Position numbers and translations under genes: made by a program | Notes under the pieces: model-generated | What the model was told of the DNA's origin: nothing | What the model saw: only the letters and a program-made list of their open reading frames with translations | Database searches by the model: none | Part shown: positions 1 through 64,000 of the stretch, piece by piece | Layout: every line of letters starts with the position of its first letter | Position numbering within the stretch: the first letter of the stretch is position 1 | DNA from: Betaproteobacteria bacterium | GTDB taxonomy: Bacteria; Pseudomonadota; Gammaproteobacteria; Burkholderiales; SG8-41 | Direction: 5' to 3' | Assembly: GCA_016868035.1 (NCBI GenBank) | Contig: VGID01000006.1 | Coordinates: 1-64,000, forward strand | Length of the DNA: 64,000 bases

Positions 1-1
1 G

Positions 2-907
2 CAGGCGGGCGCGCGGGCGCGCGGGGCGAGCGCCTACGTATCGCTCGAGCCGTGCGCGCACCACGGCCGGACCGCGCCCTGCGTGGATGCGCTGGGCAGC
101 GCCGGGATCAAGCGCGTGATCGCGGCGATGCGGGATCCCAATCCGCTGGTCTCGGGGAAGGGGATCGCGCGGCTCGAGCAGCAGTCGATTGCAGTCGAGA
201 CCGGCCTGCTCGAGGACGAGGCGCGGGAGCTCAATATCGGGTTCGTTTCGCGCATGACGCGCGGGCGCCCCTGGGTGCGGGTTAAGCTCGCCGCGAGCCT
301 CGACGGGAAAACCGCGCTCGCCAACGGGCAGAGCCGCTGGATCACCGGGGAAACGGCACGACGCGACGGTCATCAGTGGCGCGCTCGCTCGTGCGCCGTG
401 CTGACCGGCATCGGCACCGTGCGCGACGACGATCCCCTGCTCACCGTGCGCGAGGTGGCGACCACGCGCCAGCCGTTGCGCGTGGTCGTGGACAGCAGGC
501 TCGAGATCCCCCTCGACGCGCGGATACTGGACGGCGGCGCGGTGCTCGTGGCCGCGGCGCACGAGGACCGCGGCAAGATCGCCGCTCTCAGGGCGAAGGG
601 CGCGGAGGTCATCGTGATGCCCAACCGCGCAGGAAAGGTCGAGCTCCGCGGCCTGTTCGAGGAGCTCGGAAGACGGGAGATCAACGAAGTGCACGTCGAG
701 GCCGGCTACAAGCTCAATGGATCGCTCCTCGGGGAAGCGCTGGTCGACGAGCTGGTGCTGTACCTTGCGCCGCACGTCATCGGCGACACCGCGCGCGGCA
801 TGTTCCACCTGCCCGAGCTCACGGACCTCGCCGGCCGGCGCCAGCTCCAGATCCGTGATCTGCGCATGGTCGGCGCGGATATCCGCGTGCTCGCGAGGTT
901 CGCATAA
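2..907 (+). CDS. ribD: RibD, bifunctional riboflavin deaminase/reductase (5' truncated)
   Basis: Cytosolic two-domain enzyme that deaminates and then reduces the pyrimidine intermediate of riboflavin synthesis. The window opens inside the deaminase domain: the frame is open from base 2 and shows the second half of the zinc site (EPCAHHGRTAPC), while the upstream HAE motif and the start codon lie outside. The reductase domain is complete, beginning around RVKLAASLDGKT and running to a normal stop. The stop shares bases with the ribE start (TAATG), so the two are translationally coupled. ribE, ribBX and ribH follow on the same strand, giving most of the pathway in one cluster. Only the missing 5' end limits the call. 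Confidence 0.96.
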   Translation, partial: QAGARARGASAYVSLEPCAHHGRTAPCVDALGSAGIKRVIAAMRDPNPLVSGKGIARLEQQSIAVETGLLEDEARELNIGFVSRMTRGRPWVRVKLAASLDGKTALANGQSRWITGETARRDGHQWRARSCAVLTGIGTVRDDDPLLTVREVATTRQPLRVVVDSRLEIPLDARILDGGAVLVAAAHEDRGKIAALRAKGAEVIVMPNRAGKVELRGLFEELGRREINEVHVEAGYKLNGSLLGEALVDELVLYLAPHVIGDTARGMFHLPELTDLAGRRQLQIRDLRMVGADIRVLARFA

Positions 908-1494
908 TGTTTTCGGGTATCGTCGCCGCCGTCGGGCGGGTCGCGCGTGTGACGCAGGCGCCGGGCGGCGTGCGCCTGGGCGTGGACACCGGAAGCCTGG
1001 ATCTCGGCGATGTCGCCCCCGGCGACAGCGTCGCCGTGAACGGCGTGTGCCTCACCGTGGTCGCACGCGCGGGGGATGGGTTCGACGTGGACGTGTCGAC
1101 CGAGACGCTCTCCTGCACGAAGGGCTTTGCCGCCGGCGACCGGGTCAACCTCGAGAAAGCGCTGCGCGCGGCCGACCGCATCGGCGGGCACCTGGTGAGC
1201 GGGCACGTGGACGGCGTGGGCACCGTGACGCGGGTCGAGCCCGCGGGTGACAATCGCGTGTGCTCCGTCGCGGCGCCGTCCGGGCTTGCGAAGTACATCG
1301 CCCGCAAGGGGTCGATCGCGGTGAACGGGGTAAGCCTGACGGTCAACACGGTGGACAGCACCGGGTTCGCGGTGAACCTGATACCCTACACGCTGGCGGC
1401 GACCAATCTCGGCGGGCTTGCGCCGGGGGACCGCGTTAATCTGGAAGTCGACATGCTGGCGAGATACGTGGAGCGCCTGCATGAGATGCGGTGA
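907..1494 (+). CDS. ribE: Riboflavin synthase (alpha subunit)
   Basis: Catalyses dismutation of two 6,7-dimethyl-8-ribityllumazine molecules to riboflavin, the last step of the pathway. The 195 residues form the usual tandem lumazine-binding repeat: [12 protein letters not shown] with GVCLTVV in the first half, and the matching [12 protein letters not shown] in the second. The [11 protein letters not shown] segment between the halves is family-typical. ATG overlaps the ribD stop. The stop codon TGA (1492-1494) lies inside the first unit of a 7-mer repeat array, so the repeat abuts or has replaced the original end. Gene naming varies (ribE or ribC); the function is clear. Confidence 0.97.
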
Positions 1495-1571
1495 ATGGTG
1501 AATCGTGAATGGTGAATCAAAAAAGCGGGTAGGCGCAGATCCTGCGGTTTCCCATTCCCCATTTCCCGTTT
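1491..1571 (+). repeat. Heptamer array between ribE and ribBX
   Basis: Left array of four 7-base units (GTGAATG, GTGAATC, GTGAATG, GTGAATC; 1491-1518), an AT-rich then G-rich spacer, and a right array of units like CCCATTC/CCCATTT (about 1551-1571). The right array is not the exact complement of the left but is itself a unit family seen elsewhere (3.7, 4.2 and 7.4 kb). No FMN riboswitch is visible in this gap. Confidence 0.85.
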
Positions 1572-1584
1572 GCGGATTGTTGAG

Positions 1585-2703
1585 ATGACGTCGAGACAGG
1601 ACACCGGTATCAGCTCGATCGCCGAGATCATCGCGGACATCGGGGCGGGCAGGATGGTGGTGCTCGTGGACGAGGAGGACCGCGAGAACGAGGGCGACCT
1701 GCTCGTCGCGGCCGAGTTCGTGACGCCGGAGGTGATCAATTTCATGGCGCGGCACGCGCGCGGGCTGATCTGCCTCACGCTCACCGAGCAGAAGTGCCGC
1801 AGCCTGAACCTGCCGCGGATGGTCTCCAACAACCGCTCGCCGCTCGGCACCAACTTCACCGTCTCCATCGAGGCGGCGGAGGGCGTGACGACGGGCATAT
1901 CCGCCGCCGACCGCGCGCGCACCGTGCAGACCGCGATACGCGCGGACGCCGGTCCCGCGGACCTGGTCCAGCCGGGGCACATCTTCCCGGTCATGGCGCA
2001 GGACGGCGGCGTGCTGGTGCGCGCGGGGCACACGGAGGCCGGCTGCGATCTCGCGCGCCTGGCGGGCCTCGTTCCTGCCGCGGTGATCTGCGAGATCCTG
2101 AAGGAAAACGGCGAGATGGCGCGCTTGCCGGATCTGATCGAGTTCGCCGGGCGGCACAAGCTGCGCATCGGCACCATCGCCGACCTGATACACCACCGCA
2201 GCCGCACCGAGTCGCTCGTCACCAGGGTGTCGGAGCGAGACATCGAGACCGTGCATGGCCGGTTCCGTCTCTACGTCTACAGCGACCGGATCGGGGAAGA
2301 GACGCACCTCGCATTGGTGCGCGGAAAGCCGGGCCCCGGCAAGGAGGTCCTGGTGCGCGTGCACGAGCCGCTTTCGGTGATGGACCTGCTCGATGTGCGC
2401 AGCACGAGCCATTCGTGGAATTTCAACGAAGCGCTCGCCACCGTGGGGCGCGCCGAATGCGGGGTCATCGTGCTGCTGCACCGGCGCGAGACCGCCGAGG
2501 AGCTGCTCGAGCGCACGCGCCCGCGGGGGCCCGAGGCGGCGGCGTCCCGCGTCGTGCTCAGGAACTACGGCATCGGCGCGCAGATCCTCAAGGACGTCGG
2601 GGTGCAGAAGATGCGGCTGATGGCGCTTCCGCGCCGCATGCCGAGCATGGCGGGCTTCGATCTCGAGGTCACCGGCTATCTCGAACCGGGCGGGAAGTCG
2701 TGA
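1585..2703 (+). CDS. ribBX: RibBX: DHBP synthase fused to degenerate GTP cyclohydrolase II-like domain
   Basis: The N-terminal ~200 residues are 3,4-dihydroxy-2-butanone-4-phosphate synthase, which makes the four-carbon unit for lumazine: [11 protein letters not shown] binds metal and substrate, and [16 protein letters not shown] is intact. The C-terminal domain looks like GTP cyclohydrolase II, but the three zinc cysteines are absent: the usual VHSECLTGD...CDCG stretch reads [20 protein letters not shown], and the arginine finger region is eroded. This matches the RibBX variant described in Proteobacteria, so GTP cyclohydrolase activity must come from another gene outside the window. ATG at 1585 is preferred over an in-frame TTG at 1570 that lies in repeat DNA. 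The TGA stop is inside a heptamer repeat unit. Confidence 0.9.
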
Positions 2704-2800
2704 ATCGTGAGTCGTGAGTCGTGACTCGTGAAGCGTAAGCCGGAAGACGAGAAGCCAGCCCGTTAACGCAAGGGTTTTCTCGATTCACGATTCACGGATT
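2698..2800 (+). repeat. Inverted heptamer arrays between ribBX and ribH
   Basis: Left array of units of the form CGTGANTC (2698-2735, e.g. GTGAATC, GTGAGTC, GTGACTC), a spacer, and an inverted right array GATTCAC/GATTCAC at about 2780-2797. The left array carries the ribBX stop codon; the right array ends 5 bases before the ribH GTG start. Confidence 0.85.
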
Positions 2801-2805
2801 CTGAA

Positions 2806-3282
2806 GTGGCGCGTAGCAACGACATTGTGGAGCTCGAACCCGCCCACGGCGGCGCGGGGCTGCGGATCGGCATCGTGATGAGCCGCTTCAATCCCGAGGT
2901 CGGGGAGGGCCTGCTCGCCAGCTGCAAGGCGGCGCTGGTGAAAGAGGGCGTGCGCGCTCCCGACATCCATCTCGTCACCGTGCCGGGTGCTCTCGAAGCG
3001 CCGCTCGCGCTGCAGAAGATGGCGAACTCCGGCAAGTACGACGCGCTGATCGCGCTGGGCGCGGTGGTCCGCGGCGAGACGTATCATTTCGAGGTCGTCG
3101 CCAACGAATCCGCGAAGGGGATCACGGCGGTCATGCTCGATACCGGCGTGCCGATCGCCAACGGCATCCTCACGACCGAGGACGATGACCAGGCCCTTGC
3201 GCGCGCCGGACAGAAAGGCGCGGAGTGCGCACGGGCCGCGATCGAGATGGCGAACCTCCTCAGGAAGCTCGATGAAGACTAG
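2806..3282 (+). CDS. ribH: 6,7-dimethyl-8-ribityllumazine synthase
   Basis: Condenses the pyrimidine diamine with dihydroxybutanone phosphate to lumazine, the substrate of RibE; normally assembles into pentamers or icosahedral shells. The 158 residues match the family length. Visible signatures are [13 protein letters not shown] near the N-terminus, [15 protein letters not shown], the loop [17 protein letters not shown] with the catalytic His, and [13 protein letters not shown]. The start is GTG at 2806, directly behind a repeat array, with no strong ribosome-binding site visible. The 3' end overlaps the nusB start by 11 bases (ATGAAGACTAG), so nusB is probably translationally coupled. Confidence 0.97.
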
Positions 3283-3745
3283 CCGCCGCCGCTCGCGCGA
3301 GTTCGCGCTGCAGGGCCTCTACCAGTGGCAGCTCGCGCGCACCGCGCCCGAGAGCATCGCCCGCCAGCTCGCCGAGGCGAAGGGATTCGAGAAAATTGAC
3401 GCGGACTACTTCAGCGCGTTGCTCACCGGCACGATTGCGGCGGCGCCCGAGCTCGAGCGCGAGATCGCGCCGCACCTCGACCGCGGATTCGGGGAGCTGA
3501 GCCCGGTCGAGCGCGGCATCCTGCTGATTGCCGGCTTCGAGCTCATGCACCGGCAGGACGTCCCGTACCGGGTGGTGATCAACGAGGCGATCGAGCTCGC
3601 GAAGAGCTACGGCGGCACGCAGGGCCACAAGTTCGTGAACGGCGTGCTCGACAAGCTCGCGCCGAAGTTGCGCGGGCCGGAGCGGGAAAGAGGGAAAAAG
3701 GAAATGGGAAATGGGGAACAGGAAACGGGCGACACGAGGTCGTAA
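3272..3745 (+). CDS. nusB: Transcription antitermination factor NusB
   Basis: All-helical RNA-binding protein of the rRNA antitermination complex (with NusE/S10, boxA RNA). The ATG at 3272 gives [20 protein letters not shown], the standard N-terminus; longer in-frame starts lie inside ribH. Family signatures [41 protein letters not shown] and [10 protein letters not shown] are present. The last ~18 codons ([14 protein letters not shown] and just before) are encoded by a 7-mer repeat array (GGAAATG, GGAAATG, GGGAACA), so the normal end after LAPKLRG has been extended by repeat DNA. The core of the protein is unaffected. Confidence 0.95.
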
Positions 3746-3858
3746 CTCGTAAAATTGTGAATCGCAAATCAGAGAAAGTGGTCAAAGCCGTTTAGCTGCA
3801 GCGGCGAGTTGCGAGGATTGTTCGATTCACGATTCACCATTCACGAATCACGGGATTT
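3688..3858 (+). repeat. Heptamer arrays overlapping the nusB 3' end
   Basis: Left array of GGAAATG-type units (about 3696-3730) lies inside the nusB reading frame and is followed by GTCGTAACTCGTAA-like units. After about 75 bases of spacer an inverted array of GATTCAC/CATTCAC units occupies 3822-3858, ending just before the next gene. Left and right arrays belong to related but not identical unit families. Confidence 0.8.
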
Positions 3859-3861
3859 GAG

Positions 3862-4119
3862 ATGGACGAGAAAGTCAAGAAACGGATCGTCATGTTCTAC
3901 CTGGCGGGCATCGTCAATGCCTTTCTCGGACTCTATGTCCTGATCGAGGGTTCCGCGTTCCTCGGCCGGGACACTGCGCGCCTGCTCGCGCTGTTCTTCC
4001 TGGTTTTCGCCGCGGTGGACTTCTGGTTCCCTTCCGCTATCAGGAAAAAGTGGCTCAAGGAGCAGGCGCAGCTCAAGGCGCAGGCCCGAAAAGAAGGCGT
4101 GACGCGCAATGAGCGATGA
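3862..4119 (+). CDS. Small two-helix membrane protein, function unknown
   Basis: An 85-residue protein with a short charged N-terminus (MDEKVKKR), a first hydrophobic helix (about residues 9-28), a short loop and a second helix (about residues 39-57), then a basic Lys/Arg-rich C-terminal tail (RKKWLKEQAQLKAQARK). This predicts a small inner-membrane hairpin with both ends cytoplasmic. It sits between nusB and thiL on the same strand. No family name can be assigned from the sequence. ATG start at 3862 follows a repeat array with GGGATTTGAG upstream as a weak ribosome-binding site. Coding is supported by the sensible membrane topology and the lack of a competing frame. Confidence 0.75.
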   Translation: MDEKVKKRIVMFYLAGIVNAFLGLYVLIEGSAFLGRDTARLLALFFLVFAAVDFWFPSAIRKKWLKEQAQLKAQARKEGVTRNER

Positions 4120-4182
4120 GTGACGTCGAAGGAACTGCAGAGAGTGGTGAGCTGTCGTTTCCTTCGGGTTGAGTCGCCGGCT

Positions 4183-4213
4183 AAACCCATTTCCCATTTC
4201 CCATTACCGATTG
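4183..4213 (+). repeat. Short heptamer array upstream of thiL
   Basis: Three to four 7-base units of the CCCATTT/CCCATTA type (about 4187-4207) lie immediately upstream of the thiL GTG start. It is the same unit family as the right array of the ribE-ribBX element. Confidence 0.7.
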
Positions 4214-4220
4214 TCCTGGC

Positions 4221-5186
4221 GTGCCGCTCTCCGAGTTCGAGGTGATCCGGCGTTATTTCACCCACCCGGCGCCGGGTGCGCGCCTCGGCGTGGGCGATGA
4301 TGCGGCGATCGTTGCCGCACGCCGCGGCATGGAGCTGGTCGTGACGACCGACATGCTGATCGCGGGACGGCATTTCGTTCGCGGGACCGACCCCCGCAGG
4401 CTCGGCCACAAGGCCCTTGCCGTGAACCTCTCGGACATGGCCGCGATGGGCGCGGCTCCGCGCTGGGCGACGCTCGCGCTCGCATTGCCGCAAGCCGATG
4501 CGCGCTGGCTGGCCGCGTTCTCGGCGGGGTTCATGGCCACCGCACGGCGGAACAGGGTGGCGCTGGTGGGAGGCGACACCACGCGCGGCCCGCTCGCGAT
4601 ATGCGTGCAGGTGATCGGCGAAGTGCCGCGAGGCCGGGCGCTCACGCGCGACGGCGCGCGCGCGGGCCACGACATCTGGGTATCGGGTACGCTCGGGGAC
4701 GCCGCGCTCGCCGTCGCTGCAGCGCGCGGAAAGCTGAAGCTCGCCCCCTCCGACCGCGCGCGCGTGCAATCGAGGCTCGACGCGCCCCGGCCCCGCGTCG
4801 AGCTGGGGCAGCGGCTGCGCGGTGTCGCGGCGAGCGCAATCGACATCTCCGACGGCTTGCTCGCGGACCTCGGCCATATCTGCGAGCGCTCGGGCGTCGC
4901 GGCCGTGATCGAGTTCGAGCGCGTCCCGCGTTCGGCCGTGTTGCGCAAGCACCTCGACCGGCCGGCTGCGCGCGCGGCGCTGCTTGCCGGGGGGGATGAC
5001 TACGAGCTTCTCTTCACGGCGCGCCGGTCGCGACGCGCGGCGATCTCGCGTCTTGCGCGGCGCGTGAAGGCCAGGCTTACCCGGATCGGGCGTACGGTGA
5101 AGGCGGGAGGCGCGCGCGTCACCGTGCTGGGACGCGACGGCAGGCCGCTGCGGGTCGAGGAAACGGGTTTTGACCACTTCGCCTGA
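4221..5186 (+). CDS. thiL: Thiamine-monophosphate kinase
   Basis: ATP-dependent kinase converting thiamine monophosphate to thiamine diphosphate. The 321 residues show the AIR-synthase-like fold signatures of ThiL: VGDDAAIV and TTDMLIAGRHF near the N-terminus, ALAVNLSDMAAMGAAP, the phosphate loop LVGGDTTRG, ISDGLLADLGH, and GGDDYELLF near residue 260. GTG at 4221 gives MPLSEFEVIRRYF, the normal start for the family. The 3' end overlaps the pgpA reading frame by up to 17 bases, an arrangement usual for thiL-pgpA in Proteobacteria. No defect is visible. Confidence 0.97.
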   Translation: MPLSEFEVIRRYFTHPAPGARLGVGDDAAIVAARRGMELVVTTDMLIAGRHFVRGTDPRRLGHKALAVNLSDMAAMGAAPRWATLALALPQADARWLAAFSAGFMATARRNRVALVGGDTTRGPLAICVQVIGEVPRGRALTRDGARAGHDIWVSGTLGDAALAVAAARGKLKLAPSDRARVQSRLDAPRPRVELGQRLRGVAASAIDISDGLLADLGHICERSGVAAVIEFERVPRSAVLRKHLDRPAARAALLAGGDDYELLFTARRSRRAAISRLARRVKARLTRIGRTVKAGGARVTVLGRDGRPLRVEETGFDHFA

Positions 5187-5673
5187 ACCGGCCGGCACGT
5201 TGTCATGGCGCTTTGTGCTCCGGCATCCGGCGCATTTCATCGCTTCCGGCTTCGGAGTCGGGCTCGCGCCCGTCGCACAGGGCACCTTTGGCACCCTGCT
5301 CGCGCTGCCGCTGTACTGGCTGCTCGCGCCGTGGCTCGACCCCGTCGCGTTTCTGCTGCTCACGGCGCTGCTCTTCGTGCTCGGCGTCTGGGCCTGCGGG
5401 GTGACGGGGCGCGACCTCGGGGCCGCCGACCATGGGGGGATGGTGTGGGACGAACTGGTAGGGTTTCTGCTGGTCCTGTTTTTCGTCCCGGCCACGCCGG
5501 CCGCGCAGGCCGCAGCCTTCTTGCTGTTCCGCGCCTTTGACATCCTCAAGCCGCCGCCGATACGCTGGCTCGAGCGGGGACTGCCCGGGGGCTGGGGCGT
5601 GATGGCGGATGACGTGATGGCCGCCTTTTATACGCTGCTCGTGGTGGCGATCTACAAATTCATGGTGGGGTGA
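5170..5673 (+). CDS. pgpA: Phosphatidylglycerophosphatase A
   Basis: Integral inner-membrane phosphatase that makes phosphatidylglycerol from phosphatidylglycerophosphate. Family motifs are clear: SGFGVGLAPVAQGTFGT near residue 30, VWDELVGF, FDILKPPPI, and the C-terminal GWGVMADDVMAAFY carrying the paired acidic residues. Three to four hydrophobic helices are visible across 167 residues. The 5' end is uncertain: TTG at 5170 overlaps thiL, and a second in-frame TTG at 5200 would also serve; neither has a strong ribosome-binding site, so expression is probably coupled to thiL translation. pncC begins 8 bases after the stop. Confidence 0.95.
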   Translation: MTTSPEPAGTLSWRFVLRHPAHFIASGFGVGLAPVAQGTFGTLLALPLYWLLAPWLDPVAFLLLTALLFVLGVWACGVTGRDLGAADHGGMVWDELVGFLLVLFFVPATPAAQAAAFLLFRAFDILKPPPIRWLERGLPGGWGVMADDVMAAFYTLLVVAIYKFMVG

Positions 5674-5680
5674 CCGGAGC

Positions 5681-6202
5681 ATGCCCGATCGCGTTCTGTA
5701 CGGTCTCGCCGAAACGCTCGGCGCGCAACTGAAGGCGCGGGAGCTCATGCTGGTGACCGCCGAGTCCTGTACCGGCGGCTGGATCGCCGAGGCGGTAACG
5801 ATGGTCTCGGGCAGCTCCGAGTGGTTCGAGCGCGGCTTCGTCACCTATACCTACATTTCCAAGCGCGAGATGCTGGGCGTGGACGGCGACACCCTGGGCA
5901 GGCACGGCGCGGTGTCCGAGCCGGTGGTGGGTGAGATGGCGCAGGGCGCGCTCGAGCGCAGCCACGCCCAGGTCGCAGTCGCGGTGAGCGGGGTGGCCGG
6001 GCCGACCGGCGGCATGCCGGACAAGCCGGTCGGAACCGTGTGCTTCGCATGGGGATTCCGGGGCGGCACGATGCATGCCGAGACGGTGCGGTTCTCCGGC
6101 GACCGCGAAGCGGTGCGCCGCCAGTCGGTGGAGCATGCGCTACGGGGCGTCCTTGCCCTGCTTGCACGCGAGGAGCAAGGCGCGCGCGGTGAGCGGAAAT
6201 GA
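5681..6202 (+). CDS. pncC: Nicotinamide-nucleotide amidohydrolase (CinA C-terminal domain type)
   Basis: Hydrolyses NMN to nicotinic acid mononucleotide in the pyridine nucleotide salvage cycle. The 173-residue protein is the stand-alone CinA C-terminal domain: AESCTGGWIAEAVT near residue 28 contains the nucleophilic Ser-Cys region, followed by FVTYTYISKREMLGV, SGVAGPTGG and PVGTVCFAW. The N-terminal MoCF-like domain of longer CinA proteins is absent, as expected for PncC. It lies directly upstream of recA, the placement common in Proteobacteria, 8 bases after pgpA, so it closes the rib-nusB-thiL-pgpA run. Confidence 0.95.
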   Translation: MPDRVLYGLAETLGAQLKARELMLVTAESCTGGWIAEAVTMVSGSSEWFERGFVTYTYISKREMLGVDGDTLGRHGAVSEPVVGEMAQGALERSHAQVAVAVSGVAGPTGGMPDKPVGTVCFAWGFRGGTMHAETVRFSGDREAVRRQSVEHALRGVLALLAREEQGARGERK

Positions 6203-6275
6203 CCGTTTCAGATGCCGTCAACTGGGAGCCGGCGGCGAGCGTTTACACCGGTACCGGCGGCGGTTGCGCGCGGCG

Positions 6276-6304
6276 CGCGTTCGGTGCGGCGGGTGGTTTA
6301 AAAT
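6276..6304 (+). promoter_or_regulatory. Possible recA promoter
   Basis: A -10-like TAAAAT at 6299-6304 stands in otherwise GC-rich DNA 33 bases before the recA ATG. The expected -35 window (about 6276-6281) has only a weak match. No LexA-type CTGT-N8-ACAG box is visible in the 134-base gap, so SOS control cannot be read from this sequence. Confidence 0.35.
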
Positions 6305-6336
6305 AGCAGCTACATCCAACAAGGAATCCATACATC

Positions 6337-7386
<1,050 letters not shown>

Positions 7387-7390
7387 GAGC

Positions 7391-7492
7391 CCGGTGAACG
7401 GTGAATCGTGAATGGTGAATCGTGAATTGCCGCGCGGCGCGCGCTGACGTTTCCATTCCCCATTTCCCATTCCCCATTCCCGCTCTGCCGGT
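7391..7492 (+). repeat. Inverted heptamer arrays between recA and recX
   Basis: Left array GTGAACG, GTGAATC, GTGAATG, GTGAATC, GTGAATT (7393-7427), a GC-rich spacer containing GCGCGCGGCGCGCGC-like sequence, and a right array CCATTCC, CCATTTC, CCATTCC, CCATTCC (about 7450-7482). recX starts 7 bases later with no recognisable Shine-Dalgarno, so this element forms the whole recX leader. Confidence 0.88.
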
Positions 7493-7498
7493 TCTTGG

Positions 7499-7939
7499 AT
7501 GGCTGTGAGCCTGCGGGCGCGGGCGCTCAAGCTGCTCGCGCGACGCGAGCACTCGCGCGCGGAGCTCGCGCGCAAGCTCGCTCCTCACGCCGCGGATCCC
7601 GAAGAGCTGGAGTCCCTGCTCGACCTGCTCGAGCGGTGCGGCTGGCTCTCCGAGGCAAGAGTGGTCGAGCAGGTGGTCCACTCGCGGCGTTCCCGGTTCG
7701 GCCTGCGGCGCATCGAGCGCGAGCTCGCGCAAAAGGGCGTGTCGTTGGAAGCGATCGCCGCGGCGCTGCCGGAGCTGCGTGCGGGGGAGCTCGCCGCCGC
7801 GCGCACGGTGTGGCGCAAGAAATTCGGCCGCCAGCCGCGCAGCATGGCGGAACGCGCGCGGCAGGCGCGCTTCCTGCAGGGCCGCGGGTTTGCGCCCGAT
7901 GTCGTGTACAAGGTGATCAAGGGCGTCGACGAGCAGTGA
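7499..7939 (+). CDS. recX: Regulatory protein RecX
   Basis: Small helical protein that binds RecA filaments and limits their extension. 146 residues in three tandem three-helix repeats: SLRARALKLLARREHSRAEL opens the first, LLERCGWLSEARVVEQVVHSRRSRFGLRRIERELAQKGV spans the second, and RQARFLQGRGFAPDVVYKVI closes the third; all are family signatures. It follows recA and precedes alaS as in many Proteobacteria. The leader is repeat DNA without a clear ribosome-binding site. The TGA stop (7937-7939) touches the next repeat array (AAGGCGG units). Confidence 0.94.
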   Translation: MAVSLRARALKLLARREHSRAELARKLAPHAADPEELESLLDLLERCGWLSEARVVEQVVHSRRSRFGLRRIERELAQKGVSLEAIAAALPELRAGELAAARTVWRKKFGRQPRSMAERARQARFLQGRGFAPDVVYKVIKGVDEQ

Positions 7940-7996
7940 AGGCAGAAGGCGGAAGGCGGAAGGCGGAAGGCGAGGGGCGCTCGTCACCAGTCACGA
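7936..7996 (+). repeat. Heptamer array downstream of recX, interrupted by an insertion
   Basis: Units AGGCAGA, AGGCGGA, AGGCGGA, AGGCGGA follow the recX stop (7940-7970). A second family, GTCACCA GTCACGA, begins at 7983 and is interrupted at 7996; it resumes as GTCACGC at 8264 on the far side of the palindromic element. Joining the two sides restores a continuous heptamer run, which defines the insertion point. Confidence 0.8.
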
Positions 7997-8260
7997 GAAC
8001 CTATTTCATATATAGGCGCGTGATGCGTTGCGGCCAGGACGGACCGGATGCAAGGCGCCCGACGAAGGCCATATGTCGATATGGTCCAGGAGGGCAACGA
8101 CGCAGCCGGCCGTCCTGGCCGCAACCCGCAGGGACGGGGCGATCTGGGCGCATTTCTTCGTCGGGGACCCTCGAAATATCGACATATTCCTTCGGGCCCT
8201 CCTCCTCGAACTGCGCCCACATCGCCTCCGTCGCACACGTGCCTATATATGAAATAGGTT
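7997..8260 (+). mobile_element. MITE-like palindromic element with ~20-bp terminal inverted repeats
   Basis: The ends carry a perfect inverted repeat: AACCTATTTCATATATAGGC at 7998-8017 and its complement at 8241-8260, with the match continuing imperfectly inward (CGTG after one mismatch). CGA flanks both sides (7994-7996, 8261-8263), a candidate 3-base target duplication. Internally a second inverted pair (8027-8042 and 8110-8125, GTTGCGGCCAGGACGG) and a third, weaker pair around ATATGTCGATAT (8071-8082) and ATATCGACATAT (8186-8197) predict a branched, highly folded single strand. No gene is inside, so any transposition would need an enzyme from elsewhere. No other copy occurs in this window, so mobility is inferred. 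Confidence 0.7.
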
Positions 8261-8280
8261 CGAGTCACGCATTGATCGTT

Positions 8281-8637
8281 ATGGCGACCAGAGGGTATGC
8301 GCTAGTGCTGGTAATGGCCGGAGCCTTGGTCGCCGGCGGCTGCGACTATTCTCCCTTCGGCTACACGCCGATCGGGGAGATCGTGGCTGCGCCCGCCCGC
8401 TTCGAGGGGGCCGAAGTGAAGCTGAAAGGCCGGGTCACGGACGTCGTGAAGCTCCCCGTCATCGAATTCAGGGCCTACACGATCCGGGACGATACCGGCT
8501 CGATCACGGTGGTCACGCGCTCGGAGCTGCCTGCCTCCGGAGCGCAAGTCGCGCTGAGGGGCACGGTGAAGAGCGCGGTGATCATCGGCGGAGAGTCGCT
8601 CGGGCTGCGTGTGGAAGAATCGCAGCGATTGCGGTAG
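8281..8637 (+). CDS. Putative OB-fold lipoprotein
   Basis: A 118-residue secreted lipoprotein of unknown role. The N-terminus has a basic start (MATRGYAL), a hydrophobic stretch and a lipobox VAGGC, so Cys at about residue 20 would be lipidated. The mature part (GEIVAAPARFEGAEVKLKGRV, then YTIRDDTGSITVVT and ALRGTVKS) reads as a small OB-fold domain of the kind seen in periplasmic nucleic-acid/ligand-binding (BOF-like) proteins: 'parameter' strands, a DDTGSI turn and a closing VxLRGTV strand. ATG at 8281 is chosen because the lipoprotein signal begins there; upstream is the palindromic element. Its ligand is unknown. Confidence 0.8.
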   Translation: MATRGYALVLVMAGALVAGGCDYSPFGYTPIGEIVAAPARFEGAEVKLKGRVTDVVKLPVIEFRAYTIRDDTGSITVVTRSELPASGAQVALRGTVKSAVIIGGESLGLRVEESQRLR

Positions 8638-8649
8638 ATTCTGCTAAAA

Positions 8650-8738
8650 CGGTAAACGGTGAACGGTGAACGGAGAATCGCAGCCAGTTCATTTCGCATT
8701 TTCAGTTCACCGTTGACCGTTCGCCATTCACGGAATTT
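8650..8738 (+). repeat. Inverted heptamer arrays upstream of alaS
   Basis: Left array of GGTAAAC/GGTGAAC units (8650-8675), spacer, and an inverted right array TTCACCG TTGACCG TTCGCCA TTCACGG (8705-8733). The right array ends 6 bases before the alaS ATG, replacing the usual leader. Confidence 0.88.
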
Positions 8739-11354
<2,616 letters not shown>

Positions 11355-11422
11355 GAACGGATATCCGGCCCCGGCGCCCGTTCCCGCACTCGGCCGCACT
11401 GCGCCACCGAGTCACGGTCGCC

Positions 11423-11512
11423 CCGGACATGGCGCAGGCCGGGGGAACGGACCCGGCGAAACTGCCCGCGGCGTTGGCGTCCGTACGAAGGTGGGTCGAG
11501 GAACGGCTCTAG
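11423..11512 (+). pseudogene. Diverged remnant of an alaS 3' end
   Basis: Bases 11423-11512 read in one frame as [19 protein letters not shown] followed by [10 protein letters not shown] and a stop. The genuine alaS ends with the same 29 residues except for five substitutions, so 24 of 29 match. The similarity stops abruptly upstream of the PDMAQ motif, and the intervening 68 bases show no alaS similarity. This is an orphan gene tail with no start of its own, most simply the leftover 3' end of a resident alaS after a related incoming allele replaced the rest, or a local duplication. Confidence 0.85.
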
Positions 11513-11617
11513 AACCCGTAATTCGTGAGCAGTGACCCGTAGAAGCTTTCTTGCTACAGCTCTGATGGCCGGCGCGCCGACGCTCGTATCTTTATAAACT
11601 CCCGGGAAGATCCATCC

Positions 11618-12109
11618 ATGGCAACAGCATCGCATCCTCACCCCTTGCTTCGCGCAACGGACATCCGGAAGCTACCGGAGGAGGAGCGCGTCCACGCGCT
11701 CGACCCCGCTTCAATCCGGCACACGCGCTCGCTCGGCGATGCAGCGGGGCTGCAGACCATCGGGGTGCACCTCGTGCGCCTCACTCGGGGCAGGGCGAGC
11801 AGCGTGCACCACTTGCACCACCAGGACGAGGAGTGGATCTACGTGCTCTCCGGCCACGGCACCGCGGAGATCGGAGACGAGAAATTCGAGGTGGGCGCGG
11901 GCGACTTCATGGGCTTCGTCGCCGGCTCGCTCCCGCACTCGCTGCACAACCCGAACGCCGAGGATCTCGTCTATCTGGTCGGAGGCAACCGCTGGCCGTT
12001 CGACATCTGCGACTATCCGCGCATCCGCAAGCGCCGCTACCGGGTGAACGGGAAGAATGAATACGTCTCGTGGGACCTGCTTGAGAAGACCGGGGAGCTC
12101 AAGCGCTGA
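11618..12109 (+). CDS. Cupin domain protein
   Basis: A 163-residue single-domain cupin of unknown substrate. The first cupin motif is VHHLHHQDEEWIYVLSGHG, giving two or three histidines and a glutamate as likely metal ligands around residues 64-72; the second motif is GAGDFMGFVAGSLPHSLHN, supplying the fourth histidine. Such proteins include dioxygenases, isomerases and sugar-binding proteins, so a precise activity cannot be given. No signal peptide is visible; it is probably cytosolic. ATG at 11618 follows GGGAAGATCC. The gene stands alone between the alaS remnant and a convergent phosphohexomutase gene, so context gives no clear role. Confidence 0.85.
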   Translation: MATASHPHPLLRATDIRKLPEEERVHALDPASIRHTRSLGDAAGLQTIGVHLVRLTRGRASSVHHLHHQDEEWIYVLSGHGTAEIGDEKFEVGAGDFMGFVAGSLPHSLHNPNAEDLVYLVGGNRWPFDICDYPRIRKRRYRVNGKNEYVSWDLLEKTGELKR

Positions 12110-12145
12110 GCGTCCGCGTCAGCAATACGCGAGCAAGCGCAACTG

Positions 12146-12297
12146 CCGATCAACGCAGATGAACGCAAATGACAAGACGGTAAGCGGTAAGCGGTAAGAT
12201 TGGAGTTAGTTTTTTTCCCCGAAGCTCTCCGCTCGCCGCTCACTGCTTACCGCTCACGATATTTTGATCGGCGTGCATCGGCGTTAATCGGCGGTTC
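12146..12297 (+). repeat. Nested inverted repeat: decamer arrays enclosing heptamer arrays
   Basis: Outer left array has 10-base units (GATCAACGCA GATGAACGCA, 12148-12172); its inverted partner GATCGGCGTGCATCGGCGTT with a third unit lies at 12266-12293. Inside these sits a heptamer pair: GGTAAGC units (12178-12199) and GCTTACC/GCTCACC-type complements (12229-12256), with a T-rich loop. Two different repeat families are therefore arranged concentrically between convergent genes. Confidence 0.85.
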
Positions 12298-12305
12298 CAA
12301 CTCAC

Positions 12306-13679
12306 CTAGAAGGGCAGGACGCAGTCCGGGTTCACCGCGCGAATCGCGCGGCGGAAGTCCTCCTGGATGCGCTCGAGCGCGGCTTCACTGTCGGCCTCGA
12401 AGCGCAGCACCACCACCGGAGTCGTGTTCGACGGGCGGGCGAGCCCGAACCCGTCCGCGTACTCCACGCGCAACCCGTCGATCGTGATCACTTCCTGTGC
12501 CGCCTCGAAGCGCGCGGTCTTCCTGAGCTTCTCCATCAGCGCGTAGTTCTCGCCCTCGGCAAGCTTCACGTGCAGCTCCGGCGTCGAGACGCCCTCGGGC
12601 AGCGCTTCGAGCACCTTGCCCGGATCGGATTCGCGCGAGAGGATCTCGAGCATCCGCGCGCCGGCGTAGAGCGCGTCGTCGAAGCCGTACCAGCGGTCCT
12701 TGAAGAAGACGTGCCCGCTCATCTCTCCGGCGAGCGGTGCGCCGGTCTCCGCGAGCTTCTGCTTGATGAAGGAATGCCCGGTCTTCCACAGCACGGGCAC
12801 TCCTCCATGCTTCCTCACCCAGTCGAAAAGATGCCGCGTGGACTTCACGTCGAAGATCACCTGCGCGCCGGGATTGCGCGAGAGCACATCTTTGGCGAAG
12901 AGCATCAACTGGCGGTCCGGATAGATGATCTTGCCGCTGCGGGTCACCACCCCGAGCCGGTCGCCGTCGCCGTCGAACGCGAACCCGATCTCGCCCTTGC
13001 CGGCCGCGAGCGCTTTCTGCACGTCCACGAGATTTTTCGGCTGCGAGGGGTCGGGGTGGTGGTTGGGAAAATTACCGTCCACATCGCAGTAGAGCTCGGT
13101 CACCTTGCACCCGAGGCGGCGGTAGAGTTCCGGGGCGGTCGCGCCGGCAACCCCGTTGCCGCAATCCACGATGATGTCCATCGGGCGCGCGAGCTTGATC
13201 GAGCCCGTGATGCGCTTCGAATAGTCCTCGCGCACGTCCTGGGCGCGGTAGGAGCCGGCGCCGCCCGTGAGTTCCGCGCGCTCGATGCGGCCGCGCAATG
13301 ACTGGATGGCGTCGCCCGCGAGGGTCTCGCCCGCGAGCATCACCTTCAGCCCGTTGTACTCGGGCGGGTTGTGCGAGCCCGTGACCATCACGCCCGAGTA
13401 CGTCTGCAGATGGTGCGCGGCGAAATAGAGCATCGGGGTGGCGACCTGCCCGACATCAATCACGTTCACGCCGCTCGCCTGCAGCCCGCGGGCGAGACCG
13501 CCGGAGAGCTCCGGGCCCGAATGGCGCCCATCGCGCCCGATCGCGACCGCCGCCTGTCCCCGGGCGCGCGCCTCCGAACCGATGGCCCGGCCGATGGCCT
13601 CGGCGATTTCCGCGGTCAGGTTGCGCCCGACGATGCCGCGGATGTCGTAAGCCTTGAAGATTTCGGGAGGGAGCTGCAT
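12306..13679 (-). CDS. Phosphomannomutase/phosphoglucomutase (AlgC type)
   Basis: Cytosolic alpha-D-phosphohexomutase interconverting hexose 6- and 1-phosphates for polysaccharide and LPS precursors. Domains in order: FKAYDIRGIVG at the N-terminus, the phosphoserine loop VTGSHNPPEYNG near residue 105, the metal loop FDGDGDRLG near residue 240, the sugar loop GEMSGHVFFKD, and the C-terminal phosphate-binding RPSNTTPVVVLRFE. 457 residues, normal for the family. ATG at 13679 is preferred over an in-frame TTG three codons upstream; AAGG lies about ten bases before it. The gene converges on the cupin gene across a nested repeat element. Confidence 0.95.
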   Translation of the reverse strand: MQLPPEIFKAYDIRGIVGRNLTAEIAEAIGRAIGSEARARGQAAVAIGRDGRHSGPELSGGLARGLQASGVNVIDVGQVATPMLYFAAHHLQTYSGVMVTGSHNPPEYNGLKVMLAGETLAGDAIQSLRGRIERAELTGGAGSYRAQDVREDYSKRITGSIKLARPMDIIVDCGNGVAGATAPELYRRLGCKVTELYCDVDGNFPNHHPDPSQPKNLVDVQKALAAGKGEIGFAFDGDGDRLGVVTRSGKIIYPDRQLMLFAKDVLSRNPGAQVIFDVKSTRHLFDWVRKHGGVPVLWKTGHSFIKQKLAETGAPLAGEMSGHVFFKDRWYGFDDALYAGARMLEILSRESDPGKVLEALPEGVSTPELHVKLAEGENYALMEKLRKTARFEAAQEVITIDGLRVEYADGFGLARPSNTTPVVVLRFEADSEAALERIQEDFRRAIRAVNPDCVLPF

Positions 13680-13734
13680 AGGAACCAACCTTGCCGCCGA
13701 TTATCCCAGAACTCTTGTTGAAAATCCGAGAACG

Positions 13735-13985
13735 ATTATCAGCCGCCGATGAACGCCGATACACGCCGATGAATCAAAAGACCTTAAGCCATAGAGAGCA
13801 CAGAGAACACAGAAAAAAACACAAATAGAATCTGAACCGCAGAGCACACCGAGAGTAGCGGGGCGTCTTTTCGATTCACGATTCGCGTTTCACGAGTTTT
13901 ACCCGCGTAAATCGGCGTTTATCGGCGTCCAGCGGCGGCTCGATTGCTCTTGAACACCAGTCGCCAGTCACGAGTCACCCGTCAC
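13735..13985 (+). repeat. Multi-family repeat cluster (10-mer, 9-mer and 7-mer arrays)
   Basis: This gap of about 300 bases between two minus-strand genes holds no gene. In order: decamer units GCCGATGAAC GCCGATACAC GCCGATGA (13743-13772), nonamer-like units AGAGCACAGAGAACACAGA (13796-13815) and a second similar set at 13842-13856, heptamers GATTCACGATTCGCG (13874-13888), inverted decamers AATCGGCGTTTATCGGCGTC (13911-13930), and heptamers of the CAGTCACGAGTCACC type (13959-13985) that contain the stop codon of the next gene. The decamer arrays face each other around the inner families. Confidence 0.82.
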
Positions 13986-14953
13986 GCGCGGAAGAATTCC
14001 AGTATGCGCCGCGGCAGCCAGTCGAGTCGGCCGGGAAACCCGCCGTTCACGAACCCCGCATGGCCGCCGTTCTCCGGGAACTCGAGTTCGACCGCTTCCG
14101 CGGCGTCCTGTGCCCGAGGCAGAACGTGCGCCGGCAGGAACGGATCGTTGCGGGCGTTCACGATCAGCGTGGGCACCGCGATGCGCGGAAGCAAGGGCTT
14201 CGCGCTCGCGCGCGCCCAGTAATCGGCCGCGTCGCGGAAGCCGTGCAGCGGCGCCGTAACGACATCGTCGAAGTCACGCAGCGTGCATGCCGCGCGCACG
14301 CGCGCGGCATCATAAAGGCCGGGATGTCGTGAAAGTTTGTCGAGCGCCTTGCGCTTCAAGGAGCGCAGGAAGTGGCGCGCATAGACCAGGCTGAAGCCGT
14401 GCTCGAGGGCGGCGCCCGCCGCGGAGAGATCCACCGGTGCCGATACCGCCGCGGCGCGGTCGAGCGTGTCACGCGCACTTTCGCCGCGCTCGCCCAGCCA
14501 CTTGAGCAGCACGTTGCCACCGAGCGAGACGCCGGCGGCGTACAGCGTCGCATTCCGCTGCCGCAGGCGCCGCAGGATCCAGTCGGCCTCGTCGCTGTCG
14601 CCGGAATGGTAGGCGCGCGGCATGCGGTTCGGCTCGCCGCCGCAGCCCCGGAAGTGCGCGACGCACCCGCGCCAGCCCGCCTTCCCGACCTCGGACATGA
14701 GCGCGAGCGCATAGTGGCTGCGCGAGCTGCCCTCGAGGCCGTGGAACAGGACCACCAGCGGCGCTTCTCCTTGAACTTTGAACTTTGAACCTTGAACCTC
14801 GGTTTCGAGCCAGTCGAGGTCGATGAAATCGCCATCGGGCGTATCCCAACGCTCGCGGCGGTACCTAACGGGGGGACGCGGCACGGCGAGCGCCGGATAG
14901 ATCGTCTGCGCGTGCCCTCCCGGGAGCCACGCAGGGGCGCGGTAAGGAGACAT
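13982..14953 (-). CDS. YheT-type alpha/beta hydrolase with a repeat-encoded insertion
   Basis: Putative carboxylesterase of the YheT/ABHD family. YRAPAWLPGGHAQTIYPAL is the family N-terminus; the oxyanion region is LVVLFHGLEGSSRSHYA; nucleophile Ser sits in AAGVSLGGN (about residue 143); Asp is in NARNDPFLP and His in NGGHAGFVNGGFPGR. Between LDWLETE and APLVVLF the protein carries [10 protein letters not shown], encoded by four 7-base repeat units (14770-14799) inserted in frame-preserving context, in a loop ahead of the first core strand. The stop TGA lies inside another repeat array. Substrate unknown; it may form an operon with upstream catabolic genes but repeat DNA separates them. Confidence 0.9.
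   Translation of the reverse strand: MSPYRAPAWLPGGHAQTIYPALAVPRPPVRYRRERWDTPDGDFIDLDWLETEVQGSKFKVQGEAPLVVLFHGLEGSSRSHYALALMSEVGKAGWRGCVAHFRGCGGEPNRMPRAYHSGDSDEADWILRRLRQRNATLYAAGVSLGGNVLLKWLGERGESARDTLDRAAAVSAPVDLSAAGAALEHGFSLVYARHFLRSLKRKALDKLSRHPGLYDAARVRAACTLRDFDDVVTAPLHGFRDAADYWARASAKPLLPRIAVPTLIVNARNDPFLPAHVLPRAQDAAEAVELEFPENGGHAGFVNGGFPGRLDWLPRRILEFFRA
14770..14799 (+). repeat. Heptamer array inside the YheT-type coding sequence
   Basis: CTTGAAC/TTTGAAC units (about four, read on the plus strand) lie within the hydrolase gene and are translated on the minus strand as [10 protein letters not shown]. The unit family is the same GTTCAAG/GTTCAAA type found in the arrays at 17.0, 30.9 and 50.7 kb. 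Confidence 0.85.
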
Positions 14954-14989
14954 TCAGAGCCCGCTGATGAAAACAAACCCCTTCAAACC

Positions 14990-15160
14990 TCTCAACGCAG
15001 AGGTCGCAGAGGACGCAGAGGGCCGCCGATGAGCATTATCTCGGCCTGACTCGGGCACGACACGGCATTCTATCTTGTTTTCCTTTGCGTCCTTCGTGTG
15101 CTTTGTGCTTCAAGAATCTGGTTTTCCTCTGCGCTCCTTGGCGTCCTCCGCGTCCTCAGC
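14990..15160 (+). repeat. Inverted nonamer arrays between hydrolase and amidohydrolase genes
   Basis: Left nonamers (ACGCAGAGG TCGCAGAGG ACGCAGAGG, 14997-15023), a spacer, an inner set TCCTTTGCG TCCTTCGTG TGCTTTGTG (15080-15108), and an inverted right set CTCTGCGCTCCTTGGCG with TCCTCCGCG TCCTCAGCG (15127-15161). The right array touches the stop codon of the amidohydrolase gene. Confidence 0.82.
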
Positions 15161-16049
15161 GATGAGAGCTTCCCTGGAAGCCGTAAAGGCGCGCGGGATT
15201 TCCGACGAGAACCTGCTTGCGCACGGCTTCGTCGGGCACCCAGTCGCAGAAGAGATCGAGCAGGCTCCCGTCGTTGGGCATGGGGCCGTTCCAGATCGGG
15301 TGCGGCCAGTTGCTGCCCCATACCAGGCGCTCGGGCCGCGCCGCGACCAGCGCCTGCACGAGCGGCTGCATGTCGCGATAGCGGGGAGGACCGGAGTCCG
15401 AGAGGCGGTACCAGCTCGAGATCTTGACCCAGCAGTCATCGCGCTGGCGCACGAGATTCAACAGCGCGCGAAAGCCCGGCGCGTTGACGCCCTCGGCTCC
15501 GCGCACGCGTCCGACGTGGTCGATGACGAGCGGCGTCGGATGCTTGAGCAGCCGCGCCTCGAGCTCGGCGAGCTCCGCGCTGCGGTCGACGTGCAGCTGC
15601 ACGTGCCAGCCGAAGGCCGCGATTTTTCGCCCCATCGCTTCGAGCAGCTCGGGGCCGCCGTAGCCCTTGACCATGGTCGAGAGCCGCACGCCGCGCATGC
15701 CCCCGGCGTGCAGCCGCCCGATCTCGGTTTCGCCCGCCTCGGGGTTGAGACCCGCTACGCCGCGCGCCCGGCCCGGTCCCAGCCTGGCGATGACATCGAG
15801 CGTCACGCGGTTGTCGTAGCCGTATGCGCTGGCGTTGACCTGCACCGTGCGCTCGATGCCGAGCGTCTCGCATACGCGCAGATACTGATCGAGCGTGCAC
15901 AACGGCGGCGTGTAGCTGCGGTGCGCGACGAGGGGATAGCGCGCCGGGTCCTCGAACACATGGCAATGGCAATCGGTCGCGCCCTTCGGGATGCGGTGTC
16001 GCGGCTTGCGCGGGGCGGGGTCCGGTCCCTGGCAGAGCGGTGGCTGCAT
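15156..16049 (-). CDS. Amidohydrolase family 2 protein (2-pyrone-4,6-dicarboxylate hydrolase-like)
   Basis: A metal-dependent TIM-barrel hydrolase of the amidohydrolase-2 (LigI-like) group, which hydrolyses lactones such as 2-pyrone-4,6-dicarboxylate. Signatures: the HxH-type ligand region ATDCHCHVFED near residue 26, VQVNASAYGYDN, LHAGGMRGVRLS, HVQLHVDR, LVIDHVGR with a catalytic-type Asp-His, and VWGSNWPHP with the conserved Asn/Asp-Trp region near the C-terminus. The start MQPPLCQG at 16049 is chosen because the upstream in-frame extension (HDSRFTTHAF) is repeat DNA. Neighbours (class II aldolase, FAD dehydrogenase, SnoaL-like) suggest a shared catabolic route for a di- or tricarboxylate, an inference. 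Confidence 0.85.
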   Translation of the reverse strand: MQPPLCQGPDPAPRKPRHRIPKGATDCHCHVFEDPARYPLVAHRSYTPPLCTLDQYLRVCETLGIERTVQVNASAYGYDNRVTLDVIARLGPGRARGVAGLNPEAGETEIGRLHAGGMRGVRLSTMVKGYGGPELLEAMGRKIAAFGWHVQLHVDRSAELAELEARLLKHPTPLVIDHVGRVRGAEGVNAPGFRALLNLVRQRDDCWVKISSWYRLSDSGPPRYRDMQPLVQALVAARPERLVWGSNWPHPIWNGPMPNDGSLLDLFCDWVPDEAVRKQVLVGNPARLYGFQGSSHR

Positions 16050-16061
16050 GGGTCGAAAGGC

Positions 16062-16160
16062 GTGAGTCGTGAATCGTGAGTCGTGCATCGACGAGCGCGC
16101 GGGCGCGTCTTCGTGCCGCGACAGCGTCAGCCGTCAGTCGTCACTCGTCACGCTTCGCCG
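16062..16160 (+). repeat. Heptamer arrays between amidohydrolase and aldolase genes
   Basis: Left array CGTGAGTCGTGAATCGTGAG plus one more unit (16062-16087), spacer, and right array of CGTCAGC CGTCAGT CGTCACT CGTCACG units (16125-16153). The two arrays show related cores (GTGACNN and its complement) rather than perfect complementarity. Confidence 0.82.
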
Positions 16161-16163
16161 GGA

Positions 16164-16943
16164 TCAGTCGCGGTAGGAGGGATCGATGCGGTCGAGCTTT
16201 CGCAGCAGCGCCGGCCACTCGAGAAGGCCGAAGCGGCGCCGCACCCCCGGCTGAAACAGGTTCCAGCTCTGCTCCACGATCTCCTGCGGCGGGAGCTGGA
16301 TCTCGGTGTTGCACGAGAGCGTCATCACCTGCAGCTGGCACGCGCGCTCGAGCCGGTACATGTTGTTGAAGCACTCCGGTATGCTCGCCCCGCAGGTAAG
16401 GAGCCCGTGGTTGCGCAGGATCATGGCGTCGTTCGTGCCGAGATCCTGCACCAGGCGCTCGCGCTCCTCGAGGTTGATCGCGATGCCCTCGTAGTCGTGG
16501 TAGGTGACGCCCTTGGCCCAGCGCATCGAGGTCTGCGCAATCGGCATGAGCCCGGCTTTCATCGCCGAGACCGCCATGCCCGCGAGCGTATGGGTGTGGA
16601 TCACGCAGTCCACGTCGTGCCGGGCGGCGTGGATGGCGCTGTGGATGACGTAGCCCGCCTTGTTGATGCCGTATTCGGTGGCGTTGAAAAGAATGTTGCC
16701 CTCGAGGTCGATCCGCACCATGCTCGAGGCCGTCATCTCCTCGTAGAGCATGCCGTAGGGGTTGATCAGGAACTCGCTGTCGGTTCCCGGCACGCGCGCC
16801 GAGATGTGGTTCGCCACCATTTCCACCATGCCGAACTCGTGCATCAGGCGGTAGCACGCCGCGAGGTTCACTCGCGTTTCCCACTCTTCCCGGCCCACCT
16901 GGTCGCGGACCGGCTTCTTGACCTTGATCGCTGGGGCGTTCAT
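16164..16943 (-). CDS. Class II aldolase/adducin family protein
   Basis: Zinc-dependent aldolase or decarboxylase-type protein, 259 residues. The fold signatures are LAACYRLMHEFGMVEMVANHISAR near the N-terminus, the zinc motif CVIHTHTLAGMAVS (two His, about residues 115-117), and the third His in LRNHGLLTCGASI near residue 180. ATG at 16943 has GGGAGA seven bases upstream and is preferred to a longer in-frame start. Such proteins act on sugar phosphates or hydroxyacids; the substrate here is unknown. Located between the amidohydrolase and FAD dehydrogenase genes on the same strand. Confidence 0.9.
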   Translation of the reverse strand: MNAPAIKVKKPVRDQVGREEWETRVNLAACYRLMHEFGMVEMVANHISARVPGTDSEFLINPYGMLYEEMTASSMVRIDLEGNILFNATEYGINKAGYVIHSAIHAARHDVDCVIHTHTLAGMAVSAMKAGLMPIAQTSMRWAKGVTYHDYEGIAINLEERERLVQDLGTNDAMILRNHGLLTCGASIPECFNNMYRLERACQLQVMTLSCNTEIQLPPQEIVEQSWNLFQPGVRRRFGLLEWPALLRKLDRIDPSYRD

Positions 16944-16980
16944 CGCTGTCTCCCGGGTGTTGCCGGATTCTACCGGCAAC

Positions 16981-17095
16981 TGCGTTCAAAGTTCAAAGTT
17001 CAATGTTCAAAGTTCGAACCGTGAAGTGCGACGCGCTCCAACCTTGAACCTTGAACCTTGAACCTTGAACCTTGAACCTTGAACCTTGAACCCGG
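16981..17095 (+). repeat. Heptamer arrays (GTTCAAA / CTTGAAC) between aldolase and FAD dehydrogenase genes
   Basis: Left array GTTCAAA GTTCAAA GTTCAAT GTTCAAA GTTCGAA (16983-17018), a short spacer, and a right array of eight CTTGAAC units (17040-17093). Spacer and both arrays closely resemble the element at 50.67-50.81 kb, including the ..CTCCAACCTTGAACC.. junction, so the two look like copies of one element. Confidence 0.9.
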
Positions 17096-17102
17096 AACGG
17101 CG

Positions 17103-18608
17103 CTACGCGCCCTTGGCGTAGCGCGCCGCGCCGGTGCCGGCGATCCGCCCGAACACGGCGCCGGAGGTGAGCCCCGTGCCCCCGGGATAGTTGTGGTAGA
17201 AGAGGCCTCCCACCAGCTCGCCGGCGGCATACAGCCCGGGTATGGGCTTGCCCGCGGTGTCCTCGACCTCGCCGTTGGTGGTGATCTTGAGCCCGCCGAA
17301 GCTGAAGGTCACCCCGCACGTCACCCCGTACGCCTCGAACGGCGGCTCGTCTATGGTGTTCGCCCAGTTCGACTTGTTGATCCTGAGTCCCGTCGTGCAG
17401 CGCCCGTCCTTCACCGCCATGTTGAAGGGGATGTCGGTGCGCACCGCCTTGTTGTATTCGCGTATTTCGCGCAGGCAGCTCGCCGCGTCCACGCCCTCGA
17501 GCTTCTTGACCAGCTCCTCGAGCGTGGCGGCGCTCACCTTGGTCACCTGCTTGATGCGGTACTCGTCGCGCAGCATGGGGATGATCTTCGCGTCGAAGAT
17601 CTGCCACGCGAGCATGCCCGGCTGCTCGAGGACGACTCTGCCGTATTTCGCGTAGGTGTAGTTGCGGAAGTCCGCGCCTTCGTCCACGAAGCGCTCGCCG
17701 CGCGCGTTCACCATGATGCCCCACGGATAGCTGTGCTTCTGGAACTGGTCTCCGACCGCGAGGTCGCCGAAGGGCGGCGCGTTGAGGTCCCAGCCCACGG
17801 CGTGGCAGCCCGACCAGTGGCCGTAGGCCAGCGCGCCCGCTTCCAGCGCCATCCGGATCCCGAGCCCGGTGTTGTAGCGTGTGCCGCGCACCTTGGCGAG
17901 GTCCCAGCCCGGGCCAAGATAGCGCGCGCGCATCTCGGCATTGGACTCGAAGCCTCCGCAGGCGAGCACCACCGCCTTCGCGCGGATCTCCACGTTCCGG
18001 CCCTTGTTCCTCGCACGCACTCCAAGCACATGGCCCTCATCGTCGGTAACGAGCCCGGTCGCCGGGGTCTCGTAGAAGATCCGGATGCCTTCGCGCTCGC
18101 AGGCCTTGTGCTCGTTGTCGATCAGTCCGGGTCCGCCGCCCCAGGTTTCCGCGGCGAGTCCGCCCCAGAATTTGTAGCGGTTCCCCTCCACCTTGTAGGA
18201 CTGGCGTCCGTAGCTCGGCTGGAATTTCACGCCCTTCTTGCGCAGCCACACCAAGGTTTCGAAGCTGCGCGAGATGAGGATCTCGCACAGATCCGGGTCC
18301 GTACGGTACTGGGTGATCCGCCCCATGTCGTCGTAGTAGCTCTCGGCGGTGTAGGCGCCGAAATCGTGCGTCTTCTTCTCTTCCGCGGTGAGATCGGGTA
18401 TGAGCTGCGCCAGGTCCTCGACGCCGTTGTACACCACGCGCATCAGCCCCGCGGTATAGCGGCTGTTGCCGCCGCATTCCTCGATCGGCGCCGCCTCCAA
18501 CAGGATCACTGACGCGCCGGTCTCGCGCGCGGCGAGCGCCGCGCAGCAGGCGGCGTTGCCTGCGCCGACGACGATGACGTCCGGTTTTCCAAAATCGGTA
18601 GTGCCCAT
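17103..18608 (-). CDS. FAD-dependent fumarate reductase-type dehydrogenase (TcuA-like)
   Basis: 501-residue flavoprotein of the fumarate reductase/succinate dehydrogenase flavoprotein family, closest in look to tricarballylate dehydrogenase TcuA. Dinucleotide-binding motif DVIVVGAGNAACCAAL at the N-terminus, EAAPIEECGGNSRYTAG for FAD, the substrate-domain segment VVLACGGFESNAEMR, and the C-terminal FAD motif GLYAAGELVGGLFYHNYPGG. ATG at 18608 has AGGAAAG just upstream. No heme or signal peptide. With the neighbouring SnoaL-like protein, aldolase and amidohydrolase it suggests oxidation of a polycarboxylate followed by cleavage, which is inference. A TcuB partner is not present in the window. 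Confidence 0.88.
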   Translation of the reverse strand: MGTTDFGKPDVIVVGAGNAACCAALAARETGASVILLEAAPIEECGGNSRYTAGLMRVVYNGVEDLAQLIPDLTAEEKKTHDFGAYTAESYYDDMGRITQYRTDPDLCEILISRSFETLVWLRKKGVKFQPSYGRQSYKVEGNRYKFWGGLAAETWGGGPGLIDNEHKACEREGIRIFYETPATGLVTDDEGHVLGVRARNKGRNVEIRAKAVVLACGGFESNAEMRARYLGPGWDLAKVRGTRYNTGLGIRMALEAGALAYGHWSGCHAVGWDLNAPPFGDLAVGDQFQKHSYPWGIMVNARGERFVDEGADFRNYTYAKYGRVVLEQPGMLAWQIFDAKIIPMLRDEYRIKQVTKVSAATLEELVKKLEGVDAASCLREIREYNKAVRTDIPFNMAVKDGRCTTGLRINKSNWANTIDEPPFEAYGVTCGVTFSFGGLKITTNGEVEDTAGKPIPGLYAAGELVGGLFYHNYPGGTGLTSGAVFGRIAGTGAARYAKGA

Positions 18609-18637
18609 CGCTTTCCTATACAAGTTGCCCAGTGAAA

Positions 18638-18735
18638 ATCAACCGCAAAGACACAAAGACGCGAAGGACCGCAAGGCGAGACATATACGAAACCTTTGCG
18701 CTATCTTTGCGCCTTGGCGCCGTTGCGGTCCGCGA
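18638..18735 (+). repeat. Inverted nonamer arrays between FAD dehydrogenase and SnoaL-like genes
   Basis: Left set AACCGCAAAGACACAAAGAC with GCGAAGGAC and GCAAGGCGA units (18642-18680) and an inverted right set CCTTTGCGCTATCTTTGCGC with CTTGGCGCC (18693-18722). Unit length is about nine to ten bases with AAAG/CTTT cores. Confidence 0.78.
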
Positions 18736-18744
18736 CAAGGTGTT

Positions 18745-19197
18745 TCAGTGCAGCGTCTTCGGTTCGCGCCGGCGCTCGGGATCGGCGCCGGACGCAGCGG
18801 GCGCGGGAGCGGGGGAGGCGTGATGGGCGACCATGCGCCAGCCGCGCTCGGTCCTCATGTAGACGTTGGTCGCGACGACCGGATTGCGCGCGCGCGGCTC
18901 GCCCGCGACGGTGATGTGCTCGTAGACGCTGTGCACCGAGAGCATCATGCCCTGGACGTGCTGCTGCTCGCGCAGCTGGAAACGCAGCGTCTGCCCGTTC
19001 GCGAAGATCTTCCGCCATGACTCGCGCACCTGTTCCACGCCCGCGAAACGCGGGCCGCCCGGATGCACGCAATAGATGTCTTCGTCATCCGCCCACACCG
19101 CCATCATGGCGTCGAGGTCTCCTTTGGTGAATGCCTCGTAGAACGCAGCCTCGGCCTCCTGCGGGGTGGGGAAGAGCGGCTTCTTCACGTCAGTCAT
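18745..19197 (-). CDS. SnoaL-like / NTF2-fold protein
   Basis: A 150-residue protein with the cone-shaped NTF2/SnoaL fold: TPQEAEAAFYEAFTKGDLDAMMAVWADDEDIYCVHPGG is the canonical first half, FAGVEQVRESWRKIF the second helix region, and TNVYMRTERGWRMVAHHAS the closing strands. A Pro/Ala-rich C-terminal tail (SPAPAPAASGADPE) is unstructured. Such proteins are isomerases, hydrolases or accessory subunits; no activity can be assigned. ATG at 19197 is preceded by GGAGGAAAG, an excellent ribosome-binding site. It is the first gene of the minus-strand catabolic group. Confidence 0.88.
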   Translation of the reverse strand: MTDVKKPLFPTPQEAEAAFYEAFTKGDLDAMMAVWADDEDIYCVHPGGPRFAGVEQVRESWRKIFANGQTLRFQLREQQHVQGMMLSVHSVYEHITVAGEPRARNPVVATNVYMRTERGWRMVAHHASPAPAPAASGADPERRREPKTLH

Positions 19198-19220
19198 CTT
19201 TCCTCCGGGACCGCCGGGGC

Positions 19221-20231
19221 TCAGATTCTAGCAGACTGCACGGCGGCCAGAACGCGCGCGGGGGTCAGCTGTATCATGCAGTTGAAGTGGCCGAGCGGGC
19301 ATACGCGCTGGAAGCACGGACTGCACGGCAGGTCGAGCTTGAGGATGGTCGCGGCCCCGGAGAGCGGAGGCGTGAACGCGGGGCTGCTCGAACCGTAGAG
19401 CGCGACGACCGGCTTGCCGAGGGCGGCCGCGACGTGCATCAGGCCGGAATCGTTGCTGACCGCCAATGCGCTCGACGCGAGCAGCGCCACGGCTTCCGCG
19501 AGCGTGGTGCGGCCGCACAGGTTGGCGCAGGCGCCGGCGCTTGCGCGCGCGATCTCCTCGCCGATGCCCGCGTCATTGGGAGAGCCGATGATCCAGACTT
19601 CGTAGCCGTTTTTCGCGAGGTCTTGCGCGAGTTGGCCGAAATAGGGCGCGGGCCAGCGCTTGGCGGGGCCATATTCGGCTCCCGGGCACAGCGCGACCAC
19701 GGGGCGCTGCGGCGCGAGGCCGTGCCGCTCGAGCGCGGCGCGCCGCTCCGCTCCGCCGACGTTCAGCGCGGGCGCAGGCAAAGGCCGCGCAAGCGCCTCA
19801 TCGCGGGGCAGCGCAAGCGCGGCGAAGCGCTCGGCCATCTGAGGCAGCCGCCGCTCGTCCAGGCGCCGCGCGTCGTTCAGCAGCCCCCACCGCATCTCGC
19901 CCACGTAGCCGGTCCGCACCGCGATGCCGGCGAAGAACGGCACGAGCGCGGACTTGAGGGAATTGGGCAGGACCACGGCCTGGTCGTAGCCTTCGCGCGC
20001 CAGTTCGCGGCCCAGGGCGCGCCTCGGCGCCAGCGCAAGCTCGCCGTGACGGAACGGGTGCGCGATCGTCCGCCGCACTTCGGGCATGCGCTCGAGCAGC
20101 GGCGCGGTCCATCCCGGCGCCAGGACATCCAGCGCGAGACCGGGGCGCCGCGCGTGGAGCAGCTTGAACATGGGTTGCGCAAGCACCATGTCGCCAACCC
20201 ACGACGGCGCTACGATCAGAATCTTGTGCAC
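19221..20231 (-). CDS. waaF: ADP-heptose:LPS heptosyltransferase II
   Basis: GT9-family glycosyltransferase adding the second heptose to the LPS inner core at the cytoplasmic face of the inner membrane. 336 residues. N-terminal KILIVAPSWVGDMVLAQPM is diagnostic; VVLPNSLKSALVPFFAGI and GYVGEMRWGLLND are typical of WaaF; the ADP-heptose-binding C-terminal half shows ALCPGAEYGPAKRWP, LCGRTTLAEAVALL and SNDSGLMHVAAALGKPVVALYGSSSP. The C-terminal Cys cluster CSPCFQRVCPLGHFNC is a common feature of the family. Next to the zf-CHCC and ilvE genes, separated by a repeat element. Confidence 0.95.
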   Translation of the reverse strand: MHKILIVAPSWVGDMVLAQPMFKLLHARRPGLALDVLAPGWTAPLLERMPEVRRTIAHPFRHGELALAPRRALGRELAREGYDQAVVLPNSLKSALVPFFAGIAVRTGYVGEMRWGLLNDARRLDERRLPQMAERFAALALPRDEALARPLPAPALNVGGAERRAALERHGLAPQRPVVALCPGAEYGPAKRWPAPYFGQLAQDLAKNGYEVWIIGSPNDAGIGEEIARASAGACANLCGRTTLAEAVALLASSALAVSNDSGLMHVAAALGKPVVALYGSSSPAFTPPLSGAATILKLDLPCSPCFQRVCPLGHFNCMIQLTPARVLAAVQSARI

Positions 20232-20254
20232 GACCGCAGGCTGAAGACCAGATT

Positions 20255-20345
20255 CTTAAACCACAAAGGACACAAAGGTTCTAAATTCAGGCCGGTGATC
20301 GTTCGGCTCTCCTTCGTGTCCTTTGTGTCCTTCGTGGTGAAGCTT
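20255..20345 (+). repeat. Inverted nonamer arrays between zf-CHCC and waaF genes
   Basis: Left set ACCACAAAGGACACAAAGG (20260-20278) faces an inverted right set TCCTTCGTG TCCTTTGTG TCCTTCGTGG (20311-20338), with a spacer of about 30 bases. Same CACAAAGGA family as at 35.4 kb. Confidence 0.85.
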
Positions 20346-20561
20346 TCAGTGTCCGCCGGCAGGCGGACCGTCTTTGAGCGTGAACTGGGTGCCGCAGTAC
20401 GGACAGAGCGCCGTGCCTGTTTTCTCGATGGGCAGGAACACCCGCGGATGCGCGTTCCACAGCATCATGGCCGGGGTCGGGCAGTGCAGCGGCAGGTCCC
20501 CCGGCGTCACCTCGATATGCCGCATGCTGCTCGCTCCGTTCTTCGCCATTGTCGTGCTCAT
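20346..20561 (-). CDS. Zinc-finger protein of the zf-CHCC family
   Basis: A 71-residue protein carrying the CHCC zinc-binding pattern: LPLHCPTPAMMLWNAHPRVFL supplies Cys and His, and GTALCPYCGTQF supplies the last two Cys. This small domain is shared with mitochondrial complex I subunit NDUFS6; in Betaproteobacteria it is commonly encoded beside ilvE, and its bacterial role is not established. The ATG at 20561 overlaps the ilvE stop (ATGA), showing translational coupling with ilvE. The C-terminus PPAGGH follows the zinc site directly. Confidence 0.9.
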   Translation of the reverse strand: MSTTMAKNGASSMRHIEVTPGDLPLHCPTPAMMLWNAHPRVFLPIEKTGTALCPYCGTQFTLKDGPPAGGH

Positions 20562-21487
20562 CCCGCGACCGGCGTGAGCCAATCGCGGTACTGGTCCGAT
20601 TTGCCCGTTACGCAGTCGAAGAACGCCCGCTGCAGCTTCTCGGTGACCGGACCGCGCTTGCCGTTGCCGATGGCACGGTTATCGAGCTCGCGGATCGGGG
20701 TCACCTCGGCCGCCGTCCCGGTGAAGAACGCCTCGTCGGACACGTAGACCTCGTCGCGCGTGATGCGCTTGGCCATGAAAGGGATGCCGAAATCCCGCGC
20801 GATGCGGATCACGGCATCGCGCGTGATCCCCTCGAGCGCGGAGGTGAGCTCCGGCTCATAGAGAGTGCCGTTGCGCACGATGAAGAGATTCTCTCCCGAG
20901 CCCTCGGCCACGAAGCCGTCCACGTCGAGCAGCAGCGCCTCATCGTAGCCGTCCTGCGCCGCTTCCTGGTGCGCGAGGATGGAGTTCATGTAGGTGCCGA
21001 CCGACTTCGCGCGGCACATCGTGACGTTGACGTGGTGGCGCACGAAGGAGGACGTCTTCACGCGGATGCCGCGCTCGAGCGCCTCGGTGCCGAGATACGC
21101 ACCCCACGGCCATGCCGCGATGGCCACGTGCACCCGCACGTTCTTCGCGGAGATTCCCATCGCCTCGGAGCCGTAGAACGCGATCGGCCGGATGTAGCAC
21201 GCCTCGAGCTTGTTCGCCCGCACCACTTCCTTCTGCGCGTCGAGCAACGTCTGGCGGTCGTAGGGCAGCGCCATCCCGTTGATGTGCGCCGAGCGGAACA
21301 GCCGCTCGGTGTGCTCGCGCAGCCGGAAGATCGCCGTCCCGGCAGGCGTCTTGTAGGCCCGGATGCCCTCGAACACGCCCATGCCGTAGTGCAGGGTGTG
21401 CGTGAGCACGTGGGTGGTGGCGTCGCGCCAGGGCACGAGCTTGCCGTCGTACCAGATGTGCCCGTCGCGGTCCGCCATGGACGCCAT
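20558..21487 (-). CDS. ilvE: Branched-chain amino acid aminotransferase
   Basis: PLP fold-type IV transaminase for Leu, Ile and Val. 309 residues from the ATG at 21487, which has AAGGAG seven bases upstream; a GTG two codons earlier would sit on top of that ribosome-binding site. Motifs: HTLHYGMGVFEGIRAY, IRPIAFYG, the PLP lysine in CRAKSVGTYMNS (about residue 162), EALLLDVDGFVAEGSGENLF and FFTGTAAEVTPI. It ends 4 bases inside the zf-CHCC gene. Repeat DNA lies upstream of the promoter region. Confidence 0.97.
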   Translation of the reverse strand: MASMADRDGHIWYDGKLVPWRDATTHVLTHTLHYGMGVFEGIRAYKTPAGTAIFRLREHTERLFRSAHINGMALPYDRQTLLDAQKEVVRANKLEACYIRPIAFYGSEAMGISAKNVRVHVAIAAWPWGAYLGTEALERGIRVKTSSFVRHHVNVTMCRAKSVGTYMNSILAHQEAAQDGYDEALLLDVDGFVAEGSGENLFIVRNGTLYEPELTSALEGITRDAVIRIARDFGIPFMAKRITRDEVYVSDEAFFTGTAAEVTPIRELDNRAIGNGKRGPVTEKLQRAFFDCVTGKSDQYRDWLTPVAG

Positions 21488-21559
21488 GTACACGCTCCTT
21501 AAGGGTAGCAGTAAAGGAAGGCGCTATTTTAGCGTATGTCGCCCGCGGCGCCTGCCAGG

Positions 21560-21635
21560 CCCGGGGTTCAGAGTTCGAAGTTCAGGGTTCGAAGTTCGAA
21601 CACGGAACACGGAGCGCGGAACCCGAAATCCGGAA
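21560..21635 (+). repeat. Compact inverted heptamer arrays upstream of the cyclase gene
   Basis: GTTCAGA GTTCGAA GTTCAGG GTTCGAA GTTCGAA-type units (21567-21600) pass almost without spacer into complementary-type units ACACGGA ACACGGA GCGCGGA ACCCGAA (21599-21634). The element occupies the ilvE-cyclase divergent intergenic region and could form a long imperfect hairpin. Confidence 0.8.
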
Positions 21636-21722
21636 CCGGCCGCAGGCGCTTGCCGATGGTGGCGGATTCCCCGGGCCCTGAGTAGAATGACGGCTCCGTT
21701 GGCGGCATACCCGGGAGAATTC

Positions 21723-23048
21723 GTGGCGCGCAATCTGCTTGCATGGCTGGAAAAGCTGGGCCAGCGCGTCATCACCGAGCAGGACAGCGAGCAGGAGCGC
21801 CTCAACAAGACGCTCGCCATCTTCGCGTGTGGCCTGATGGGCTTTGCCGCGATGCTGTGGCTCCTCATCTACTGGACGATGGGGATCAAGTTCTCCGCCA
21901 ACGTGCCGCTGATCTATCTCGGGCTCTCGGGCGGGTCGCTGGCCCTCTACCTGTGGAACCGCAATTTCGTGCTGTTCCGTTTCATCCAGGTCAGCCTGTT
22001 CCTGTTCGTGCCCTTCATCATGCAGTGGAGCATCGGCAGCTACGTGAGCTCCTCGGGCGTGATGCTCTGGGCGCTGCTCGCCCCGCTCGGCGTGATGATC
22101 TTCCAGGGGCCGCGCGAATCGCTGCCGTGGTTCTTCGCCTATATCGTCATGACGGCGGTGTCCGGCTTCTTCGACTACTACCTCACCGAGGGCGTGGAAG
22201 CCGGCGTCACCTTCCAGAGCATCGCGGTGTTCTTCGCGCTGAATTTCGCGGCGATGTCCACCATCGTCTATCTGCTGATCAGCTACTTCGTGCGCCAGCG
22301 CGACAAGCTGCAAGTGCGCCTCGACCAGTCGTTCCATCTGCTCAAGGAGGAGCAGGAAAAGTCCGAGCGGCTGCTGCTCAACATCCTGCCCGGCCCGATC
22401 GCCGAGCGCCTCAAGGAGGACCACAGCACGATCGCCGACGGCTTCGCCGACGTCACCGTGATGTTCGCCGACATCATCGATTTCACGCGGCTCGCCGAGG
22501 AGATGCCGCCCACGTTCGTCGTGAACCTGCTGAACGAGGTGTTCTCGCACTTCGACCAGCCTGCCGAAAAGTACGGCCTGGAGAAGATCAAGACCATCGG
22601 GGACGCGTACATGGTGGCCGGGGGGCTCGACGAGCATCACCGCTCCAATTTCGACGGCGAGGTTGCCGGCGGCTACAGCGAGGCGATGTGCGGGATGGCG
22701 ATCGAGATGCGCGACTACATGAACACGCTGTCCGGGCTGCGCAAGGCGCGGCTGCAGCTGCACATCGGCATCGGCACCGGTCCGGTCGTCGCGGGCGTGA
22801 TCGGGATGAAGAAGTTCATCTACGACCTGTGGGGCGACACTGTAAACATCGCGAGCCGGGTCACGGCCGAGGCGGGTGCGAACGTGATCCTGCTGGACGC
22901 CGCGACCTACCGGCGCGTGCGTGACCGCTACGAATTCGAAGGCCCGGAGACGATCCGGGTCAAGGGCAAGGGCGAGATGACCGTGTATCGCCTGACGGGC
23001 CGCAAAGCGGCGGCATCGGCCACCGCCGTCCCGCGCGCGGCGACCTGA
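21723..23048 (+). CDS. Membrane-bound class III adenylate cyclase
   Basis: Makes cAMP from ATP at the inner membrane. The N-terminal ~190 residues contain about six hydrophobic helices (e.g. IFACGLMGFAAMLWLLIY), a short coiled linker (LKEEQEKSERLLLNILP, the conserved cyclase-transducer element) leads to the catalytic domain. There VTVMFADIIDFTRLA holds the first metal Asp, EKIKTIGDAYM the adenine-selecting Lys, and YDLWGDTVNIASR the second selecting Asp, together diagnostic of adenylate rather than guanylate specificity. GTG at 21723 follows GGGAGAATTC; an ATG at 21687 is an alternative without a clear ribosome-binding site. A cNMP-binding protein is encoded 11 kb downstream, a possible but unproven partner. 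Confidence 0.93.
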   Translation: MARNLLAWLEKLGQRVITEQDSEQERLNKTLAIFACGLMGFAAMLWLLIYWTMGIKFSANVPLIYLGLSGGSLALYLWNRNFVLFRFIQVSLFLFVPFIMQWSIGSYVSSSGVMLWALLAPLGVMIFQGPRESLPWFFAYIVMTAVSGFFDYYLTEGVEAGVTFQSIAVFFALNFAAMSTIVYLLISYFVRQRDKLQVRLDQSFHLLKEEQEKSERLLLNILPGPIAERLKEDHSTIADGFADVTVMFADIIDFTRLAEEMPPTFVVNLLNEVFSHFDQPAEKYGLEKIKTIGDAYMVAGGLDEHHRSNFDGEVAGGYSEAMCGMAIEMRDYMNTLSGLRKARLQLHIGIGTGPVVAGVIGMKKFIYDLWGDTVNIASRVTAEAGANVILLDAATYRRVRDRYEFEGPETIRVKGKGEMTVYRLTGRKAAASATAVPRAAT

Positions 23049-23114
23049 TATCCGGCTTTCTCCGGAACGCGGGCGACCGGGTCCGGCAGGGTGTGCTGGT
23101 CCCGACGGGCGTGA

Positions 23115-25820
23115 TCAGGGCCGCCGGTTTCCGAGCACCCGCTCCCACAGGGCCACCACCGGCTGTACGAGGGCGTCCGTCTCATCGCGCGCGGCCCGCG
23201 CGTACCGGTTCCCGGCGAGCCGCAGCATGTGCTGCCTGCGGCGGAATTCGCGGTAGGCATCGCGCACGTTCTGCGCCAGTGCGGCCGGGATCAGGCCGAT
23301 TTCTCCGGCGAGCTTGAGCAGGGCGATGTTGCCGATGTTTCCGGTGAGCTCGGGGTGCGCATGCGCGTGCCCGAGGACCAGGTACTGGACGATGAACTCC
23401 ACGTCCACGATGCCGCCGGGGTCGTGCTTGAGGTCGAAGAGCTCGGTCGGGTTGGGATGCGCGTCGTGCATCTTCTGGCGCATCTCGACGATCTCGCGGC
23501 GCAACGCTTCGAGTTCGCGCCGCTGGCGCAGGATCGCCACCCGCAAGGTTTCGAATTCGCGCCCGATGTCCGGATCCCCGGCGACGAAGCGGGCGCGGGT
23601 GAGCGCCTGGTGCTCCCAGACCCACGCTTTGGAGAGCTGGTAGGCGCGGAAGGTCTCGAGCGGACTCACCAATAGCCCGCCTGCCCCATCCGGGCGCAGC
23701 CGCAGATCGGTGTCGTAGAGCACGCCGGCCGGCGTGAGGCTCGTGAGCCACGTATTGATGCGCTGGGCGAAGCGGGCGTAGGTCACGGATGCCTCCGGTG
23801 CGGGGTCGTCGTAGAGGAAGACGAGATCGAGGTCGGTGGCGTAGCCGAGCTCCTTGCCGCCGAGCTTGCCGTAGCCGATCACCGCGAAGCGTGGCCGGCG
23901 CGCCTGCACGTTTCGGAGCAATCCCCATGTCAAACGCAGAACCTCGCCCAGGATCACGCACGCGAGATCGCTCAGGTGGTCGCTCAATGTCTCCAGCGGG
24001 AGCTCGCCCGCCAGATCCTGTGCGACGAGCCGGATCGTCTGACTGTGCTGGAAATGCCGGAGCAGGTCCATCTGCTTCTCGGTGTCCTCCGCGGCCTCGT
24101 CGAGGTGCGCGCGCAGCTCGCTGCGGGCGGCGTCCCAGTTTGGTGCCGCGTAGAGGGAGCGCGTGTCGAGCAGCTCGTCGAGCAGGATCGGATGGCGCGT
24201 CAGATACTGCGCCACCCAGGGGCTCGCGCTCATCATGGCCGCGAGCCGCGCGAGCGTCTGCGGATATTCCACGAGCAGCGCAAGATAGGCGGCGCGCCCG
24301 CTGATCGATTCGAGCAGATCGAGTATGCGCTCGAGCGTAGCGTCCGGGCTGCTCTCCGCCGCTGCCGTCTCGATCGCCAGCGGCACCAGCTGGTCGAGCC
24401 GCGCCTGGCTCGTCGCGGGAAGCCCGCGGTAGCGGCCGCTCCCACGCAGGCTTTTCAGACGCTGCCCGAGCGACTGCGGGTCACGGAATCCGAGCGCGGC
24501 GAACTCGTCGAGCGCTCGTTCGGTATCGCCTGCTTCCTGCCAAATACAGGTGAGCGCGTGCTCGCCGCCGGGGGCGGCGGCGAAGATCTGCTCGAAATGG
24601 CGCGTCACGCGGCTGCGGTGGCGCTCGAACTCGGTGCCGAGCGACGCGTAATCGGCGTGCCCCATCGCCTCCGCCAGGAGCGCCCGGTCGTCGGCGGAGG
24701 CCGGAGGAACGTGCGTCTGCTGGTCATCGAGGTACTGCAGGCGGTGCTCGAGATTGCGCAGAAACGCGTACGCGTCCTCGAGCTGGCGCACCGCATCCTG
24801 CGGGAGCAGGTTGCGCTCCCCGAGCAGGGGCAGCACCGCGAGCGTCGGCTGGCGACGCAGAGCCGCGTCACGGCCGCCGCGGATCAACTGGAACACCTGG
24901 ACGATGAATTCGATCTCGCGGATGCCGCCGGGCCCGAGCTTGACGTTGTCGGCGATGTCGCGGCGCGTGACCTCCCGCCGGATCTGCCGGTGCAGATCGC
25001 GCAGCGACCCGAGCGCGTTGTAGTCCAGGTGGCGGCGATAGACGAACGGGCGCACAAGCTCCATCAGCTCGGGCGCGCGGTCTCCGGTGAGCACGCGTGC
25101 CTTGATCCACGCATAGCGCTCCCACTCCCTCGCCTGCGTGACGAAATACTCCTCGAGCATGTCGAAGCTCGCCGTGAGCGGGCCGCCGTCGCCGTAGGGC
25201 CGCAGCCGCATGTCCACGCGAAAGACGTGCCCATCCGCGGTGATTTCCGAAAGGGCGCCGATGAGTTGGCGGCCGAGTCGCGTGAAATATTCGTGATTGC
25301 TGATCGGATGCTCTCCGCCGGTGTTCCCGTCCTCGGGATAGACGAAGATGAGATCGATGTCGGAAGAGACGTTGAGCTCCGCCCCGCCCAGCTTGCCCAT
25401 GCCCACTACGTGCAATTGCTGCACCTTCCCGCTGTTTGCTCCGAGGGGCTTGCCGTGCTGCGCGGCGAGCCACGCGTCGAGCCGCCCGAGCGCGTAGCCG
25501 ATCGCCATCTCGGCGAGCGCAGTAGTGGTCGCGACGACCTCGGACAGCGGGGCGATGCCGGCGAGGTCGCGCGCGAGCGTGCGCAGCATGACCCGCTGGC
25601 GCAGCACCCGCAGCGCCCGCTTGAGCGCATCCTCGCTGCTCGGGGGCTCCGGTGCGAGCCCCGAGCGCATTTCCTCGGCGCTGAACGGGAGCTCGATACC
25701 GGCCGCCACGGCCAGCCGGGGATCGGCGGCGAGCAGCCGGCGCGCGTAGCGGCTGAGCCGCGTCGCGCGCGCAAGCGCGTCGTCGGCGCTCGGCGGCAGC
25801 CTCGCGTTATGGGATTCCAT
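23115..25820 (-). CDS. glnE: Bifunctional glutamine synthetase adenylyltransferase/deadenylase
   Basis: Controls glutamine synthetase by adding and removing AMP in response to PII and glutamine. 901 residues with two nucleotidyltransferase domains: the N-terminal deadenylylating one has GMGKLGGAELNVSSDIDLIF near residue 140, and the C-terminal adenylylating one has GYGKLGGKELGYATDLDLVF near residue 645. Helical regulatory domains follow each (GPGGIREIEFIVQ and DPGGIVDVEFIVQ are the paired signatures). Both active-site Asp pairs are intact. It is divergent from the YhdP-like gene with only about 70 bases between likely starts. Confidence 0.97.
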   Translation of the reverse strand: MESHNARLPPSADDALARATRLSRYARRLLAADPRLAVAAGIELPFSAEEMRSGLAPEPPSSEDALKRALRVLRQRVMLRTLARDLAGIAPLSEVVATTTALAEMAIGYALGRLDAWLAAQHGKPLGANSGKVQQLHVVGMGKLGGAELNVSSDIDLIFVYPEDGNTGGEHPISNHEYFTRLGRQLIGALSEITADGHVFRVDMRLRPYGDGGPLTASFDMLEEYFVTQAREWERYAWIKARVLTGDRAPELMELVRPFVYRRHLDYNALGSLRDLHRQIRREVTRRDIADNVKLGPGGIREIEFIVQVFQLIRGGRDAALRRQPTLAVLPLLGERNLLPQDAVRQLEDAYAFLRNLEHRLQYLDDQQTHVPPASADDRALLAEAMGHADYASLGTEFERHRSRVTRHFEQIFAAAPGGEHALTCIWQEAGDTERALDEFAALGFRDPQSLGQRLKSLRGSGRYRGLPATSQARLDQLVPLAIETAAAESSPDATLERILDLLESISGRAAYLALLVEYPQTLARLAAMMSASPWVAQYLTRHPILLDELLDTRSLYAAPNWDAARSELRAHLDEAAEDTEKQMDLLRHFQHSQTIRLVAQDLAGELPLETLSDHLSDLACVILGEVLRLTWGLLRNVQARRPRFAVIGYGKLGGKELGYATDLDLVFLYDDPAPEASVTYARFAQRINTWLTSLTPAGVLYDTDLRLRPDGAGGLLVSPLETFRAYQLSKAWVWEHQALTRARFVAGDPDIGREFETLRVAILRQRRELEALRREIVEMRQKMHDAHPNPTELFDLKHDPGGIVDVEFIVQYLVLGHAHAHPELTGNIGNIALLKLAGEIGLIPAALAQNVRDAYREFRRRQHMLRLAGNRYARAARDETDALVQPVVALWERVLGNRRP

Positions 25821-25849
25821 GAGGGATTGAGAGTAGAATACGTAAATCC

Positions 25850-25877
25850 TTGACTCAATATCGCATTTTTTTAAATT
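25850..25877 (+). promoter_or_regulatory. Sigma-70-type promoter of the YhdP-like gene
   Basis: TTGACT at 25850-25855 is followed after 16 bases by TAAATT at 25872-25877, in AT-rich DNA unlike its surroundings. Transcription would begin near 25884. The same TTG could be read as the first codon of an in-frame extension, but promoter function explains it better, so the coding start is placed downstream. Confidence 0.6.
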
Positions 25878-25921
25878 TCAGGCAAAGCGGGGTGCTCTCC
25901 GGAAGAATCGGTTGGCTGCGC

Positions 25922-28900
25922 GTGAGCTCGCTCTGGGTCTACCGCGTGCTCACCTGGAGCGTGCTGGCGGTCGGCTTCGCGTTCGCGGCGATGCTGCTCA
26001 CGCTGCGCTACTGGATCCTGCCGAATATCGAGAATTATCGCGAGGACATCGCGCGCGTCGTAAGCCAGCGGGCCCAGCAGAAGGTCCAGATCGGCAGGAT
26101 TTACGCCAACTGGGACGGGCTGCGCCCGCAATTGATGCTCGAGCGGGTCACCGTGCTCGACGCGGCGGGCCGCCCCGTCCTCGAGTTCCCGCGCATAGAC
26201 CAGACCTTGTCGTGGCTGTCGCTGCCCGTGCTCGCGCTGCGATTCCACGCGATAGACATTTACCAGCCCATCCTCGGCATCCGGCGCGACGCGCGCGGCG
26301 CGATCTCGGTGGCGGGTATCGAGGTGACCGGCGAGACCGATGGCGGCGGCTTCGCCGATTGGCTGCTGCGCCAGCGCGACATCGAGGTGCACGATGCCAC
26401 GATCGTCTGGAACGACGAGCTGCGCGCCGCGCCCCGGCTCGAGCTGAAAAACGTGCATCTGCGCATCCAGAGCCGCGGCGGTCAGCACCGGTTTGGTTTG
26501 CGCGCCGTGCCGCCGCGCGAGCTCGCGGCCCCGCTCGACGTGCGCGGCGACTTCACGGGCGAATCCATCCGCTCGCTCGCGGGCTGGAACGGCACGCTCT
26601 TCGTGCAGCTCGATTACGCCGACATCGCGGCATGGCGCACGTGGGTTCCGTTCCCGATCGAGTTTCCTCGCGGGGCGGGCGCGCTGCGCACGTGGCTCAC
26701 GTTCGGCAAGCAAAAGGTCGTGAGCCTCATTGCCGACGTGCGGCTCGCCGACGTGCGGGCGCGGCTCGCAAAGGATCTCCCCGAGCTCGATCTTACCGAG
26801 CTCGCCGGGCGCATCGGCTGGAAAAGGTCCGGCCCGACCTTCGAGTTGACGGCTTCCAAGCTCGGGCTCACCACTGCCGGCGGCCTGAAGCTTCCGCCGG
26901 CGGATTTCCTGCTGCGCCTCGTCGCCGCCGACGCGCGCAAGCCCGCGCGAGGGGAGCTGAACACCAATGCGCTCGAGCTCGCCCCGCTCGTCGCGCTTGC
27001 CGACCACCTGCCGCTGGGGCAGGAGGTTCGCAAGCAGCTCGCCGCCCTCTCGCCCAAAGGCAGCCTCTTCGATGTCGTGGTGCGCTGGGACGGGGAGTGG
27101 CGCGAGCCGGAGCGCTACAGCGTCCGGGGGCGGTTCCACGCTCTCGCGCTCAACCGCATGGACAGGATACCGGGCTTCAGCGGATTGAGCGGCAACGTGG
27201 ACGGCAATGAACGCGGAGGAACGCTGTATCTGAACGCGCAGAAGCCGACGGCCCACCTGCCGCTCGTTCTGCGCGAGACGCTCGAGCTCGATGCGCTCAC
27301 CGCGCACGTCGGCTGGTTGCGGGACGGGGCGGGGATCGAGTGGAGGTTCAACAACGTAGCGTTCTCCAACCCCCATCTCGCCGGGACGGTGTTCGGCAAT
27401 TACCGTACGGTCAAAGGGGGGCGCGGCCACATCGACCTCACCGGAAGCTTCACCCGCGCCGACGGGCGCCAGGTCGGGCGCTACATGCCGCTCGTGGTGG
27501 ACAAGGCGGTGCGCGACTGGCTCGACACATCGCTGCTCGCGGGCCAATCGACCGACGTCACGCTGCGCCTCAAGGGCAATCTGGACGATTTCCCGTTCGC
27601 GGACGGCAAGAGCGGCGTGTTTCACGTGGCGGCCAAGGTGACCGGCGGCACGCTCGATTACGCCACGGGCTGGCCGCGGATCGAGAACATCGCTGGCGAG
27701 GCCGTCTTCCGCGGCAAGCGCATGGACATCCACGCGCGCGAGGGCACGATCCTGGGCGCGCGGCTCGCGCGGGTGCATGCCGCGATCCCGGACCTTACCG
27801 CTGCCCGCGAAACGCTGCAGGTCACCGGCGAGGCCGAAGGCCCGACCGGGGAGTTCCTTACCTTCATCGAGAAGAGCCCGGTACTCGGCATGATTGACCG
27901 CTTCAGCGAGGGATGGCGCGCCCAGGGCACGGGCAAGCTCGGTTTGAAGCTGGAAATACCGTTGCGCGCAACCGAGAAGAGCGTCGTCGCCGGCGCCTAC
28001 GAGTTCGCCAACAACACGGTGGTGGCTGGCGCAGACATGCCGCCGCTCGAGCAGGCCAGCGGCCGAGTCGAGTTCACGGAATCCTCGGTGCGCACGCAAA
28101 AAGTGACCGGCGTTCTGCTGGGCGGCCCGGTGACGATATCAGCCGCCACGCCGGGCGACGGGGCGATACGCGTGACGGTCCAGGGACGCCTCAACGCCGA
28201 CAACGCGCGCCGGGCCGGCGCAGTCCCGGTCTGGCTCCAGCATTTGCGCGGAGCCACTGACTGGCGCGCCGTCTACAGCGTGCGCGGACGCGTCAACGAC
28301 GTGGTCGTCGAATCCAGCCTGCAGGGTCTCGCGGCCGATCTTCCGGGGCCGCTCGTCAAGGCGGCGGCGGAGGCGCTGCCGCTGCGATTCGAGCGCCGCT
28401 CGGTTGCGCCGGGCCAGGACCGGCTGAGCCTTACGGTCGGCGAGATCGTGGGCATGCAGCTTGCGCGGCGCACCGAGGGCGAGCGCGTCGTGATCCCGCG
28501 CGGCACGGTGCGCTTCGGCGGCGCCGCGGCCGAACCCGAGCGCAGCGGCGTGTGGGTGAGCGGAACGGTGAAGACACTGGACCTCGACCGCTGGATCGGG
28601 CTGCTGCGCGACACGGGCGGGGTTGCGCCGATCGAGTGGGGAGGCGTGGACATCAATGTCGGCACGCTCAATGCGTTCGGCCGGCGCATCAACGATCTTG
28701 CGGTCAACGCCACGCTGCAGGGCGGACAGTGGCGCGGAAATCTCTCCGGAAAGGGGCTTGAAGGCAGCGTCGGTTGGCAGCCGCAGGGACGCGGCAGGCT
28801 CACTGCGCGCATGAAAACGCTCGTCATGCCTGCCGAAACAGCTCCGGCGGCTCCGGTCGCCGCGCGGACCGCAAAGGAGTTCGAGCTGCCGGCGCTCGAC

Positions 28901-29719
28901 ATCGTGGCCGAGCAGTTCGTCCGGAACAACAGGCAACTCGGCCGGCTCGAGCTCAACGCCACGCCCGAAGGGCGCGACTGGCGCATCGAACGGCTGCGCA
29001 TCATGAACGCGGACGGCACGCTCTCCCTCGAGGGCCTGTGGCAAGTATGGCTCGCGCAGCCGCGCACGCAGGTGAGCCTGCGCCTGGAGACGACGGACAT
29101 CGGGAAACTGCTTGCCCGTCTGGGCTATCCCGAGGGCGTGCGGCGCGGCACCGCCAAGCTCGAAGGCTCCTTGTCCTGGGCAGGCGCGCCGTATGACTTC
29201 GATTACCCGACGCTCTCGGGCAGCCTGTTGCTGGATGCCGCCAAGGGGCAGTTCGTGAAGCTCGAGCCGGGCATCGGCAAGCTGCTCGGAATTCTGAGCC
29301 TGCAGGCGCTGCCGCGCCGGATCACGCTCGATTTCCGCGACGTCTTCAGCGACGGCTTCGCCTTCGACGAGATCGTCGGTGCGATCAAGATCCAGCGCGG
29401 TGTCGCCTCCAGCGAGAATTTCCGCATCCAGGGCCCCTCGGCGCGGGTGGCGATGAACGGGGATGTGGACCTCGCGAGGGAAACGCAGAAGCTGCACGTG
29501 CTCGTCATTCCCCATATCAGCGACACGGTTTCGATCGCGGGCGCGCTGATCGGCGGGCCGATCGCGGGCGTCGCGGCCTACCTCGCCCAGAAAATGCTCA
29601 AGGACCCGCTCAACCAGATCGCTTCCTACGAATACAGCGTCACCGGCACCTGGTCCGAACCCAACGTCGCGCGAGTGGAGCGCCCTGCGCCGGGGCCGGA
29701 GGCCGGGAAAGCGCAATGA
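25922..29719 (+). CDS. YhdP-like giant AsmA-family envelope protein
   Basis: A very large inner-membrane-anchored periplasmic protein of the AsmA/YhdP group, implicated in phospholipid transport to the outer membrane. A single N-terminal helix (VLTWSVLAVGFAFAAMLLTLRYW) is followed by the conserved segment QKVQIGRIYANWDGLRPQLML and about 1,100 residues of beta-rich repeats; the C-terminal AsmA-like domain shows LKLEPGIGKLLGILS-type sequence and ends with ALIGGPIAGVAAYLAQKML. Starts considered: TTG 25850 (overlaps a promoter), GTG 25892, GTG 25922; the last best matches the family N-terminus. It overlaps the next gene by four bases (ATGATG). Confidence 0.9.
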   Translation: MSSLWVYRVLTWSVLAVGFAFAAMLLTLRYWILPNIENYREDIARVVSQRAQQKVQIGRIYANWDGLRPQLMLERVTVLDAAGRPVLEFPRIDQTLSWLSLPVLALRFHAIDIYQPILGIRRDARGAISVAGIEVTGETDGGGFADWLLRQRDIEVHDATIVWNDELRAAPRLELKNVHLRIQSRGGQHRFGLRAVPPRELAAPLDVRGDFTGESIRSLAGWNGTLFVQLDYADIAAWRTWVPFPIEFPRGAGALRTWLTFGKQKVVSLIADVRLADVRARLAKDLPELDLTELAGRIGWKRSGPTFELTASKLGLTTAGGLKLPPADFLLRLVAADARKPARGELNTNALELAPLVALADHLPLGQEVRKQLAALSPKGSLFDVVVRWDGEWREPERYSVRGRFHALALNRMDRIPGFSGLSGNVDGNERGGTLYLNAQKPTAHLPLVLRETLELDALTAHVGWLRDGAGIEWRFNNVAFSNPHLAGTVFGNYRTVKGGRGHIDLTGSFTRADGRQVGRYMPLVVDKAVRDWLDTSLLAGQSTDVTLRLKGNLDDFPFADGKSGVFHVAAKVTGGTLDYATGWPRIENIAGEAVFRGKRMDIHAREGTILGARLARVHAAIPDLTAARETLQVTGEAEGPTGEFLTFIEKSPVLGMIDRFSEGWRAQGTGKLGLKLEIPLRATEKSVVAGAYEFANNTVVAGADMPPLEQASGRVEFTESSVRTQKVTGVLLGGPVTISAATPGDGAIRVTVQGRLNADNARRAGAVPVWLQHLRGATDWRAVYSVRGRVNDVVVESSLQGLAADLPGPLVKAAAEALPLRFERRSVAPGQDRLSLTVGEIVGMQLARRTEGERVVIPRGTVRFGGAAAEPERSGVWVSGTVKTLDLDRWIGLLRDTGGVAPIEWGGVDINVGTLNAFGRRINDLAVNATLQGGQWRGNLSGKGLEGSVGWQPQGRGRLTARMKTLVMPAETAPAAPVAARTAKEFELPALDIVAEQFVRNNRQLGRLELNATPEGRDWRIERLRIMNADGTLSLEGLWQVWLAQPRTQVSLRLETTDIGKLLARLGYPEGVRRGTAKLEGSLSWAGAPYDFDYPTLSGSLLLDAAKGQFVKLEPGIGKLLGILSLQALPRRITLDFRDVFSDGFAFDEIVGAIKIQRGVASSENFRIQGPSARVAMNGDVDLARETQKLHVLVIPHISDTVSIAGALIGGPIAGVAAYLAQKMLKDPLNQIASYEYSVTGTWSEPNVARVERPAPGPEAGKAQ

Positions 29720-30051
29720 TGCTAAGATGGGTTTCAGGCGCGGTGCTCATCGGCATTGCGGCGGGTGCCGGGGCGCAGGCCATGACGGTGCCACCCGAGT
29801 TGTGGGACAGGCCGCGCAGCGGGCGCGCGGTACTGGAGCAGCCCGTGATCCGGAAGGCCGTGCACGCGTACCTGGCGCAACCTTCGGCGCGCATCGTCAT
29901 TCATCACGCGGCTACCCAGGATGGATTGCTGCAGGCCGAAGAGCTGCTTGCCTGGCTGATCGCGCTAGCGGTCGAAAAGGAGCGGATCGCGCTGCGTGGC
30001 GGTCTGAAGTCCGCCGATCCGATCAACATTGAAGTGGTGAGCGTGCCGTGA
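29716..30051 (+). CDS. Secreted hypothetical protein
   Basis: A 111-residue protein with a cleavable signal peptide (hydrophobic VSGAVLIGIAAGAGAQA, cleavage likely after the AQA). The mature part has PPELWDRPRSGRAVLEQPVIRKAVHAYL and ARIVIHHAATQDGLLQAEELLAWLIAL, an alpha/beta pattern resembling a trimmed OmpA-like peptidoglycan-binding fold (helix after a short strand, SAD near the end), but no key residues confirm this. The start overlaps the YhdP-like stop and its own stop (GTGA) overlaps the next start, so it is translated as the middle gene of a tight three-gene operon. Confidence 0.82.
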   Translation: MMLRWVSGAVLIGIAAGAGAQAMTVPPELWDRPRSGRAVLEQPVIRKAVHAYLAQPSARIVIHHAATQDGLLQAEELLAWLIALAVEKERIALRGGLKSADPINIEVVSVP

Positions 30052-30914
30052 ACATGCCAACGGAATCCAAGCCATCGCAACGCGGGACCGGGACACCGGC
30101 GGACGGGACGATCCGTGTCGCCGCGGTGCAGATGGTGTCCACCCCTGCCGTCGAGCGTAACCTGATCGAGGCCCGCCGCCTGATCGGGGAAGCCGTGGCG
30201 CGGGGCGCCAGGCTGGTGGCTCTGCCGGAGTATTTCGGCATCATGGGCATGCGCGAGCGAGACAAGGTCGCGGCGCGCGAGGCGCCGGGCAAGGGCCCGA
30301 TCCAGGATTTCCTCGCGGCGACCGCCCGCGAGCTCAAGGTCTGGCTGGTGGGCGGGTCGGTGCCCCTGGAGTGCTCCGCGCCCGAGAAAGTGCGCAACAG
30401 TTGCCTCGTGTACGACGACGAGGGAAAGCTCGTCGCGCGCTACGACAAGATCCATCTGTTCAGCTTCGAGACCGAGAAGGAACGCTACGCCGAGGACAGG
30501 ACCATCGAGCCGGGCGGCGAGGTCGTGACGGTGGACTCGCCGTGCGGGCGGCTCGGGCTTTCGATCTGCTACGACCTGCGCTTTCCGGAGCTCTACCGCT
30601 CGATGGGCGAGGTGGACTTGATCCTCGTGCCCTCGTCGTTCACCGCGACCACCGGCAGGGCGCACTGGGAGACGCTGTTACGCGCCCGCGCCATCGAAAA
30701 CCTGTGCTACGTGCTCGCGCCGGCGCAGGGCGGCAAGCACGAGAACGGCCGCGAGACCAATGGCGACACGATGGCGGTCGACCCGTGGGGAATCGTGCTC
30801 GAGCGCATACCGAGCGGGCCCGGCGTGGTGGTCGCCGACATGGATCTTGCGCGCATGGCGAAGGTGCGCCGGAGCCTGCCGGCGCTCACGCACCGGACCC
30901 TGCACCGGTGCTAG
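30048..30914 (+). CDS. Carbon-nitrogen hydrolase, Nit1-type (deaminated glutathione amidase-like)
   Basis: Cytosolic nitrilase-superfamily amidase; the Nit1 branch hydrolyses deaminated glutathione, a metabolite-repair reaction. The catalytic triad is complete: Glu in LVALPEYFG, Lys in ARYDKIHLF, and Cys in LSICYDLRFPE (about residue 173). The family motif PSSFTATTGRAHWETLLRARAIEN is also present. GTG at 30048 overlaps the previous stop; ATG at 30054 is an alternative two codons on. It lies between the envelope genes and tldD, separated from tldD by repeat DNA. Confidence 0.92.
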   Translation: MNMPTESKPSQRGTGTPADGTIRVAAVQMVSTPAVERNLIEARRLIGEAVARGARLVALPEYFGIMGMRERDKVAAREAPGKGPIQDFLAATARELKVWLVGGSVPLECSAPEKVRNSCLVYDDEGKLVARYDKIHLFSFETEKERYAEDRTIEPGGEVVTVDSPCGRLGLSICYDLRFPELYRSMGEVDLILVPSSFTATTGRAHWETLLRARAIENLCYVLAPAQGGKHENGRETNGDTMAVDPWGIVLERIPSGPGVVVADMDLARMAKVRRSLPALTHRTLHRC

Positions 30915-31105
30915 GGTCCGAGTTCAAGGTTCCAAGTTCGAGGTTCCAAGTTCAAGGTTCCAAGTTCAAGGTTCCAAGTTCAAGGTTCCGGGCTGAAACA
31001 ACGGTTGGGCGACGCTAGTTGTATTGATGAGCGATGCATTGACATTGGTGACTCCATGAGCAGCAACGTTGAACATGGAACTTTGAACCTGGAACCTGGA
31101 ACCTC
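30915..31105 (+). repeat. Heptamer arrays extending into the tldD coding sequence
   Basis: Left array alternates GTTCAAG and GTTCCAA units (30920-30989, about ten units). After an 80-base spacer a right array of inverted-type units (TTGAACATGGAACTTTGAAC, then CTGGAACCTGGAACC) spans 31068-31105, inside the first codons of tldD. The right array is translated as [12 protein letters not shown]. Confidence 0.88.
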
Positions 31106-32531
31106 GTTCACGACGGCGAACGAGGTGCTGCTCGCGCCGTACGCGCTCGACGCGAACCGGATCGAGAACGTGTTCGGGCAGATCCTGTCGCACCGCGTGG
31201 ATTACGCAGACCTCTACTTCCAGTACACGCGCAGCGAGAGCTGGAGCCTCGAGGAGGGCATCGTCAAGTCCGGCAGCTTCAACATCGACCAGGGCGTGGG
31301 CGTGCGCGCCGTGAGCGGCGAGAAGACCGCGTTTGCCTATTCCGACGACATCAGTATCGCCGCGCTCGAGCAGGCCGCGCATGCCACGCGCGCCATCGCG
31401 CGCCAGGGGCAGGCGGCGCGCACGCAGGTCGCGCGGCGCAGCGCGGGTCACAACCTGTACCTGCCGCACGATCCGGTGGCGAGCTTCGCCGACGGGAACA
31501 AGGTCGCGCTGCTCGAGCGCCTCGAGCGTCACGCGCGGGAACTCGATCCCCGCATCACGCAGGTGATGGCGTTTCTGGGAGGGGAATATGAAGTGGTGCT
31601 CGTCGCGCGCTCGGACGGCGTGCTCGCGGCCGATGTGCGCCCGCTCGTGCGGTTGTCGCTCCAGGTGATCGTCGAGGACGGGGGCCGGCGCGAGCAGGGG
31701 TCGAGCGGCGGCGGGGGGCGCCTCGATTACGGATACTTTACCGAGGAGTTGCTGCGCGACTATGCCCGCAAGGCGGTGGATCAGGCGCTCGTCAACCTCG
31801 AGGCAGGCCCCGCTCCGGCCGGCACCATGACGGTCGTTCTGGGTCCGGGCTGGCCGGGCGTGCTCCTGCACGAGGCGATCGGCCACGGGCTCGAGGGCGA
31901 CTTCAACCGCAAGGGTACTTCCGCCTTCAGCGGGCGCATCGGCGAGCGCGTCGCCGCGCCGGGCGTCACCGTGGTCGACGACGGGACGATTGCGCGCCGG
32001 CGCGGATCGCTCAACATCGACGACGAAGGCCACCCGACGCAGTGCAACGTGCTGATCGAGAACGGCGTGCTCAAGGGATATCTGCAGGACGGCCTGAACG
32101 CGCGGCTCATGGGCGTGGCGCGCACCGGAAACGGGCGGCGCGAATCGTTCGCGCACGTACCCATGCCGCGCATGACGAACACTTACATGCTGGACGGCGA
32201 CAAGGCGCCGCAGGAGATCATCGCGTCGGTGAAGAAGGGCCTCTACGCGGTGAACTTTGGCGGCGGGCAGGTGGACATCACCAGCGGGAAGTTCGTCTTT
32301 TCCGCCTCCGAGGCCTATCTCATCGAGGACGGCAAGCTGGGCTCCCCGGTGAAGGGCGCGACGCTGATCGGCAACGGTCCCGACGTGCTTACGCGCGTCA
32401 CCATGATCGGCAACGACATGGCTCTCGATCCCGGCATCGGCACCTGCGGCAAGGAAGGCCAGAGCGTGCCGGTCGGCGTGGGCCAGCCCACGCTGCGCAT
32501 CGACGGGCTCACGGTCGGCGGCACCGTCTGA
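31056..32531 (+). CDS. tldD: Metalloprotease TldD with repeat-encoded N-terminal segment
   Basis: Zinc metallopeptidase subunit that with TldE (PmbA) processes modified peptides and antitoxins. The zinc site [11 protein letters not shown] (about residue 271) and the typical [28 protein letters not shown] and [25 protein letters not shown] segments are intact; 491 residues. After MSSN, residues 5-16 are encoded by 7-base repeat units, ahead of the normal N-terminal helix [20 protein letters not shown]. The repeat seems to have been inserted near the 5' end while keeping the frame open, or the original start has been replaced. pmbA is not in the window. Confidence 0.94.
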
Positions 32532-32537
32532 AGAGTC

Positions 32538-32640
32538 CGTGAGCGGTAAGCGGCAAGCGGTCAGCCAGGAAGACGCACGGCCGCCACCCGCACCCGCTCG
32601 GCCTTTCACCGCTCACCTCTCACTGCTTACCGCTCACTGA
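32538..32640 (+). repeat. Inverted heptamer arrays between tldD and aroG
   Basis: Left array GTGAGCG GTAAGCG GCAAGCG GTCAGCC (32538-32565), a GC-rich spacer, and an inverted right array of CGCTCAC CTCTCAC TGCTTAC CGCTCAC units (32611-32638). The right array runs into the aroG promoter region. Confidence 0.87.
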
Positions 32641-32651
32641 TTCTGTATAAT
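32623..32651 (+). promoter_or_regulatory. aroG promoter with -35 region inside the repeat array
   Basis: A perfect TATAAT at 32646-32651 stands 28 bases before the aroG ATG. The -35 window (32623-32628, CTGCTT) falls within the last units of the preceding heptamer array and is a weak match, so the repeat may contribute part of the promoter. Confidence 0.55.
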
Positions 32652-32678
32652 GCATTGATTTATTTGGATTAGGTTCTC

Positions 32679-33746
<1,068 letters not shown>

Positions 33747-33878
33747 CGCGCCCGGGCGCGAGCGGATCGCGACGGGCGCAAACCGGAAGCGATCGGTACA
33801 GTCCTGTAGCCGCCGCTACGACTGCTGTTATATAGTCTCGCAAGTCGCAAGCCGCATCGGGGAGGGCGGGACGGCGAA

Positions 33879-34415
33879 ATGGCGCAAGGCGAAGTCGAAA
33901 GCGTTTCCAGCCGCGGCAGTCTGCAGAGCCTGGAGCGCGTGGGCAAGGGCACGGCGATTGCGGACGAGATTTTCGGCCTGGTCGGGCGGTCAACGTTTTT
34001 TGCCGAGTTCTCGCGCGAGGACATTTCGATCCTTTCCGGCTACATGGACGTCTATCGTGCCCAGCCCGGCGAGATCATCATCCGGGAAGGCGGCGGCGGC
34101 GATTTCATGCTGCTGCTGATCGAGGGCCACGTGGACATCCTGAAGAAGAGCACGAACCGCGGCCAGCAACACATGACAACGGCCGGGCCCGGAATGACGC
34201 TGGGCGAGATGTCCATGATCGACGGCGAGCCGCGCTTCGCGTCCTGCATCGCGACCGATGCCGCCACCTTCGCGGTCCTGCATCGCGATGACATGGCCAA
34301 GATCATCCTCGACCATCCCAGCCTCGGTGCCAAGATACTGGTCAAGCTGGTGAGCATGCTCTCGTCGCGGCTGCGCCAGACGAGCGCCCGGCTGCTTCAG
34401 TACATGGACAAGTGA
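33879..34415 (+). CDS. Cyclic nucleotide-binding domain protein without DNA-binding domain
   Basis: A 178-residue cytosolic protein consisting essentially of one CRP-type cNMP-binding beta roll. Signatures: FFAEFSREDISILSGYMDVY, QPGEIIIREGGGGDFMLLLIEGHVDIL, and the phosphate-binding cassette GEMSMIDGEPRFASCIA, where Glu-Met-Ser...Arg match the cAMP-contacting pattern. The C-terminus is a long helix (DHPSLGAKILVKLVSMLSSRLRQT) and no helix-turn-helix follows. It therefore probably senses cAMP without binding DNA, perhaps acting on a protein partner. GGGGAGGG precedes the ATG. A TATAGT at 33831 may be its -10. Confidence 0.88.
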   Translation: MAQGEVESVSSRGSLQSLERVGKGTAIADEIFGLVGRSTFFAEFSREDISILSGYMDVYRAQPGEIIIREGGGGDFMLLLIEGHVDILKKSTNRGQQHMTTAGPGMTLGEMSMIDGEPRFASCIATDAATFAVLHRDDMAKIILDHPSLGAKILVKLVSMLSSRLRQTSARLLQYMDK

Positions 34416-34498
34416 AAAGCGGCCGGGGCACCGGGTGATCGGGCAGGCGTGCGGTTCCGCCCGTCGCGCGAAACCGGCCGGCTGTCCGATTACTGACA

Positions 34499-35395
34499 TT
34501 GCTCGACGCGCGCACACTACGCCTTCCGGCGGCGTTCCTGTTCCTGCTCCTTGCGGTTCCGGCCGCGGCGGCAGGCATCGAGCTGGCCGACGACCGGGGC
34601 GTCCTCGTGCGGCTATCGGCGCCGGCACGGCGGATCGTGGCGCTGGCCCCGCATCTTGCCGAGCTCGCGTTCGCCGCCGGAGCAGGCGACCGGCTCGTGG
34701 GCGTGGCGCGTTTCAGCGATCATCCGCCGCAGGCCGGGACAATCGCCCAGATCGGAGACGCGGCGCGCGTTGACCTCGAGCGCATCATCGCGCTCAAGCC
34801 CGGGCTGATCCTGGGATGGAGGACGGGCAACCAGGCGGGGGACCTCGAGCGGCTCGGTCGGCTCGGCTACGCGGTGTTCGTAACCGAGCCTGCGCGCCTG
34901 CCCGATATCCCGCGCGTGTTGCGCGCCATCGGCGCGCTCGCAGGCACCGGGGCCACCGCGGAGCGCGCCGCGGCCGCGTTCGAAAACGAGATGCGGGCGC
35001 TGCGCGCGCGCTACGGCGCGCGGCCCGGGGTGCGCGTGTTCTACGAAGTCTGGCACCGCCCGCTCATCACGGTGAACGGCGCGCACATCATCAGCGGCGT
35101 GATCGAGATCTGCGGCGGAGAGAACGTATTTGCCCGCGCCGCGGTGCTCACACCGACGATATCCCTCGAAGCGCTCGCTGCCGCACGGCCCGAGGTCGCT
35201 CTCGGCGGGGCCGGCGCGGACGATGCCGGGGCGTTCGCCCGGCGCTGGGCCGAAGGCCCGCTCGCGGCGCTGCGCGGCGTGCCCGCGCTGCACGTCAATC
35301 CCGACCACCTGCAGCGCTCCACGCCGCGCATCCTGGAAGGCGCGCGCGCGGTGTGCGCGCACCTCGAGCAGGTGAGAAAAAACCGCAAATCTTGA
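34499..35395 (+). CDS. btuF: Cobalamin-binding periplasmic protein BtuF
   Basis: Periplasmic vitamin B12-binding protein of the BtuCD-F importer. 298 residues with an N-terminal signal peptide (LPAAFLFLLLAVPAAAAG). The family segments are RRIVALAPHLAELAFAAGAGDRLVGV, the hinge region LERIIALKPGLILGW, and VFYEVWHRPLITVNGAHIISGVIEICGG, all typical of class III binding proteins for cobalamin. Start TTG at 34499 is followed directly by the signal. The stop falls within a CACGAAGGA-type repeat array and the last residues (KNRKS) may be repeat-derived. A PduO-type adenosyltransferase lies 1.7 kb downstream on the other strand; no riboswitch was recognised. Confidence 0.92.
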   Translation: MLDARTLRLPAAFLFLLLAVPAAAAGIELADDRGVLVRLSAPARRIVALAPHLAELAFAAGAGDRLVGVARFSDHPPQAGTIAQIGDAARVDLERIIALKPGLILGWRTGNQAGDLERLGRLGYAVFVTEPARLPDIPRVLRAIGALAGTGATAERAAAAFENEMRALRARYGARPGVRVFYEVWHRPLITVNGAHIISGVIEICGGENVFARAAVLTPTISLEALAAARPEVALGGAGADDAGAFARRWAEGPLAALRGVPALHVNPDHLQRSTPRILEGARAVCAHLEQVRKNRKS

Positions 35396-35490
35396 ACCAC
35401 GAAGGACACCAAGGACACGAAGGAAAAAACGAAAATGAACCGCCAAGACGCCAAGCGCGCCAAGAAAAACAAGAACGATAATTGAACTCC
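35383..35490 (+). repeat. Nonamer-type repeat array downstream of btuF
   Basis: Units ACCACGAAGGACACCAAGG and ACACGAAGG (35397-35425), an A-rich spacer, then ACCGCCAAGACGCCAAGC with GCGCCAAGA (35439-35466). This is a direct-repeat array of the CACNAAGGA family; no clear inverted partner is seen before the attC site. Confidence 0.75.
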
Positions 35491-35520
35491 AGAGACGCCG
35501 AGGAATTCGGCGATCGAAAA

Positions 35521-35583
35521 ACTTAACGTCACCCTTCAGGGGCGCGCCGCTTGCGGCGCGTCCGCTGCAAGGGTTGGTTCGGC
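35521..35583 (-). other. attC-like integron recombination site
   Basis: Read on the minus strand: R'' box GCCGAAC (35583-35577), arm ACCCTTGCAG, a perfect GC stem GCGCCGC-AA-GCGGCGC, complementary arm CTGAAGGGT with one extra base, and R' box GTTAAGT (35527-35521) matching GTTRRRY. The order, the roughly 63-base length and the asymmetrical arms fit attC sites of integron gene cassettes. The stop codon of the DUF6602 gene is inside the site, and the encoded tail NQPLQRTRRKRRAPEG is of the kind that attC sequences specify. No integrase gene is in the window, so this would be a cassette outside an integron (CALIN-like). Confidence 0.75.
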
Positions 35584-36347
35584 GTCGCCGCATTGAGGTA
35601 CCGATCAAAGGACATTTGATACATCGGCATGCTCGCGATTGCAGGCAGGAGGTCGTTTACGAACCGCAGCAGCGAGTTTTCTATCTTCGCCTTGAGCCCG
35701 GTACGCGGCGTCGAGCATGGTTTCAGCGTCACGTACCAGTCAGACTCGAGAATTACGGCGCCGTGAATATGAGTCGGGTTAGCCTCTAGCGCATCGGCAA
35801 GGTCGCTCGTGAAAGCGCCTATATCGGCCCATCCCTTCTGCCGGATAGCAACCAGGTACGAGCGCGGCAGTGGCCTTGGGAGCTGAAACTGAATCTGTCC
35901 CGTGATGCTCTGCCCGGACTCAGTCGCATCTCTTGGTACTGCAGCGTAGGCGGCATACCATCGTTCGGCCGCAAGCACGCGGATTTTCTGAATGTCGGAA
36001 AGTATCTTTGCGAGGTTCTTCTTTTCGAGGAGGCGCTTTACTTCAACAGTCGCGTACACCATCTCTACTGGATACACATTTGAGGCCAATTCCCGATGAA
36101 GTGGTGCGTTGTCGAATTCATCGTAGATGACCACGTCCATATGCGAACTGGCCCCCAGTGCCTTGTTTGATGAGACAACCACCCCCGATCCAACAGAGAA
36201 ACGCCGGGGTAGTACCTGCCACAGAAAGTTTCGTACACGTTGCTCCTCATTCCGTCCACGCTCTCCCAAATGTTGAAAAACGGAACTACGCTTTGCTTTG
36301 AGAAGAAAACTCTCCCCGAAGCGTGTCGTAGTATTCCTGCACATCAA
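35529..36347 (-). CDS. DUF6602-like PD-(D/E)XK nuclease-fold protein in a gene cassette (frameshifted 5' end)
   Basis: A 272-residue reading frame whose core VGSGVVVSSNKALGASSHMD, VVIYDEFDNAPL and VYATVEVKRLLEKKN places an Asp and an E-x-K pair as in PD-(D/E)XK nucleases; this is the arrangement of DUF6602 proteins. Base composition is visibly lower in GC than its neighbours and the gene ends within an attC site, both pointing to transfer as an integron cassette. The natural N-terminus appears to lie in another frame (36286-36381): MRSPVARKPKTIDVQEYYDT then LRGEF, joining here at LLKAKRSSVFQHLGERG if one T of a TTTT run (36306-36309) is removed. Translation may begin internally or the gene may be dead. 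Confidence 0.72.
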   Translation of the reverse strand: MMCRNTTTRFGESFLLKAKRSSVFQHLGERGRNEEQRVRNFLWQVLPRRFSVGSGVVVSSNKALGASSHMDVVIYDEFDNAPLHRELASNVYPVEMVYATVEVKRLLEKKNLAKILSDIQKIRVLAAERWYAAYAAVPRDATESGQSITGQIQFQLPRPLPRSYLVAIRQKGWADIGAFTSDLADALEANPTHIHGAVILESDWYVTLKPCSTPRTGLKAKIENSLLRFVNDLLPAIASMPMYQMSFDRYLNAATPNQPLQRTRRKRRAPEG

Positions 36348-36381
36348 TTGTCTTCGGCTTCCTCGCCACTGGCGACCTCAT
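36286..36381 (-). pseudogene. Out-of-frame 5' segment of the DUF6602-like gene
   Basis: ATG at 36381 opens a 31-codon frame reading MRSPVARKPKTIDVQEYYDT, continuing LRGEF before running into TAG at 36286-36288. The next gene's frame overlaps it and takes over the similarity-like helix LLKAKRSSVFQHLGE. A one-base change in the T4 run at 36306-36309 would fuse the two into a single normal gene. It may reflect a mutation or a homopolymer sequencing error. Confidence 0.6.
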
Positions 36382-36743
36382 CGCGACGCCGAACGTGAAG
36401 TAGGTGGCCTAAAAGCTGGTTTGTAAATCGGCATTGCGCGCGCGGGGTTGTCATCGTTCAAGGGAATGAAGGCGTTAGAGGGGGAGGTTCCATAAGAATT
36501 CACGTCCAAAATTTGGGGGTTGGATATGCAGCAAAAACCGCAGGTTGCGGATGCTCTCCCAAATCCGGGTGAACTCCACGGGCGGGATCACGCGCCTGGT
36601 GCATGGGCTGGTGCTCGCGCGGGATGTCGTGGTGGATTACAGCGTTTCGCGAGCCGCGTGTGCTCGACTGAAATCCCGCGCGTTGAGCGGCGATTCCTCG
36701 TCCGCTCCAACGCGCGGAGTTAAACCGGCGCTTCGCGTCCAGT
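36382..36743. other. Gene-poor cassette-flanking region
   Basis: About 360 bases without a convincing gene. Composition is mixed: 36400-36520 is unusually AT-rich for this window, the rest is GC-rich. Short open frames exist, including a plus-strand one at 36545-36763 (RMLSQIRVNSTGGITRLVHG), but none shows a family signature or a good start. The distal end holds an attC-like remnant and a GTTAAAC/GTTTAAC pair (36719-36725, 36742-36748). It looks like degraded cassette DNA. Confidence 0.55.
36676..36725 (-). other. Degenerate attC-like remnant
   Basis: On the minus strand, GTTTAAC (36725-36719, matching RYYYAAC) is followed by the arm CCGCGCGTTGGAGCGG (36717-36702), an 11-base loop, and the complementary arm CCGCTCAACGCGCGG (36690-36676) lacking one base. 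An unpaired base in one arm is a hallmark of attC. The expected distal GTTRRRY box is missing, so the site would be inactive. Placed upstream of the DUF6602 cassette, it would be the preceding recombination point. Confidence 0.5.
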
Positions 36744-36968
36744 TTAACCGCGTTTGTAGGTGATCTTCTTCGTCCCGCCGTCGCAGCTGCCGACGACCTT
36801 GGCCTCGCCCACCTTGTCGTTGGGGACGATCTCCAGGGTGTAGGCCTTCACGCCCCTCTCCTTGAGCTTCGCCTCGATCTCGGCCTTCAGCTCCTCGCAC
36901 GGCTTCTTCTGCGCGAGCGCCGGGGAGGCCGCCAGCGCCAGCGCCGCCAACACGATCAATGGTTTCAT
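36744..36968 (-). CDS. DUF1161 family secreted protein
   Basis: A 74-residue exported protein. Signal peptide MKPLIVLAALALAASPALA is followed by QKKPCEELKAEIEAKLKERGV, YTLEIVPNDKVGEAKVVGSC and DGGTKKITYKRG, the DUF1161 pattern with two cysteines that probably form a disulfide. Role unknown; members are small periplasmic proteins of Proteobacteria. ATG at 36968 has AAGGAA upstream and is preferred over a longer in-frame start. The stop codon TAA lies in a GTTAAAC motif at the edge of the cassette region. Confidence 0.88.
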   Translation of the reverse strand: MKPLIVLAALALAASPALAQKKPCEELKAEIEAKLKERGVKAYTLEIVPNDKVGEAKVVGSCDGGTKKITYKRG

Positions 36969-37002
36969 GTGGGATTCCTTCCTACGCGCAATTTCGTCGA
37001 AC

Positions 37003-37075
37003 ATTCGTCAGCCGTCAGTCGTCACTCGTCATTCGCCAGCCGTCAGCCGTCACTCGCCAGTCGTGACCGGTCACC
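37003..37075 (+). repeat. Heptamer array downstream of the adenosyltransferase gene
   Basis: Nine or more units of the CGTCAGC / CGTCAGT / CGTCACT / CGCCAGC type in direct order (37007-37070), merging into GTGACCGGTCACCGG, which contains the adenosyltransferase stop codon. No spacer and inverted right array are obvious except the terminal GTGACCGGTCAC palindrome. Confidence 0.8.
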
Positions 37076-37622
37076 GGTTTTTCCCCTGCTCCCACAGCAC
37101 GTCGCCGCGCCCCGCGCGGCGGTTGAGCGCACGGGCCAGAACGAACAGCAGGTCCGAGAGGCGGTTCAGATACCGCATCGCGAAGGGGGGTGCCTGCTCG
37201 GCGCGGGCGAGCGTCACCACTCGCCGCTCGGCGCGGCGGCATACGGCGCGCGCGACGTGAGCGAGGCTGGCCGCCCGCGAGCCGCCCGGCAGGACGAACT
37301 CCTTCAGCGGCGGCAGGCCGGCATTGAAGCCGTCGAGCAGCCGCTCGAGCCTCGTCACGTGCGACTCGGTCATGATGGCGTGGCCGGGTATGCTCAGCTC
37401 GCCGCCGAGGTCGAAGAGATCGTGCTGCACTCCGGTGAGACACGCCTGCATGTCCTCCGGCAGCGCCTCGGCGGCAAGCACGCCGACCACGCTGTTCAGC
37501 TCGTCCACAGCACCGATCGCCTCGATGCGCGCCGCATCCTTCGCCACGCGCTCGCCGTCGGCGAGCCCGGTCGTTCCGGCATCTCCGGTGCGCGTGTAGA
37601 TCTTGGTGAGCCGGTGTCCCAT
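37071..37622 (-). CDS. Cob(I)alamin adenosyltransferase, PduO type
   Basis: Transfers the adenosyl group of ATP to cob(I)alamin, giving adenosylcobalamin. The 183 residues carry the PduO/MMAB signatures: KIYTRTGDAGTTGLADG for ATP, AIGAVDELNSVVGV, LFDLGGELS, and the C-terminal FVLPGGS with RRAERRVVTL and YLNRLSDLLFVLAR. It lies near btuF, so cobalamin import and activation are neighbours, though on opposite strands and separated by the cassette. The TGA stop falls within repeat DNA (GGTCACCGG). Confidence 0.95.
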   Translation of the reverse strand: MGHRLTKIYTRTGDAGTTGLADGERVAKDAARIEAIGAVDELNSVVGVLAAEALPEDMQACLTGVQHDLFDLGGELSIPGHAIMTESHVTRLERLLDGFNAGLPPLKEFVLPGGSRAASLAHVARAVCRRAERRVVTLARAEQAPPFAMRYLNRLSDLLFVLARALNRRAGRGDVLWEQGKNR

Positions 37623-37787
37623 ACAGGGCGGATTCTAACGTCCGGGCCCGCTCCCGAGAAGTGCGCCCTCTAGTGCAATAAGGATCAGGTCCCGGTCGCC
37701 TGCCGCGGCAGGCGCCGAAAATGACAGCGGGCCACGAATCCGGACAGGCCGGCTCTTGCACGGGCGGGATCTCCACCAAAGACTGAA

Positions 37788-38142
37788 ATGCTGCCGCCGC
37801 TACCCGATGTACACGCGCTCGCAGTGATGGCCCTCGTGGTCGTCGCGCTCGTGCTCTTTGCGCGCGAGCGCATCCCTCTGGAATCCGCGTGCCTGATCAT
37901 CCTTGCCGTGCTGGTGCTCGCGTTCCAGCTCTTTCCGTATGAGCGGGCCGGCATCGCATTGCGCGCGCCCGAATTCTTCCTGGGCTTCGGTCACGAGGCG
38001 CTGGTCACAGTGTGCCGCCTCATGGTCATGGGCCACGCGCTCGAGACGACCGGGGCGCTCAAGCCGGTCGCGATAGGGCTCGCCCGCGTGGACCGCGAGC
38101 CCCACGCTCTCGCTGCTGCTTACGCTTGTCGCCGCCGCCATC
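37788..38142 (+). pseudogene. Detached N-terminal part of SLC13-type permease
   Basis: ATG at 37788 opens LPPLPDVHALAVMALVVVAL with two or three further membrane helices (LIILAVLVLAFQLF, EALVTVCRLMVMGHALE) and reaches GLARV at 38090, where the coding pattern moves to the next frame (WTASPTLSLLLTLVAAAI). Restoring two bases at GTGG (to GTGTGG, 38088-38091) would join this to the downstream gene as one SLC13 protein. A two-base deletion or an assembly error is the simplest reading. Confidence 0.75.
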
Positions 38143-39618
38143 ATGAGCGCATTCGTCAACAACACGCCCATCGTCGTGTTGCTGCTGCCGATGCTGGTCC
38201 GCCTCTCGCTAAGCGGCGCGGCGCGGGCCTCCTCGGTGCTCATCCCGATGGGCTTCGCGACGCTGATCGGCGGCATGGCCACCACCATCGGAACCTCGAC
38301 CAACCTGCTGGTAGTCGGTGTCGCCGCGGATCTCGGCATGCGGCGGTTCGAGATGTTCGATTTCGTGCTGCCCGCGGCGATCGCCGGCTCGCTCGGGATT
38401 GCCTATCTGTGGCTGGTCGTCCCGCGGCTGCTGCCCGACCGCACCCCGCCCCTGAAGGACACCTCGCCGCGCATTTTCGAGGCGCTTCTGTACATCACCG
38501 AGGACAGCGCGGCCGCCGGCAAGTCATTGGCGGACGTGCGCAGGACCACCGGCGGCAAGATCCAGATCCTGAGCATCGAGCGCGGGCACGGCCTGCGCGT
38601 CGCCAGGCTCCCTACTGTCGAACTGCGCACCGGCGACAAGCTGCGGCTGCGCGACACGCCGGAGAACCTGAAGGAATACGAACAAGCGCTCGGCGCCAAG
38701 CTGCACAGCGTGGACGACGAGACGCATCCGGTCAGGGAGGAACACCCGCGTTCGGCCGAGGGCCAGCAGCTCACCGAGATCGTCGTGACCGATAGCTCGC
38801 CGCTGCACGGGCGGACGCTCTCCGAGATGCGTTTCGCGGAACGCTATAACCTCGTGGTGCTCGCCCTGCACCGCGCCGGGCCCGGCGGCGCCGTCTCGGG
38901 CGATATCTCGGATGTGAGGCTAAGCAGCGGGGACGTGCTCCTGATGCAGGGCGCAAGCGAGCGGATCGCCGAGTTGAAGCGCGGCGGACACCTGCTCGTG
39001 CTCGATGCCACGGTGGATCTGCCGGAGACCAGGAAAGCCCCGATCGCTCTCCTGATCATGGCGACCGTGGTCGTGCTCGCGGCGCTCGGCATCGTGCCCA
39101 TCCTGGTCGGCGCGGTGATCGGCGTCTCGGTGATGCTGCTGACGCGCTGCCTCACGTGGGAGGACGTCACGGCGGCGCTCAGCGTGCAGGTGATCATGAT
39201 CATCGTGACCAGCCTCGCGCTTGGTGTGGCCCTGATCCGTACCGGCGGCGCGGAGTACATCGCCCAGCTCTACGTCGTCCTGGCGTCGGGACTGCCGCCG
39301 GCGGGGGTGCTGAGCGGGCTGATGCTGGTGATGGCCCTGCTCACCAACGTCGTATCCAACAACGCGGCAGCCGTGATCGGCACGCCGATCGCGATCAGCA
39401 TTGCCCGCGAGCTCGGCGCGCCGCTCGAGCCGTTCGTGCTGGCGGTCCTGTTCGGCGCGAACTTGAGCTTCGCGACGCCCATGGCGTATCAGACGAATCT
39501 CCTGATCTACACGGCCGGCGGCTACCGCTTCGCAGACTTCGTGCGCTCGGGCGTGCCTCTCGTGCTCCTGCTGTGGGCAGCTTTCTCGGTGTTGCTCGCC
39601 GTCCTCTACGATCTCTGA
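38143..39618 (+). CDS. SLC13 family permease with two RCK_C domains (5' part frameshifted away)
   Basis: Divalent anion:Na+ symporter-like membrane protein. The frame from ATG 38143 starts at the first transport signature MSAFVNNTPIVVLLLPML, and GTSTNLLVVGVAADLGM follows. Two central TrkA-C/RCK_C domains (ITEDSAAAGKSLADVRRTTG and TDSSPLHGRTLSEMRF) are typical of the large SLC13 branch, then the second half of the transporter with LLTNVVSNNAAAVIGTPIAI. The missing N-terminal helices are encoded in another frame just upstream (37788-38090). If the frameshift is real the protein is likely non-functional. Substrate could be sulfate, dicarboxylates or similar. Confidence 0.85.
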   Translation: MSAFVNNTPIVVLLLPMLVRLSLSGAARASSVLIPMGFATLIGGMATTIGTSTNLLVVGVAADLGMRRFEMFDFVLPAAIAGSLGIAYLWLVVPRLLPDRTPPLKDTSPRIFEALLYITEDSAAAGKSLADVRRTTGGKIQILSIERGHGLRVARLPTVELRTGDKLRLRDTPENLKEYEQALGAKLHSVDDETHPVREEHPRSAEGQQLTEIVVTDSSPLHGRTLSEMRFAERYNLVVLALHRAGPGGAVSGDISDVRLSSGDVLLMQGASERIAELKRGGHLLVLDATVDLPETRKAPIALLIMATVVVLAALGIVPILVGAVIGVSVMLLTRCLTWEDVTAALSVQVIMIIVTSLALGVALIRTGGAEYIAQLYVVLASGLPPAGVLSGLMLVMALLTNVVSNNAAAVIGTPIAISIARELGAPLEPFVLAVLFGANLSFATPMAYQTNLLIYTAGGYRFADFVRSGVPLVLLLWAAFSVLLAVLYDL

Positions 39619-39625
39619 GCGGGAC

Positions 39626-39649
39626 GGCGCGGCCGTGTCAGGCCGTGCC
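39626..39649. terminator. Possible bidirectional hairpin between convergent permease genes
   Basis: GGCGCGGCC (39626-39634), loop GTGTCA, and GGCCGTGCC (39641-39649) pair with one mismatch between the SLC13 stop and the SulP stop. There is no U-tract on either strand, so intrinsic termination is uncertain. Confidence 0.3.
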
Positions 39650-41803
39650 GGAATGCGGGTTGCGCACCCTCAGCGTGCAGGTCGCCGCGTCGAATTCGGG
39701 ATCATCGATGCGGCCGTAGATCGCGGCGAGCGCCTGCTCCTCGGTGCGGAAGAAATTGTGGGCGCCGATTCTCTCGAACAGGCGCGTGTTCTCGAGGACG
39801 CGCAGCACCTGGTACTTGAGCCCGCTGAACACCATCGTCACGCGGTTATCCCCGAGCCGCTCGACCACCTGCCGGATCGCCTCTTCTCCGGAACCGTCGA
39901 TCTCGTTGATGGCGTCGCCGACGACGAGAACGAACTTCGCCTTCGGATTCCTCGCCACCTGATCGAGCACGACGCCCTCGAAGTAGGGCACGTTCGCGAA
40001 GAACAGCGAGCCGTCGAAGCGGATGACAATGATGTGCTCGCTCGTCTCGAGCTTGTGCAGGTGCGCGTCGCGCAACGTGCCGTCCGGGTGGCGCCCGAGC
40101 ACCGCAACCCGCGGCCGCATGGTGCGGTAGAGATAGAGGATGATCGCGAGCCCCGCTCCCGTCAGGATCCCGGTGTCGAGGTGCGGCGCGAAGCCCAGCG
40201 TGGCCGCGAAGGTCACCGTCGCCGCCACGCCGTCGTGGCGGTGCGCCTGCCAGGCATGCCGTATCGCCCTGAAATTCACCAGGTTGACCACCGCCATGAT
40301 GATGATCGCGGCGAGCACCGCCTGCGGCAGGTGGTAGAGCAGCGGCGTGAGAAACAGCAGCGTGAGAAGCACGAGCAGCCAGGCGAACACGGAGGACATG
40401 CCGGTCACCGCGCCGGCGCTGAAGTTCACCGCCGAACGCGAGAACGATCCGCTCACCGGGAACGACTGGCTGAAGCTGCCCACGATGTTGGCGAGGCCCT
40501 GCCCGATGAGCTCCTGGTTCGGGTCCACGCGCTGCCGGGTCCTGGTGGCCATTGCCTTGGCGATCGAGAGCGCCTCCATGAACCCGACCAGGGTGATGAC
40601 CAGGGCCGCGGCAAGCAGCGAGGCGAACCTGTCCCAGCTCAGGGCCGGTAACGTGATCGAAGGCAGTCCGGACGGGATGGCTCCGACCACTTCCCCGCCT
40701 CCGATCAGCTCGAGCTGGCCGTGGGCGATCCGGCCGATGCGCCAGCGCCGGCCGTCGGTCTCCGCGCGGGGGGGGATGTCTCGGACGAGATAAAGCCGCA
40801 CGCCCCCGAACTCCGCGCCGAAACCGCGCACGAACGTGTACTTGCGCAACGCGTTGCCGCGCAAGCGGTTCTCTCTCTCCACTTCCTTGATCTCGAGCCT
40901 CAGCGACTCGACATCGTAGGTATACGCGAGCAGCTCCTGGGGCGGCCCGTTCCGAGCCTGCTTGAGAGCGGCGAGTTCGGCCGACGCGGCCGCCAGCTTC
41001 TCCTTGAGATAAGCGGCATACGATGCGTTGGCCGAGTACTCGCTTGCCATGATCCGCACCTCGCTGTCGGCGATGATGCCGGTCGGGGCGATGTCCTTGC
41101 GCTCGTAGCCGGTTTGCCAGCTCACGAGCGTGGTGGCGACCACCGCGATCAGCACCCCGGGCCACTGCGGCGCAAAGCGCTTGACCGCGATCATGATCGC
41201 GAGCGCCGCCGCCGCCATCAGCAGGGGAGAGAGGTTCGTGTCCGCGATCTGGCGCAACATTCCCCAGACGTCGACGAGAAAGTTCTCGCTGCGGCTGGAG
41301 GCGATCCCGAGCACCTTGTCGAGCTGGGACAGCGCGATGATGATGGCCGCGGCGTTGGTGAACCCGACGATCACGGGATGGGACAGAAAGCTCACGATGG
41401 CGCCGAGCTTGAACAGGCCCATCGTGAGCTGCATCATGCCCACCATCAGCGCGAGCACGATGGCGAGCGCGATGAACTGCTCGGAGCCCGGCGCGAGGGA
41501 CTTCGACAGCACCGCCCCGGTGAGCAGGGAAACCATGGCGACCGGACCGGTGGCGAGCTGGTGCGACGAGCCCCACAGCGCCGCGATCAGGACCGGGAGG
41601 AACGCCGCGTAGAGCCCGTAGTACGGCGGCAGCCCCGCGAGCTGCGCGTAGGCCATCGATTGCGGGACGAGGATCAGGCCGACGGTGATGCCCGCAAAGA
41701 AATCGGCGCGCAGCGTCTCGCGCTTGAGCGGAAACCAGCCAAGGAAGGGAAGAAAGGGAAGCAGCCGGCCCACGTCGTGTTGTTGTTCTCGGTCAAATTT
41801 CAA
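39638..41803 (-). CDS. SulP family anion permease with an extra internal domain
   Basis: Inner-membrane SulP/SLC26 transporter, 721 residues, ending in a cytoplasmic STAS domain (IIVIRFDGSLFFANVPYFE and LVVGDAINEIDGSGEEAIRQ). The membrane part shows AGITVGLILVPQSMAYAQLAGLPPYYGLYAAFLP and the second signature GLANIVGSFSQSFPVSGSFSRSAVN split across two halves. Unusually, about 135 residues (roughly 236-372) are inserted between two transport helices, including a helical segment YLKEKLAAASAELAALKQ and a charged stretch RLEIKEVERENRLRG, likely coiled coil. Start is TTG at 41803; GTG at 41773 is an alternative. Substrate (sulfate, bicarbonate or other) is not determinable. Confidence 0.92.
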   Translation of the reverse strand: MKFDREQQHDVGRLLPFLPFLGWFPLKRETLRADFFAGITVGLILVPQSMAYAQLAGLPPYYGLYAAFLPVLIAALWGSSHQLATGPVAMVSLLTGAVLSKSLAPGSEQFIALAIVLALMVGMMQLTMGLFKLGAIVSFLSHPVIVGFTNAAAIIIALSQLDKVLGIASSRSENFLVDVWGMLRQIADTNLSPLLMAAAALAIMIAVKRFAPQWPGVLIAVVATTLVSWQTGYERKDIAPTGIIADSEVRIMASEYSANASYAAYLKEKLAAASAELAALKQARNGPPQELLAYTYDVESLRLEIKEVERENRLRGNALRKYTFVRGFGAEFGGVRLYLVRDIPPRAETDGRRWRIGRIAHGQLELIGGGEVVGAIPSGLPSITLPALSWDRFASLLAAALVITLVGFMEALSIAKAMATRTRQRVDPNQELIGQGLANIVGSFSQSFPVSGSFSRSAVNFSAGAVTGMSSVFAWLLVLLTLLFLTPLLYHLPQAVLAAIIIMAVVNLVNFRAIRHAWQAHRHDGVAATVTFAATLGFAPHLDTGILTGAGLAIILYLYRTMRPRVAVLGRHPDGTLRDAHLHKLETSEHIIVIRFDGSLFFANVPYFEGVVLDQVARNPKAKFVLVVGDAINEIDGSGEEAIRQVVERLGDNRVTMVFSGLKYQVLRVLENTRLFERIGAHNFFRTEEQALAAIYGRIDDPEFDAATCTLRVRNPHSGTA

Positions 41804-41857
41804 GTGTAACGCCGGATCGCGCCGAGGGAAATGCAGGGGTCTGCCGTGCGAGCGAGG

Positions 41858-42030
41858 ATTGAGGAATGGGGATCGAGGATTGAGGATTGAGGATTGAGGA
41901 TTGAGGATTGAGGATTGAGGATTGAGGATTGAGGATTGAGGGAGACCGTTATCGCAGGGGGCGCGACTATCCAGTCTTCAAACCGAATCGCTCAATCCTC
42001 GATCCCCATTCCTCAATCCTCGCCGACGGC
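41858..42030 (+). repeat. Long GGATTGA heptamer array with inverted partner
   Basis: Left array of about eleven units of GGATTGA (41858-41942, with variants GGAATGG and GGATCGA at the start), a 40-base spacer, and an inverted right array of TCAATCC TCGATCC CCATTCC TCAATCC units (41990-42019). Notably the variant units GGAATGG GGATCGA of the left array are mirrored in the right array, showing that the two arms share a common order. Confidence 0.93.
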
Positions 42031-42031
42031 G

Positions 42032-42979
42032 CTAGGATAAGTAGCGCCCGAGCCGGACCGCCGTCTGCCCCCGGTACAGACGCTTCGAGGGCATGACCAG
42101 CACGCAATCATCGTAGGGCGTCTTCACCTCTTCCCCGCCGTCCCAGCCGATCACCGTGCCCGCGCGCGCGATGACCTCGAGACCGGAGTAGGGTCCGGCA
42201 AACCGGAACTGCTCCGAACGGATGGTAATCGGGTGCGTGATTTCAATGACCCGCGCCGCAGGCGGCCGCGCGGAGAGTTTCGAGCCCGCGAACTCCCGGC
42301 TGATGACGCCGCAATGCAGCAGGAAGCGCAGTGTGGTCTCGCGCGCGACATCCACGGTGCTGCGCGCCCAATGCTGGCCGCATTCGACGAGCACCGCGTT
42401 GCGGGGGCTCGCAGGGTCACCGAAGCCGGCGTAATCGCGCATACGCCGGCCCGCGGCATGGCCGTGATCGGAAACGACCAGCGGCGGGAATCCCACCTGT
42501 ATTGCCAGAGCGCGCCCCTTCTCGAGCGGGCCGGAAATGATCAACGGGGGCGAGGGATGCTGCATCGAGTGGATATCGAGCAGGAAGTCCGCGTCATCGA
42601 CCAGCGCACGCACGGCGCGGGCGCGTTCCAGGTCGGCGCTGCGCCGCGGGCCATCGAGCACGGCGGGATCCCAGACGCGGTTGAAATCCTCCTCGACCCA
42701 GCGCGAAGACTCGGGGTCGCCGGGGTCGAACTTCCCGAACGCCGCGACGTTCATGAATCCCACCGTGAGCCTGCCGCGCAGCGGCCGCAGCCCGCGGCGC
42801 ATCAACTCGTCGAGGACGATTGCCCCGCATAGCTCGTTGCCGTGCGTGAGCGCGGCGAGCAGGACGTGGGGGCCCTTCTTCCCGCTGTCGATGGTCGTGC
42901 AATAGTCCACGCCCGTGTTGCCATGGCGATACGGAGAGAGGTCGGGCACCGGAATTTCGATCGGATATAGGCCGCTCAT
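42032..42979 (-). CDS. Succinylglutamate desuccinylase/aspartoacylase family protein (M14-like)
   Basis: Zinc hydrolase of the AstE/AspA branch of M14 carboxypeptidases, 315 residues. The zinc motif is ALTHGNELCGAIVLDEL (His and Glu), the third ligand His is in LLDIHSMQHPSPP, and the catalytic Glu region is NAVLVECGQHWA. The C-terminal beta-rich part (EITHPITIRSEQFRFAG) is typical of the family. Predicted to remove an acyl group from a small amino-acid derivative; the exact substrate is unknown. No other arginine-catabolism (ast) genes flank it, so aspartoacylase-like or a peptide-modifying role are open. Confidence 0.9.
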   Translation of the reverse strand: MSGLYPIEIPVPDLSPYRHGNTGVDYCTTIDSGKKGPHVLLAALTHGNELCGAIVLDELMRRGLRPLRGRLTVGFMNVAAFGKFDPGDPESSRWVEEDFNRVWDPAVLDGPRRSADLERARAVRALVDDADFLLDIHSMQHPSPPLIISGPLEKGRALAIQVGFPPLVVSDHGHAAGRRMRDYAGFGDPASPRNAVLVECGQHWARSTVDVARETTLRFLLHCGVISREFAGSKLSARPPAARVIEITHPITIRSEQFRFAGPYSGLEVIARAGTVIGWDGGEEVKTPYDDCVLVMPSKRLYRGQTAVRLGRYLS

Positions 42980-43041
42980 AAGGTCACAATGCGCCAGACG
43001 CTGTAGAAATAGCGCCTGACTGCGTCGCGGGAAGGCTGGAA

Positions 43042-43135
43042 CATGATAACCGGTAAGCGGTAAGCGGTAGATTAGACTCGATCGTTGTGGAAGGTTGCCC
43101 GCTCACTGCTTACTGCTCACCGCTCACCATTTTGT
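43042..43135 (+). repeat. Inverted heptamer arrays overlapping the nth 3' end
   Basis: Left array GGTAAGC GGTAAGC GGTAGAT-type (43045-43065), a spacer of about 35 bases, and an inverted right array CGCTCAC TGCTTAC TGCTCAC CGCTCAC (43100-43128). The right array codes for the last seven codons and the stop codon of nth on the minus strand. Confidence 0.87.
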
Positions 43136-43754
43136 GCTTGAACTCGCACAGATCATTGATCAGGCAGCGCGGGCACTCGGGACGGCGCGCCTTGCACACG
43201 TAGCGGCCGTGCAGGATCAGCCAGTGATGGGCGTCGAGCTTGAATTCCCCGGGCACGAGCATGTTCAGTCCCTGCTCCACCGAGAGTACGTCCCTGCCCG
43301 GGGCGATTCCGGTGCGGTTTGCAACGCGGAAGATGTGCGTATCGACCGCGATCTCGGGCTCGCCGAAGGCGGTGTTGAGGATCACGCTCGCAGTCTTGCG
43401 GCCGACTCCTGGCAGCGCCTGCAGCTCCGCGCGCGTGCGCGGAACCTCGCCGCCGTGCTTCTCGGAGAGCAGCCTGCATGCCGCGATCAGGTTTTTCGCC
43501 TTCGTTCGGTAGAGCCCGATGCGCTTGATGTAGCGCTCGAGCCTGCGCTGGCCGAGCGCGAGCAGCTGCCGGGGCGTGCGTGCGACCTTGAACAGCTCGG
43601 CGGTGGCGAGATTCACGCTTTTGTCGGTGGCCTGAGCCGAGAGCACGACGGCGACCAGCAGCTCGAACGGCGTGCCGTACGCGAGCTCGCTGCGCGGCGC
43701 GGGATTCGCGGTGCGCAGGCGCGTGAAAATCTCCTGGCGAATTTCCGGGGTCAC
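43110..43754 (-). CDS. nth: Endonuclease III
   Basis: DNA glycosylase/AP-lyase removing oxidised pyrimidines. 214 residues from a GTG at 43754. Helix-hairpin-helix LPGVGRKTASVIL with the catalytic Lys (about residue 118), the catalytic Asp in VDTHIFRVANR, and the [4Fe-4S] cluster cysteines CKARRPECPRCLINDLC (C-x6-C-x2-C-x5-C). The C-terminal residues KMVSGEQ and the stop codon are encoded by heptamer repeat units; only the disposable tail is affected. Upstream of it on the opposite strand begins the SH3-type gene. Confidence 0.94.
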   Translation of the reverse strand: MTPEIRQEIFTRLRTANPAPRSELAYGTPFELLVAVVLSAQATDKSVNLATAELFKVARTPRQLLALGQRRLERYIKRIGLYRTKAKNLIAACRLLSEKHGGEVPRTRAELQALPGVGRKTASVILNTAFGEPEIAVDTHIFRVANRTGIAPGRDVLSVEQGLNMLVPGEFKLDAHHWLILHGRYVCKARRPECPRCLINDLCEFKHKMVSGEQ

Positions 43755-43868
43755 GAGTGCGTGAAGGGTAGCACACGCATCACGATGCCGCGCCGTGGAT
43801 GGCACCCTGGCGCCGTGCTGTTTATAATCGGCGGGTATCGACTTCGCGGCAGGGGCGGGAGGCGCCGG

Positions 43869-44375
43869 GTGTTCAAATTCTGGGGAGCGCTGATAACGGC
43901 AGCCCTCGCCGCCATGCCCGCCGCGGCCGAGCAGGTGGTGGTCGAGCGCGACACCGCGCTGTACGCCGAGCCGCGCCTGGAATCCGCGCAGGTCGCCCAG
44001 CTCAAGAAGGGCGCGGACGGCGAGGTGATCGGCAAGAGCGGCGCATGGCTCAACCTCAAGCTCCAGGGGGTGAGCGGCTGGCTCCTCTCCTTCAACGTGC
44101 GCTTCCAGGTCAAGCAGGCCGAGGCGGCAGAAAGCGCCAAGGAGAGCGGCTCCGCGCTCGGCCGGCTGTTCGGGCCGCGGCGCAGCGTCAACGTCACGAG
44201 CACCATCGGCATCCGCGGGCTGGAGGAAGACGATCTGCGGCAGGCGAGCTTCAGCGCCGAGCAGATGCGCCAGCTCGAGCAGTATGCCGCGACGCGCGAA
44301 GCGGCCGCCGAGCGGGCGCATGCCGCCGGCCTCGCGGCCGAGCGCGTCGAATACCTCGACGGGAGACCACAATGA
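43869..44375 (+). CDS. Secreted SH3-like domain protein
   Basis: A 168-residue exported protein. Signal peptide (FWGALITAALAAMPAAAEQ), then a bacterial SH3 domain: DTALYAEPRLESAQVAQLKKGADGEVIGKSGAWLNLKLQGVSGWLLSFNVR. The C-terminal half is charged and helical (FSAEQMRQLEQYAATREAAAERAHAAG). SH3b domains usually bind cell-wall peptides or metal centres. GTG at 43869 follows GGGAGG six bases upstream. The stop overlaps the start of the M48 protease (ATGA), so the two are translationally coupled and probably act together in the envelope. Confidence 0.88.
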   Translation: MFKFWGALITAALAAMPAAAEQVVVERDTALYAEPRLESAQVAQLKKGADGEVIGKSGAWLNLKLQGVSGWLLSFNVRFQVKQAEAAESAKESGSALGRLFGPRRSVNVTSTIGIRGLEEDDLRQASFSAEQMRQLEQYAATREAAAERAHAAGLAAERVEYLDGRPQ

Positions 44376-45343
44376 ATCTGCGACTGAAGATATGGCTCGG
44401 CGCAGCCGCCGCCGTCGCGGTTCTAGGCGTGGCGAGCGCCGCCTCGATCGACCTCGGGCGCATCTTCGACGTGGGCAGGGACCTCGCCACGGCCGCGACG
44501 GGCCTCGACGAGAAGGAGGAGATCGCGGTCGGCAGGGAAATCGCCGGGCGGGTGCTGGGCGCCGCGCCGCTTGTCGCGGACGCGGAGCTGCAGTCCTACG
44601 TAAATCGCGTCGGCCGCTGGGTCGCGCAGCAGGCGGAGCGTCCCGATCTGCCGTGGCGTTTCGGGGTGATCGACAGCCCCGGCATCAACGCGTTCGCCGC
44701 TCCCGGCGGCTACGTGCTGATCACCCGCGGGCTCTACGAGATCCTCGACAACGAGGCGCAGCTTGCGGGCGTGCTCGGGCACGAGATCGGCCACATCGTC
44801 CGGCGCCATCACATCACCGTCATGCAGAAGAGCGCCGCAGTGTCCGCGGGCGCAAGGCTGGCGCAGCGCGACAACCGCGCCCAGTTCATCAACAACCTGA
44901 TCGGAACGGGCGCCGAAGTTTTTGCGCGCGGTCTCGACAAGAGCGCCGAATACGAGGCGGACCGCATCGGGATCGTGCTGGCTGCGCGCGCGGGCTACAG
45001 TCCCTACGGGCTGATCGAGGTGCTGCACAAGCTGGCGGCCCGCGGCGCGTCCGACGCCTCGCTCGCGCTGCTGTTCAAGACCCACCCGCAGCCCGGCGAG
45101 CGGCTGTCGCAGCTGGGCGATGCGCTCACCCCGCGCATGGGCCAGTTTCCGGCCGGCAGGGAGCCCGGCATCCGGCAGGTGAGCGCGGATGTGCCGCCGC
45201 CCGCCGCGCAGCAACCGGTTCCCGCCCAGGGCGCGCGCGCCTTGCAGCAGGACGAGGGGGCCGCGCCGGCGGTGCGCCCGGGCCAGAAGGGCGGCATCGG
45301 CGTCGATCCGGGCGGCATCCTGCGCGGGATATTCGGCCGCTGA
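44372..45343 (+). CDS. M48 family periplasmic metalloprotease (BepA/LoiP-like)
   Basis: Zinc protease, 323 residues. Signal-like N-terminus (IWLGAAAAVAVLGVASAASI), then EIAVGREIAGRVLG, GINAFAAPGGYVLITRGLYEIL, the zinc motif LGHEIGHIVRRH (HExxH, about residue 137) and the third ligand in SAEYEADRIGI; SLALLFKTHPQPGERL closes the catalytic domain. The tail is proline/glutamine-rich with a final GGILRGIFGR. No transmembrane anchor beyond the signal is visible. Predicted envelope quality-control protease, coupled to the upstream SH3-domain protein. Confidence 0.93.
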   Translation: MNLRLKIWLGAAAAVAVLGVASAASIDLGRIFDVGRDLATAATGLDEKEEIAVGREIAGRVLGAAPLVADAELQSYVNRVGRWVAQQAERPDLPWRFGVIDSPGINAFAAPGGYVLITRGLYEILDNEAQLAGVLGHEIGHIVRRHHITVMQKSAAVSAGARLAQRDNRAQFINNLIGTGAEVFARGLDKSAEYEADRIGIVLAARAGYSPYGLIEVLHKLAARGASDASLALLFKTHPQPGERLSQLGDALTPRMGQFPAGREPGIRQVSADVPPPAAQQPVPAQGARALQQDEGAAPAVRPGQKGGIGVDPGGILRGIFGR

Positions 45344-45388
45344 ACCGCCGATTCGAAACCGGCGCCTGAAATCATCGAGGAGATCGAC

Positions 45389-47227
45389 TTGAACGATCCT
45401 GTAGTCCCGCCGCATCCTGTCACATCGGCCCGGCTCGATGGCGCCGGGGTCATCGTTGATTATCTTGTCCGCGAGAAGGTGCCCTACGCGTTTGGCCTGT
45501 GCGGGCACGGCAACATCGGCTTCATCGACGCGTTGTACGCGCGCTCCGGCGACATCAAGACGGTCTCGGTGCATCATGAAACGGTGGCCGGCTTCATGGC
45601 CGACGTGTTTTACCGCGTCTCCGGCAAGCCGACTGCAACGTTCACGTCCTGCGGGCCGGGCTCGGCGAATCTGCCGATCACGCTGGCCAACTCGTTCTAC
45701 GATTCGGTGCCCTTCCTTGCGGTGACCGGCAATGTGCCCACGAACCAGTTCAACCGGGGCGCTTTCCAGGAGACCTACCGCCACCATCAGGCCGACTTCC
45801 CCTCGACGGTGCGCGCCTACTGCAAGCGCGTGTTTCAGCCGACCACCGCCGCGCAGCTTCCGGTGGCCGTGCGCCAGGCGTGGAAGACGATGGTGACGGG
45901 CCGCCCCGGCCCGGTGGTGCTGGACGTGCCCTTCGACCTGTTCAAGGAGCCGATCGCCGAGGACACGCCGCGTCCGGAAGACTGGAATGCGAACATTTCG
46001 TGCCGCGCCGGCGCGGACCCCGAGGGCGTCACGAAAGCCGTGGACATGCTGCTCGCGGCGCATCGGCCGGTGATCGTGGTCGGACAGGGCGTGCGTTACG
46101 GCGGCGCCACCCGCGAGCTGCGGAGGCTGGCCGAGCGCCTGCGGATCCCCGTTGCGTGCTCGGCGAGCGGCATGGGCGCCATCGACACGACTCATCCGCT
46201 GGCACTGGGCCTCGTGGCGCGCAACGGCACCTACCAGGCCAATCATGCCGCGCGGCAGGCCGACGTATTGCTCGCCCTCGGCGTGCGCTTCGACGACCGG
46301 ACATCGAGCTCCTGGTTGCCCGGCTATTCGTTCACGATTCCGCCGACCAAGCTGATCCACGTGGACATCGATCCCGACGAGATCGCGCGCAACTATCCGG
46401 TCGCGCTCGGGCTGATGGCGGATGTGCGGACGTTCCTGCGCCAGGTGCTGGCCGAGCTCGACGCGCGCGAGGCGCGCGGCGAGCTGCCGACCGAGCGCGG
46501 TGCGTGGCTGGATGCGATCGCGGGCTACCGCAAGGAGTGGGATCAGCACATCGCGCCGGGCTTCAAGCAGGACACGACGCCGATCCACCCGCAGCGCGCA
46601 GCCCACGAGGTCGACCGCGTGCTGCCCGAGGACGCGATTCTGGTGAGCGACATCGGCATCCACCACAACTGGCTGCTCCAGTTCTGCCGGCCGCGGCGGC
46701 CGGACTCGCTGATCGGGTCCATGGGCTTCGGCCCGATGGGCTTCGGTGTTGCCGGGGTCCTCGGCGCCAAGCTCGCCGCTCCCGACCGGCCGTGCGTTTC
46801 GGTGTGCGGGGACGGCGCCTTTCTCATGCATGCGAGCGTGCTGGCGACTGCGTTCGAATATCAGATACCCGTGGTGTGGGTGGTGTGGAACAACTATGCG
46901 TATGCGTCGATCCGCGGCCTGCAGCGCGGATATCTCGGCGGACGCGAGCTGGCGACCGACTTCCGGCATCCGGACACGAATGCTCCTTACAATCCGGACT
47001 TTGCCGCGATGGCGCGCGCGTCCGGGATCGAGGGCGTGAGCGTGGATCGCGCGGCCGACCTCGCCGCGGCCGTGCGCGCCGGCATCGCCGCCGGCAAGCC
47101 GTGCGTGATCGACGCGAACATTGGCGCCGATCTCAACCCCGGCGGCGCTGGCGTGTGGGAGCTGCCCGGCATGGGCCAGAGCAAGCCGGCAATCGGCCGC
47201 CGCTACGTTCCGGACGGATCGAAGTAG
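45389..47227 (+). CDS. Thiamine diphosphate-dependent enzyme (acetolactate synthase-like)
   Basis: A 612-residue TPP enzyme of the acetohydroxyacid synthase/glyoxylate carboligase group. Catalytic Glu in VHHETVAGFMADVFYRVSG, the FAD/central domain PVIVVGQGVRYGGATREL, and the TPP motif CGDGAFLMHASVLATAFEYQ...NNYAY. TTG at 45389 is the start because GAGGAG lies six bases upstream. It stands alone without a regulatory small subunit, so acetolactate synthase for amino-acid synthesis is less likely than a catabolic carboligase or decarboxylase (sulfoacetaldehyde acetyltransferase and oxalyl-CoA decarboxylase are alternatives). Exact substrate unresolved. Confidence 0.88.
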   Translation: MNDPVVPPHPVTSARLDGAGVIVDYLVREKVPYAFGLCGHGNIGFIDALYARSGDIKTVSVHHETVAGFMADVFYRVSGKPTATFTSCGPGSANLPITLANSFYDSVPFLAVTGNVPTNQFNRGAFQETYRHHQADFPSTVRAYCKRVFQPTTAAQLPVAVRQAWKTMVTGRPGPVVLDVPFDLFKEPIAEDTPRPEDWNANISCRAGADPEGVTKAVDMLLAAHRPVIVVGQGVRYGGATRELRRLAERLRIPVACSASGMGAIDTTHPLALGLVARNGTYQANHAARQADVLLALGVRFDDRTSSSWLPGYSFTIPPTKLIHVDIDPDEIARNYPVALGLMADVRTFLRQVLAELDAREARGELPTERGAWLDAIAGYRKEWDQHIAPGFKQDTTPIHPQRAAHEVDRVLPEDAILVSDIGIHHNWLLQFCRPRRPDSLIGSMGFGPMGFGVAGVLGAKLAAPDRPCVSVCGDGAFLMHASVLATAFEYQIPVVWVVWNNYAYASIRGLQRGYLGGRELATDFRHPDTNAPYNPDFAAMARASGIEGVSVDRAADLAAAVRAGIAAGKPCVIDANIGADLNPGGAGVWELPGMGQSKPAIGRRYVPDGSK

Positions 47228-47294
47228 CAGGCGCGCCGGCTCGCGCGAAGACCGTCCGGGCGGAACCCGCGTCCGGGATCGCCTTGGCCTCGCG

Positions 47295-47918
47295 CTATCG
47301 GCTCCGGTTGCGCAGCCGCTGGCGCGCGCGGTCCATGGCGCGCGCGACAGTCGCGCGCTTCACCTCATCGGCTCGCAAGGGTCGGGCCGCGGCGCGCGCT
47401 GCGCGGTGCGCCGCGATGCGCCGGTTGCGCGCTTCGAACCGCGACCGCGCATGCGCCGCCGCCATCCTCCTCTCCTCCCGGGTCAACGCGCGCCCGGTTT
47501 CGACCATCCGAATGCAGTCGACCGGGCACGGCGCCAGGCACAGCTCGCACCCGGTACACTCGGCGGCGATCACCGTGTGCATGAGCTTCGCCGCGCCGGC
47601 GATCGCATCCACGGGACACGCCTCGATGCAGAGCGTGCAGCCGATGCACAGCGCTTCGTCGATGACGGCGACCGCCGGGAGCTGCTCGACGCCTAACGCG
47701 GGGTCAAGGGGCTGCGCCGGGACGCCGAGCAGCGCGGCGAGATCGCGGATGACGTCACCGCCGCCGGGTGGGCACTGGTTGATGCCTGCGCGGCCAGCGG
47801 CAATCGCCTCTGCGTAGGGGCGGCACCCCGCGTAGCCGCATTTACCGCATTGCGTCTGCGGCAGCAGCGCGTCGATGCGCTCAGCGAGCGTCTCGCGCAA
47901 AGTCGGTTCCGCACCCAT
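47295..47918 (-). CDS. RnfB-like iron-sulfur protein
   Basis: A 207-residue soluble ferredoxin-like protein related to RnfB/RsxB. The N-terminal four-cysteine 4Fe-4S domain [16 protein letters not shown] (with the distal Cys in INQCPPGG) is followed by a tandem 4Fe-4S ferredoxin: [16 protein letters not shown] and [16 protein letters not shown]. The N-terminal membrane helix of RnfB is missing, so the protein is probably cytosolic, and no other rnf genes are near. The C-terminal ~50 residues are Arg/Ala-rich. Likely an electron carrier with an unknown partner; such single RnfB-like proteins are common in Betaproteobacteria, often near nth. Confidence 0.9.
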
Positions 47919-47961
47919 CTCCGCTATGCCTCCGTTGCTGGGACCCTCTGCAGAAACAAGA

Positions 47962-48262
47962 AATCGACAGGATTTACAGGATTAACAGGATTGGATTGAA
48001 GGTCTAAGAGCGCCTAACAAAAACAAGAAATATTAATCGCAGATAAACGCCGATACACGCCGACCGCGATATGGTGAGCCGTGAGCGGCAAGCGGTAAGC
48101 GGAAAAATCCCGAAGATGACATTCTGCTCACCGCTTACCCCTTACTGGTTACTGTCTTGTTTTATCTGGGTGCGTTCATCTGTGTTCATCGGCGGTTTCA
48201 AGTGTATTGGGCATTTTGATAGGCGCTCTTAATCATGTAAATCCTGTTAATCCTGTCTATTC
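47962..48262 (+). repeat. Four-layer concentric inverted repeat
   Basis: The 387-base gap between the RnfB-like and ald genes holds no gene. Layer A: ACAGGATTTACAGGATTAAC and one more unit (47967-47993) against TAAATCCTGTTAATCCTG (48238-48256). Layer B: TAAGAGCGCCT (48005-48015) against AGGCGCTCTTA (48221-48231), perfect. Layer C: decamers ATAAACGCCGATACACGCCG (48043-48062) against GTTCATCTGTGTTCATCGGC (48174-48193). Layer D: heptamers GTGAGCCGTGAGCGGCAAGC plus (48074-48102) against inverted TGCTCACCGCTTACCCCTTA plus (48125-48152). Each family sits inside the previous one, with matching order on both sides. Confidence 0.93.
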
Positions 48263-48289
48263 CGGTTCAGTCTTACGCGTCTTGCCTCG

Positions 48290-48316
48290 GATCACGATTC
48301 ACCGTTCACCGTACAC
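48290..48316 (+). repeat. Short heptamer array at the ald 3' end
   Basis: Units GATTCAC CGTTCAC CGTACAC (48294-48314) overlap the ald stop codon. On the minus strand they encode the final RRVR and the TGA stop. Confidence 0.75.
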
Positions 48317-49430
48317 GGCGTTCGACGGCTTCCAGCGGATCCATGAACTCGCGCCCGGTGTCCTGGGCGAGGCCTTTGTGCGTGACTCGTCCGCCGTGCA
48401 GCTGCAGTCCGGCGCGCAGCCCGGAATCTTGCGTGACCGCCGCGCGCAGTCCTTTCGCGGCAAGCTCGAGCGCGTAGGGCAGCGTCGCCTGGGCAAGTGC
48501 GAGCGTCGCGGTGCGCGCGACCGCGGAAGGCATATTGGGCACGCAGTAGTGGACGACGCCTTCCTCGACATAGAGCGGATCCGAGTGCGATGTCGGGCGC
48601 GAAGTCTCGCAGATCCCGCCCTGGTCGATGGCGACATCCACCAGCACCGAGCCGGGGCGCATGCGGGCGAGGTCGGCGCGGCGTATCAACTTCGGTGCGA
48701 GCTTTCCCGGCAGCAGCACGGCACCGATCACCAGGTCTGCGTCGTGCACCAGCGGCGGGAGCGACTGGGGCGTCGAGACGACTGTCTTCAGGCGCGCGCC
48801 GAACACGGCCTCGAGGTCCGTCAGCCGCGACGCGCTACGGTCCGCGAGCGTTACGTCCGCGCCCATTCCGATCGCGATGCGCGCGGCGTTCTGCCCGACC
48901 GTGCCGCCGCCGATGATCAGCACTTTCGCCGGAGGGACGCCGGGCACGCCCGCGAGCAGCACCCCGCTGCCGCCGTTTGCCATCTGCAGCGCCCACGCGC
49001 CCGCTTGCGGCGCAAGGCGTCCCGCGATCTGCGACATCGGCACGAGCAGCGGCAGCCCGCCGCGCGCATCCGTCACGGTCTCGAACGCGACGCAGCTTGC
49101 CCCCGAGGCGATCATCGCTTCAAGCAGACGCTCGTCCGGAGCCAGGTGGTGGTAGCAGAACAGAATCTGCCCGCGGCGCGCCAGCGCGAACTCGGCGCTC
49201 TGGAGCTCCTTCACTTTGACCACCATCCCGGCGCCGTACGCGTCCGCCGCCGCCGGCACGATCATCGCCCCGGCTTCGCGGTAGGCGGCATCGGGGAAAC
49301 CGACGCGCGCGCCGGCCTGCGTCTCGAGGCGCACCTCATGGCCTGCCTGCGCCAGCGCCCGCGCTCCGGCGGGCGTGAGGCCGACACGGTACTCGTGGTC
49401 CTTTACCTCTCTCGGGACGCCGATCAGCAT
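48306..49430 (-). CDS. ald: Alanine dehydrogenase
   Basis: NAD-dependent oxidative deamination of L-alanine to pyruvate, or the reverse. 374 residues with MLIGVPREVKDHEYRVGLTP, the catalytic Lys in MVVKVKELQSAE, the second catalytic region LFCYHHLAPD, the NAD fold KVLIIGGGTVGQNAARIA, and the C-terminal VDVAIDQGGICETSRPTSH and YCVPNMPSAVARTATLALAQATLPY. No signal peptide. The last four residues and the stop come from heptamer repeat units. The upstream gap to pyrD contains a short repeat. Confidence 0.96.
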   Translation of the reverse strand: MLIGVPREVKDHEYRVGLTPAGARALAQAGHEVRLETQAGARVGFPDAAYREAGAMIVPAAADAYGAGMVVKVKELQSAEFALARRGQILFCYHHLAPDERLLEAMIASGASCVAFETVTDARGGLPLLVPMSQIAGRLAPQAGAWALQMANGGSGVLLAGVPGVPPAKVLIIGGGTVGQNAARIAIGMGADVTLADRSASRLTDLEAVFGARLKTVVSTPQSLPPLVHDADLVIGAVLLPGKLAPKLIRRADLARMRPGSVLVDVAIDQGGICETSRPTSHSDPLYVEEGVVHYCVPNMPSAVARTATLALAQATLPYALELAAKGLRAAVTQDSGLRAGLQLHGGRVTHKGLAQDTGREFMDPLEAVERRVR

Positions 49431-49449
49431 GACCAGCCCGTGGCTCGTG

Positions 49450-49497
49450 GCGCGTTCACGAACATCGGCGTTCGCCTGCGTTCATCGGCGGTTTCAG
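49450..49497 (+). repeat. Decamer array between pyrD and ald
   Basis: GAACATCGGCGTTCGCCTGCG followed by TTCATCGGCGG (49458-49491) repeats the ten-base GTTCATCGGC unit seen in layer C of the 48-kb element. The array ends at the pyrD stop codon (TCA at 49494-49496). Confidence 0.8.
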
Positions 49498-50534
49498 GAA
49501 GTCCGGCTTTCCCCGCAGAGCGCCGCGACGCATTCGCGCACGAGCGCCGGACCGCGGTAGACGAGCCCGGTGTAGAGCTGCACCAGCTCGGCGCCGGCCT
49601 CGAGCTTCTCCCGCGCATCCGCACCGCTTGCGATGCCGCCGACTCCGATCAACGGAACGCTGCCCTCCAGGTCCGCGGCAAGCTGGCGGATGACTGCGGT
49701 CGAGCGCGCCTTGAGCGGCGGCCCGCTCAATCCACCGGCCTCCGTGCTGTGCGCGAGGCCTGCCACCCCGTCGCGCGCCGTGGTGGTATTCGTTGCGATG
49801 ACGGCCCCGATCCGGTGCTTTTTCAGGAGATCCGCGATCGCCGAGATCTGCGCGCGATCGAGATCGGGCGCGATTTTCACCGCCAGCGGCACGAGCCGGC
49901 CATGCGACTGAGCGAGCGCGCTCTGCTCCCCCTTGAGCGCGCCCAGCAGCGCGTCGAGCTCGGGCGCGCCCTGGAGCCTGCGCAGCTCCGTGGTGTTGGG
50001 CGAGGAGACGTTGACGGTCACGTAGCTTGCCAGCGGATAGACCTTGCGCAGGCACGCGACATAGTCGTCAGCGGCGCGCTCGATCGGCGTGTCGGCGTTC
50101 TTGCCGATGTTGATCCCGAGTACGCCGCGGTAGCGCGCGCGCCGTACGTTCGCCACCAGGCGGTCCACACCGTCGTTGTTGAAGCCCAGGCGGTTGATCA
50201 CGGCCCCGGCACGCGGCAAACGGAACATCCGTGGGCGCGGATTTCCCGGCTGGGGCCGCGGCGTCACCGTTCCGATTTCGATGAAGCCGAAGCCCAACCG
50301 CGCGAGCGCGTCGATGTATTCCCCGTTCTTGTCGAGACCGGCAGCAAGCCCGACCGGGTTCGGGAACTCGATGCCCATGACGCGGCGCCTGCAGCGCGCG
50401 GGCGGCGGCGCAGGCAGGGGCACGAGCCCGAGGCGCGAGAGCGCAGCCAGGGACGCGAGCGTGAAATGATGGGCGGTCTCGGCTTCGAGCGCGAAAAGAA
50501 GCGGGCGCACCAGCGAGTAAATCATCCGCACCAT
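49494..50534 (-). CDS. pyrD: Dihydroorotate dehydrogenase (quinone), class 2
   Basis: Membrane-associated flavoenzyme of pyrimidine synthesis passing electrons to quinone. 346 residues. The N-terminal amphipathic helix region [20 protein letters not shown] is class-2 specific; [56 protein letters not shown], the catalytic-base Ser region VNVSSPNT, and [12 protein letters not shown] complete the signature. ATG at 50534 or 50525 (MIYSLV). It follows the aat-bpt pair in gene order typical for Betaproteobacteria but is here separated by an inserted permease gene and repeats. Confidence 0.96.
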
Positions 50535-50669
50535 TTTACAGGCGTTCCTGTTCCCGGCGGCCTACCGGATCATCGAGACCGAGATCTCGCCCACGCGGAT
50601 GATTTACTTATTTTCGATCCGAATTTGAAGGCGGCCGACGCGATCCGCGGTCACACGCGATCCCGGCCC

Positions 50670-50810
50670 TTGGAGTTCCGGGTTCAAAGTTCAAGGTTCA
50701 ACGTTCGAAGCGGGAACCCCGCAGCGCCGCGCTCTCCAACCTTGAACCTTGAACCTTGAACCTTGAACCTTGAACCTTGAACCTTGAACCTTGAACCTTG
50801 AACGCGGAAC
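50670..50810 (+). repeat. Heptamer arrays (GTTCAAA / CTTGAAC) upstream of the AI-2E permease
   Basis: Part of the 344-base gap between pyrD and the permease gene. Left array GGTTCAAAGTTCAAGGTTCA plus ACGTTCGAAG (50690-50710), spacer GCGGGAACCCCGCAGCGCC, and a right array of ten CTTGAAC units (50740-50803). Arrays and spacer resemble the 17.0-kb element. The rest of the gap (50535-50669) shows no gene or signal beyond AT-rich TTACTTATTTTC at 50604. Confidence 0.9.
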
Positions 50811-50878
50811 GCGCGGCGCGCACGGTTTGACCGCGCCTGCGCACCGTGTTAGAAGGCGCGAACAAACCGGAAAATGCG

Positions 50879-51949
50879 ATGGAAAAGCGCATCGAGCAGA
50901 TCGTGCAGATTTCCCTGATCGCGCTGCTCGTGATCGGATGCCTGCTGGTGTTGAGGCCGTTCGTCACTGCGCTGCTTTCGGCGGCGATCCTGTGCTATTC
51001 GACGTGGCCGCTGTACCGCTGCATCGAGCAGACATTGAGGGGCTGGCGCGCAACCTCCGCCCTCATCATGACGGTGCTTATCATCGTGGTGCTGGTGTTG
51101 CCGCTCGCGCTGATCGCGGCGAGCTTCCGCGACGAGATCCCGTACCTGGCCGAGCGCGTGCGCACGCTGCTCGCGGAGGGCCTGCCCGGACCGCCCGGGT
51201 GGGTGGTCTCGATACCGCTGGTGGGCGAGACATTCGATGCCGGCTGGCGCGAAATTGCGGGCAGCCAGGCGAAGCTCGCGGAAGCGTTGAAGCGGCTGGC
51301 GCAGCCGGCGCGCGAGGTCCTGGTAGCCGCCGGCATCATCATCGCCGAAGGGGTGCTGCAGTTCACGCTGATCGCGTTCATCGGCTTCTTCTTCTACCGG
51401 GACGGTGCAGCCCTGGTTCAGGCGCTGCACCGCAGTCTCGATCGGGTAGCCGGCCATCTCACGGGCGGGCTGCTGCAGACCGTGGGCGGCACCATCAACA
51501 GCGTGGTGTACGGAATCATCGGCACCGGGCTCGCCCAGGGCCTGGTGGCGCTGATCGGGTTCCTCATCGCGGGCGTGCCCGGGGCGCTGATGCTGGGGTT
51601 CCTGACGTTCTTTTTCTCCATCATCCCCGGCGGCGCGCCGGTGGTGTGGGTCGGTGCGACGATCTGGCTCTTCTACCAGGACCAGGCCGGATGGGCGCTG
51701 TTCATGGCGCTCTGGGGATTCTTCGGGATCAGCGGCATCGACAACGTGGTGAAGCCGCTGCTCATCAGCCGCGGCAGCCAGCTCTCCTTCCTGCTGGTGA
51801 TGCTGGGTGTCTTCGGGGGCGTGCTCGCGTTCGGCTTCGTCGGCGTTTTTCTCGGCCCGACGCTGCTCGCGGTCGGCTTCAACCTGATGCGCCACTGGGC
51901 GGTGCCGCAGCCCGCCGCGGGATCCCATCCGGTGCCGCCAAGGAGCTGA
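50879..51949 (+). CDS. AI-2E family transporter (PerM/TqsA-like membrane protein)
   Basis: 356-residue inner-membrane protein of the AI-2 exporter superfamily (DUF20). Eight hydrophobic segments are visible: two at the N-terminus (SLIALLVIGCLLVL, FVTALLSAAILCYS), one around residue 65, a central extracytoplasmic region, then five including LIAFIGFFFYRDG and the conserved GVPGALMLGFLTFFFSIIPGGAPVVW and PLLISRGSQLSFLLVMLGVFGG. ATG at 50879 preceded by GGAAAA is preferred to an in-frame GTG 11 codons earlier. Function in export of small molecules is uncertain for this family. A long AAGGCAG heptamer array follows the stop. Confidence 0.9.
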   Translation: MEKRIEQIVQISLIALLVIGCLLVLRPFVTALLSAAILCYSTWPLYRCIEQTLRGWRATSALIMTVLIIVVLVLPLALIAASFRDEIPYLAERVRTLLAEGLPGPPGWVVSIPLVGETFDAGWREIAGSQAKLAEALKRLAQPAREVLVAAGIIIAEGVLQFTLIAFIGFFFYRDGAALVQALHRSLDRVAGHLTGGLLQTVGGTINSVVYGIIGTGLAQGLVALIGFLIAGVPGALMLGFLTFFFSIIPGGAPVVWVGATIWLFYQDQAGWALFMALWGFFGISGIDNVVKPLLISRGSQLSFLLVMLGVFGGVLAFGFVGVFLGPTLLAVGFNLMRHWAVPQPAAGSHPVPPRS

Positions 51950-52022
51950 AGGCGGAAGGCGGAAGGCGGAAGGCAGAAGGCAGAAGGCAGAAGGCAGAAG
52001 GCAGAAGGCAGAAGGCAGGGGG
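51946..52022 (+). repeat. AAGGCGG/AAGGCAG heptamer array
   Basis: Ten 7-base units in direct order after the permease stop: AAGGCGG x3 then AAGGCAG x7 (51951-52020). This is the most regular array in the window. No inverted partner is seen; the bpt gene follows convergently. Confidence 0.92.
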
Positions 52023-52054
52023 GCAGGCCGCGTAACGGCCGTTTTCTTCGTCCT

Positions 52055-52795
52055 TCAGTCTTTCTTGTCGGGCTCCTTGACCGGCAGCCAGCGTCCGTTC
52101 ACGAGGCCCTGCATCGGCTGGAACTGGATCTTGTAGGCCATCTTGCGGCTCTGCGCGATCCAGTAGCCGAGGTAGAGGTAGGGCAGCTCCATGCGCCGGC
52201 AGGTCTCGATCTGCCACAGAATGTTGTACGTACCGTAGCTCGCGCCTTCCATATCCGGGTCGAAGAAGGTGTAGACCGAGGACAATCCGTCGCGCAGCTC
52301 GTCCATGATCGACACCATGCGCAACGCGCCGCCTTCGCGGAACTCGATCAGCCGCGACTCGACGTTGCTCTGCAGCAGGAAATGGCGGTACTGCTCGCGG
52401 CTGTCCTGGTCCATGCCGCCGCCGGAATGGCGCCGCGACTGGTAGCGCAGGTAGAGCGCGTAATGCTCGGGGCTGTACTTGAGCTCGAGCACCTCCGCCG
52501 TGAGCGAGTCGTGCTTTTTCAGCGTCCGGCGCTGGCTGCGTGACGGCTGGAATTGCGAGGTAAGGACCCGCACCGGAACGCAGGCGCGGCAATGATCGCA
52601 ATGCGGACGGTAGGTGAAGGCCCCGCTGCGGCGGAACCCGGCGCGCACCAGCTCGCCGTAGACCTGCCCGTCGATCAGATGGCTCGGCGTGGCGACCTGC
52701 GAGCGCGCCATGCGGTCGGGCAGATAGCTGCACGGATAGGGTGCAGTCACGTAGAACTGCAGCACCGAAAGCGGAAATTCATTCAAATAAGTCAT
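52055..52795 (-). CDS. bpt: Leucyl/arginyl-tRNA--protein transferase Bpt (N-end rule)
   Basis: Aminoacyl-tRNA-protein transferase of the Bpt/ATE1 family adding Leu (or Arg) to N-terminal Asp/Glu of proteins, marking them for ClpAP. 246 residues: [47 protein letters not shown] with the Cys cluster [21 protein letters not shown], and [18 protein letters not shown]. The start overlaps the end of aat by 17 bases; the two form the N-degron pair and share a promoter upstream of aat. Confidence 0.95.
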
Positions 52796-53486
52796 CGTCG
52801 AGCCGCCATACGGATGCCGGGTCCGGATAGTTTACCAAGTGTGCGAGCTTTTGCATAAATTCCGGGCGTGCAATGTCGCGCGCGCCGAAACGCGCGAGGT
52901 GCGGGGTCCTCATCTGGCAGTCGATCATGCCGAATTCCCACCGCTCGAGCTGGCGCACCAGGTGCGCGAGCGCGATCTTCGAGGCGTCGGGGACGCGCGT
53001 GAACATGGACTCGCCGTAGAACACGCGCCCGAGCGCGACGCCGTACAGGCCGCCCGCGAGCTCGCCGCCGATCCAGGTCTCCACCGAGTGCGCGTGCCCC
53101 GCGCGCGCGAGCGCGGCGTATGCGCGAATCATGTCCCTGGTGATCCAGGTGCCATCCTGCCCCGCGCGGGGCTCCGCGCACGCGCGCATCACGTCGCGGA
53201 AACACGTGTCGCAGCGGATCTCGTAGTCGCGCCGCGCGAGCCGCTTGCGCAGCGAGCGTGTGAGACGCAGCTCGGCGGGAATGAGCACCATGCGCGGGTG
53301 GGGGCTCCACCACAGCAGCGGCTCGCCTTCGCTGTACCACGGGAAGATGCCGCTGCGATAGGCCTCGAGCAGGCGCGGCAAGGAAAGGTCCGCGCCGGCT
53401 GCGAGCAGCCCGTTCGGGTCGGCGAGCGCGCGCTCCACGGGCGGAAAACGATCATCGGTGCCGAGCCACGGGATCATGCGCGTCAT
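52779..53486 (-). CDS. aat: Leucyl/phenylalanyl-tRNA--protein transferase Aat
   Basis: Adds Leu or Phe to N-terminal Lys/Arg of target proteins in the bacterial N-degron pathway. 235 residues from ATG 53486 (MTRMIPWLG). Signature segments: [114 protein letters not shown], and [21 protein letters not shown]. Ends 17 bases inside bpt. No strong ribosome-binding site is visible before the start; MIPWLG at 53477 is an alternative. Confidence 0.95.
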
Positions 53487-53555
53487 TTTACGGAGGCGGC
53501 CGCAGCGCACCAAACACGGGCGGTGTAATACCTAACGGCAACAAGGGGTTGGACC

Positions 53556-53597
53556 TTGACCTGGATCAATACTGGCGCGGTCGGCGGCCGCTACGAT
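53556..53597 (+). promoter_or_regulatory. FNR/DNR-type box and -10 element for hemerythrin gene
   Basis: TTGACCTGGATCAA at 53556-53569 fits the FNR/DNR palindrome (TTGAN-N4-NTCAA). A TACGAT -10-like box follows at 53592-53597, 22 bases later, so the box centre is at about -41.5, the position for class II activation. The same 22-base spacing recurs at 57191-57232 and 61690-61731. Confidence 0.75.
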
Positions 53598-53725
53598 GCC
53601 AGTCATGGGTCGTCGTCACCAAATGAGGACGCTCATCCGATCGCGCCTCTGCAGCGGGGGTTTTCCGGGTTCCGCGCACCGCCATCACGCTGGCGGACCT
53701 GGTGCGCCGCGCCGGGAGGACGAGC

Positions 53726-54334
53726 ATGCCGGCGCATGACCCGCGACGCTCGGCGATCGAGCGCATCAAGAGCGAGCACCACTCGCTGGGGGCGGTGCTG
53801 CACGCGCTGCAGAAATTCACCCATGCCCTGCGTGACGAGCGGGCCGGTCCCGACTTCGAGCTGCTCGCGGCGATGCTCTACTACATCGACGCGTTTCCCG
53901 AGCGTTTCCACCACCCGAAGGAAGACCAACATCTCTTCAGCGCGCTGCGCCGCCGCACCGCGCGTTTGAACGAGGTGCTCGACACGTTGCAGGGCGAGCA
54001 CATCCGCAGCGGCCAGCTCATGGGCCAGCTCGAGAAGGCGCTCGTGCATTACGCGGGCGGAGATCCGGACGGGCTCGAGGGTTTCTGCGCGGCGGTGGAT
54101 GCTTACGCGGCGCTCACCTACGAGCACATGCGCACCGAAGAGCAAGAGTTGCTCGCGGCGGCCCCGGAGTACCTGCGCCCCGAGGACTGGCAGGCGATCG
54201 ACCGCGCTTTCGGGGACCACGATGACCCGATGTTCGGAGATAAGCCGACGGAGGCCTTTCGCAGGCAGCGGCTGCGCATCATCAGCCTGCTGCCGGTGAA
54301 GCTGCGCCCGTTGTTCCGCGACTCGGACGCCTGA
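53726..54334 (+). CDS. Hemerythrin-like (HHE) protein
   Basis: 202-residue four-helix protein with a predicted non-heme diiron site. His/Glu ligands: IKSEHHSLGAVLHAL, FHHPKEDQHLFSAL, the second-helix GEHIRSGQLM, and YEHMRTEEQELL, matching the HHE pattern. Bacterial members bind O2 or NO and protect iron enzymes; no DNA-binding domain is attached. ATG at 53726 follows GGGAGGA with five-base spacing. Upstream is a class II FNR/DNR promoter, consistent with induction at low oxygen or by NO, tying it to the respiratory locus downstream. Confidence 0.9.
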   Translation: MPAHDPRRSAIERIKSEHHSLGAVLHALQKFTHALRDERAGPDFELLAAMLYYIDAFPERFHHPKEDQHLFSALRRRTARLNEVLDTLQGEHIRSGQLMGQLEKALVHYAGGDPDGLEGFCAAVDAYAALTYEHMRTEEQELLAAAPEYLRPEDWQAIDRAFGDHDDPMFGDKPTEAFRRQRLRIISLLPVKLRPLFRDSDA

Positions 54335-54589
54335 CCGACGCGGCGTGGCGGCGGCCCACGCCAGTGCGCCTGCTTACTGACTCGACAGGTTTTGGCTGGG
54401 GCCGCGGTATAATGCGCAGGCTCGCCGCTTCGAATTCGGCCGCGGGCAAAACGCGCATACGCCACTTTATCTGCTGCATACACGACGCAAGCCTGCTCCG
54501 GACTCTCGCGGCTCCCCGTGGGGCGCTTTCCCTGCTGCACGGGCTCGTGCCAGCAGGGCGCGTGGCAGCGTGACTGGATCGAACGCGAC

Positions 54590-55234
54590 ATGGCGCGGGA
54601 TCTCCACGAACGCCTGAAACATTTCCGCGAGCACACCTTCCCGCGCCACGAGCGGGAATACCGGAAGCTGATGGCGGCGGGCCAGCATCCGGGCACGCTG
54701 CTCATCAGCTGCGCGGACTCCCGGATCCTGCCGCACGTGCTGCTCGAAGCCGAGCCCGGGGAGCTGTTCAGCGTGCGCAATGTCGGCAATCTCGTGCCGC
54801 CGTACGATGACAACGCCGGCTACTCGAGCACGGCGGCCGCGATCGAGTACGCGGTACTCGTCCTTCGCGTGCGTGACATCGTGGTCTGCGGCCACGGTCA
54901 TTGCGGCGCCATACACGCGCTCTACCAAGGGGCGCCGAAGGAGGCCCCGCACTTGGCGCAGTGGGTGCGGCTCGCCCGCGAGGGGGCGCTTTCCGGGGCG
55001 CCGGACGGGCGAAAAATGCGCAGCGTCGAGCAGCACTCCGTCGCGCTGCAGGTCGAGCGCCTGTCGCGCTATCCGATGGTGCGCGAGCGCGTAGAGCGCG
55101 GGGAACTCGCGATCCACGGCTGGTATTACGTCATCGAGGATGGCGTCGTGCTGGTTCTTGACGCCGCCCGGCGCGCTTTCGTCGATCCGGCGGGAGAGGT
55201 GCCCGCCGAGCCTCTGGCCCCTGGCGCTCCCTGA
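54590..55234 (+). CDS. Beta-class carbonic anhydrase
   Basis: Zinc enzyme interconverting CO2 and bicarbonate. 214 residues from ATG 54590 (MARDLHERLKHFREHTF). Zinc ligands: Cys in ISCADSR (about residue 40), Asp in the same motif, His and Cys in CGHGHCGAI (about 101-104). NVGNLVPPYDDNAGYSSTAAAIEYAV is the family segment. GTG at 54518 is an in-frame alternative adding 24 residues. A TATAAT at 54408 may be the promoter -10, giving a long leader of about 170 bases. The gene is followed 21 bases later by pyrR, implying co-transcription. Confidence 0.95.
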   Translation: MARDLHERLKHFREHTFPRHEREYRKLMAAGQHPGTLLISCADSRILPHVLLEAEPGELFSVRNVGNLVPPYDDNAGYSSTAAAIEYAVLVLRVRDIVVCGHGHCGAIHALYQGAPKEAPHLAQWVRLAREGALSGAPDGRKMRSVEQHSVALQVERLSRYPMVRERVERGELAIHGWYYVIEDGVVLVLDAARRAFVDPAGEVPAEPLAPGAP

Positions 55235-55255
55235 AGCTGTTGCGGGGGGCGTGCG

Positions 55256-55876
55256 ATGAGCGGAACGCGCGACGAGGGCGGCGCACGGAGCGCGCAGCGT
55301 ACTGTCCTGTACGACACAAAGCAGCTCGACGCCGTGATCGGCGCCATGACCCGGCGCGCGGGCGCGCTGCTTGCCGATGCGCCGCGCGTCACCGTCGTGG
55401 GCATCCTGCGCCGTGGCGCGCCGCTTGCCGACCGGGTCGCGACGGGCCTGCGACGCGATGTCGGCACGGCGCCCGTGGAGCGACTCGATCTGGAGATCAC
55501 GCGCTACGCCGACGACCTCACCTTGCTGTACCCCGAAACGCGCTTCGTCGAGAACCCGGCCCACGCCGGGCTCGACCTGGCCGGTGCCCACGTGCTCGTC
55601 GTGGATGATGTGGTGTACACCGGCCATTCCCTGCTGCGTGCGGTGCAGTATCTGTCCGGAAATAAACCCTCCGTGCTGCGCACTGCGGTGCTGGTCGACC
55701 GCAGCACGGGCAAGCTCCCCGTGCCGGTGGACATCGCGGGTGCGCGGCTCGCGGTCGCGGAGAGCGACATCGTCGAGTGCCACGTGCCACCGTACGATCC
55801 CGATTGGGGAATCGTCCTGGTCGGACGGCGGCACGATGCCCGCGCCGCGCGCCCGAATCGGCCGGATGCAGGGTAG
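55256..55876 (+). CDS. pyrR: PyrR-type phosphoribosyltransferase
   Basis: 206-residue type I phosphoribosyltransferase, most like bifunctional PyrR (uracil phosphoribosyltransferase and pyr-operon attenuator regulator in some bacteria). The PRPP motif is HVLVVDDVVYTGHSLLRAV, and VTVVGILRRGAPLADRVATGL and ERLDLEITRYADD match the family. The C-terminus carries a basic extension (RRHDARAARPNRPDAG). It follows the carbonic anhydrase gene; the pair could couple bicarbonate supply to pyrimidine synthesis (an inference). No pyrB is adjacent. RNA-binding regulation cannot be read from sequence alone. Confidence 0.92.
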   Translation: MSGTRDEGGARSAQRTVLYDTKQLDAVIGAMTRRAGALLADAPRVTVVGILRRGAPLADRVATGLRRDVGTAPVERLDLEITRYADDLTLLYPETRFVENPAHAGLDLAGAHVLVVDDVVYTGHSLLRAVQYLSGNKPSVLRTAVLVDRSTGKLPVPVDIAGARLAVAESDIVECHVPPYDPDWGIVLVGRRHDARAARPNRPDAG

Positions 55877-55947
55877 CTCGCCGGGCTGGCGGTTTGCGCC
55901 GGGACGACGTCGCAGTCCGGAGCCGGACCGGCCGGGACCGCTGATCT

Positions 55948-57012
55948 TCAGGACCGGAGGTAGCCCGGTGACTCGGGCCACCGTCCCGAGCCTGCTCGCA
56001 GCGCGTGGTTGAGCAGCAGCGCGAAGGTGAACACCACCAGCGCCCCGCCCTGGTGCGCGGCCCCGAGCGCGATGGGCACCGCGAGCAACAGCGTGGCGAT
56101 ACCGAGTGCGATCTGGGCCGCGAGTGCCGCGAGAAGCAAGTGCGCGAGCAGCTTCACGCGCGCGGGAGCCTCGCTGCGCATGGTCTTCACCCAGAACACC
56201 GGAACGAGCAGCGCGAGCGCCCAGGCGAACAGGCGATGGTTGAACTGCACCGTTGCCATGTTAAAGAAGAAATTCTGGTGCCAGGGCTCGAGCATGAATA
56301 GCTCGGGCGGTATCAGGTGTCCGTTCATGAGCGGGAAAGTGTTGTAGGCATACCCCGCCCGGATGCCGGCCACGAAGCCGCCGGTGAGAACCATCATGCC
56401 GACCAGCGCCGTGACGGCCCATGCGAGCCCCCGCAGCGCGCCGGTCCCGCCGCCCGCCGCGGCGGTTGATCGCGGGAAGAGCAGGCCGAGCGCGATCCAC
56501 AGCATGGCGGCGTAGATGATGAATGCCAGCGTGAGATGCGCGGTCAGCCGGTGCTGGCTTACGCGCGGCTCGTCCACGAGCCCGCTCGCCACCATGTACC
56601 AGCCGAGCACTCCCTGCAGCGCCCCCAGCACGAATACGCCGCCGAGCTTCAGCGCGAGCTTCGTGTCAAAGCGGCGCCGGGCGAGAAAGTAGAGAAAGGG
56701 TATCAGGAACGCGAAACCGATGACCCGCCCGAGCAGGCGGTGGAAATACTCGAGCCAGAAGATGCCCTTGAATTCCGCGATCGTCATTCCGACGTTGACC
56801 TTCTGGTACTCGGGCGTCTGGCGGTACTTGGCGAGGGCCTCTTCCCACTGCGTATCGGTGAGCGGAGGAATGATGCCGGCGATCGGCTGCCATTCCGTGA
56901 TCGACAGCCCGGAGCGGGTGAGGCGCGTGACGCCGCCCAGCACCACGATCGCGAACACCAGCGCGCAGCAGACGAGCAGCCACGCGGCAATGCTTGCTTT
57001 TCTTTCACTCAT
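55948..57012 (-). CDS. ctaA: Heme A synthase (COX15/CtaA)
   Basis: Inner-membrane enzyme oxidising heme O to heme A. 354 residues with eight hydrophobic helices. Signatures: VLGGVTRLTRSGLSITEWQPIAGIIPP with the conserved Arg-Leu-Thr-Ser region, FWLEYFHRLLGRVIG (first heme His), GWYMVASGLVDEPRVSQHRLTAHL, VAGIRAGYAYNTFPLMNG, VQFNHRLFAW and AAHQGGALVVFT (second-half His ligands). Divergent from the cytochrome oxidase-like operon with an FNR-type box in the gap; with CyoE it supplies heme A or O to that enzyme or another oxidase. Confidence 0.94.
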   Translation of the reverse strand: MSERKASIAAWLLVCCALVFAIVVLGGVTRLTRSGLSITEWQPIAGIIPPLTDTQWEEALAKYRQTPEYQKVNVGMTIAEFKGIFWLEYFHRLLGRVIGFAFLIPFLYFLARRRFDTKLALKLGGVFVLGALQGVLGWYMVASGLVDEPRVSQHRLTAHLTLAFIIYAAMLWIALGLLFPRSTAAAGGGTGALRGLAWAVTALVGMMVLTGGFVAGIRAGYAYNTFPLMNGHLIPPELFMLEPWHQNFFFNMATVQFNHRLFAWALALLVPVFWVKTMRSEAPARVKLLAHLLLAALAAQIALGIATLLLAVPIALGAAHQGGALVVFTFALLLNHALRAGSGRWPESPGYLRS

Positions 57013-57119
57013 CGCGAATTCATATTCTAGCGTCCCGGGCCGCGCACCGCCACGAATGCCCCGGGCGGAAAGGATGCGTGGGTGCGTGCGCAGCGTGCTA
57101 CGCGATCGTTGCCGCGGAT

Positions 57120-57133
57120 TTGATCTGCGTCAA
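57120..57133 (+). promoter_or_regulatory. Second FNR/DNR-type box in the ctaA-oxidase gap
   Basis: TTGATCTGCGTCAA fits the FNR/DNR palindrome. No -10 box stands 22 bases downstream on either strand, unlike the other three boxes, so it may be an upstream auxiliary or a repressing site, about 71 bases from the proximal box. Confidence 0.5.
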
Positions 57134-57190
57134 TACCAGGCTGCTGGCGGCAGTGCTTCACGAGGCTCCCGCGGTCCGCCTGCCGGGAGC

Positions 57191-57232
57191 TTGATTTACA
57201 TCAAGGGAGCAGAAATTCGCCTGGGCTAGATT
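57191..57232 (+). promoter_or_regulatory. FNR/DNR-type class II promoter of the NorSY-like operon
   Basis: TTGATTTACATCAA at 57191-57204 is a near-perfect FNR/DNR box; TAGATT at 57227-57232 lies 22 bases after it. Transcription would begin near 57239 with the box at about -41.5. The first gene of the operon starts at 57285 with AGGAGG. Confidence 0.78.
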
Positions 57233-57284
57233 GATTTGCGCGGGAGGCTACCCGAAAAACTTTCCCCGCGTTCAGGAGGCGTTT

Positions 57285-57467
57285 ATGCCAGAAGCCACGC
57301 GTAACGTGACGTCGCAGGTCTCCGACGAGCTCGAGGAGGGCATCCCGGTCATGCAGCATATCCTCGACAACCCCTTCATCCTGCTGTTCCTGGGCGTCGT
57401 GGTGCCCACGGTGCTCTACGTGATCTGGGGCGTGATGGAGATCATCGGCATCCCGATCGCCAAGTGA
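57285..57467 (+). CDS. Small single-helix membrane subunit
   Basis: 60-residue protein. A soluble acidic N-terminus (PEATRNVTSQVSDELEEGI) is followed by one hydrophobic helix (FILLFLGVVVPTVLYVIWGVMEII). AGGAGG five bases before the ATG makes the start firm. Position directly before the CuA subunit gene suggests an accessory subunit of the heme-copper enzyme, as the small IIa polypeptide is in ba3-type oxidases, or the small 'orf1' of NorSY clusters. No cofactor-binding residues are visible. Confidence 0.85.
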   Translation: MPEATRNVTSQVSDELEEGIPVMQHILDNPFILLFLGVVVPTVLYVIWGVMEIIGIPIAK

Positions 57468-57504
57468 CCGGCGCGCGCGCCGTTTGAGACAAGGAGAATG
57501 CACG

Positions 57505-58053
57505 ATGAGCGCAATTCTACCTCCGGAGCAGCGTGTCTGGTGGAAGCAGCCGATCGAGCCGATCGAGATCACGTGGATCGTGGTCGCCTTCATCTGGGGC
57601 CTGATCATGTTCCTGATGATGCCGTACTGGCACGTATTCGGTAAGCAGAACCTCGCCAACGAGGCGTATCGCGCCACCCCGGAAGTGTTTGTCGCCAAGA
57701 CCCAGGCGATGGTGGACAAGTACCAGGTGCGCGAGGAGACCGACCAGAAAATCCCGGTGGTGCGGCCGCCCGCCGGTAGCGACGTCTATCTCATCGCACG
57801 CCTGTGGCAGTGGTGGCCGATGCTCGAGCTGGAGGAGGGACAGAGCTACAAGCTGCACTTGATGTCGCTCGACTGGCTGCACGGGTTCTCGCTGCAACCC
57901 GAGAACATCAACATCCAGGTCCATCCGGGCTACATGCACCTGCTGACGGTGCAGCCGAGCAAGGCCGGAACCTACGCGATCATCTGCAATGAATACTGCG
58001 GCATCAATCACCACACGATGGTGAGCAGGCTCTACGTGGTGCCGAAGAAATAA
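57505..58053 (+). CDS. Heme-copper enzyme subunit II with CuA (NorS-like)
   Basis: 182-residue subunit II with one N-terminal transmembrane helix (ITWIVVAFIWGLIMFLMM) and a periplasmic cupredoxin domain. The CuA site is complete: CNEYCGINHHTM (Cys161, Cys165, His169, Met172), with the earlier His in SLDWLHGFS. The single membrane helix and short length match B-type (ba3) oxidases and NorS of sNOR, not A-type subunit II with two helices. AAGGAG eight bases upstream of the ATG. CuA receives electrons from a periplasmic cytochrome c or cupredoxin, so the enzyme is c-type-cytochrome linked. Confidence 0.92.
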   Translation: MSAILPPEQRVWWKQPIEPIEITWIVVAFIWGLIMFLMMPYWHVFGKQNLANEAYRATPEVFVAKTQAMVDKYQVREETDQKIPVVRPPAGSDVYLIARLWQWWPMLELEEGQSYKLHLMSLDWLHGFSLQPENINIQVHPGYMHLLTVQPSKAGTYAIICNEYCGINHHTMVSRLYVVPKK

Positions 58054-58064
58054 AGGGGGCGATT

Positions 58065-59783
58065 ATGGCAGTCAACCGGATGTTTCGCACCTGCCCGATG
58101 ACGGGCCTGCGGGTCCACCAGCCCGCCGAAGCGCTGATCAAGGCCAACGCGGTCGCGGCGGTGGTGTCGCTGCTCGTGGGCGGCGTGCTGGCGCTGCTGG
58201 TGACGCTCACGCGCTGGCCGGCGGTGCACCTGCTGCCCGCCGACTGGTACTACCTGGTGCTCACCGCGCACGGCATCAACATGCTGATTTTCTGGATCAT
58301 CTTCTTCGAGATCGCGGTGCTGTATTTCGCGAGTTCCACCCTGCTCGGGTGCCGGCTCGCCGCTCCCCGGCTCGCCTGGTTCGCGTTCCTGCTGATGGTG
58401 CTGGGCGCGCTGATCAACAACTACGCCGTGTTCCGCGGCGATTCGAGCGTGATGTTCACCTCGTACGCGCCGATGGGGGCGCACCCGACCTTCTATCTCG
58501 GCTTGATCGTGTTCGCGGTGGGTGCGCTGATTGCCTGCTTCGTGTTCTTCGGCACGCTCATCGTCGGCAAGGAAGAGCGCACCTACATCGGTTCGGTGCC
58601 GCTGGTCACCTTCGGCGCGATCACCGCCGCCATCATCGCAGTGTTCACGATCGCGAGCGGCGCAATCATCCTGATCCCGACCTTCCTCTGGTCGGTGGGG
58701 CTCGTGGACCACATCGACTCGTTGATGTACCGCACCGTCTGGTGGGCCTTCGGCCACTCCTCGCAGCAGATCAACGTGTCGGCGCATGTGGCGATCTGGT
58801 ATGCGATCGCCGCGATTCTCTTCGGCGCGAAGCCGATGAGCGAGAAGGTGAGCCGGTTCGCGTTCCTGATGTACATCCTGTTTCTGCAGATCGCGGCCGC
58901 GCACCACCTGCTGGTGGACCCGGGCCTCACCTCGAACTGGAAGATCCTGAACACCAGCTACGCGTTGTACCTGGCGGTGGTCGCCTCGATGGTGCACGGG
59001 CTCACCGTGCCGGGATCGATCGAGGTCGCGCAGCGCGCGAAAGGCTACACCAAGGGCCTGTTCGAGTGGCTGCGGAAGGCGCCGTGGGGCAACCCGGTGT
59101 TTTCCGGCATGTTCATGTCGCTGCTGGGCTTCGGTTTCCTCGGCGGCATCTCGGGCGTGATCCTCGGCACCGAGCAGTTGAACATCATCATGCACAATAC
59201 GATTTACGTGCCCGGCCACTTCCACGCCACCGTGGTGCTCGGGACGACGCTCGCGTTCATGGCGGTCACCTATTTCGTGATCCCGGCGATCTTCCGGCGC
59301 GAGGTGAGCTTCCCGAAGATGGCGCAATGGCAGCCCTACGTCTTCACCCTCGGCATGACGATGGTCTGCTTGTTCATGATGGGGGCGGGCACGCTCGGGG
59401 TGCCGCGCCGGCACTGGGACATCACCTTCGCGGGCAACCCGCTTGGCTTCGAGTTCCCCGGCATGGCATTCCTGATGATGGGGCTGATGGGGATCGGCGG
59501 GGTGCTCGCCGTCGTCGGCGGCGCGATGTACCTGCTGGTGACGGTGCACTCGGTGTTTCTGGGCAAGAAGATCCAGACGCCCGGATTCGCCCAGGTGCGG
59601 GTGGTTGAAGGCGCGGCTCCCGCGCCGGCGCAACCGGTCAGCGCGGCGCTGCAGGCCCACGGCGGAGTGGGCGCCTGGTCGGCGCCGGGCACGTTCGCGC
59701 TGGCGATGGTGTTCCTGACTGCGTTCGTGCTCTACTACTTCATCAACTGGAACTACCTCTCGACCGTCTGGCCGTTGAGGTGA
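58065..59783 (+). CDS. Heme-copper superfamily subunit I, NorY/sNOR-like (no active-site Tyr)
   Basis: 572-residue catalytic subunit with about 13-14 membrane helices. All metal ligands are present: His69 (TAHGINMLIF) and His387 for the low-spin heme, His385 (PGHFHATVV) for the high-spin heme, and His231 (FGHSSQQ), His280 and His281 (AAHHLLVDPG) for CuB. In O2 reductases the helix-VI motif is HPEVY with a Tyr cross-linked to the His four residues before; here that position is Gln235 (HSSQQ). Lack of this Tyr is characteristic of nitric oxide-reducing members, and the surrounding order (small subunit, CuA subunit, subunit I, CyoE, SenC) resembles norSY-senC. Enzyme activity itself is inferred. 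Confidence 0.85.
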   Translation: MAVNRMFRTCPMTGLRVHQPAEALIKANAVAAVVSLLVGGVLALLVTLTRWPAVHLLPADWYYLVLTAHGINMLIFWIIFFEIAVLYFASSTLLGCRLAAPRLAWFAFLLMVLGALINNYAVFRGDSSVMFTSYAPMGAHPTFYLGLIVFAVGALIACFVFFGTLIVGKEERTYIGSVPLVTFGAITAAIIAVFTIASGAIILIPTFLWSVGLVDHIDSLMYRTVWWAFGHSSQQINVSAHVAIWYAIAAILFGAKPMSEKVSRFAFLMYILFLQIAAAHHLLVDPGLTSNWKILNTSYALYLAVVASMVHGLTVPGSIEVAQRAKGYTKGLFEWLRKAPWGNPVFSGMFMSLLGFGFLGGISGVILGTEQLNIIMHNTIYVPGHFHATVVLGTTLAFMAVTYFVIPAIFRREVSFPKMAQWQPYVFTLGMTMVCLFMMGAGTLGVPRRHWDITFAGNPLGFEFPGMAFLMMGLMGIGGVLAVVGGAMYLLVTVHSVFLGKKIQTPGFAQVRVVEGAAPAPAQPVSAALQAHGGVGAWSAPGTFALAMVFLTAFVLYYFINWNYLSTVWPLR

Positions 59784-59796
59784 GGCGGGGGCCGCG

Positions 59797-60708
59797 ATGA
59801 ACTCAGGCGCGGTCGCGATGCAGCACGTGGCGGGACGGGTGGTGCGCGCGCTGCACCTCTCGTTCGGCCTGTTCAAGCTGCGCATCGGGATCGTGATCGG
59901 AATCACCGCCGCGGCCGGGGCCGCGGTGGCGCCCGGGCCGGCGCCGGCGCTCTGGCAGCTTGCGCTGCTGGTGCTGGCGGTGGTCGGCGCCGCGGCCACG
60001 GCCGGCGGGTTCAACCAGTACGTCGAACGTGACCTCGACCGGCTGATGCGGCGCACGAATCGAAGGCCGTTCGTGACCGGAGAGATTGCCGCCGATCCGC
60101 GTTTTCTCTGGCTGCTGGGCGCGGTGCTCGTCGGCTCGATCGCGCTGGCGGCGCTCGCCGCAAACCTGCTCGCCGCGGCCTACGTGTTCCTCGGCGCCTT
60201 CTTCTACGGCGTCGTCTATACCGTCTGGCTCAAGCGGCGCACCTGGTGGAACATCGTGATCGGCGGGCTCGCCGGCAGCTTTGCGGTGCTGGCGGGAGCC
60301 GCTGCCGTCACGCCCTCCGCGCCCCCGGCGGTGCCGGCAATTCTGGCCGCGGTGCTGTTCCTGTGGACGCCGCCTCACTTCTGGAGCCTCGCGATGCTGT
60401 GCCGCGATGACTACGCGCGCGCGCGCGTGCCGATGCTGCCGGTGGTGATCGGGGACGCGCGCTGCTCGCGCGTGATCCTCGCGCACACGGTGGCGCTGGT
60501 CGGGCTCTCGATCGCGCCGCTCGCGTACGGGATGGGCTTCATCTACGCGGCCGGCGCCATCGCCGGCGGCGTGCTGTTCCTGACGGCCAGCGTGCGGCTT
60601 GCGCGGCGGCCGGTGCGTGAGACCGCCCGCGCCAACTTCCACGCTTCGCTCGCGCAGCTTGCGCTGGTGCTCTCGAGCGCGATCCTCGACCGCGCGATCC
60701 TCGGGTAG
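59797..60708 (+). CDS. cyoE: Heme O synthase (protoheme IX farnesyltransferase)
   Basis: UbiA-family membrane prenyltransferase attaching farnesyl to heme B. 303 residues, eight or nine helices. The first Asp-rich motif is NQYVERDLDRLMRRTNRRP, and the second region TPPHFWSLAMLCRDDYARARVPMLP is the diagnostic CyoE segment. It follows subunit I by 13 bases. With ctaA next door, the organism can make heme O and heme A; this cluster provides farnesylated heme to the oxidase-like enzyme if it uses it. No defect visible. Confidence 0.93.
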   Translation: MNSGAVAMQHVAGRVVRALHLSFGLFKLRIGIVIGITAAAGAAVAPGPAPALWQLALLVLAVVGAAATAGGFNQYVERDLDRLMRRTNRRPFVTGEIAADPRFLWLLGAVLVGSIALAALAANLLAAAYVFLGAFFYGVVYTVWLKRRTWWNIVIGGLAGSFAVLAGAAAVTPSAPPAVPAILAAVLFLWTPPHFWSLAMLCRDDYARARVPMLPVVIGDARCSRVILAHTVALVGLSIAPLAYGMGFIYAAGAIAGGVLFLTASVRLARRPVRETARANFHASLAQLALVLSSAILDRAILG

Positions 60709-60713
60709 CCCGC

Positions 60714-61613
60714 ATGATGGCGTGGCGCGCCCGGTTTCAGCCGCAGCTCCTGCCGCTCGTGCTCGCGATCTCGGCGGGCTTCGGGGCACCGGCGCTCGCC
60801 GCCGCGCCCGGTGCGCAGCCGCTCGTAGCGAGCGCGGCCGCGACCGAGGCGGCCCCGATCCAGGCCGACGCGGCGCCGCAGTCCACGCTTGCCCCGGATG
60901 CCGCGCTCAAGGTGAGCCAGGCTGCCATCGGCCGCAAGCTCGCCGACTACGCGTTTCTCGACCGCCAGGGGCGCCAGGTGAGGCTGGCCGACTATCGCGG
61001 CAAGCCCCTGCTTGTGAGCTTCGTCTACACCGGATGCACCTCGGTATGTCCGCCCACCACCAAACTGCTCGCGCAGGCGATCCAGAAGGCCCGGGGCGCG
61101 GTCGGCTCCGACAGCTTCCGCGTGCTCACCATCGGCTTCCACCTGCCCTACGACTCGCCCGGGGCGATGCGCGATTTTGCGCGGCGCTTCGGCATCGACG
61201 CGCTCAACTGGGAGTTCCTCACGCCGTACGAGGCGCAGCTCGGGGAGCTCGTCGCGGATTTCGGGTTTTCGTACGCGCGCACGGCGTGGGGCTTCGACCA
61301 CATCACCCAGGTCACGGTCGTGGACCAGGAAGGAAAGATTTACCGGCAGGTGTACGGAGACGATTATCCGCTCCGGCTGCTCATCGATCCGCTGAAGGAG
61401 TTGATCGAGGGCACGCCCGTGCCGATGAAGAGCCTCGCGGATTTCGTCGAGCGCGTGCGCATCCTCTGCACCGTCTACGATCCCCGCACCAATACCTACC
61501 GCTTCAAGACCTCGGTGATCGGGGAAGTCATCTCCTTCGCCGCGATCACCATCACCATCGTCTGGTTCATCTGGTTCGAGCGCCGGCGCCGGCGGCAGGT
61601 TGGGCGGCGTTGA
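60714..61613 (+). CDS. SCO1/SenC copper chaperone
   Basis: 299-residue thioredoxin-fold copper chaperone for CuA assembly. Signal peptide (LLPLVLAISAGFGAPALA), an Ala/Pro-rich linker, then the thioredoxin domain with the copper motif FVYTGCTSVCPPTT (CxxxC, about residues 107-111) and the distal His in WGFDHITQVTV. Unlike most SCO proteins it has a C-terminal membrane helix (VISFAAITITIVWFIWFERRRRR) rather than N-terminal anchoring. Six bases after cyoE, in the same operon. A senC gene is a regular part of norSY clusters. Confidence 0.93.
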   Translation: MMAWRARFQPQLLPLVLAISAGFGAPALAAAPGAQPLVASAAATEAAPIQADAAPQSTLAPDAALKVSQAAIGRKLADYAFLDRQGRQVRLADYRGKPLLVSFVYTGCTSVCPPTTKLLAQAIQKARGAVGSDSFRVLTIGFHLPYDSPGAMRDFARRFGIDALNWEFLTPYEAQLGELVADFGFSYARTAWGFDHITQVTVVDQEGKIYRQVYGDDYPLRLLIDPLKELIEGTPVPMKSLADFVERVRILCTVYDPRTNTYRFKTSVIGEVISFAAITITIVWFIWFERRRRRQVGRR

Positions 61614-61689
61614 GCGCCGGCACGCGCGGCCCGGCGGGTCGCGCCATAGCGGCAACCCCTGAGCGAAAGGGTTTTTCAGCCCGGCGCGA

Positions 61690-61731
61690 TTGATTTGCGT
61701 CAAGGTGCCGCGGGCACCGCCACGCTACGAT
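61690..61731 (+). promoter_or_regulatory. FNR/DNR-type class II promoter of the cytochrome b fusion gene
   Basis: TTGATTTGCGTCAA at 61690-61703 and TACGAT at 61726-61731, separated by 22 bases, as in the hemerythrin and NorSY-like promoters. Transcription would start near 61738, 47 bases before the GTG start at 61785. Confidence 0.78.
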
Positions 61732-61784
61732 GGGTTCGCACGCCGCTCGATCGTGCGGCGTGAAGAGAAACCCGACCGACGCGC

Positions 61785-63722
61785 GTGCTCAGACTCATAC
61801 AGAACGCCGGGCGCTGGCTGTTTTACCGCGCCGACGCCCTGTTCAACCGGGTGTTCGGCGACCGGCTCAACCCGCTCTATTACCTCGGGGGCATCGCGTA
61901 CTGGCTGATGTGGCTCGCGGTGGCGAGCGGCCTCTACCTCTACATCTTCTTCCGCACCGGCGTCGAGGAAGCCTACCAGTCGGTCGAGTACCTGACCCAC
62001 CAGCAATGGTGGCTGGGCGGCGTCATGAGGAGCGTGCACCGCTACGCCTCGGATGCGATGGTGCTCGCGATGCTGCTGCACCTCATCCGGCATTTCGTTT
62101 TCGACAACTACCGCAGCTTCCGCTGGTTCTCGTGGGTGTCGGGGATCGTGGTGCTGTGGCTCGTCTATGCGAGCGGCATCAACGGTTACATGCTGCCGTG
62201 GGACCGGCTCGCGCAATTCGTCGTGATCGGCACCGCCGAATGGCTCGATGTCCTGCCGATGTTCAACGGCACGCTCATCCGCAACTTCATCGCGGAGGGG
62301 GCGGTCAACGACCGCCTGTGGTCGCTGCTCACGTTCATCCACATCGGGCTGCCGCTCGCGGTGCTGGCATTGCTCTGGATCCACACCCATCGCGTGCCCG
62401 GCGCCCATACCCGCCCGCCGTGGCCGGTCGCGGCCGCGACCACTGCGGCGCTGGTGATCCTCGCGCTGGTAAAGCCCGCGACGAGCCAGGGCGGGCCGGC
62501 GGATCTGTCCACCGCGATCACGACGGTCGATCTCGACTGGTTCTACCTTCCGGTCTACGCGGCGCTCTACCGCTTCACGCCGGTCGAGGTGTGGCTGCTG
62601 GTGGGCGGAGCGACCATCCTGTTCCTCGCCGCGCCGTGGCTGCCGCCGAAGCGCCGCCGCAAGGAGGGCTTCCATATCTTCGTCCATCCTGACAACCGCA
62701 TCATCCCGGTGCGCGATGGCGAGCGGCTGCTGGAGGCCGCCCTGCGCGAGGACATCCGGATCCCGTTCGATTGCCGCAACGGCGGCTGCGGCACCTGCAA
62801 GGGGTCTCTGCTCTACGGCGAGGTGGATTACGGCGACTATCAGGACACCGCGCTCACCGCCGAGGAACGCAAAGGGGGAAAGCTCCTGCTGTGTTGCGCG
62901 ACCCCGCGCTCGGACCTCGAGATCGAGTACGTGCCGGTCGAGCAGCCGGGAAGCCATCCGGTGCGGAGCTACACCGCGCGGGTCGCGAAGTTGAACCGCC
63001 TCACGCACGATGTGATGCAGGTGATCCTCAAGATCGAGGGCGAGAGGGTTCCGTATTTCTACGCCGGGCAGTACATCAATGTGCTGCTGCCGGACGGCCA
63101 GAAGCGCAGCTTCTCGTTCGCCACCGCACCGCACGAGCGCGACCATATCGAGCTGCAGATCCGCTGGATTGCGGACGGGCTGTTCACGACCCACGTGTTC
63201 ACCGGGATGAAGGAAGGCGACCGGCTGCAGTTCGAAGGGCCGCTTGGCGCATTCTTCCTGCGCGAGGAGGGCGACAAGCCGATCATCTTTGTCGCGGGCG
63301 CCACCGGCTTCTCCCCGGTGAAGAGCATGCTCGAGCACGCGTTTCACACCGGCATCATGCGGCGCATGTACCTCTACTGGGGCGTGCGCAGCCTGCGCGA
63401 CTTCTATCTGCCGGAGCTGCCGCGCCGGTGGGAGCGCGAGCATCGGAATTTCAGTTTCATTCCGGTGCTCTCGGAGCCGGAGCCCGAGGACCACTGGACG
63501 GGGCGCACCGGGTTCGTGCACGAGGCGATCCTCGCCGATTTTCCGGATCTTTCCCGCCATCAGATCTACGCCTGCGGATCGGCCGCCATGGTCCAGGCCG
63601 CGCATCCGGCGTTCCTCGCGCACGGCATGTCGGAGCACGACTGCTTCGCGGACGCGTTCCTGCTCGCGCCGCAGCTGCGCGACGCGGCCCCTGAAATGGT
63701 CAGGTTGGGAGGGCGCCCATGA
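61785..63722 (+). CDS. Cytochrome b - [2Fe-2S] ferredoxin - FAD/NAD(P)H reductase fusion
   Basis: A 645-residue three-part redox protein. Residues ~30-240 form a cytochrome b N-terminal domain (four helices) with paired His in SVHRYASDAMVLAMLLHLIRH... and FIHIG...HTHRV, able to hold two hemes across the membrane. A short membrane segment (about 270-285) leads to a plant-type ferredoxin with CRNGGCGTC (about 328-336) and the fourth Cys in LLLCCATP. The C-terminal ~270 residues are a ferredoxin reductase: FAD motif RSFSFATAP (about 441), NAD motif FVAGATGFSPV (about 502), C-terminal CGSAAMVQAA. It could move electrons from NAD(P)H through flavin and iron-sulfur to membrane hemes. GTG start at 61785. 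Partner and physiological acceptor are inferred. Confidence 0.9.
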   Translation: MLRLIQNAGRWLFYRADALFNRVFGDRLNPLYYLGGIAYWLMWLAVASGLYLYIFFRTGVEEAYQSVEYLTHQQWWLGGVMRSVHRYASDAMVLAMLLHLIRHFVFDNYRSFRWFSWVSGIVVLWLVYASGINGYMLPWDRLAQFVVIGTAEWLDVLPMFNGTLIRNFIAEGAVNDRLWSLLTFIHIGLPLAVLALLWIHTHRVPGAHTRPPWPVAAATTAALVILALVKPATSQGGPADLSTAITTVDLDWFYLPVYAALYRFTPVEVWLLVGGATILFLAAPWLPPKRRRKEGFHIFVHPDNRIIPVRDGERLLEAALREDIRIPFDCRNGGCGTCKGSLLYGEVDYGDYQDTALTAEERKGGKLLLCCATPRSDLEIEYVPVEQPGSHPVRSYTARVAKLNRLTHDVMQVILKIEGERVPYFYAGQYINVLLPDGQKRSFSFATAPHERDHIELQIRWIADGLFTTHVFTGMKEGDRLQFEGPLGAFFLREEGDKPIIFVAGATGFSPVKSMLEHAFHTGIMRRMYLYWGVRSLRDFYLPELPRRWEREHRNFSFIPVLSEPEPEDHWTGRTGFVHEAILADFPDLSRHQIYACGSAAMVQAAHPAFLAHGMSEHDCFADAFLLAPQLRDAAPEMVRLGGRP

Positions 63723-64000
63723 GCACGCTCGCCCGCTACCTCATTCAGGGCATGCTCTACGCGGCGTTCGCGGCGACGGTCGGCTATTTCTCGAACGCGC
63801 CGACCTACCGGCATCTCGGCGCGGATGACGCGCTGGTGCGGCTCTCGTTCAGCCACGCCGCCCAGCGCGTTGCGCCCTGCCGCGAGCGCACGCCCGAGGA
63901 GCTGGCAAAGCTCGCGCCGAACATGCGCGCGCCTCTCGACTGCCCGCGCGAGCGCTCCCCGGTGACGGTCGAGCTCGAGCTGGACGGACGGCTCGTCTTT
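63719..64000 (+). CDS. Membrane-anchored protein of unknown function (3' truncated by window end)
   Basis: ATG at 63719 overlaps the stop of the fusion gene (ATGA), so it is translated with it. The 94 visible residues begin with one hydrophobic segment (YLIQGMLYAAFAATVGYF), then SNAPTYRHLGADDALVRLSFSHAAQR and two Cys (VAPCRERTPEEL, APLDCPRERSPV) that may form a disulfide or metal site outside the cytoplasm. The frame stays open to the last base; the end lies outside. No family could be named. Coupling suggests a helper of the cytochrome b fusion. Confidence 0.8.
   Translation, partial: MSTLARYLIQGMLYAAFAATVGYFSNAPTYRHLGADDALVRLSFSHAAQRVAPCRERTPEELAKLAPNMRAPLDCPRERSPVTVELELDGRLVF

Follow-up and report, generated by a model that had tools for sequence, protein, structure and literature searches.

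What is a DUF6602 gene of low GC content doing between B12 genes, and how did it come to stand there? The 64 kb analysed here (the window) open a contig of 102 kb (C6), which belongs to a 3.9-Mb draft genome in 127 contigs with a completeness of 98.3%. The neighbours of the DUF6602 gene in the window encode a periplasmic binding protein, a DUF1161 protein and a cobalamin adenosyltransferase, and there are no cyclases among them. An earlier note, made from the letters alone, had described the gene as low in GC and as a lone integron-type cassette ended by an attC-like site. The GC content bears out the former claim, at 0.556 for the cassette and 0.668 for the window. As to the latter, the explanation that we regard as probable is that the locus is the remnant of a chromosomal integron, consisting of an attI site and one cassette with a NucC-like DUF6602 gene, from which the integrase gene (intI) has been lost and in which the gene copy is probably a pseudogene. 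The coordinates of the features are collected in Table 1.

Table 1. Features of the cassette locus, in window coordinates
Feature	Position	Strand	Basis
Integron gene cassette, 867 bp	35527..36393	-	Crossovers between 36394 and 36393 and between 35527 and 35526, G/TT at both ends (slash, crossover)
Cassette 5' end GTTCGGCGTCGC (G, attI side), R' tail of the circular cassette	36383..36394	-	12/12 complement of GCGACGCCGAAC
attC site	35521..35583	-	Covariance model R1 (site not in the training set): 66.0 bits, E 7.9e-13
DUF6602 gene main frame, predicted NucC-like PD-(D/E)XK nuclease	35529..36347	-	PF20247, E 5.9e-21
Putative original N-terminus MRSPVARKPKTIDVQEYYDTLRGEF, other frame	36306..36381	-	Sequence compared with homologues
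attI-type site, intI missing	36394..36505	-	Found by a profile of the other 7 copies (E 6e-21), position 1 of which falls on 36394

The surroundings hold further features. An Rfam scan at gathering thresholds gave zero matches and a tRNA scan zero tRNAs. A dispersed repeat, its type represented by CCAAGGACACGAAGG / CGCCAAGACGCCAAG, occupies 35398-35510, directly after btuF, and parts of it match stretches near intI genes on contigs C37 and C54 of the same genome.

The attC site and the ends of the cassette

To judge the attC-like site, which the earlier note had proposed to check with a covariance model, we built a model of our own that lacks it. The training set came from a simple attC finder run on stretches beside intI genes in the same genome and its relatives. 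The finder is not strand-specific, the expected strand having yielded 27 sites and the opposite strand 24; 24 of the 27 expected-strand sites were used, the other three (L091 1652, L095 4825 and L103 1499) having been dropped by hand. Covariation supports a structure in these 24 training sites (score 0.421; mean of shuffles 0.124). The window site matches the resulting model over its full length, and the runner-up among the five window matches listed reaches 19.3 bits. Applied to 18 stretches from contigs that bear integrons, this model finds 89 matches, the training sites among them; the highest scores 63.6 bits, as compared with 66.0 bits for the window site. Because it scores above all of these array matches under a model built without it, the window site is a typical attC of this lineage.

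The anatomy of the site is that of an attC, with R'', L'', L' and R' and a bulged hairpin. R'' reads GCCGAAC and the in-situ R' reads GTTAAGT, of which the final six bases belong to the downstream flank, and an imperfect hairpin lies between these two boxes. In its integrated form the hairpin is more stable than most shuffles on both strands (z of -2.7 and -2.1). The stop codon of the DUF6602 gene (35531..35529) falls inside the site, so that each element of the earlier description, namely the R' and R'' boxes and the internal stop, is upheld. That the hairpin might instead be an ordinary dispersed repeat or a terminator is extremely improbable: GC-rich hairpins are common here, and the two that follow the DUF1161 gene resemble attC arms without R boxes, but the full-length match to an independent attC model, taken with exactly matching cassette ends, refutes such an identity in practice. 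These two hairpins (36679-36713 and 36717-36751, minus strand) score 19.3 and 9.4 bits, and hairpins like them are also visible at the related loci L030 and L032.

Over the genome as a whole, 150 of 8464 candidates were scored with the model, which leaves the list of further attC sites incomplete; the window site is the best of the nine matches. Further matches lie at C31:20420-20494 (40.2 bits), C12:70477-70537 (39.0 bits), C12:696-785 (26.0 bits) and C53:518-605 (21.6 bits), on contigs that have no full intI match. A similarity search with the attC in plasmids gave short matches only.

In integrons, the first bases of a cassette are the tail of the R' box that it carries. The tail found here is complementary, at 12 of 12 bases, to a sequence at the left margin of the attC (35588..35577), and the window has no second 12-of-12 match on that strand. 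When the cassette ends are joined, they rebuild the 12-bp R''/R' stem, and the bottom strand folds into a single long bulged hairpin of -37.3 kcal/mol, as compared with -24.1 kcal/mol for the integrated form. It is from the 12/12 ends and this joined-end hairpin that we derive the extent of the cassette given in Table 1. With a G/TT crossover at both ends and a start complementary to the left edge of its attC, the cassette is confirmed. The earlier note, which had placed it at 35521-36381, was thus right about the cassette itself and slightly short at its start. TTAAGT comes from the downstream flank, so that the empty site before insertion had a complete GTTAAGT box.

The DUF6602 product, its family and its reading frame

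The nuclease-like D...ExK core that had been noticed in the DUF6602 frame proves to be a PD-(D/E)XK core, and both profile searches and fold comparison trace it to NucC. The PADLOC models for NucC match at E values of 5e-16 and 3e-14, and a PD-(D/E)XK model matches at 3.5e-28. Solved NucC structures are also found by profile, at E 3e-16 with three homologues and at E 4e-18 with eight. The structure predicted for one homologue (L063, not the window copy) is of moderate confidence, with a pLDDT of 68.6 and a pTM of 0.68; when it was compared with the PDB using Foldseek, all 14 matches at E<=0.001 were NucC (best E 8.3e-12, TM 0.68 by query length), with 17 to 24% identity in the alignments. The model of this homologue thus has the NucC fold. 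The catalytic triad of D, E and K is present as well: D71, E102 and K104 of the window frame, the putative catalytic residues, are invariant among homologues, and we take them to be the counterparts of D73, E104 and K106 in the active site of E. coli NucC, consistent with their positions in the alignment. The position of NucC R53 is occupied by R or K, arginine in most homologues, and that of Y81 varies; in NucC these two residues have a role in binding cA3. Judged by its sequence and by the modelled fold, the DUF6602 product is a predicted NucC-like PD-(D/E)XK nuclease.

NucC is an effector of CBASS and type III CRISPR systems, where it is encoded beside a cyclase. Among the 10 flanking genes of DUF6602 homologues, PADLOC recognised no cyclase, and no match to the Cas10 palm was found in the genome studied here; the pairing of effector and cyclase that marks CBASS and type III CRISPR is therefore lacking. 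A partial SMODS (CD-NTase) match does occur in the genome at C23:56001-56159 (L115), beside a gene with what by eye are SLATT-like membrane helices, and is perhaps the remnant of a CBASS system. NucC is described as cutting DNA upon activation by cA3 in PMC8682760. By analogy, we infer that intact members of the DUF6602 family are probably signal-gated DNases in phage defence.

The family is sparsely distributed. Relatives of the protein occur in 4 of 100 related genomes and, at E<=1e-15, in 4 genomes of a draw of 369 from the class, the genome studied here being counted in both cases; no DUF6602 protein was found in viral contigs. As to vertical inheritance in relatives, which the earlier note had named as contrary to its reading, the gene is absent from all nine other genomes of the same genus. 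The note had also pointed to the gap between btuF and the adenosyltransferase gene as a place in which relatives might retain an empty site. At the btuF loci read in 29 relatives (L030-L058), DUF6602 is absent from beside btuF in every case, and pduO or DUF1161 lies on the insertion side in 11; an alignment of the empty site to the base was not obtained, since the DNA around the insertion could not be so aligned in the six relatives compared.

A scan of contigs from the genomes yielded eight DUF6602 loci (L063-L070), two of which are clean cassettes, two partial ones and four, judged by attC and ends, not cassettes. The clean ones are L070, in Chromatiales bacterium USCg_Taylor (attC of 52.8 bits, 12/12 cassette ends 872 bp apart), and L066, in a Nitrospirae MAG (45.2 bits, 12/12 ends 822 bp apart); both adjoin host genes, and neither locus has a match to the profile of the attI-type element described below. 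Both partial ones are likewise in Nitrospirae MAGs: L068 terminates with a 29.3-bit attC, its start being cut off by the contig end, and L063 has a weak attC of 21.4 bits and no matching start. At L064, L065, L067 and L069 no attC was found at the end of the gene. Directly behind the L070 cassette is an AbiJ_NTD4 gene (4833-5750), which matches the candidate defence family PDC-S32 and is followed by another attC match, of 22.5 bits. A more distant DUF6602 gene is also found on the Acinetobacter baumannii plasmid pA2503 (NZ_MN495626.1 11411-12256, L142), with an Abi family gene on one side and a SEC-C gene on the other.

In the window copy, comparison with homologues points to a frameshift near the start of the gene, which the earlier reading had overlooked. 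The putative original N-terminus starts with the ATG at 36381; a one-base shift at a TTTT run (36309-36306) leads it into a stop codon, and downstream of the run the gene continues in another frame. By this comparison the window copy is probably a pseudogene with a frameshift in its first helix, unless the shift is an assembly error. We consider it a lesser but real possibility that the gene is intact, the frameshift being an assembly error or bypassed, and that the cassette makes a working nuclease. The remaining frame retains all three catalytic residues and reaches the normal stop, and the genome is a draft in many contigs; against this, the run at the shift is short, and the copy at L070 is likewise interrupted, in the middle of the gene, as expected of captured genes that are not under selection.

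The flanking element and the missing integrase gene

On its upstream side the cassette adjoins a conserved 112-bp element, which had likewise escaped the earlier reading. A search with 36394-36640 in 100 relatives, the genome studied here included, matched seven genomes at eight places, one of them the window. The matches to the seven other copies begin between query positions 1 and 6 and hence at the cassette junction, and about 115 bp are common to most of the aligned copies. The G/TT crossover is present in seven of the eight. In the profile search the window copy scores lowest, at 73.8 bits as compared with 95.9 to 108.2 bits for the other seven, which were themselves in the model. The copies adjoin different host genes, and the similarity of most of them stops at about the same base, ATAAAAATTC. 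A pattern match in genome G039 was rejected as a copy since the remainder of the element is absent there.

One copy (G015:C45) lies directly upstream of an intI gene (ATG at 1343) and has attC sites at 560-646 and 134-223, on its cassette side. The element profile also finds a diverged partial match just upstream of the intI gene on G019:C211 (E 9e-6), with CTTCAAG/TTAGC at the junction. Because one copy and one more distant homologue are directly upstream of intI, the 112-bp element is, by its sequence relationships, most likely attI; an attI next to the cassette, as in a complete integron, is thus identified by homology only. We also considered the flank as an upstream attC and dropped this idea, as neither the fold nor the model supports it and copies lie upstream of intI. 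Six of the eight copies, the window's among them, have a correctly oriented attC on their junction side. The copies in G008 (L138) and G078 (L139) are next to host genes and have no intI; the former has no attC and the latter a weak attC match in the wrong orientation. No intI was found beside the six copies in G004, G006, G008, G009, G078 and contig C46 of the genome studied here, in the stretches read, and with the window this makes seven of eight copies that have no intI found alongside. Given these seven copies and the two of eight that have no correctly oriented attC, the 112-bp sequence could instead be some other sort of dispersed element.

That no integrase gene is near the cassette had already been remarked, and it holds for the whole contig: there is no TIGR02249 match on C6, and a tblastn search found no remnant of intI at 36301-37100. 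The window locus thus lacks the intI next to attI that a complete integron has. Elsewhere the genome has a complete integron, whose intI on C37 is complete, as well as broken or partial intI genes on C35, C4 and C54. On C35 (34523-38896; L072 8524-12897), intI is split in two by three tandem tyrosine-recombinase-like genes on the opposite strand, an insert that we take to resemble a recombinase-in-trio. Integrase genes are common in these bacteria, with matches at E<=1e-60 in 52 of 100 relatives, including the genome studied here. By default IntegronFinder 2 recognises a CALIN from two attC sites upward, and a single attC can be true, according to PMC9024848. One attC was found in the window, the last 38 kb of the contig being covered only by the genome-wide scan, in which 150 of 8464 candidates were scored; with one site, below the default of at least two, and with an attI-type site present, the earlier label of CALIN is not retained. 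The locus is best read as a degraded integron that comprises an attI and one cassette and has lost its intI.

Under this reading, the attI (36505..36394, minus strand) would once have adjoined an intI gene, whose integrase would have recombined a circular DUF6602 cassette with the attI, giving the present cassette with its attC at the far end. The gene reads away from attI, and its promoter would lie at attI or further upstream; a sigma-70 consensus scan recognised no sigma-70-like promoter for the cassette. The intI gene would later have been lost and the cassette would have stayed, so that it could now be mobilised only by an integrase acting in trans. Intact members of the family would cut DNA once activated by a signal, cA3 by analogy with NucC, as effectors of phage defence, and the window copy, with its frameshift, would no longer do so unless the assembly is in error.

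Since the ends match at 12 of 12 bases and there is no intI nearby, we at first favoured insertion at a chance site (attG) by an integrase encoded elsewhere in the genome, the flank then not being an attI; after the flank search this became a rival explanation, and we now hold it to be quite unlikely. The complete intI on C37 could supply the enzyme, other lone attC matches exist on C31, C12 and C53, and the DUF6602 cassettes at L066 and L070 stand beside host genes with no attI-profile match. Insertion at attG sites is known and is mentioned in PMC12444791, a paper on the Xanthomonas integron. However, the boundary of the element coincides exactly with the cassette junction, both here and beside cassettes elsewhere, and the element lies upstream of intI in two genomes. 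As the flank is a conserved element with copies upstream of intI, the cassette does not appear to be a stray insertion at an arbitrary site.

It is also unlikely, in our estimation, that the flank is a dispersed attI without an intI of its own, a small unit that is kept or spread alone and served in trans rather than a leftover. Such a unit would fit with copies that stand beside different host genes, share an end in most cases and have no intI alongside in seven of eight cases. The copies are few, however (8 in 7 of 100 genomes), and the shared end might mean no more than that conservation ceases there.

Comparison with known systems

In the literature that we searched, we found no mention of DUF6602 and nothing on NucC together with an integron. 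The parts of this locus are of known kinds, and a NucC-like nuclease alone as a cassette is apparently undescribed within that literature. Through its likeness to NucC, DUF6602 gains a likely biochemical role. NucC-like lone cassettes with exact ends in three unrelated genomes raise the question of what activates an effector that lacks its cyclase. On a doubtful though conceivable reading, intact members would be stand-alone NucC-type effectors, one-gene defence units that pass between phyla via integrons and either respond to a cyclic-nucleotide signal borrowed from the host or detect infection on their own; in addition, attI sites lacking intI would persist in this bacterial family and be served in trans by an integrase encoded elsewhere in the genome.

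With the NucC of CBASS and type III CRISPR, the DUF6602 family would share the fold, the catalytic D, E and K and, in most homologues, an arginine at the R53 position; it differs in its low identity (17 to 24%), in a Y81 position that is not conserved and in having no cyclase alongside. Defence genes have reportedly been described as integron cassettes in studies of 2025 cited in PMC12444791, and a defence-type cargo gene is what the present cassette would have in common with them. The locus resembles a CALIN, or a single attC lacking an integrase, in having an attC without a nearby integrase; it differs in its attI-type site and in having one attC, where two is the default given in PMC9024848. 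With chromosomal (sedentary) integrons it shares an attI-type site, a cassette and an attC of the type found in the integrons of its genus, whereas it has no intI and a single cassette. The locus would thus illustrate an integron worn down to its attI and one cassette.

Follow-up and report, generated by a model that had tools for sequence, protein, structure and literature searches.

Concentric palindromes of short tandem repeats and a putative IS5-type MITE in the ald–rnfB gap of a betaproteobacterial genome

The window (the whole 64,000-nucleotide stretch that was analysed) contains an unusually structured gap between an rnfB-like ferredoxin gene and ald, both read on the minus strand and assigned by Pfam domains. 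The features of the locus are as follows.

47295–47918, minus strand: rnfB-like 4Fe-4S ferredoxin gene, the downstream gene; overlaps or abuts ald in relatives
47962–47993, plus strand: left arm of the outer palindrome, three 9-mers of the form ACAGGATT[TAG] (family A)
48005–48007, plus strand: TAA trinucleotide next to the left MITE end, presumably a target-site duplication
48008–48228, no strand given: IS5-type MITE of 221 bp with terminal inverted repeats (TIR) GAGCGCCTAACAAAA ... CATTTTGATAGGCGCTC; contains both inner palindromes
48035–48063, plus strand: left arm of the 10-mer palindrome, AATCGCAGATAAACGCCGATACACGCCGA (family B)
48074–48104, plus strand: left arm of the 7-mer palindrome, GTGAGCCGTGAGCGGCAAGCGGTAAGCGG (family C)
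48122–48152, minus strand: right arm of the 7-mer palindrome
48164–48197, minus strand: right arm of the 10-mer palindrome, ATCTGGGTGCGTTCATCTGTGTTCATCGGCGGTT
48229–48231, plus strand: trinucleotide TTA right of the MITE
48231–48261, minus strand: right arm of the outer palindrome, AATCCTGT 9-mers
48306–49430, minus strand: ald (alanine dehydrogenase/PNT domains), the upstream gene; orthologous junction found in relatives

Four concentric inverted layers lie within 301 bases of this gap (47962–48262), in the mirrored order that an earlier sequence-only reading had described. When ungapped arms are chained concentrically, the top-scoring solution is exactly these four layers, with a score of 57, compared with a mean of 10.6 and a maximum of 30 over 300 dinucleotide shuffles; the nest is real and not a product of chance. 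The outer ACAGGATTA arms (47962–47993 and 48231–48261) are 31 nt long and 87% complementary. The next arm, TAAGAGCGCCT (48005–48022 and 48214–48231), pairs at 17 of 18 positions; it had been described as a perfect 11-base arm, and the pairing is indeed perfect, but over 12 bases. This arm is the flanking trinucleotide plus the TIR rather than a repeat family. The 10-mer and GTGAGCG 7-mer layers are both present as described, but imperfect: the 10-mer arms (48035–48063 and 48164–48197) are 74% complementary over their best 19 nt and the 7-mer arms (48074–48104 and 48122–48152) 74% complementary, layer C being an imperfect heptamer array with inverted pairing of its arms. The MITE thus sits in the loop of the ACAGGATTA palindrome, the 10-mer palindrome within the MITE and the 7-mer palindrome in the 10-mer loop. 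When the MITE and one trinucleotide are removed in silico, the outer element folds as a single hairpin. Arm complementarity was rejected as a clock for the layers because baseline identity may not be equal across the families. Just outside the nest lies an additional, one-sided array of TTCACCG 7-mers (48298–48316).

The orthologous junction is empty in five relatives, compared with 387 bp in the window: the ald stop runs into the rnfB start, with a 4-bp overlap in G019, G021, G013 and G020 and a 1-bp overlap in G023. Given these empty sites, the whole nest would most simply have been gained in the lineage of the window. Identity in ald to these empty-junction relatives is only about 75%, so any order of events proposed within that lineage is provisional. 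Relatives with one to three of the layers had been anticipated in this same gap; the five examined are empty there, and partial sets occur at other loci. The pheS–pheT gap also varies between relatives. It measures 2–25 bases in 12 of them; G000, G007 and G008 have a 10-mer palindrome there, G012 and G004 each a 9-mer palindrome, enclosing 7-mers in G004, and G009 and G002 have 7-mer palindromes. Upstream of pheS, a 7-mer palindrome is present in only one of G007 and G008 (L479 and L439; 16 kb aligned), with no clean edges.

Single-strand folding of the nest lies far below that of shuffled sequences (z = −6.2 as DNA and −9.1 as RNA). The RNA value, together with the frequent position of such elements after a stop codon, could point to a selected structure, that is, a terminator, attenuator, mRNA-stability or protein-binding hairpin with a single functional stem that was lengthened layer by layer through co-evolution. 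Inverted pairs of tandem 7- and 8-mers in Geobacter metallireducens have been proposed as regulator-binding sites (PMC2700814); they resemble the present elements in being multicopy, intergenic, inverted pairs of short tandem repeats with variable spacing, but differ in sequence and in their reading as regulator sites, and nesting is not mentioned in the portion of that source available to us. A selected structure is nevertheless quite improbable for the nest, as the ald–rnfB junction lacks it in all five relatives, 12 relatives have an empty pheS–pheT gap while others hold unrelated repeat families in it, and an Rfam search returned nothing above threshold, on which ground a known RNA family was rejected.

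We read 48008–48228 as an IS5-type MITE because its TIR, GAGCGCCTAACAAAA, matches the end of an autonomous insertion sequence (IS). At 10-mer loci a dispersed composite recurs, consisting of CTTAGAGCCGGTAACAAAATCAAGAAATATTA, a 10-mer arm, a variable core, a second 10-mer arm and TTTTTGATACGGGCTCTTAG, and it terminates in the TAAGAGCGCCT arm. Across 54 copies from the own genome and the family, the ends GAGCC...GGCTC have C-TWA on their left side and TWA-G on their right, giving the target consensus C-TWA-G. The 3-bp direct flanks are identical in 25 of the 54 (shuffled pairing: mean 13.0, maximum 23 in 5,000), and the central flank base is A/A in 15, T/T in 10 and A/T in 1; this concordance indicates direct repeats, whereas A should be paired with T if the inverted repeat were simply longer. 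IS5-family MITEs (IS1031-like) have a TNA duplication, which is expected to be exact after recent insertion and to decay with age. The window MITE is the single A/T-discordant copy, with TAA on its left and TTA on its right, a mismatch that one later change would explain.

The autonomous IS was traced through a PF01609 search across eight genomes to G003, a genus relative, and not to the window's own genome. At locus L361 it has TIRs GAGCGCCTAACAAAATGA and TCATTTTGTTAGGGGCTC and a TAA at either side; its two overlapping reading frames match IS5 transposase NF033580 (E = 3.6e-40), PF13340 and PF01609; a second copy lies at L365. The window TIR equals the first 15 bases of the left TIR at L361. 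The MITE would have been moved in trans by an IS5-family transposase. It resembles IS5-family MITEs in its TIR, its 3-bp TWA duplication and the IS5 transposase in a relative; it differs in an interior that is a copy-variable stack of unrelated palindromes. The plasmid search found no relatives of the bare MITE. The IS at L361 (G003:C35, about 162–1063) lies inside a GTGACTAA array whose units contain the C-TAA-G target.

The same MITE shell occurs with very different contents. Bare copies of 50–52 bp are present in G012, G019 and G015 (L319, L320, L322, L326 and L335), and longer ones have a 10-mer palindrome alone, 9-mer CACAGAGAA palindromes or other hairpins in the loop. Among 35 MITE shells with 10-mers in the own genome, the core is a ACAGGATTA 9-mer palindrome (A) in 13, 7-mers of family C in 12, other 7-mers in 2, and plain or other in 8. 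The 12 GTGAGCG-type cores, which include the window copy, are of several kinds; the 13 A cores are mutually homologous, so that independent loop insertions are fewer than copies. Hence ACAGGATTA is outermost in the window nest and innermost at 13 loci. Outside the MITE shell lie ACAGGATTA in the window, 7-mers at L202 and CACGAAGGA 9-mers at L191. With inner and outer layers differing in this way, the nesting order is permuted between loci. Nesting is also seen as 9-mer CACGAAG arrays inside A (L071) and as CACAGA-type arrays inside A in Geothrix (L164). A 17-base left-end probe, used alone, collected 40 sites, of which 36 reach a 10-mer arm at an offset of 23–26 bases; the remaining four comprise one with a shortened 10-mer arm (L275), one nearly bare (L277) and two apparently unrelated. 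At none of the 40 does an array separate the TIR from the 10-mers. Exceptions to placement in the loop are small hairpins within an arm in G015 (L347, L353 and L351).

Other nests and loops were observed alongside these. Within the window, 12141–12296 holds a second nest with 10-mers outside and GTAAGCG 7-mers inside, without MITE ends or a ACAGGATTA layer, and the 10-mer palindrome at 13741–13940 contains ACAGAGAAC 9-mers and 7-mers in its loop. In G012, the same MITE loop occurs twice (L321 and L323), and the longer copy has an extra GC-rich inverted module in the innermost loop.

Dozens of related loci in which layers are absent, exchanged or reordered show what look like palindromes that keep inserting into each other. 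Nesting by loop insertion appears well supported, given that the layers are found separately and in other orders and that the junction is empty in five relatives; the idea of insertion into palindrome loops put forward from the sequence is thus upheld by the five empty sites and by a MITE shell that is bare, filled with 10-mers or filled with many cores, and the alternative offered with it, in which hairpins are copied into one another, is not required. We infer both the order of events at ald–rnfB and a preference for loops as such. That preference might be only apparent if an IS5-type element simply targets C-TNA-G, a motif present in arrays and loops, and insertions into arms are lost. The target consensus C-TWA-G fits such an account, as does the L361 IS, which lies in an array whose units carry the C-TNA-G motif; the account leaves the 10-mer, 9-mer and 7-mer palindromes in loops unexplained, with no such target known for them, and we consider it doubtful.

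Cores could also have been exchanged between shells by recombination or aberrant gap repair in transposition, a swapping of cassettes and not fresh insertion into loops. Shells with the same core form no clean clades, so that cores look reshuffled (in a weak tree of about 135 nt), and MITEs with unrelated internal sequence are compatible with gap-repair origins. Such exchange seems unlikely as the source of the nests, as the cores are nearly always palindromic arrays that are also found free elsewhere, and nesting occurs where there is no MITE (12145–12296, L071, L164 and the pheS–pheT gap of G004).

The favoured reading is a nest of mobile palindromes with a stepwise history, to which we assign a probability of about 75%: an A palindrome followed by a preassembled MITE trio in its loop. 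First, the ACAGGATTA palindrome would have entered the ald–rnfB junction. Second, the 221-bp non-autonomous IS5-type element would have inserted at a C-TWA-type target in the ACAGGATTA loop, with the transposase acting in trans. Third, this MITE would have arrived already bearing the 10-mer palindrome in its loop, with the 7-mer palindrome already inside the 10-mers. The inner three layers probably arrived as one transposing unit, given that the combination of MITE, 10-mers and 7-mers is found at many loci that lack the outer layer; the landing of the MITE in the ACAGGATTA loop may have been the last event here. The expectation that the innermost layer is the youngest is not supported, with this trio present elsewhere without ACAGGATTA, and ACAGGATTA innermost at 13 loci. 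Copies that have the inner layers but not the outer one, named beforehand as telling against successive insertion, do occur at non-orthologous positions; they refute a fixed age order, not loop insertion.

Inverted pairs of tandem arrays with units of 7–10 bases are found at many loci in the window. For the own genome, counts come from pattern searches and from about 430 kb of unbiased sequence; a dictionary scan of 434 kb yielded 64 inverted array elements versus 5 in the reversed sequence, its pairing being too crude for nesting statistics. The pattern ACAGGATTNACAGGAT has 27 matches in the own genome and none when reversed, and the 10-mer pattern has 2 to 224 matches in genus members versus none in the control. 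At 41852–42023, a GAGGATT palindrome has the same variant units on both arms and one arm expanded about ninefold, which we read as slippage after the inverted pair had formed. Two GTTCAAA/AACCTTG palindromes (16984–17092 and 50675–50810) each have one arm with a long run of perfect AACCTTG units, and ten near-perfect GAAGGCA units lie at a gene end (51948–52018), with a similar array at 7938–7972.

The words extend well beyond the genus. Across GTDB genomes, ACAGGATTAACAGGATT occurs in at least 118 stretches from many phyla; among the matches listed, 77 of 137 show two or more inverted units in a span of 700 bases (none for the reversed unit), and ACAGGATTAACAGGATT stretches also contain arrays of the 10-mer (5), CACGAAG (10) and CACAGAG (6), with 0 for each control. 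Also among the matches listed, two contigs filed as Methanoperedens (L097 and L118) have the ACAGGATTA palindrome, and L097 has in addition a 10-mer palindrome, with words identical to those of the window's relatives; the genes around these palindromes fit an archaeon, and a binning error is compatible with them too. Plasmid relatives of the A palindrome were found only on Thiodictyon and Spirosoma plasmids. Viral contigs, 2.9 million in all, yielded only 17 and 18 stretches with triple A or B arrays, on which count a viral origin was rejected. We can suggest only tentatively, and with more doubt than belief, that these are cross-domain selfish tandem-repeat palindromes, built from a few shared 7-, 9- and 10-base words, which would move between bacteria and archaea by an undescribed loop-favouring mechanism, accumulate inside each other and ride on MITEs. 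Formation of the nest in place, from a quasi-palindrome that underwent replication slippage and template switching, is highly improbable: slippage is evident within arrays with one expanded arm (for example, 41854–41941 and L180), but identical words are present at dozens of loci and reach into other phyla, and for the MITE layer this origin is refuted by direct-repeat flanks and a shared TIR, which show transposition.

Among known systems, IS1397, IS621, ISKpn1, ISPsy8 and ISPpu9 target REP palindromes, with IS5 among the families listed (PMC1525189). The likeness lies in mobile DNA that inserts specifically into short extragenic palindromes; here, in contrast, a MITE that carries further palindromes is the guest of tandem-array palindromes, and which element is guest and which is host changes from locus to locus. 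REP/REPIN elements moved by RAYT were rejected as an identity for the repeats, as a GTAG or CGTC foot tag is absent from the consensus arms of A, B and C and from the TIR, and gene association is weak: of three Y1_Tnp genes found, one alone is near a family A (ACAGGATTA) palindrome, at about 1.1 kb (L238, own genome, C3). TAACTGA heptamers in Beggiatoaceae, Cyanobacteria and Bacteroidetes, with suspected horizontal spread and no known mechanism (PMC4679880), are likewise intergenic heptamer arrays with a patchy distribution over distant lineages, but they are almost all direct, lie mostly upstream of start codons and use one word only. The repeat strings had no match in a relevant setting in the literature searched, and further papers could describe more.

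An odd-looking gap thereby becomes a readable stack of insertions, in which a transposable element of known mechanism serves as a reference mark inside repeat palindromes. The pheS–pheT and ald–rnfB gaps of one bacterial family are natural experiments on the gain and loss of palindromes, and the sharing of words across distant phyla, and with contigs catalogued as archaeal, raises the question of what spreads or recreates these palindromes.
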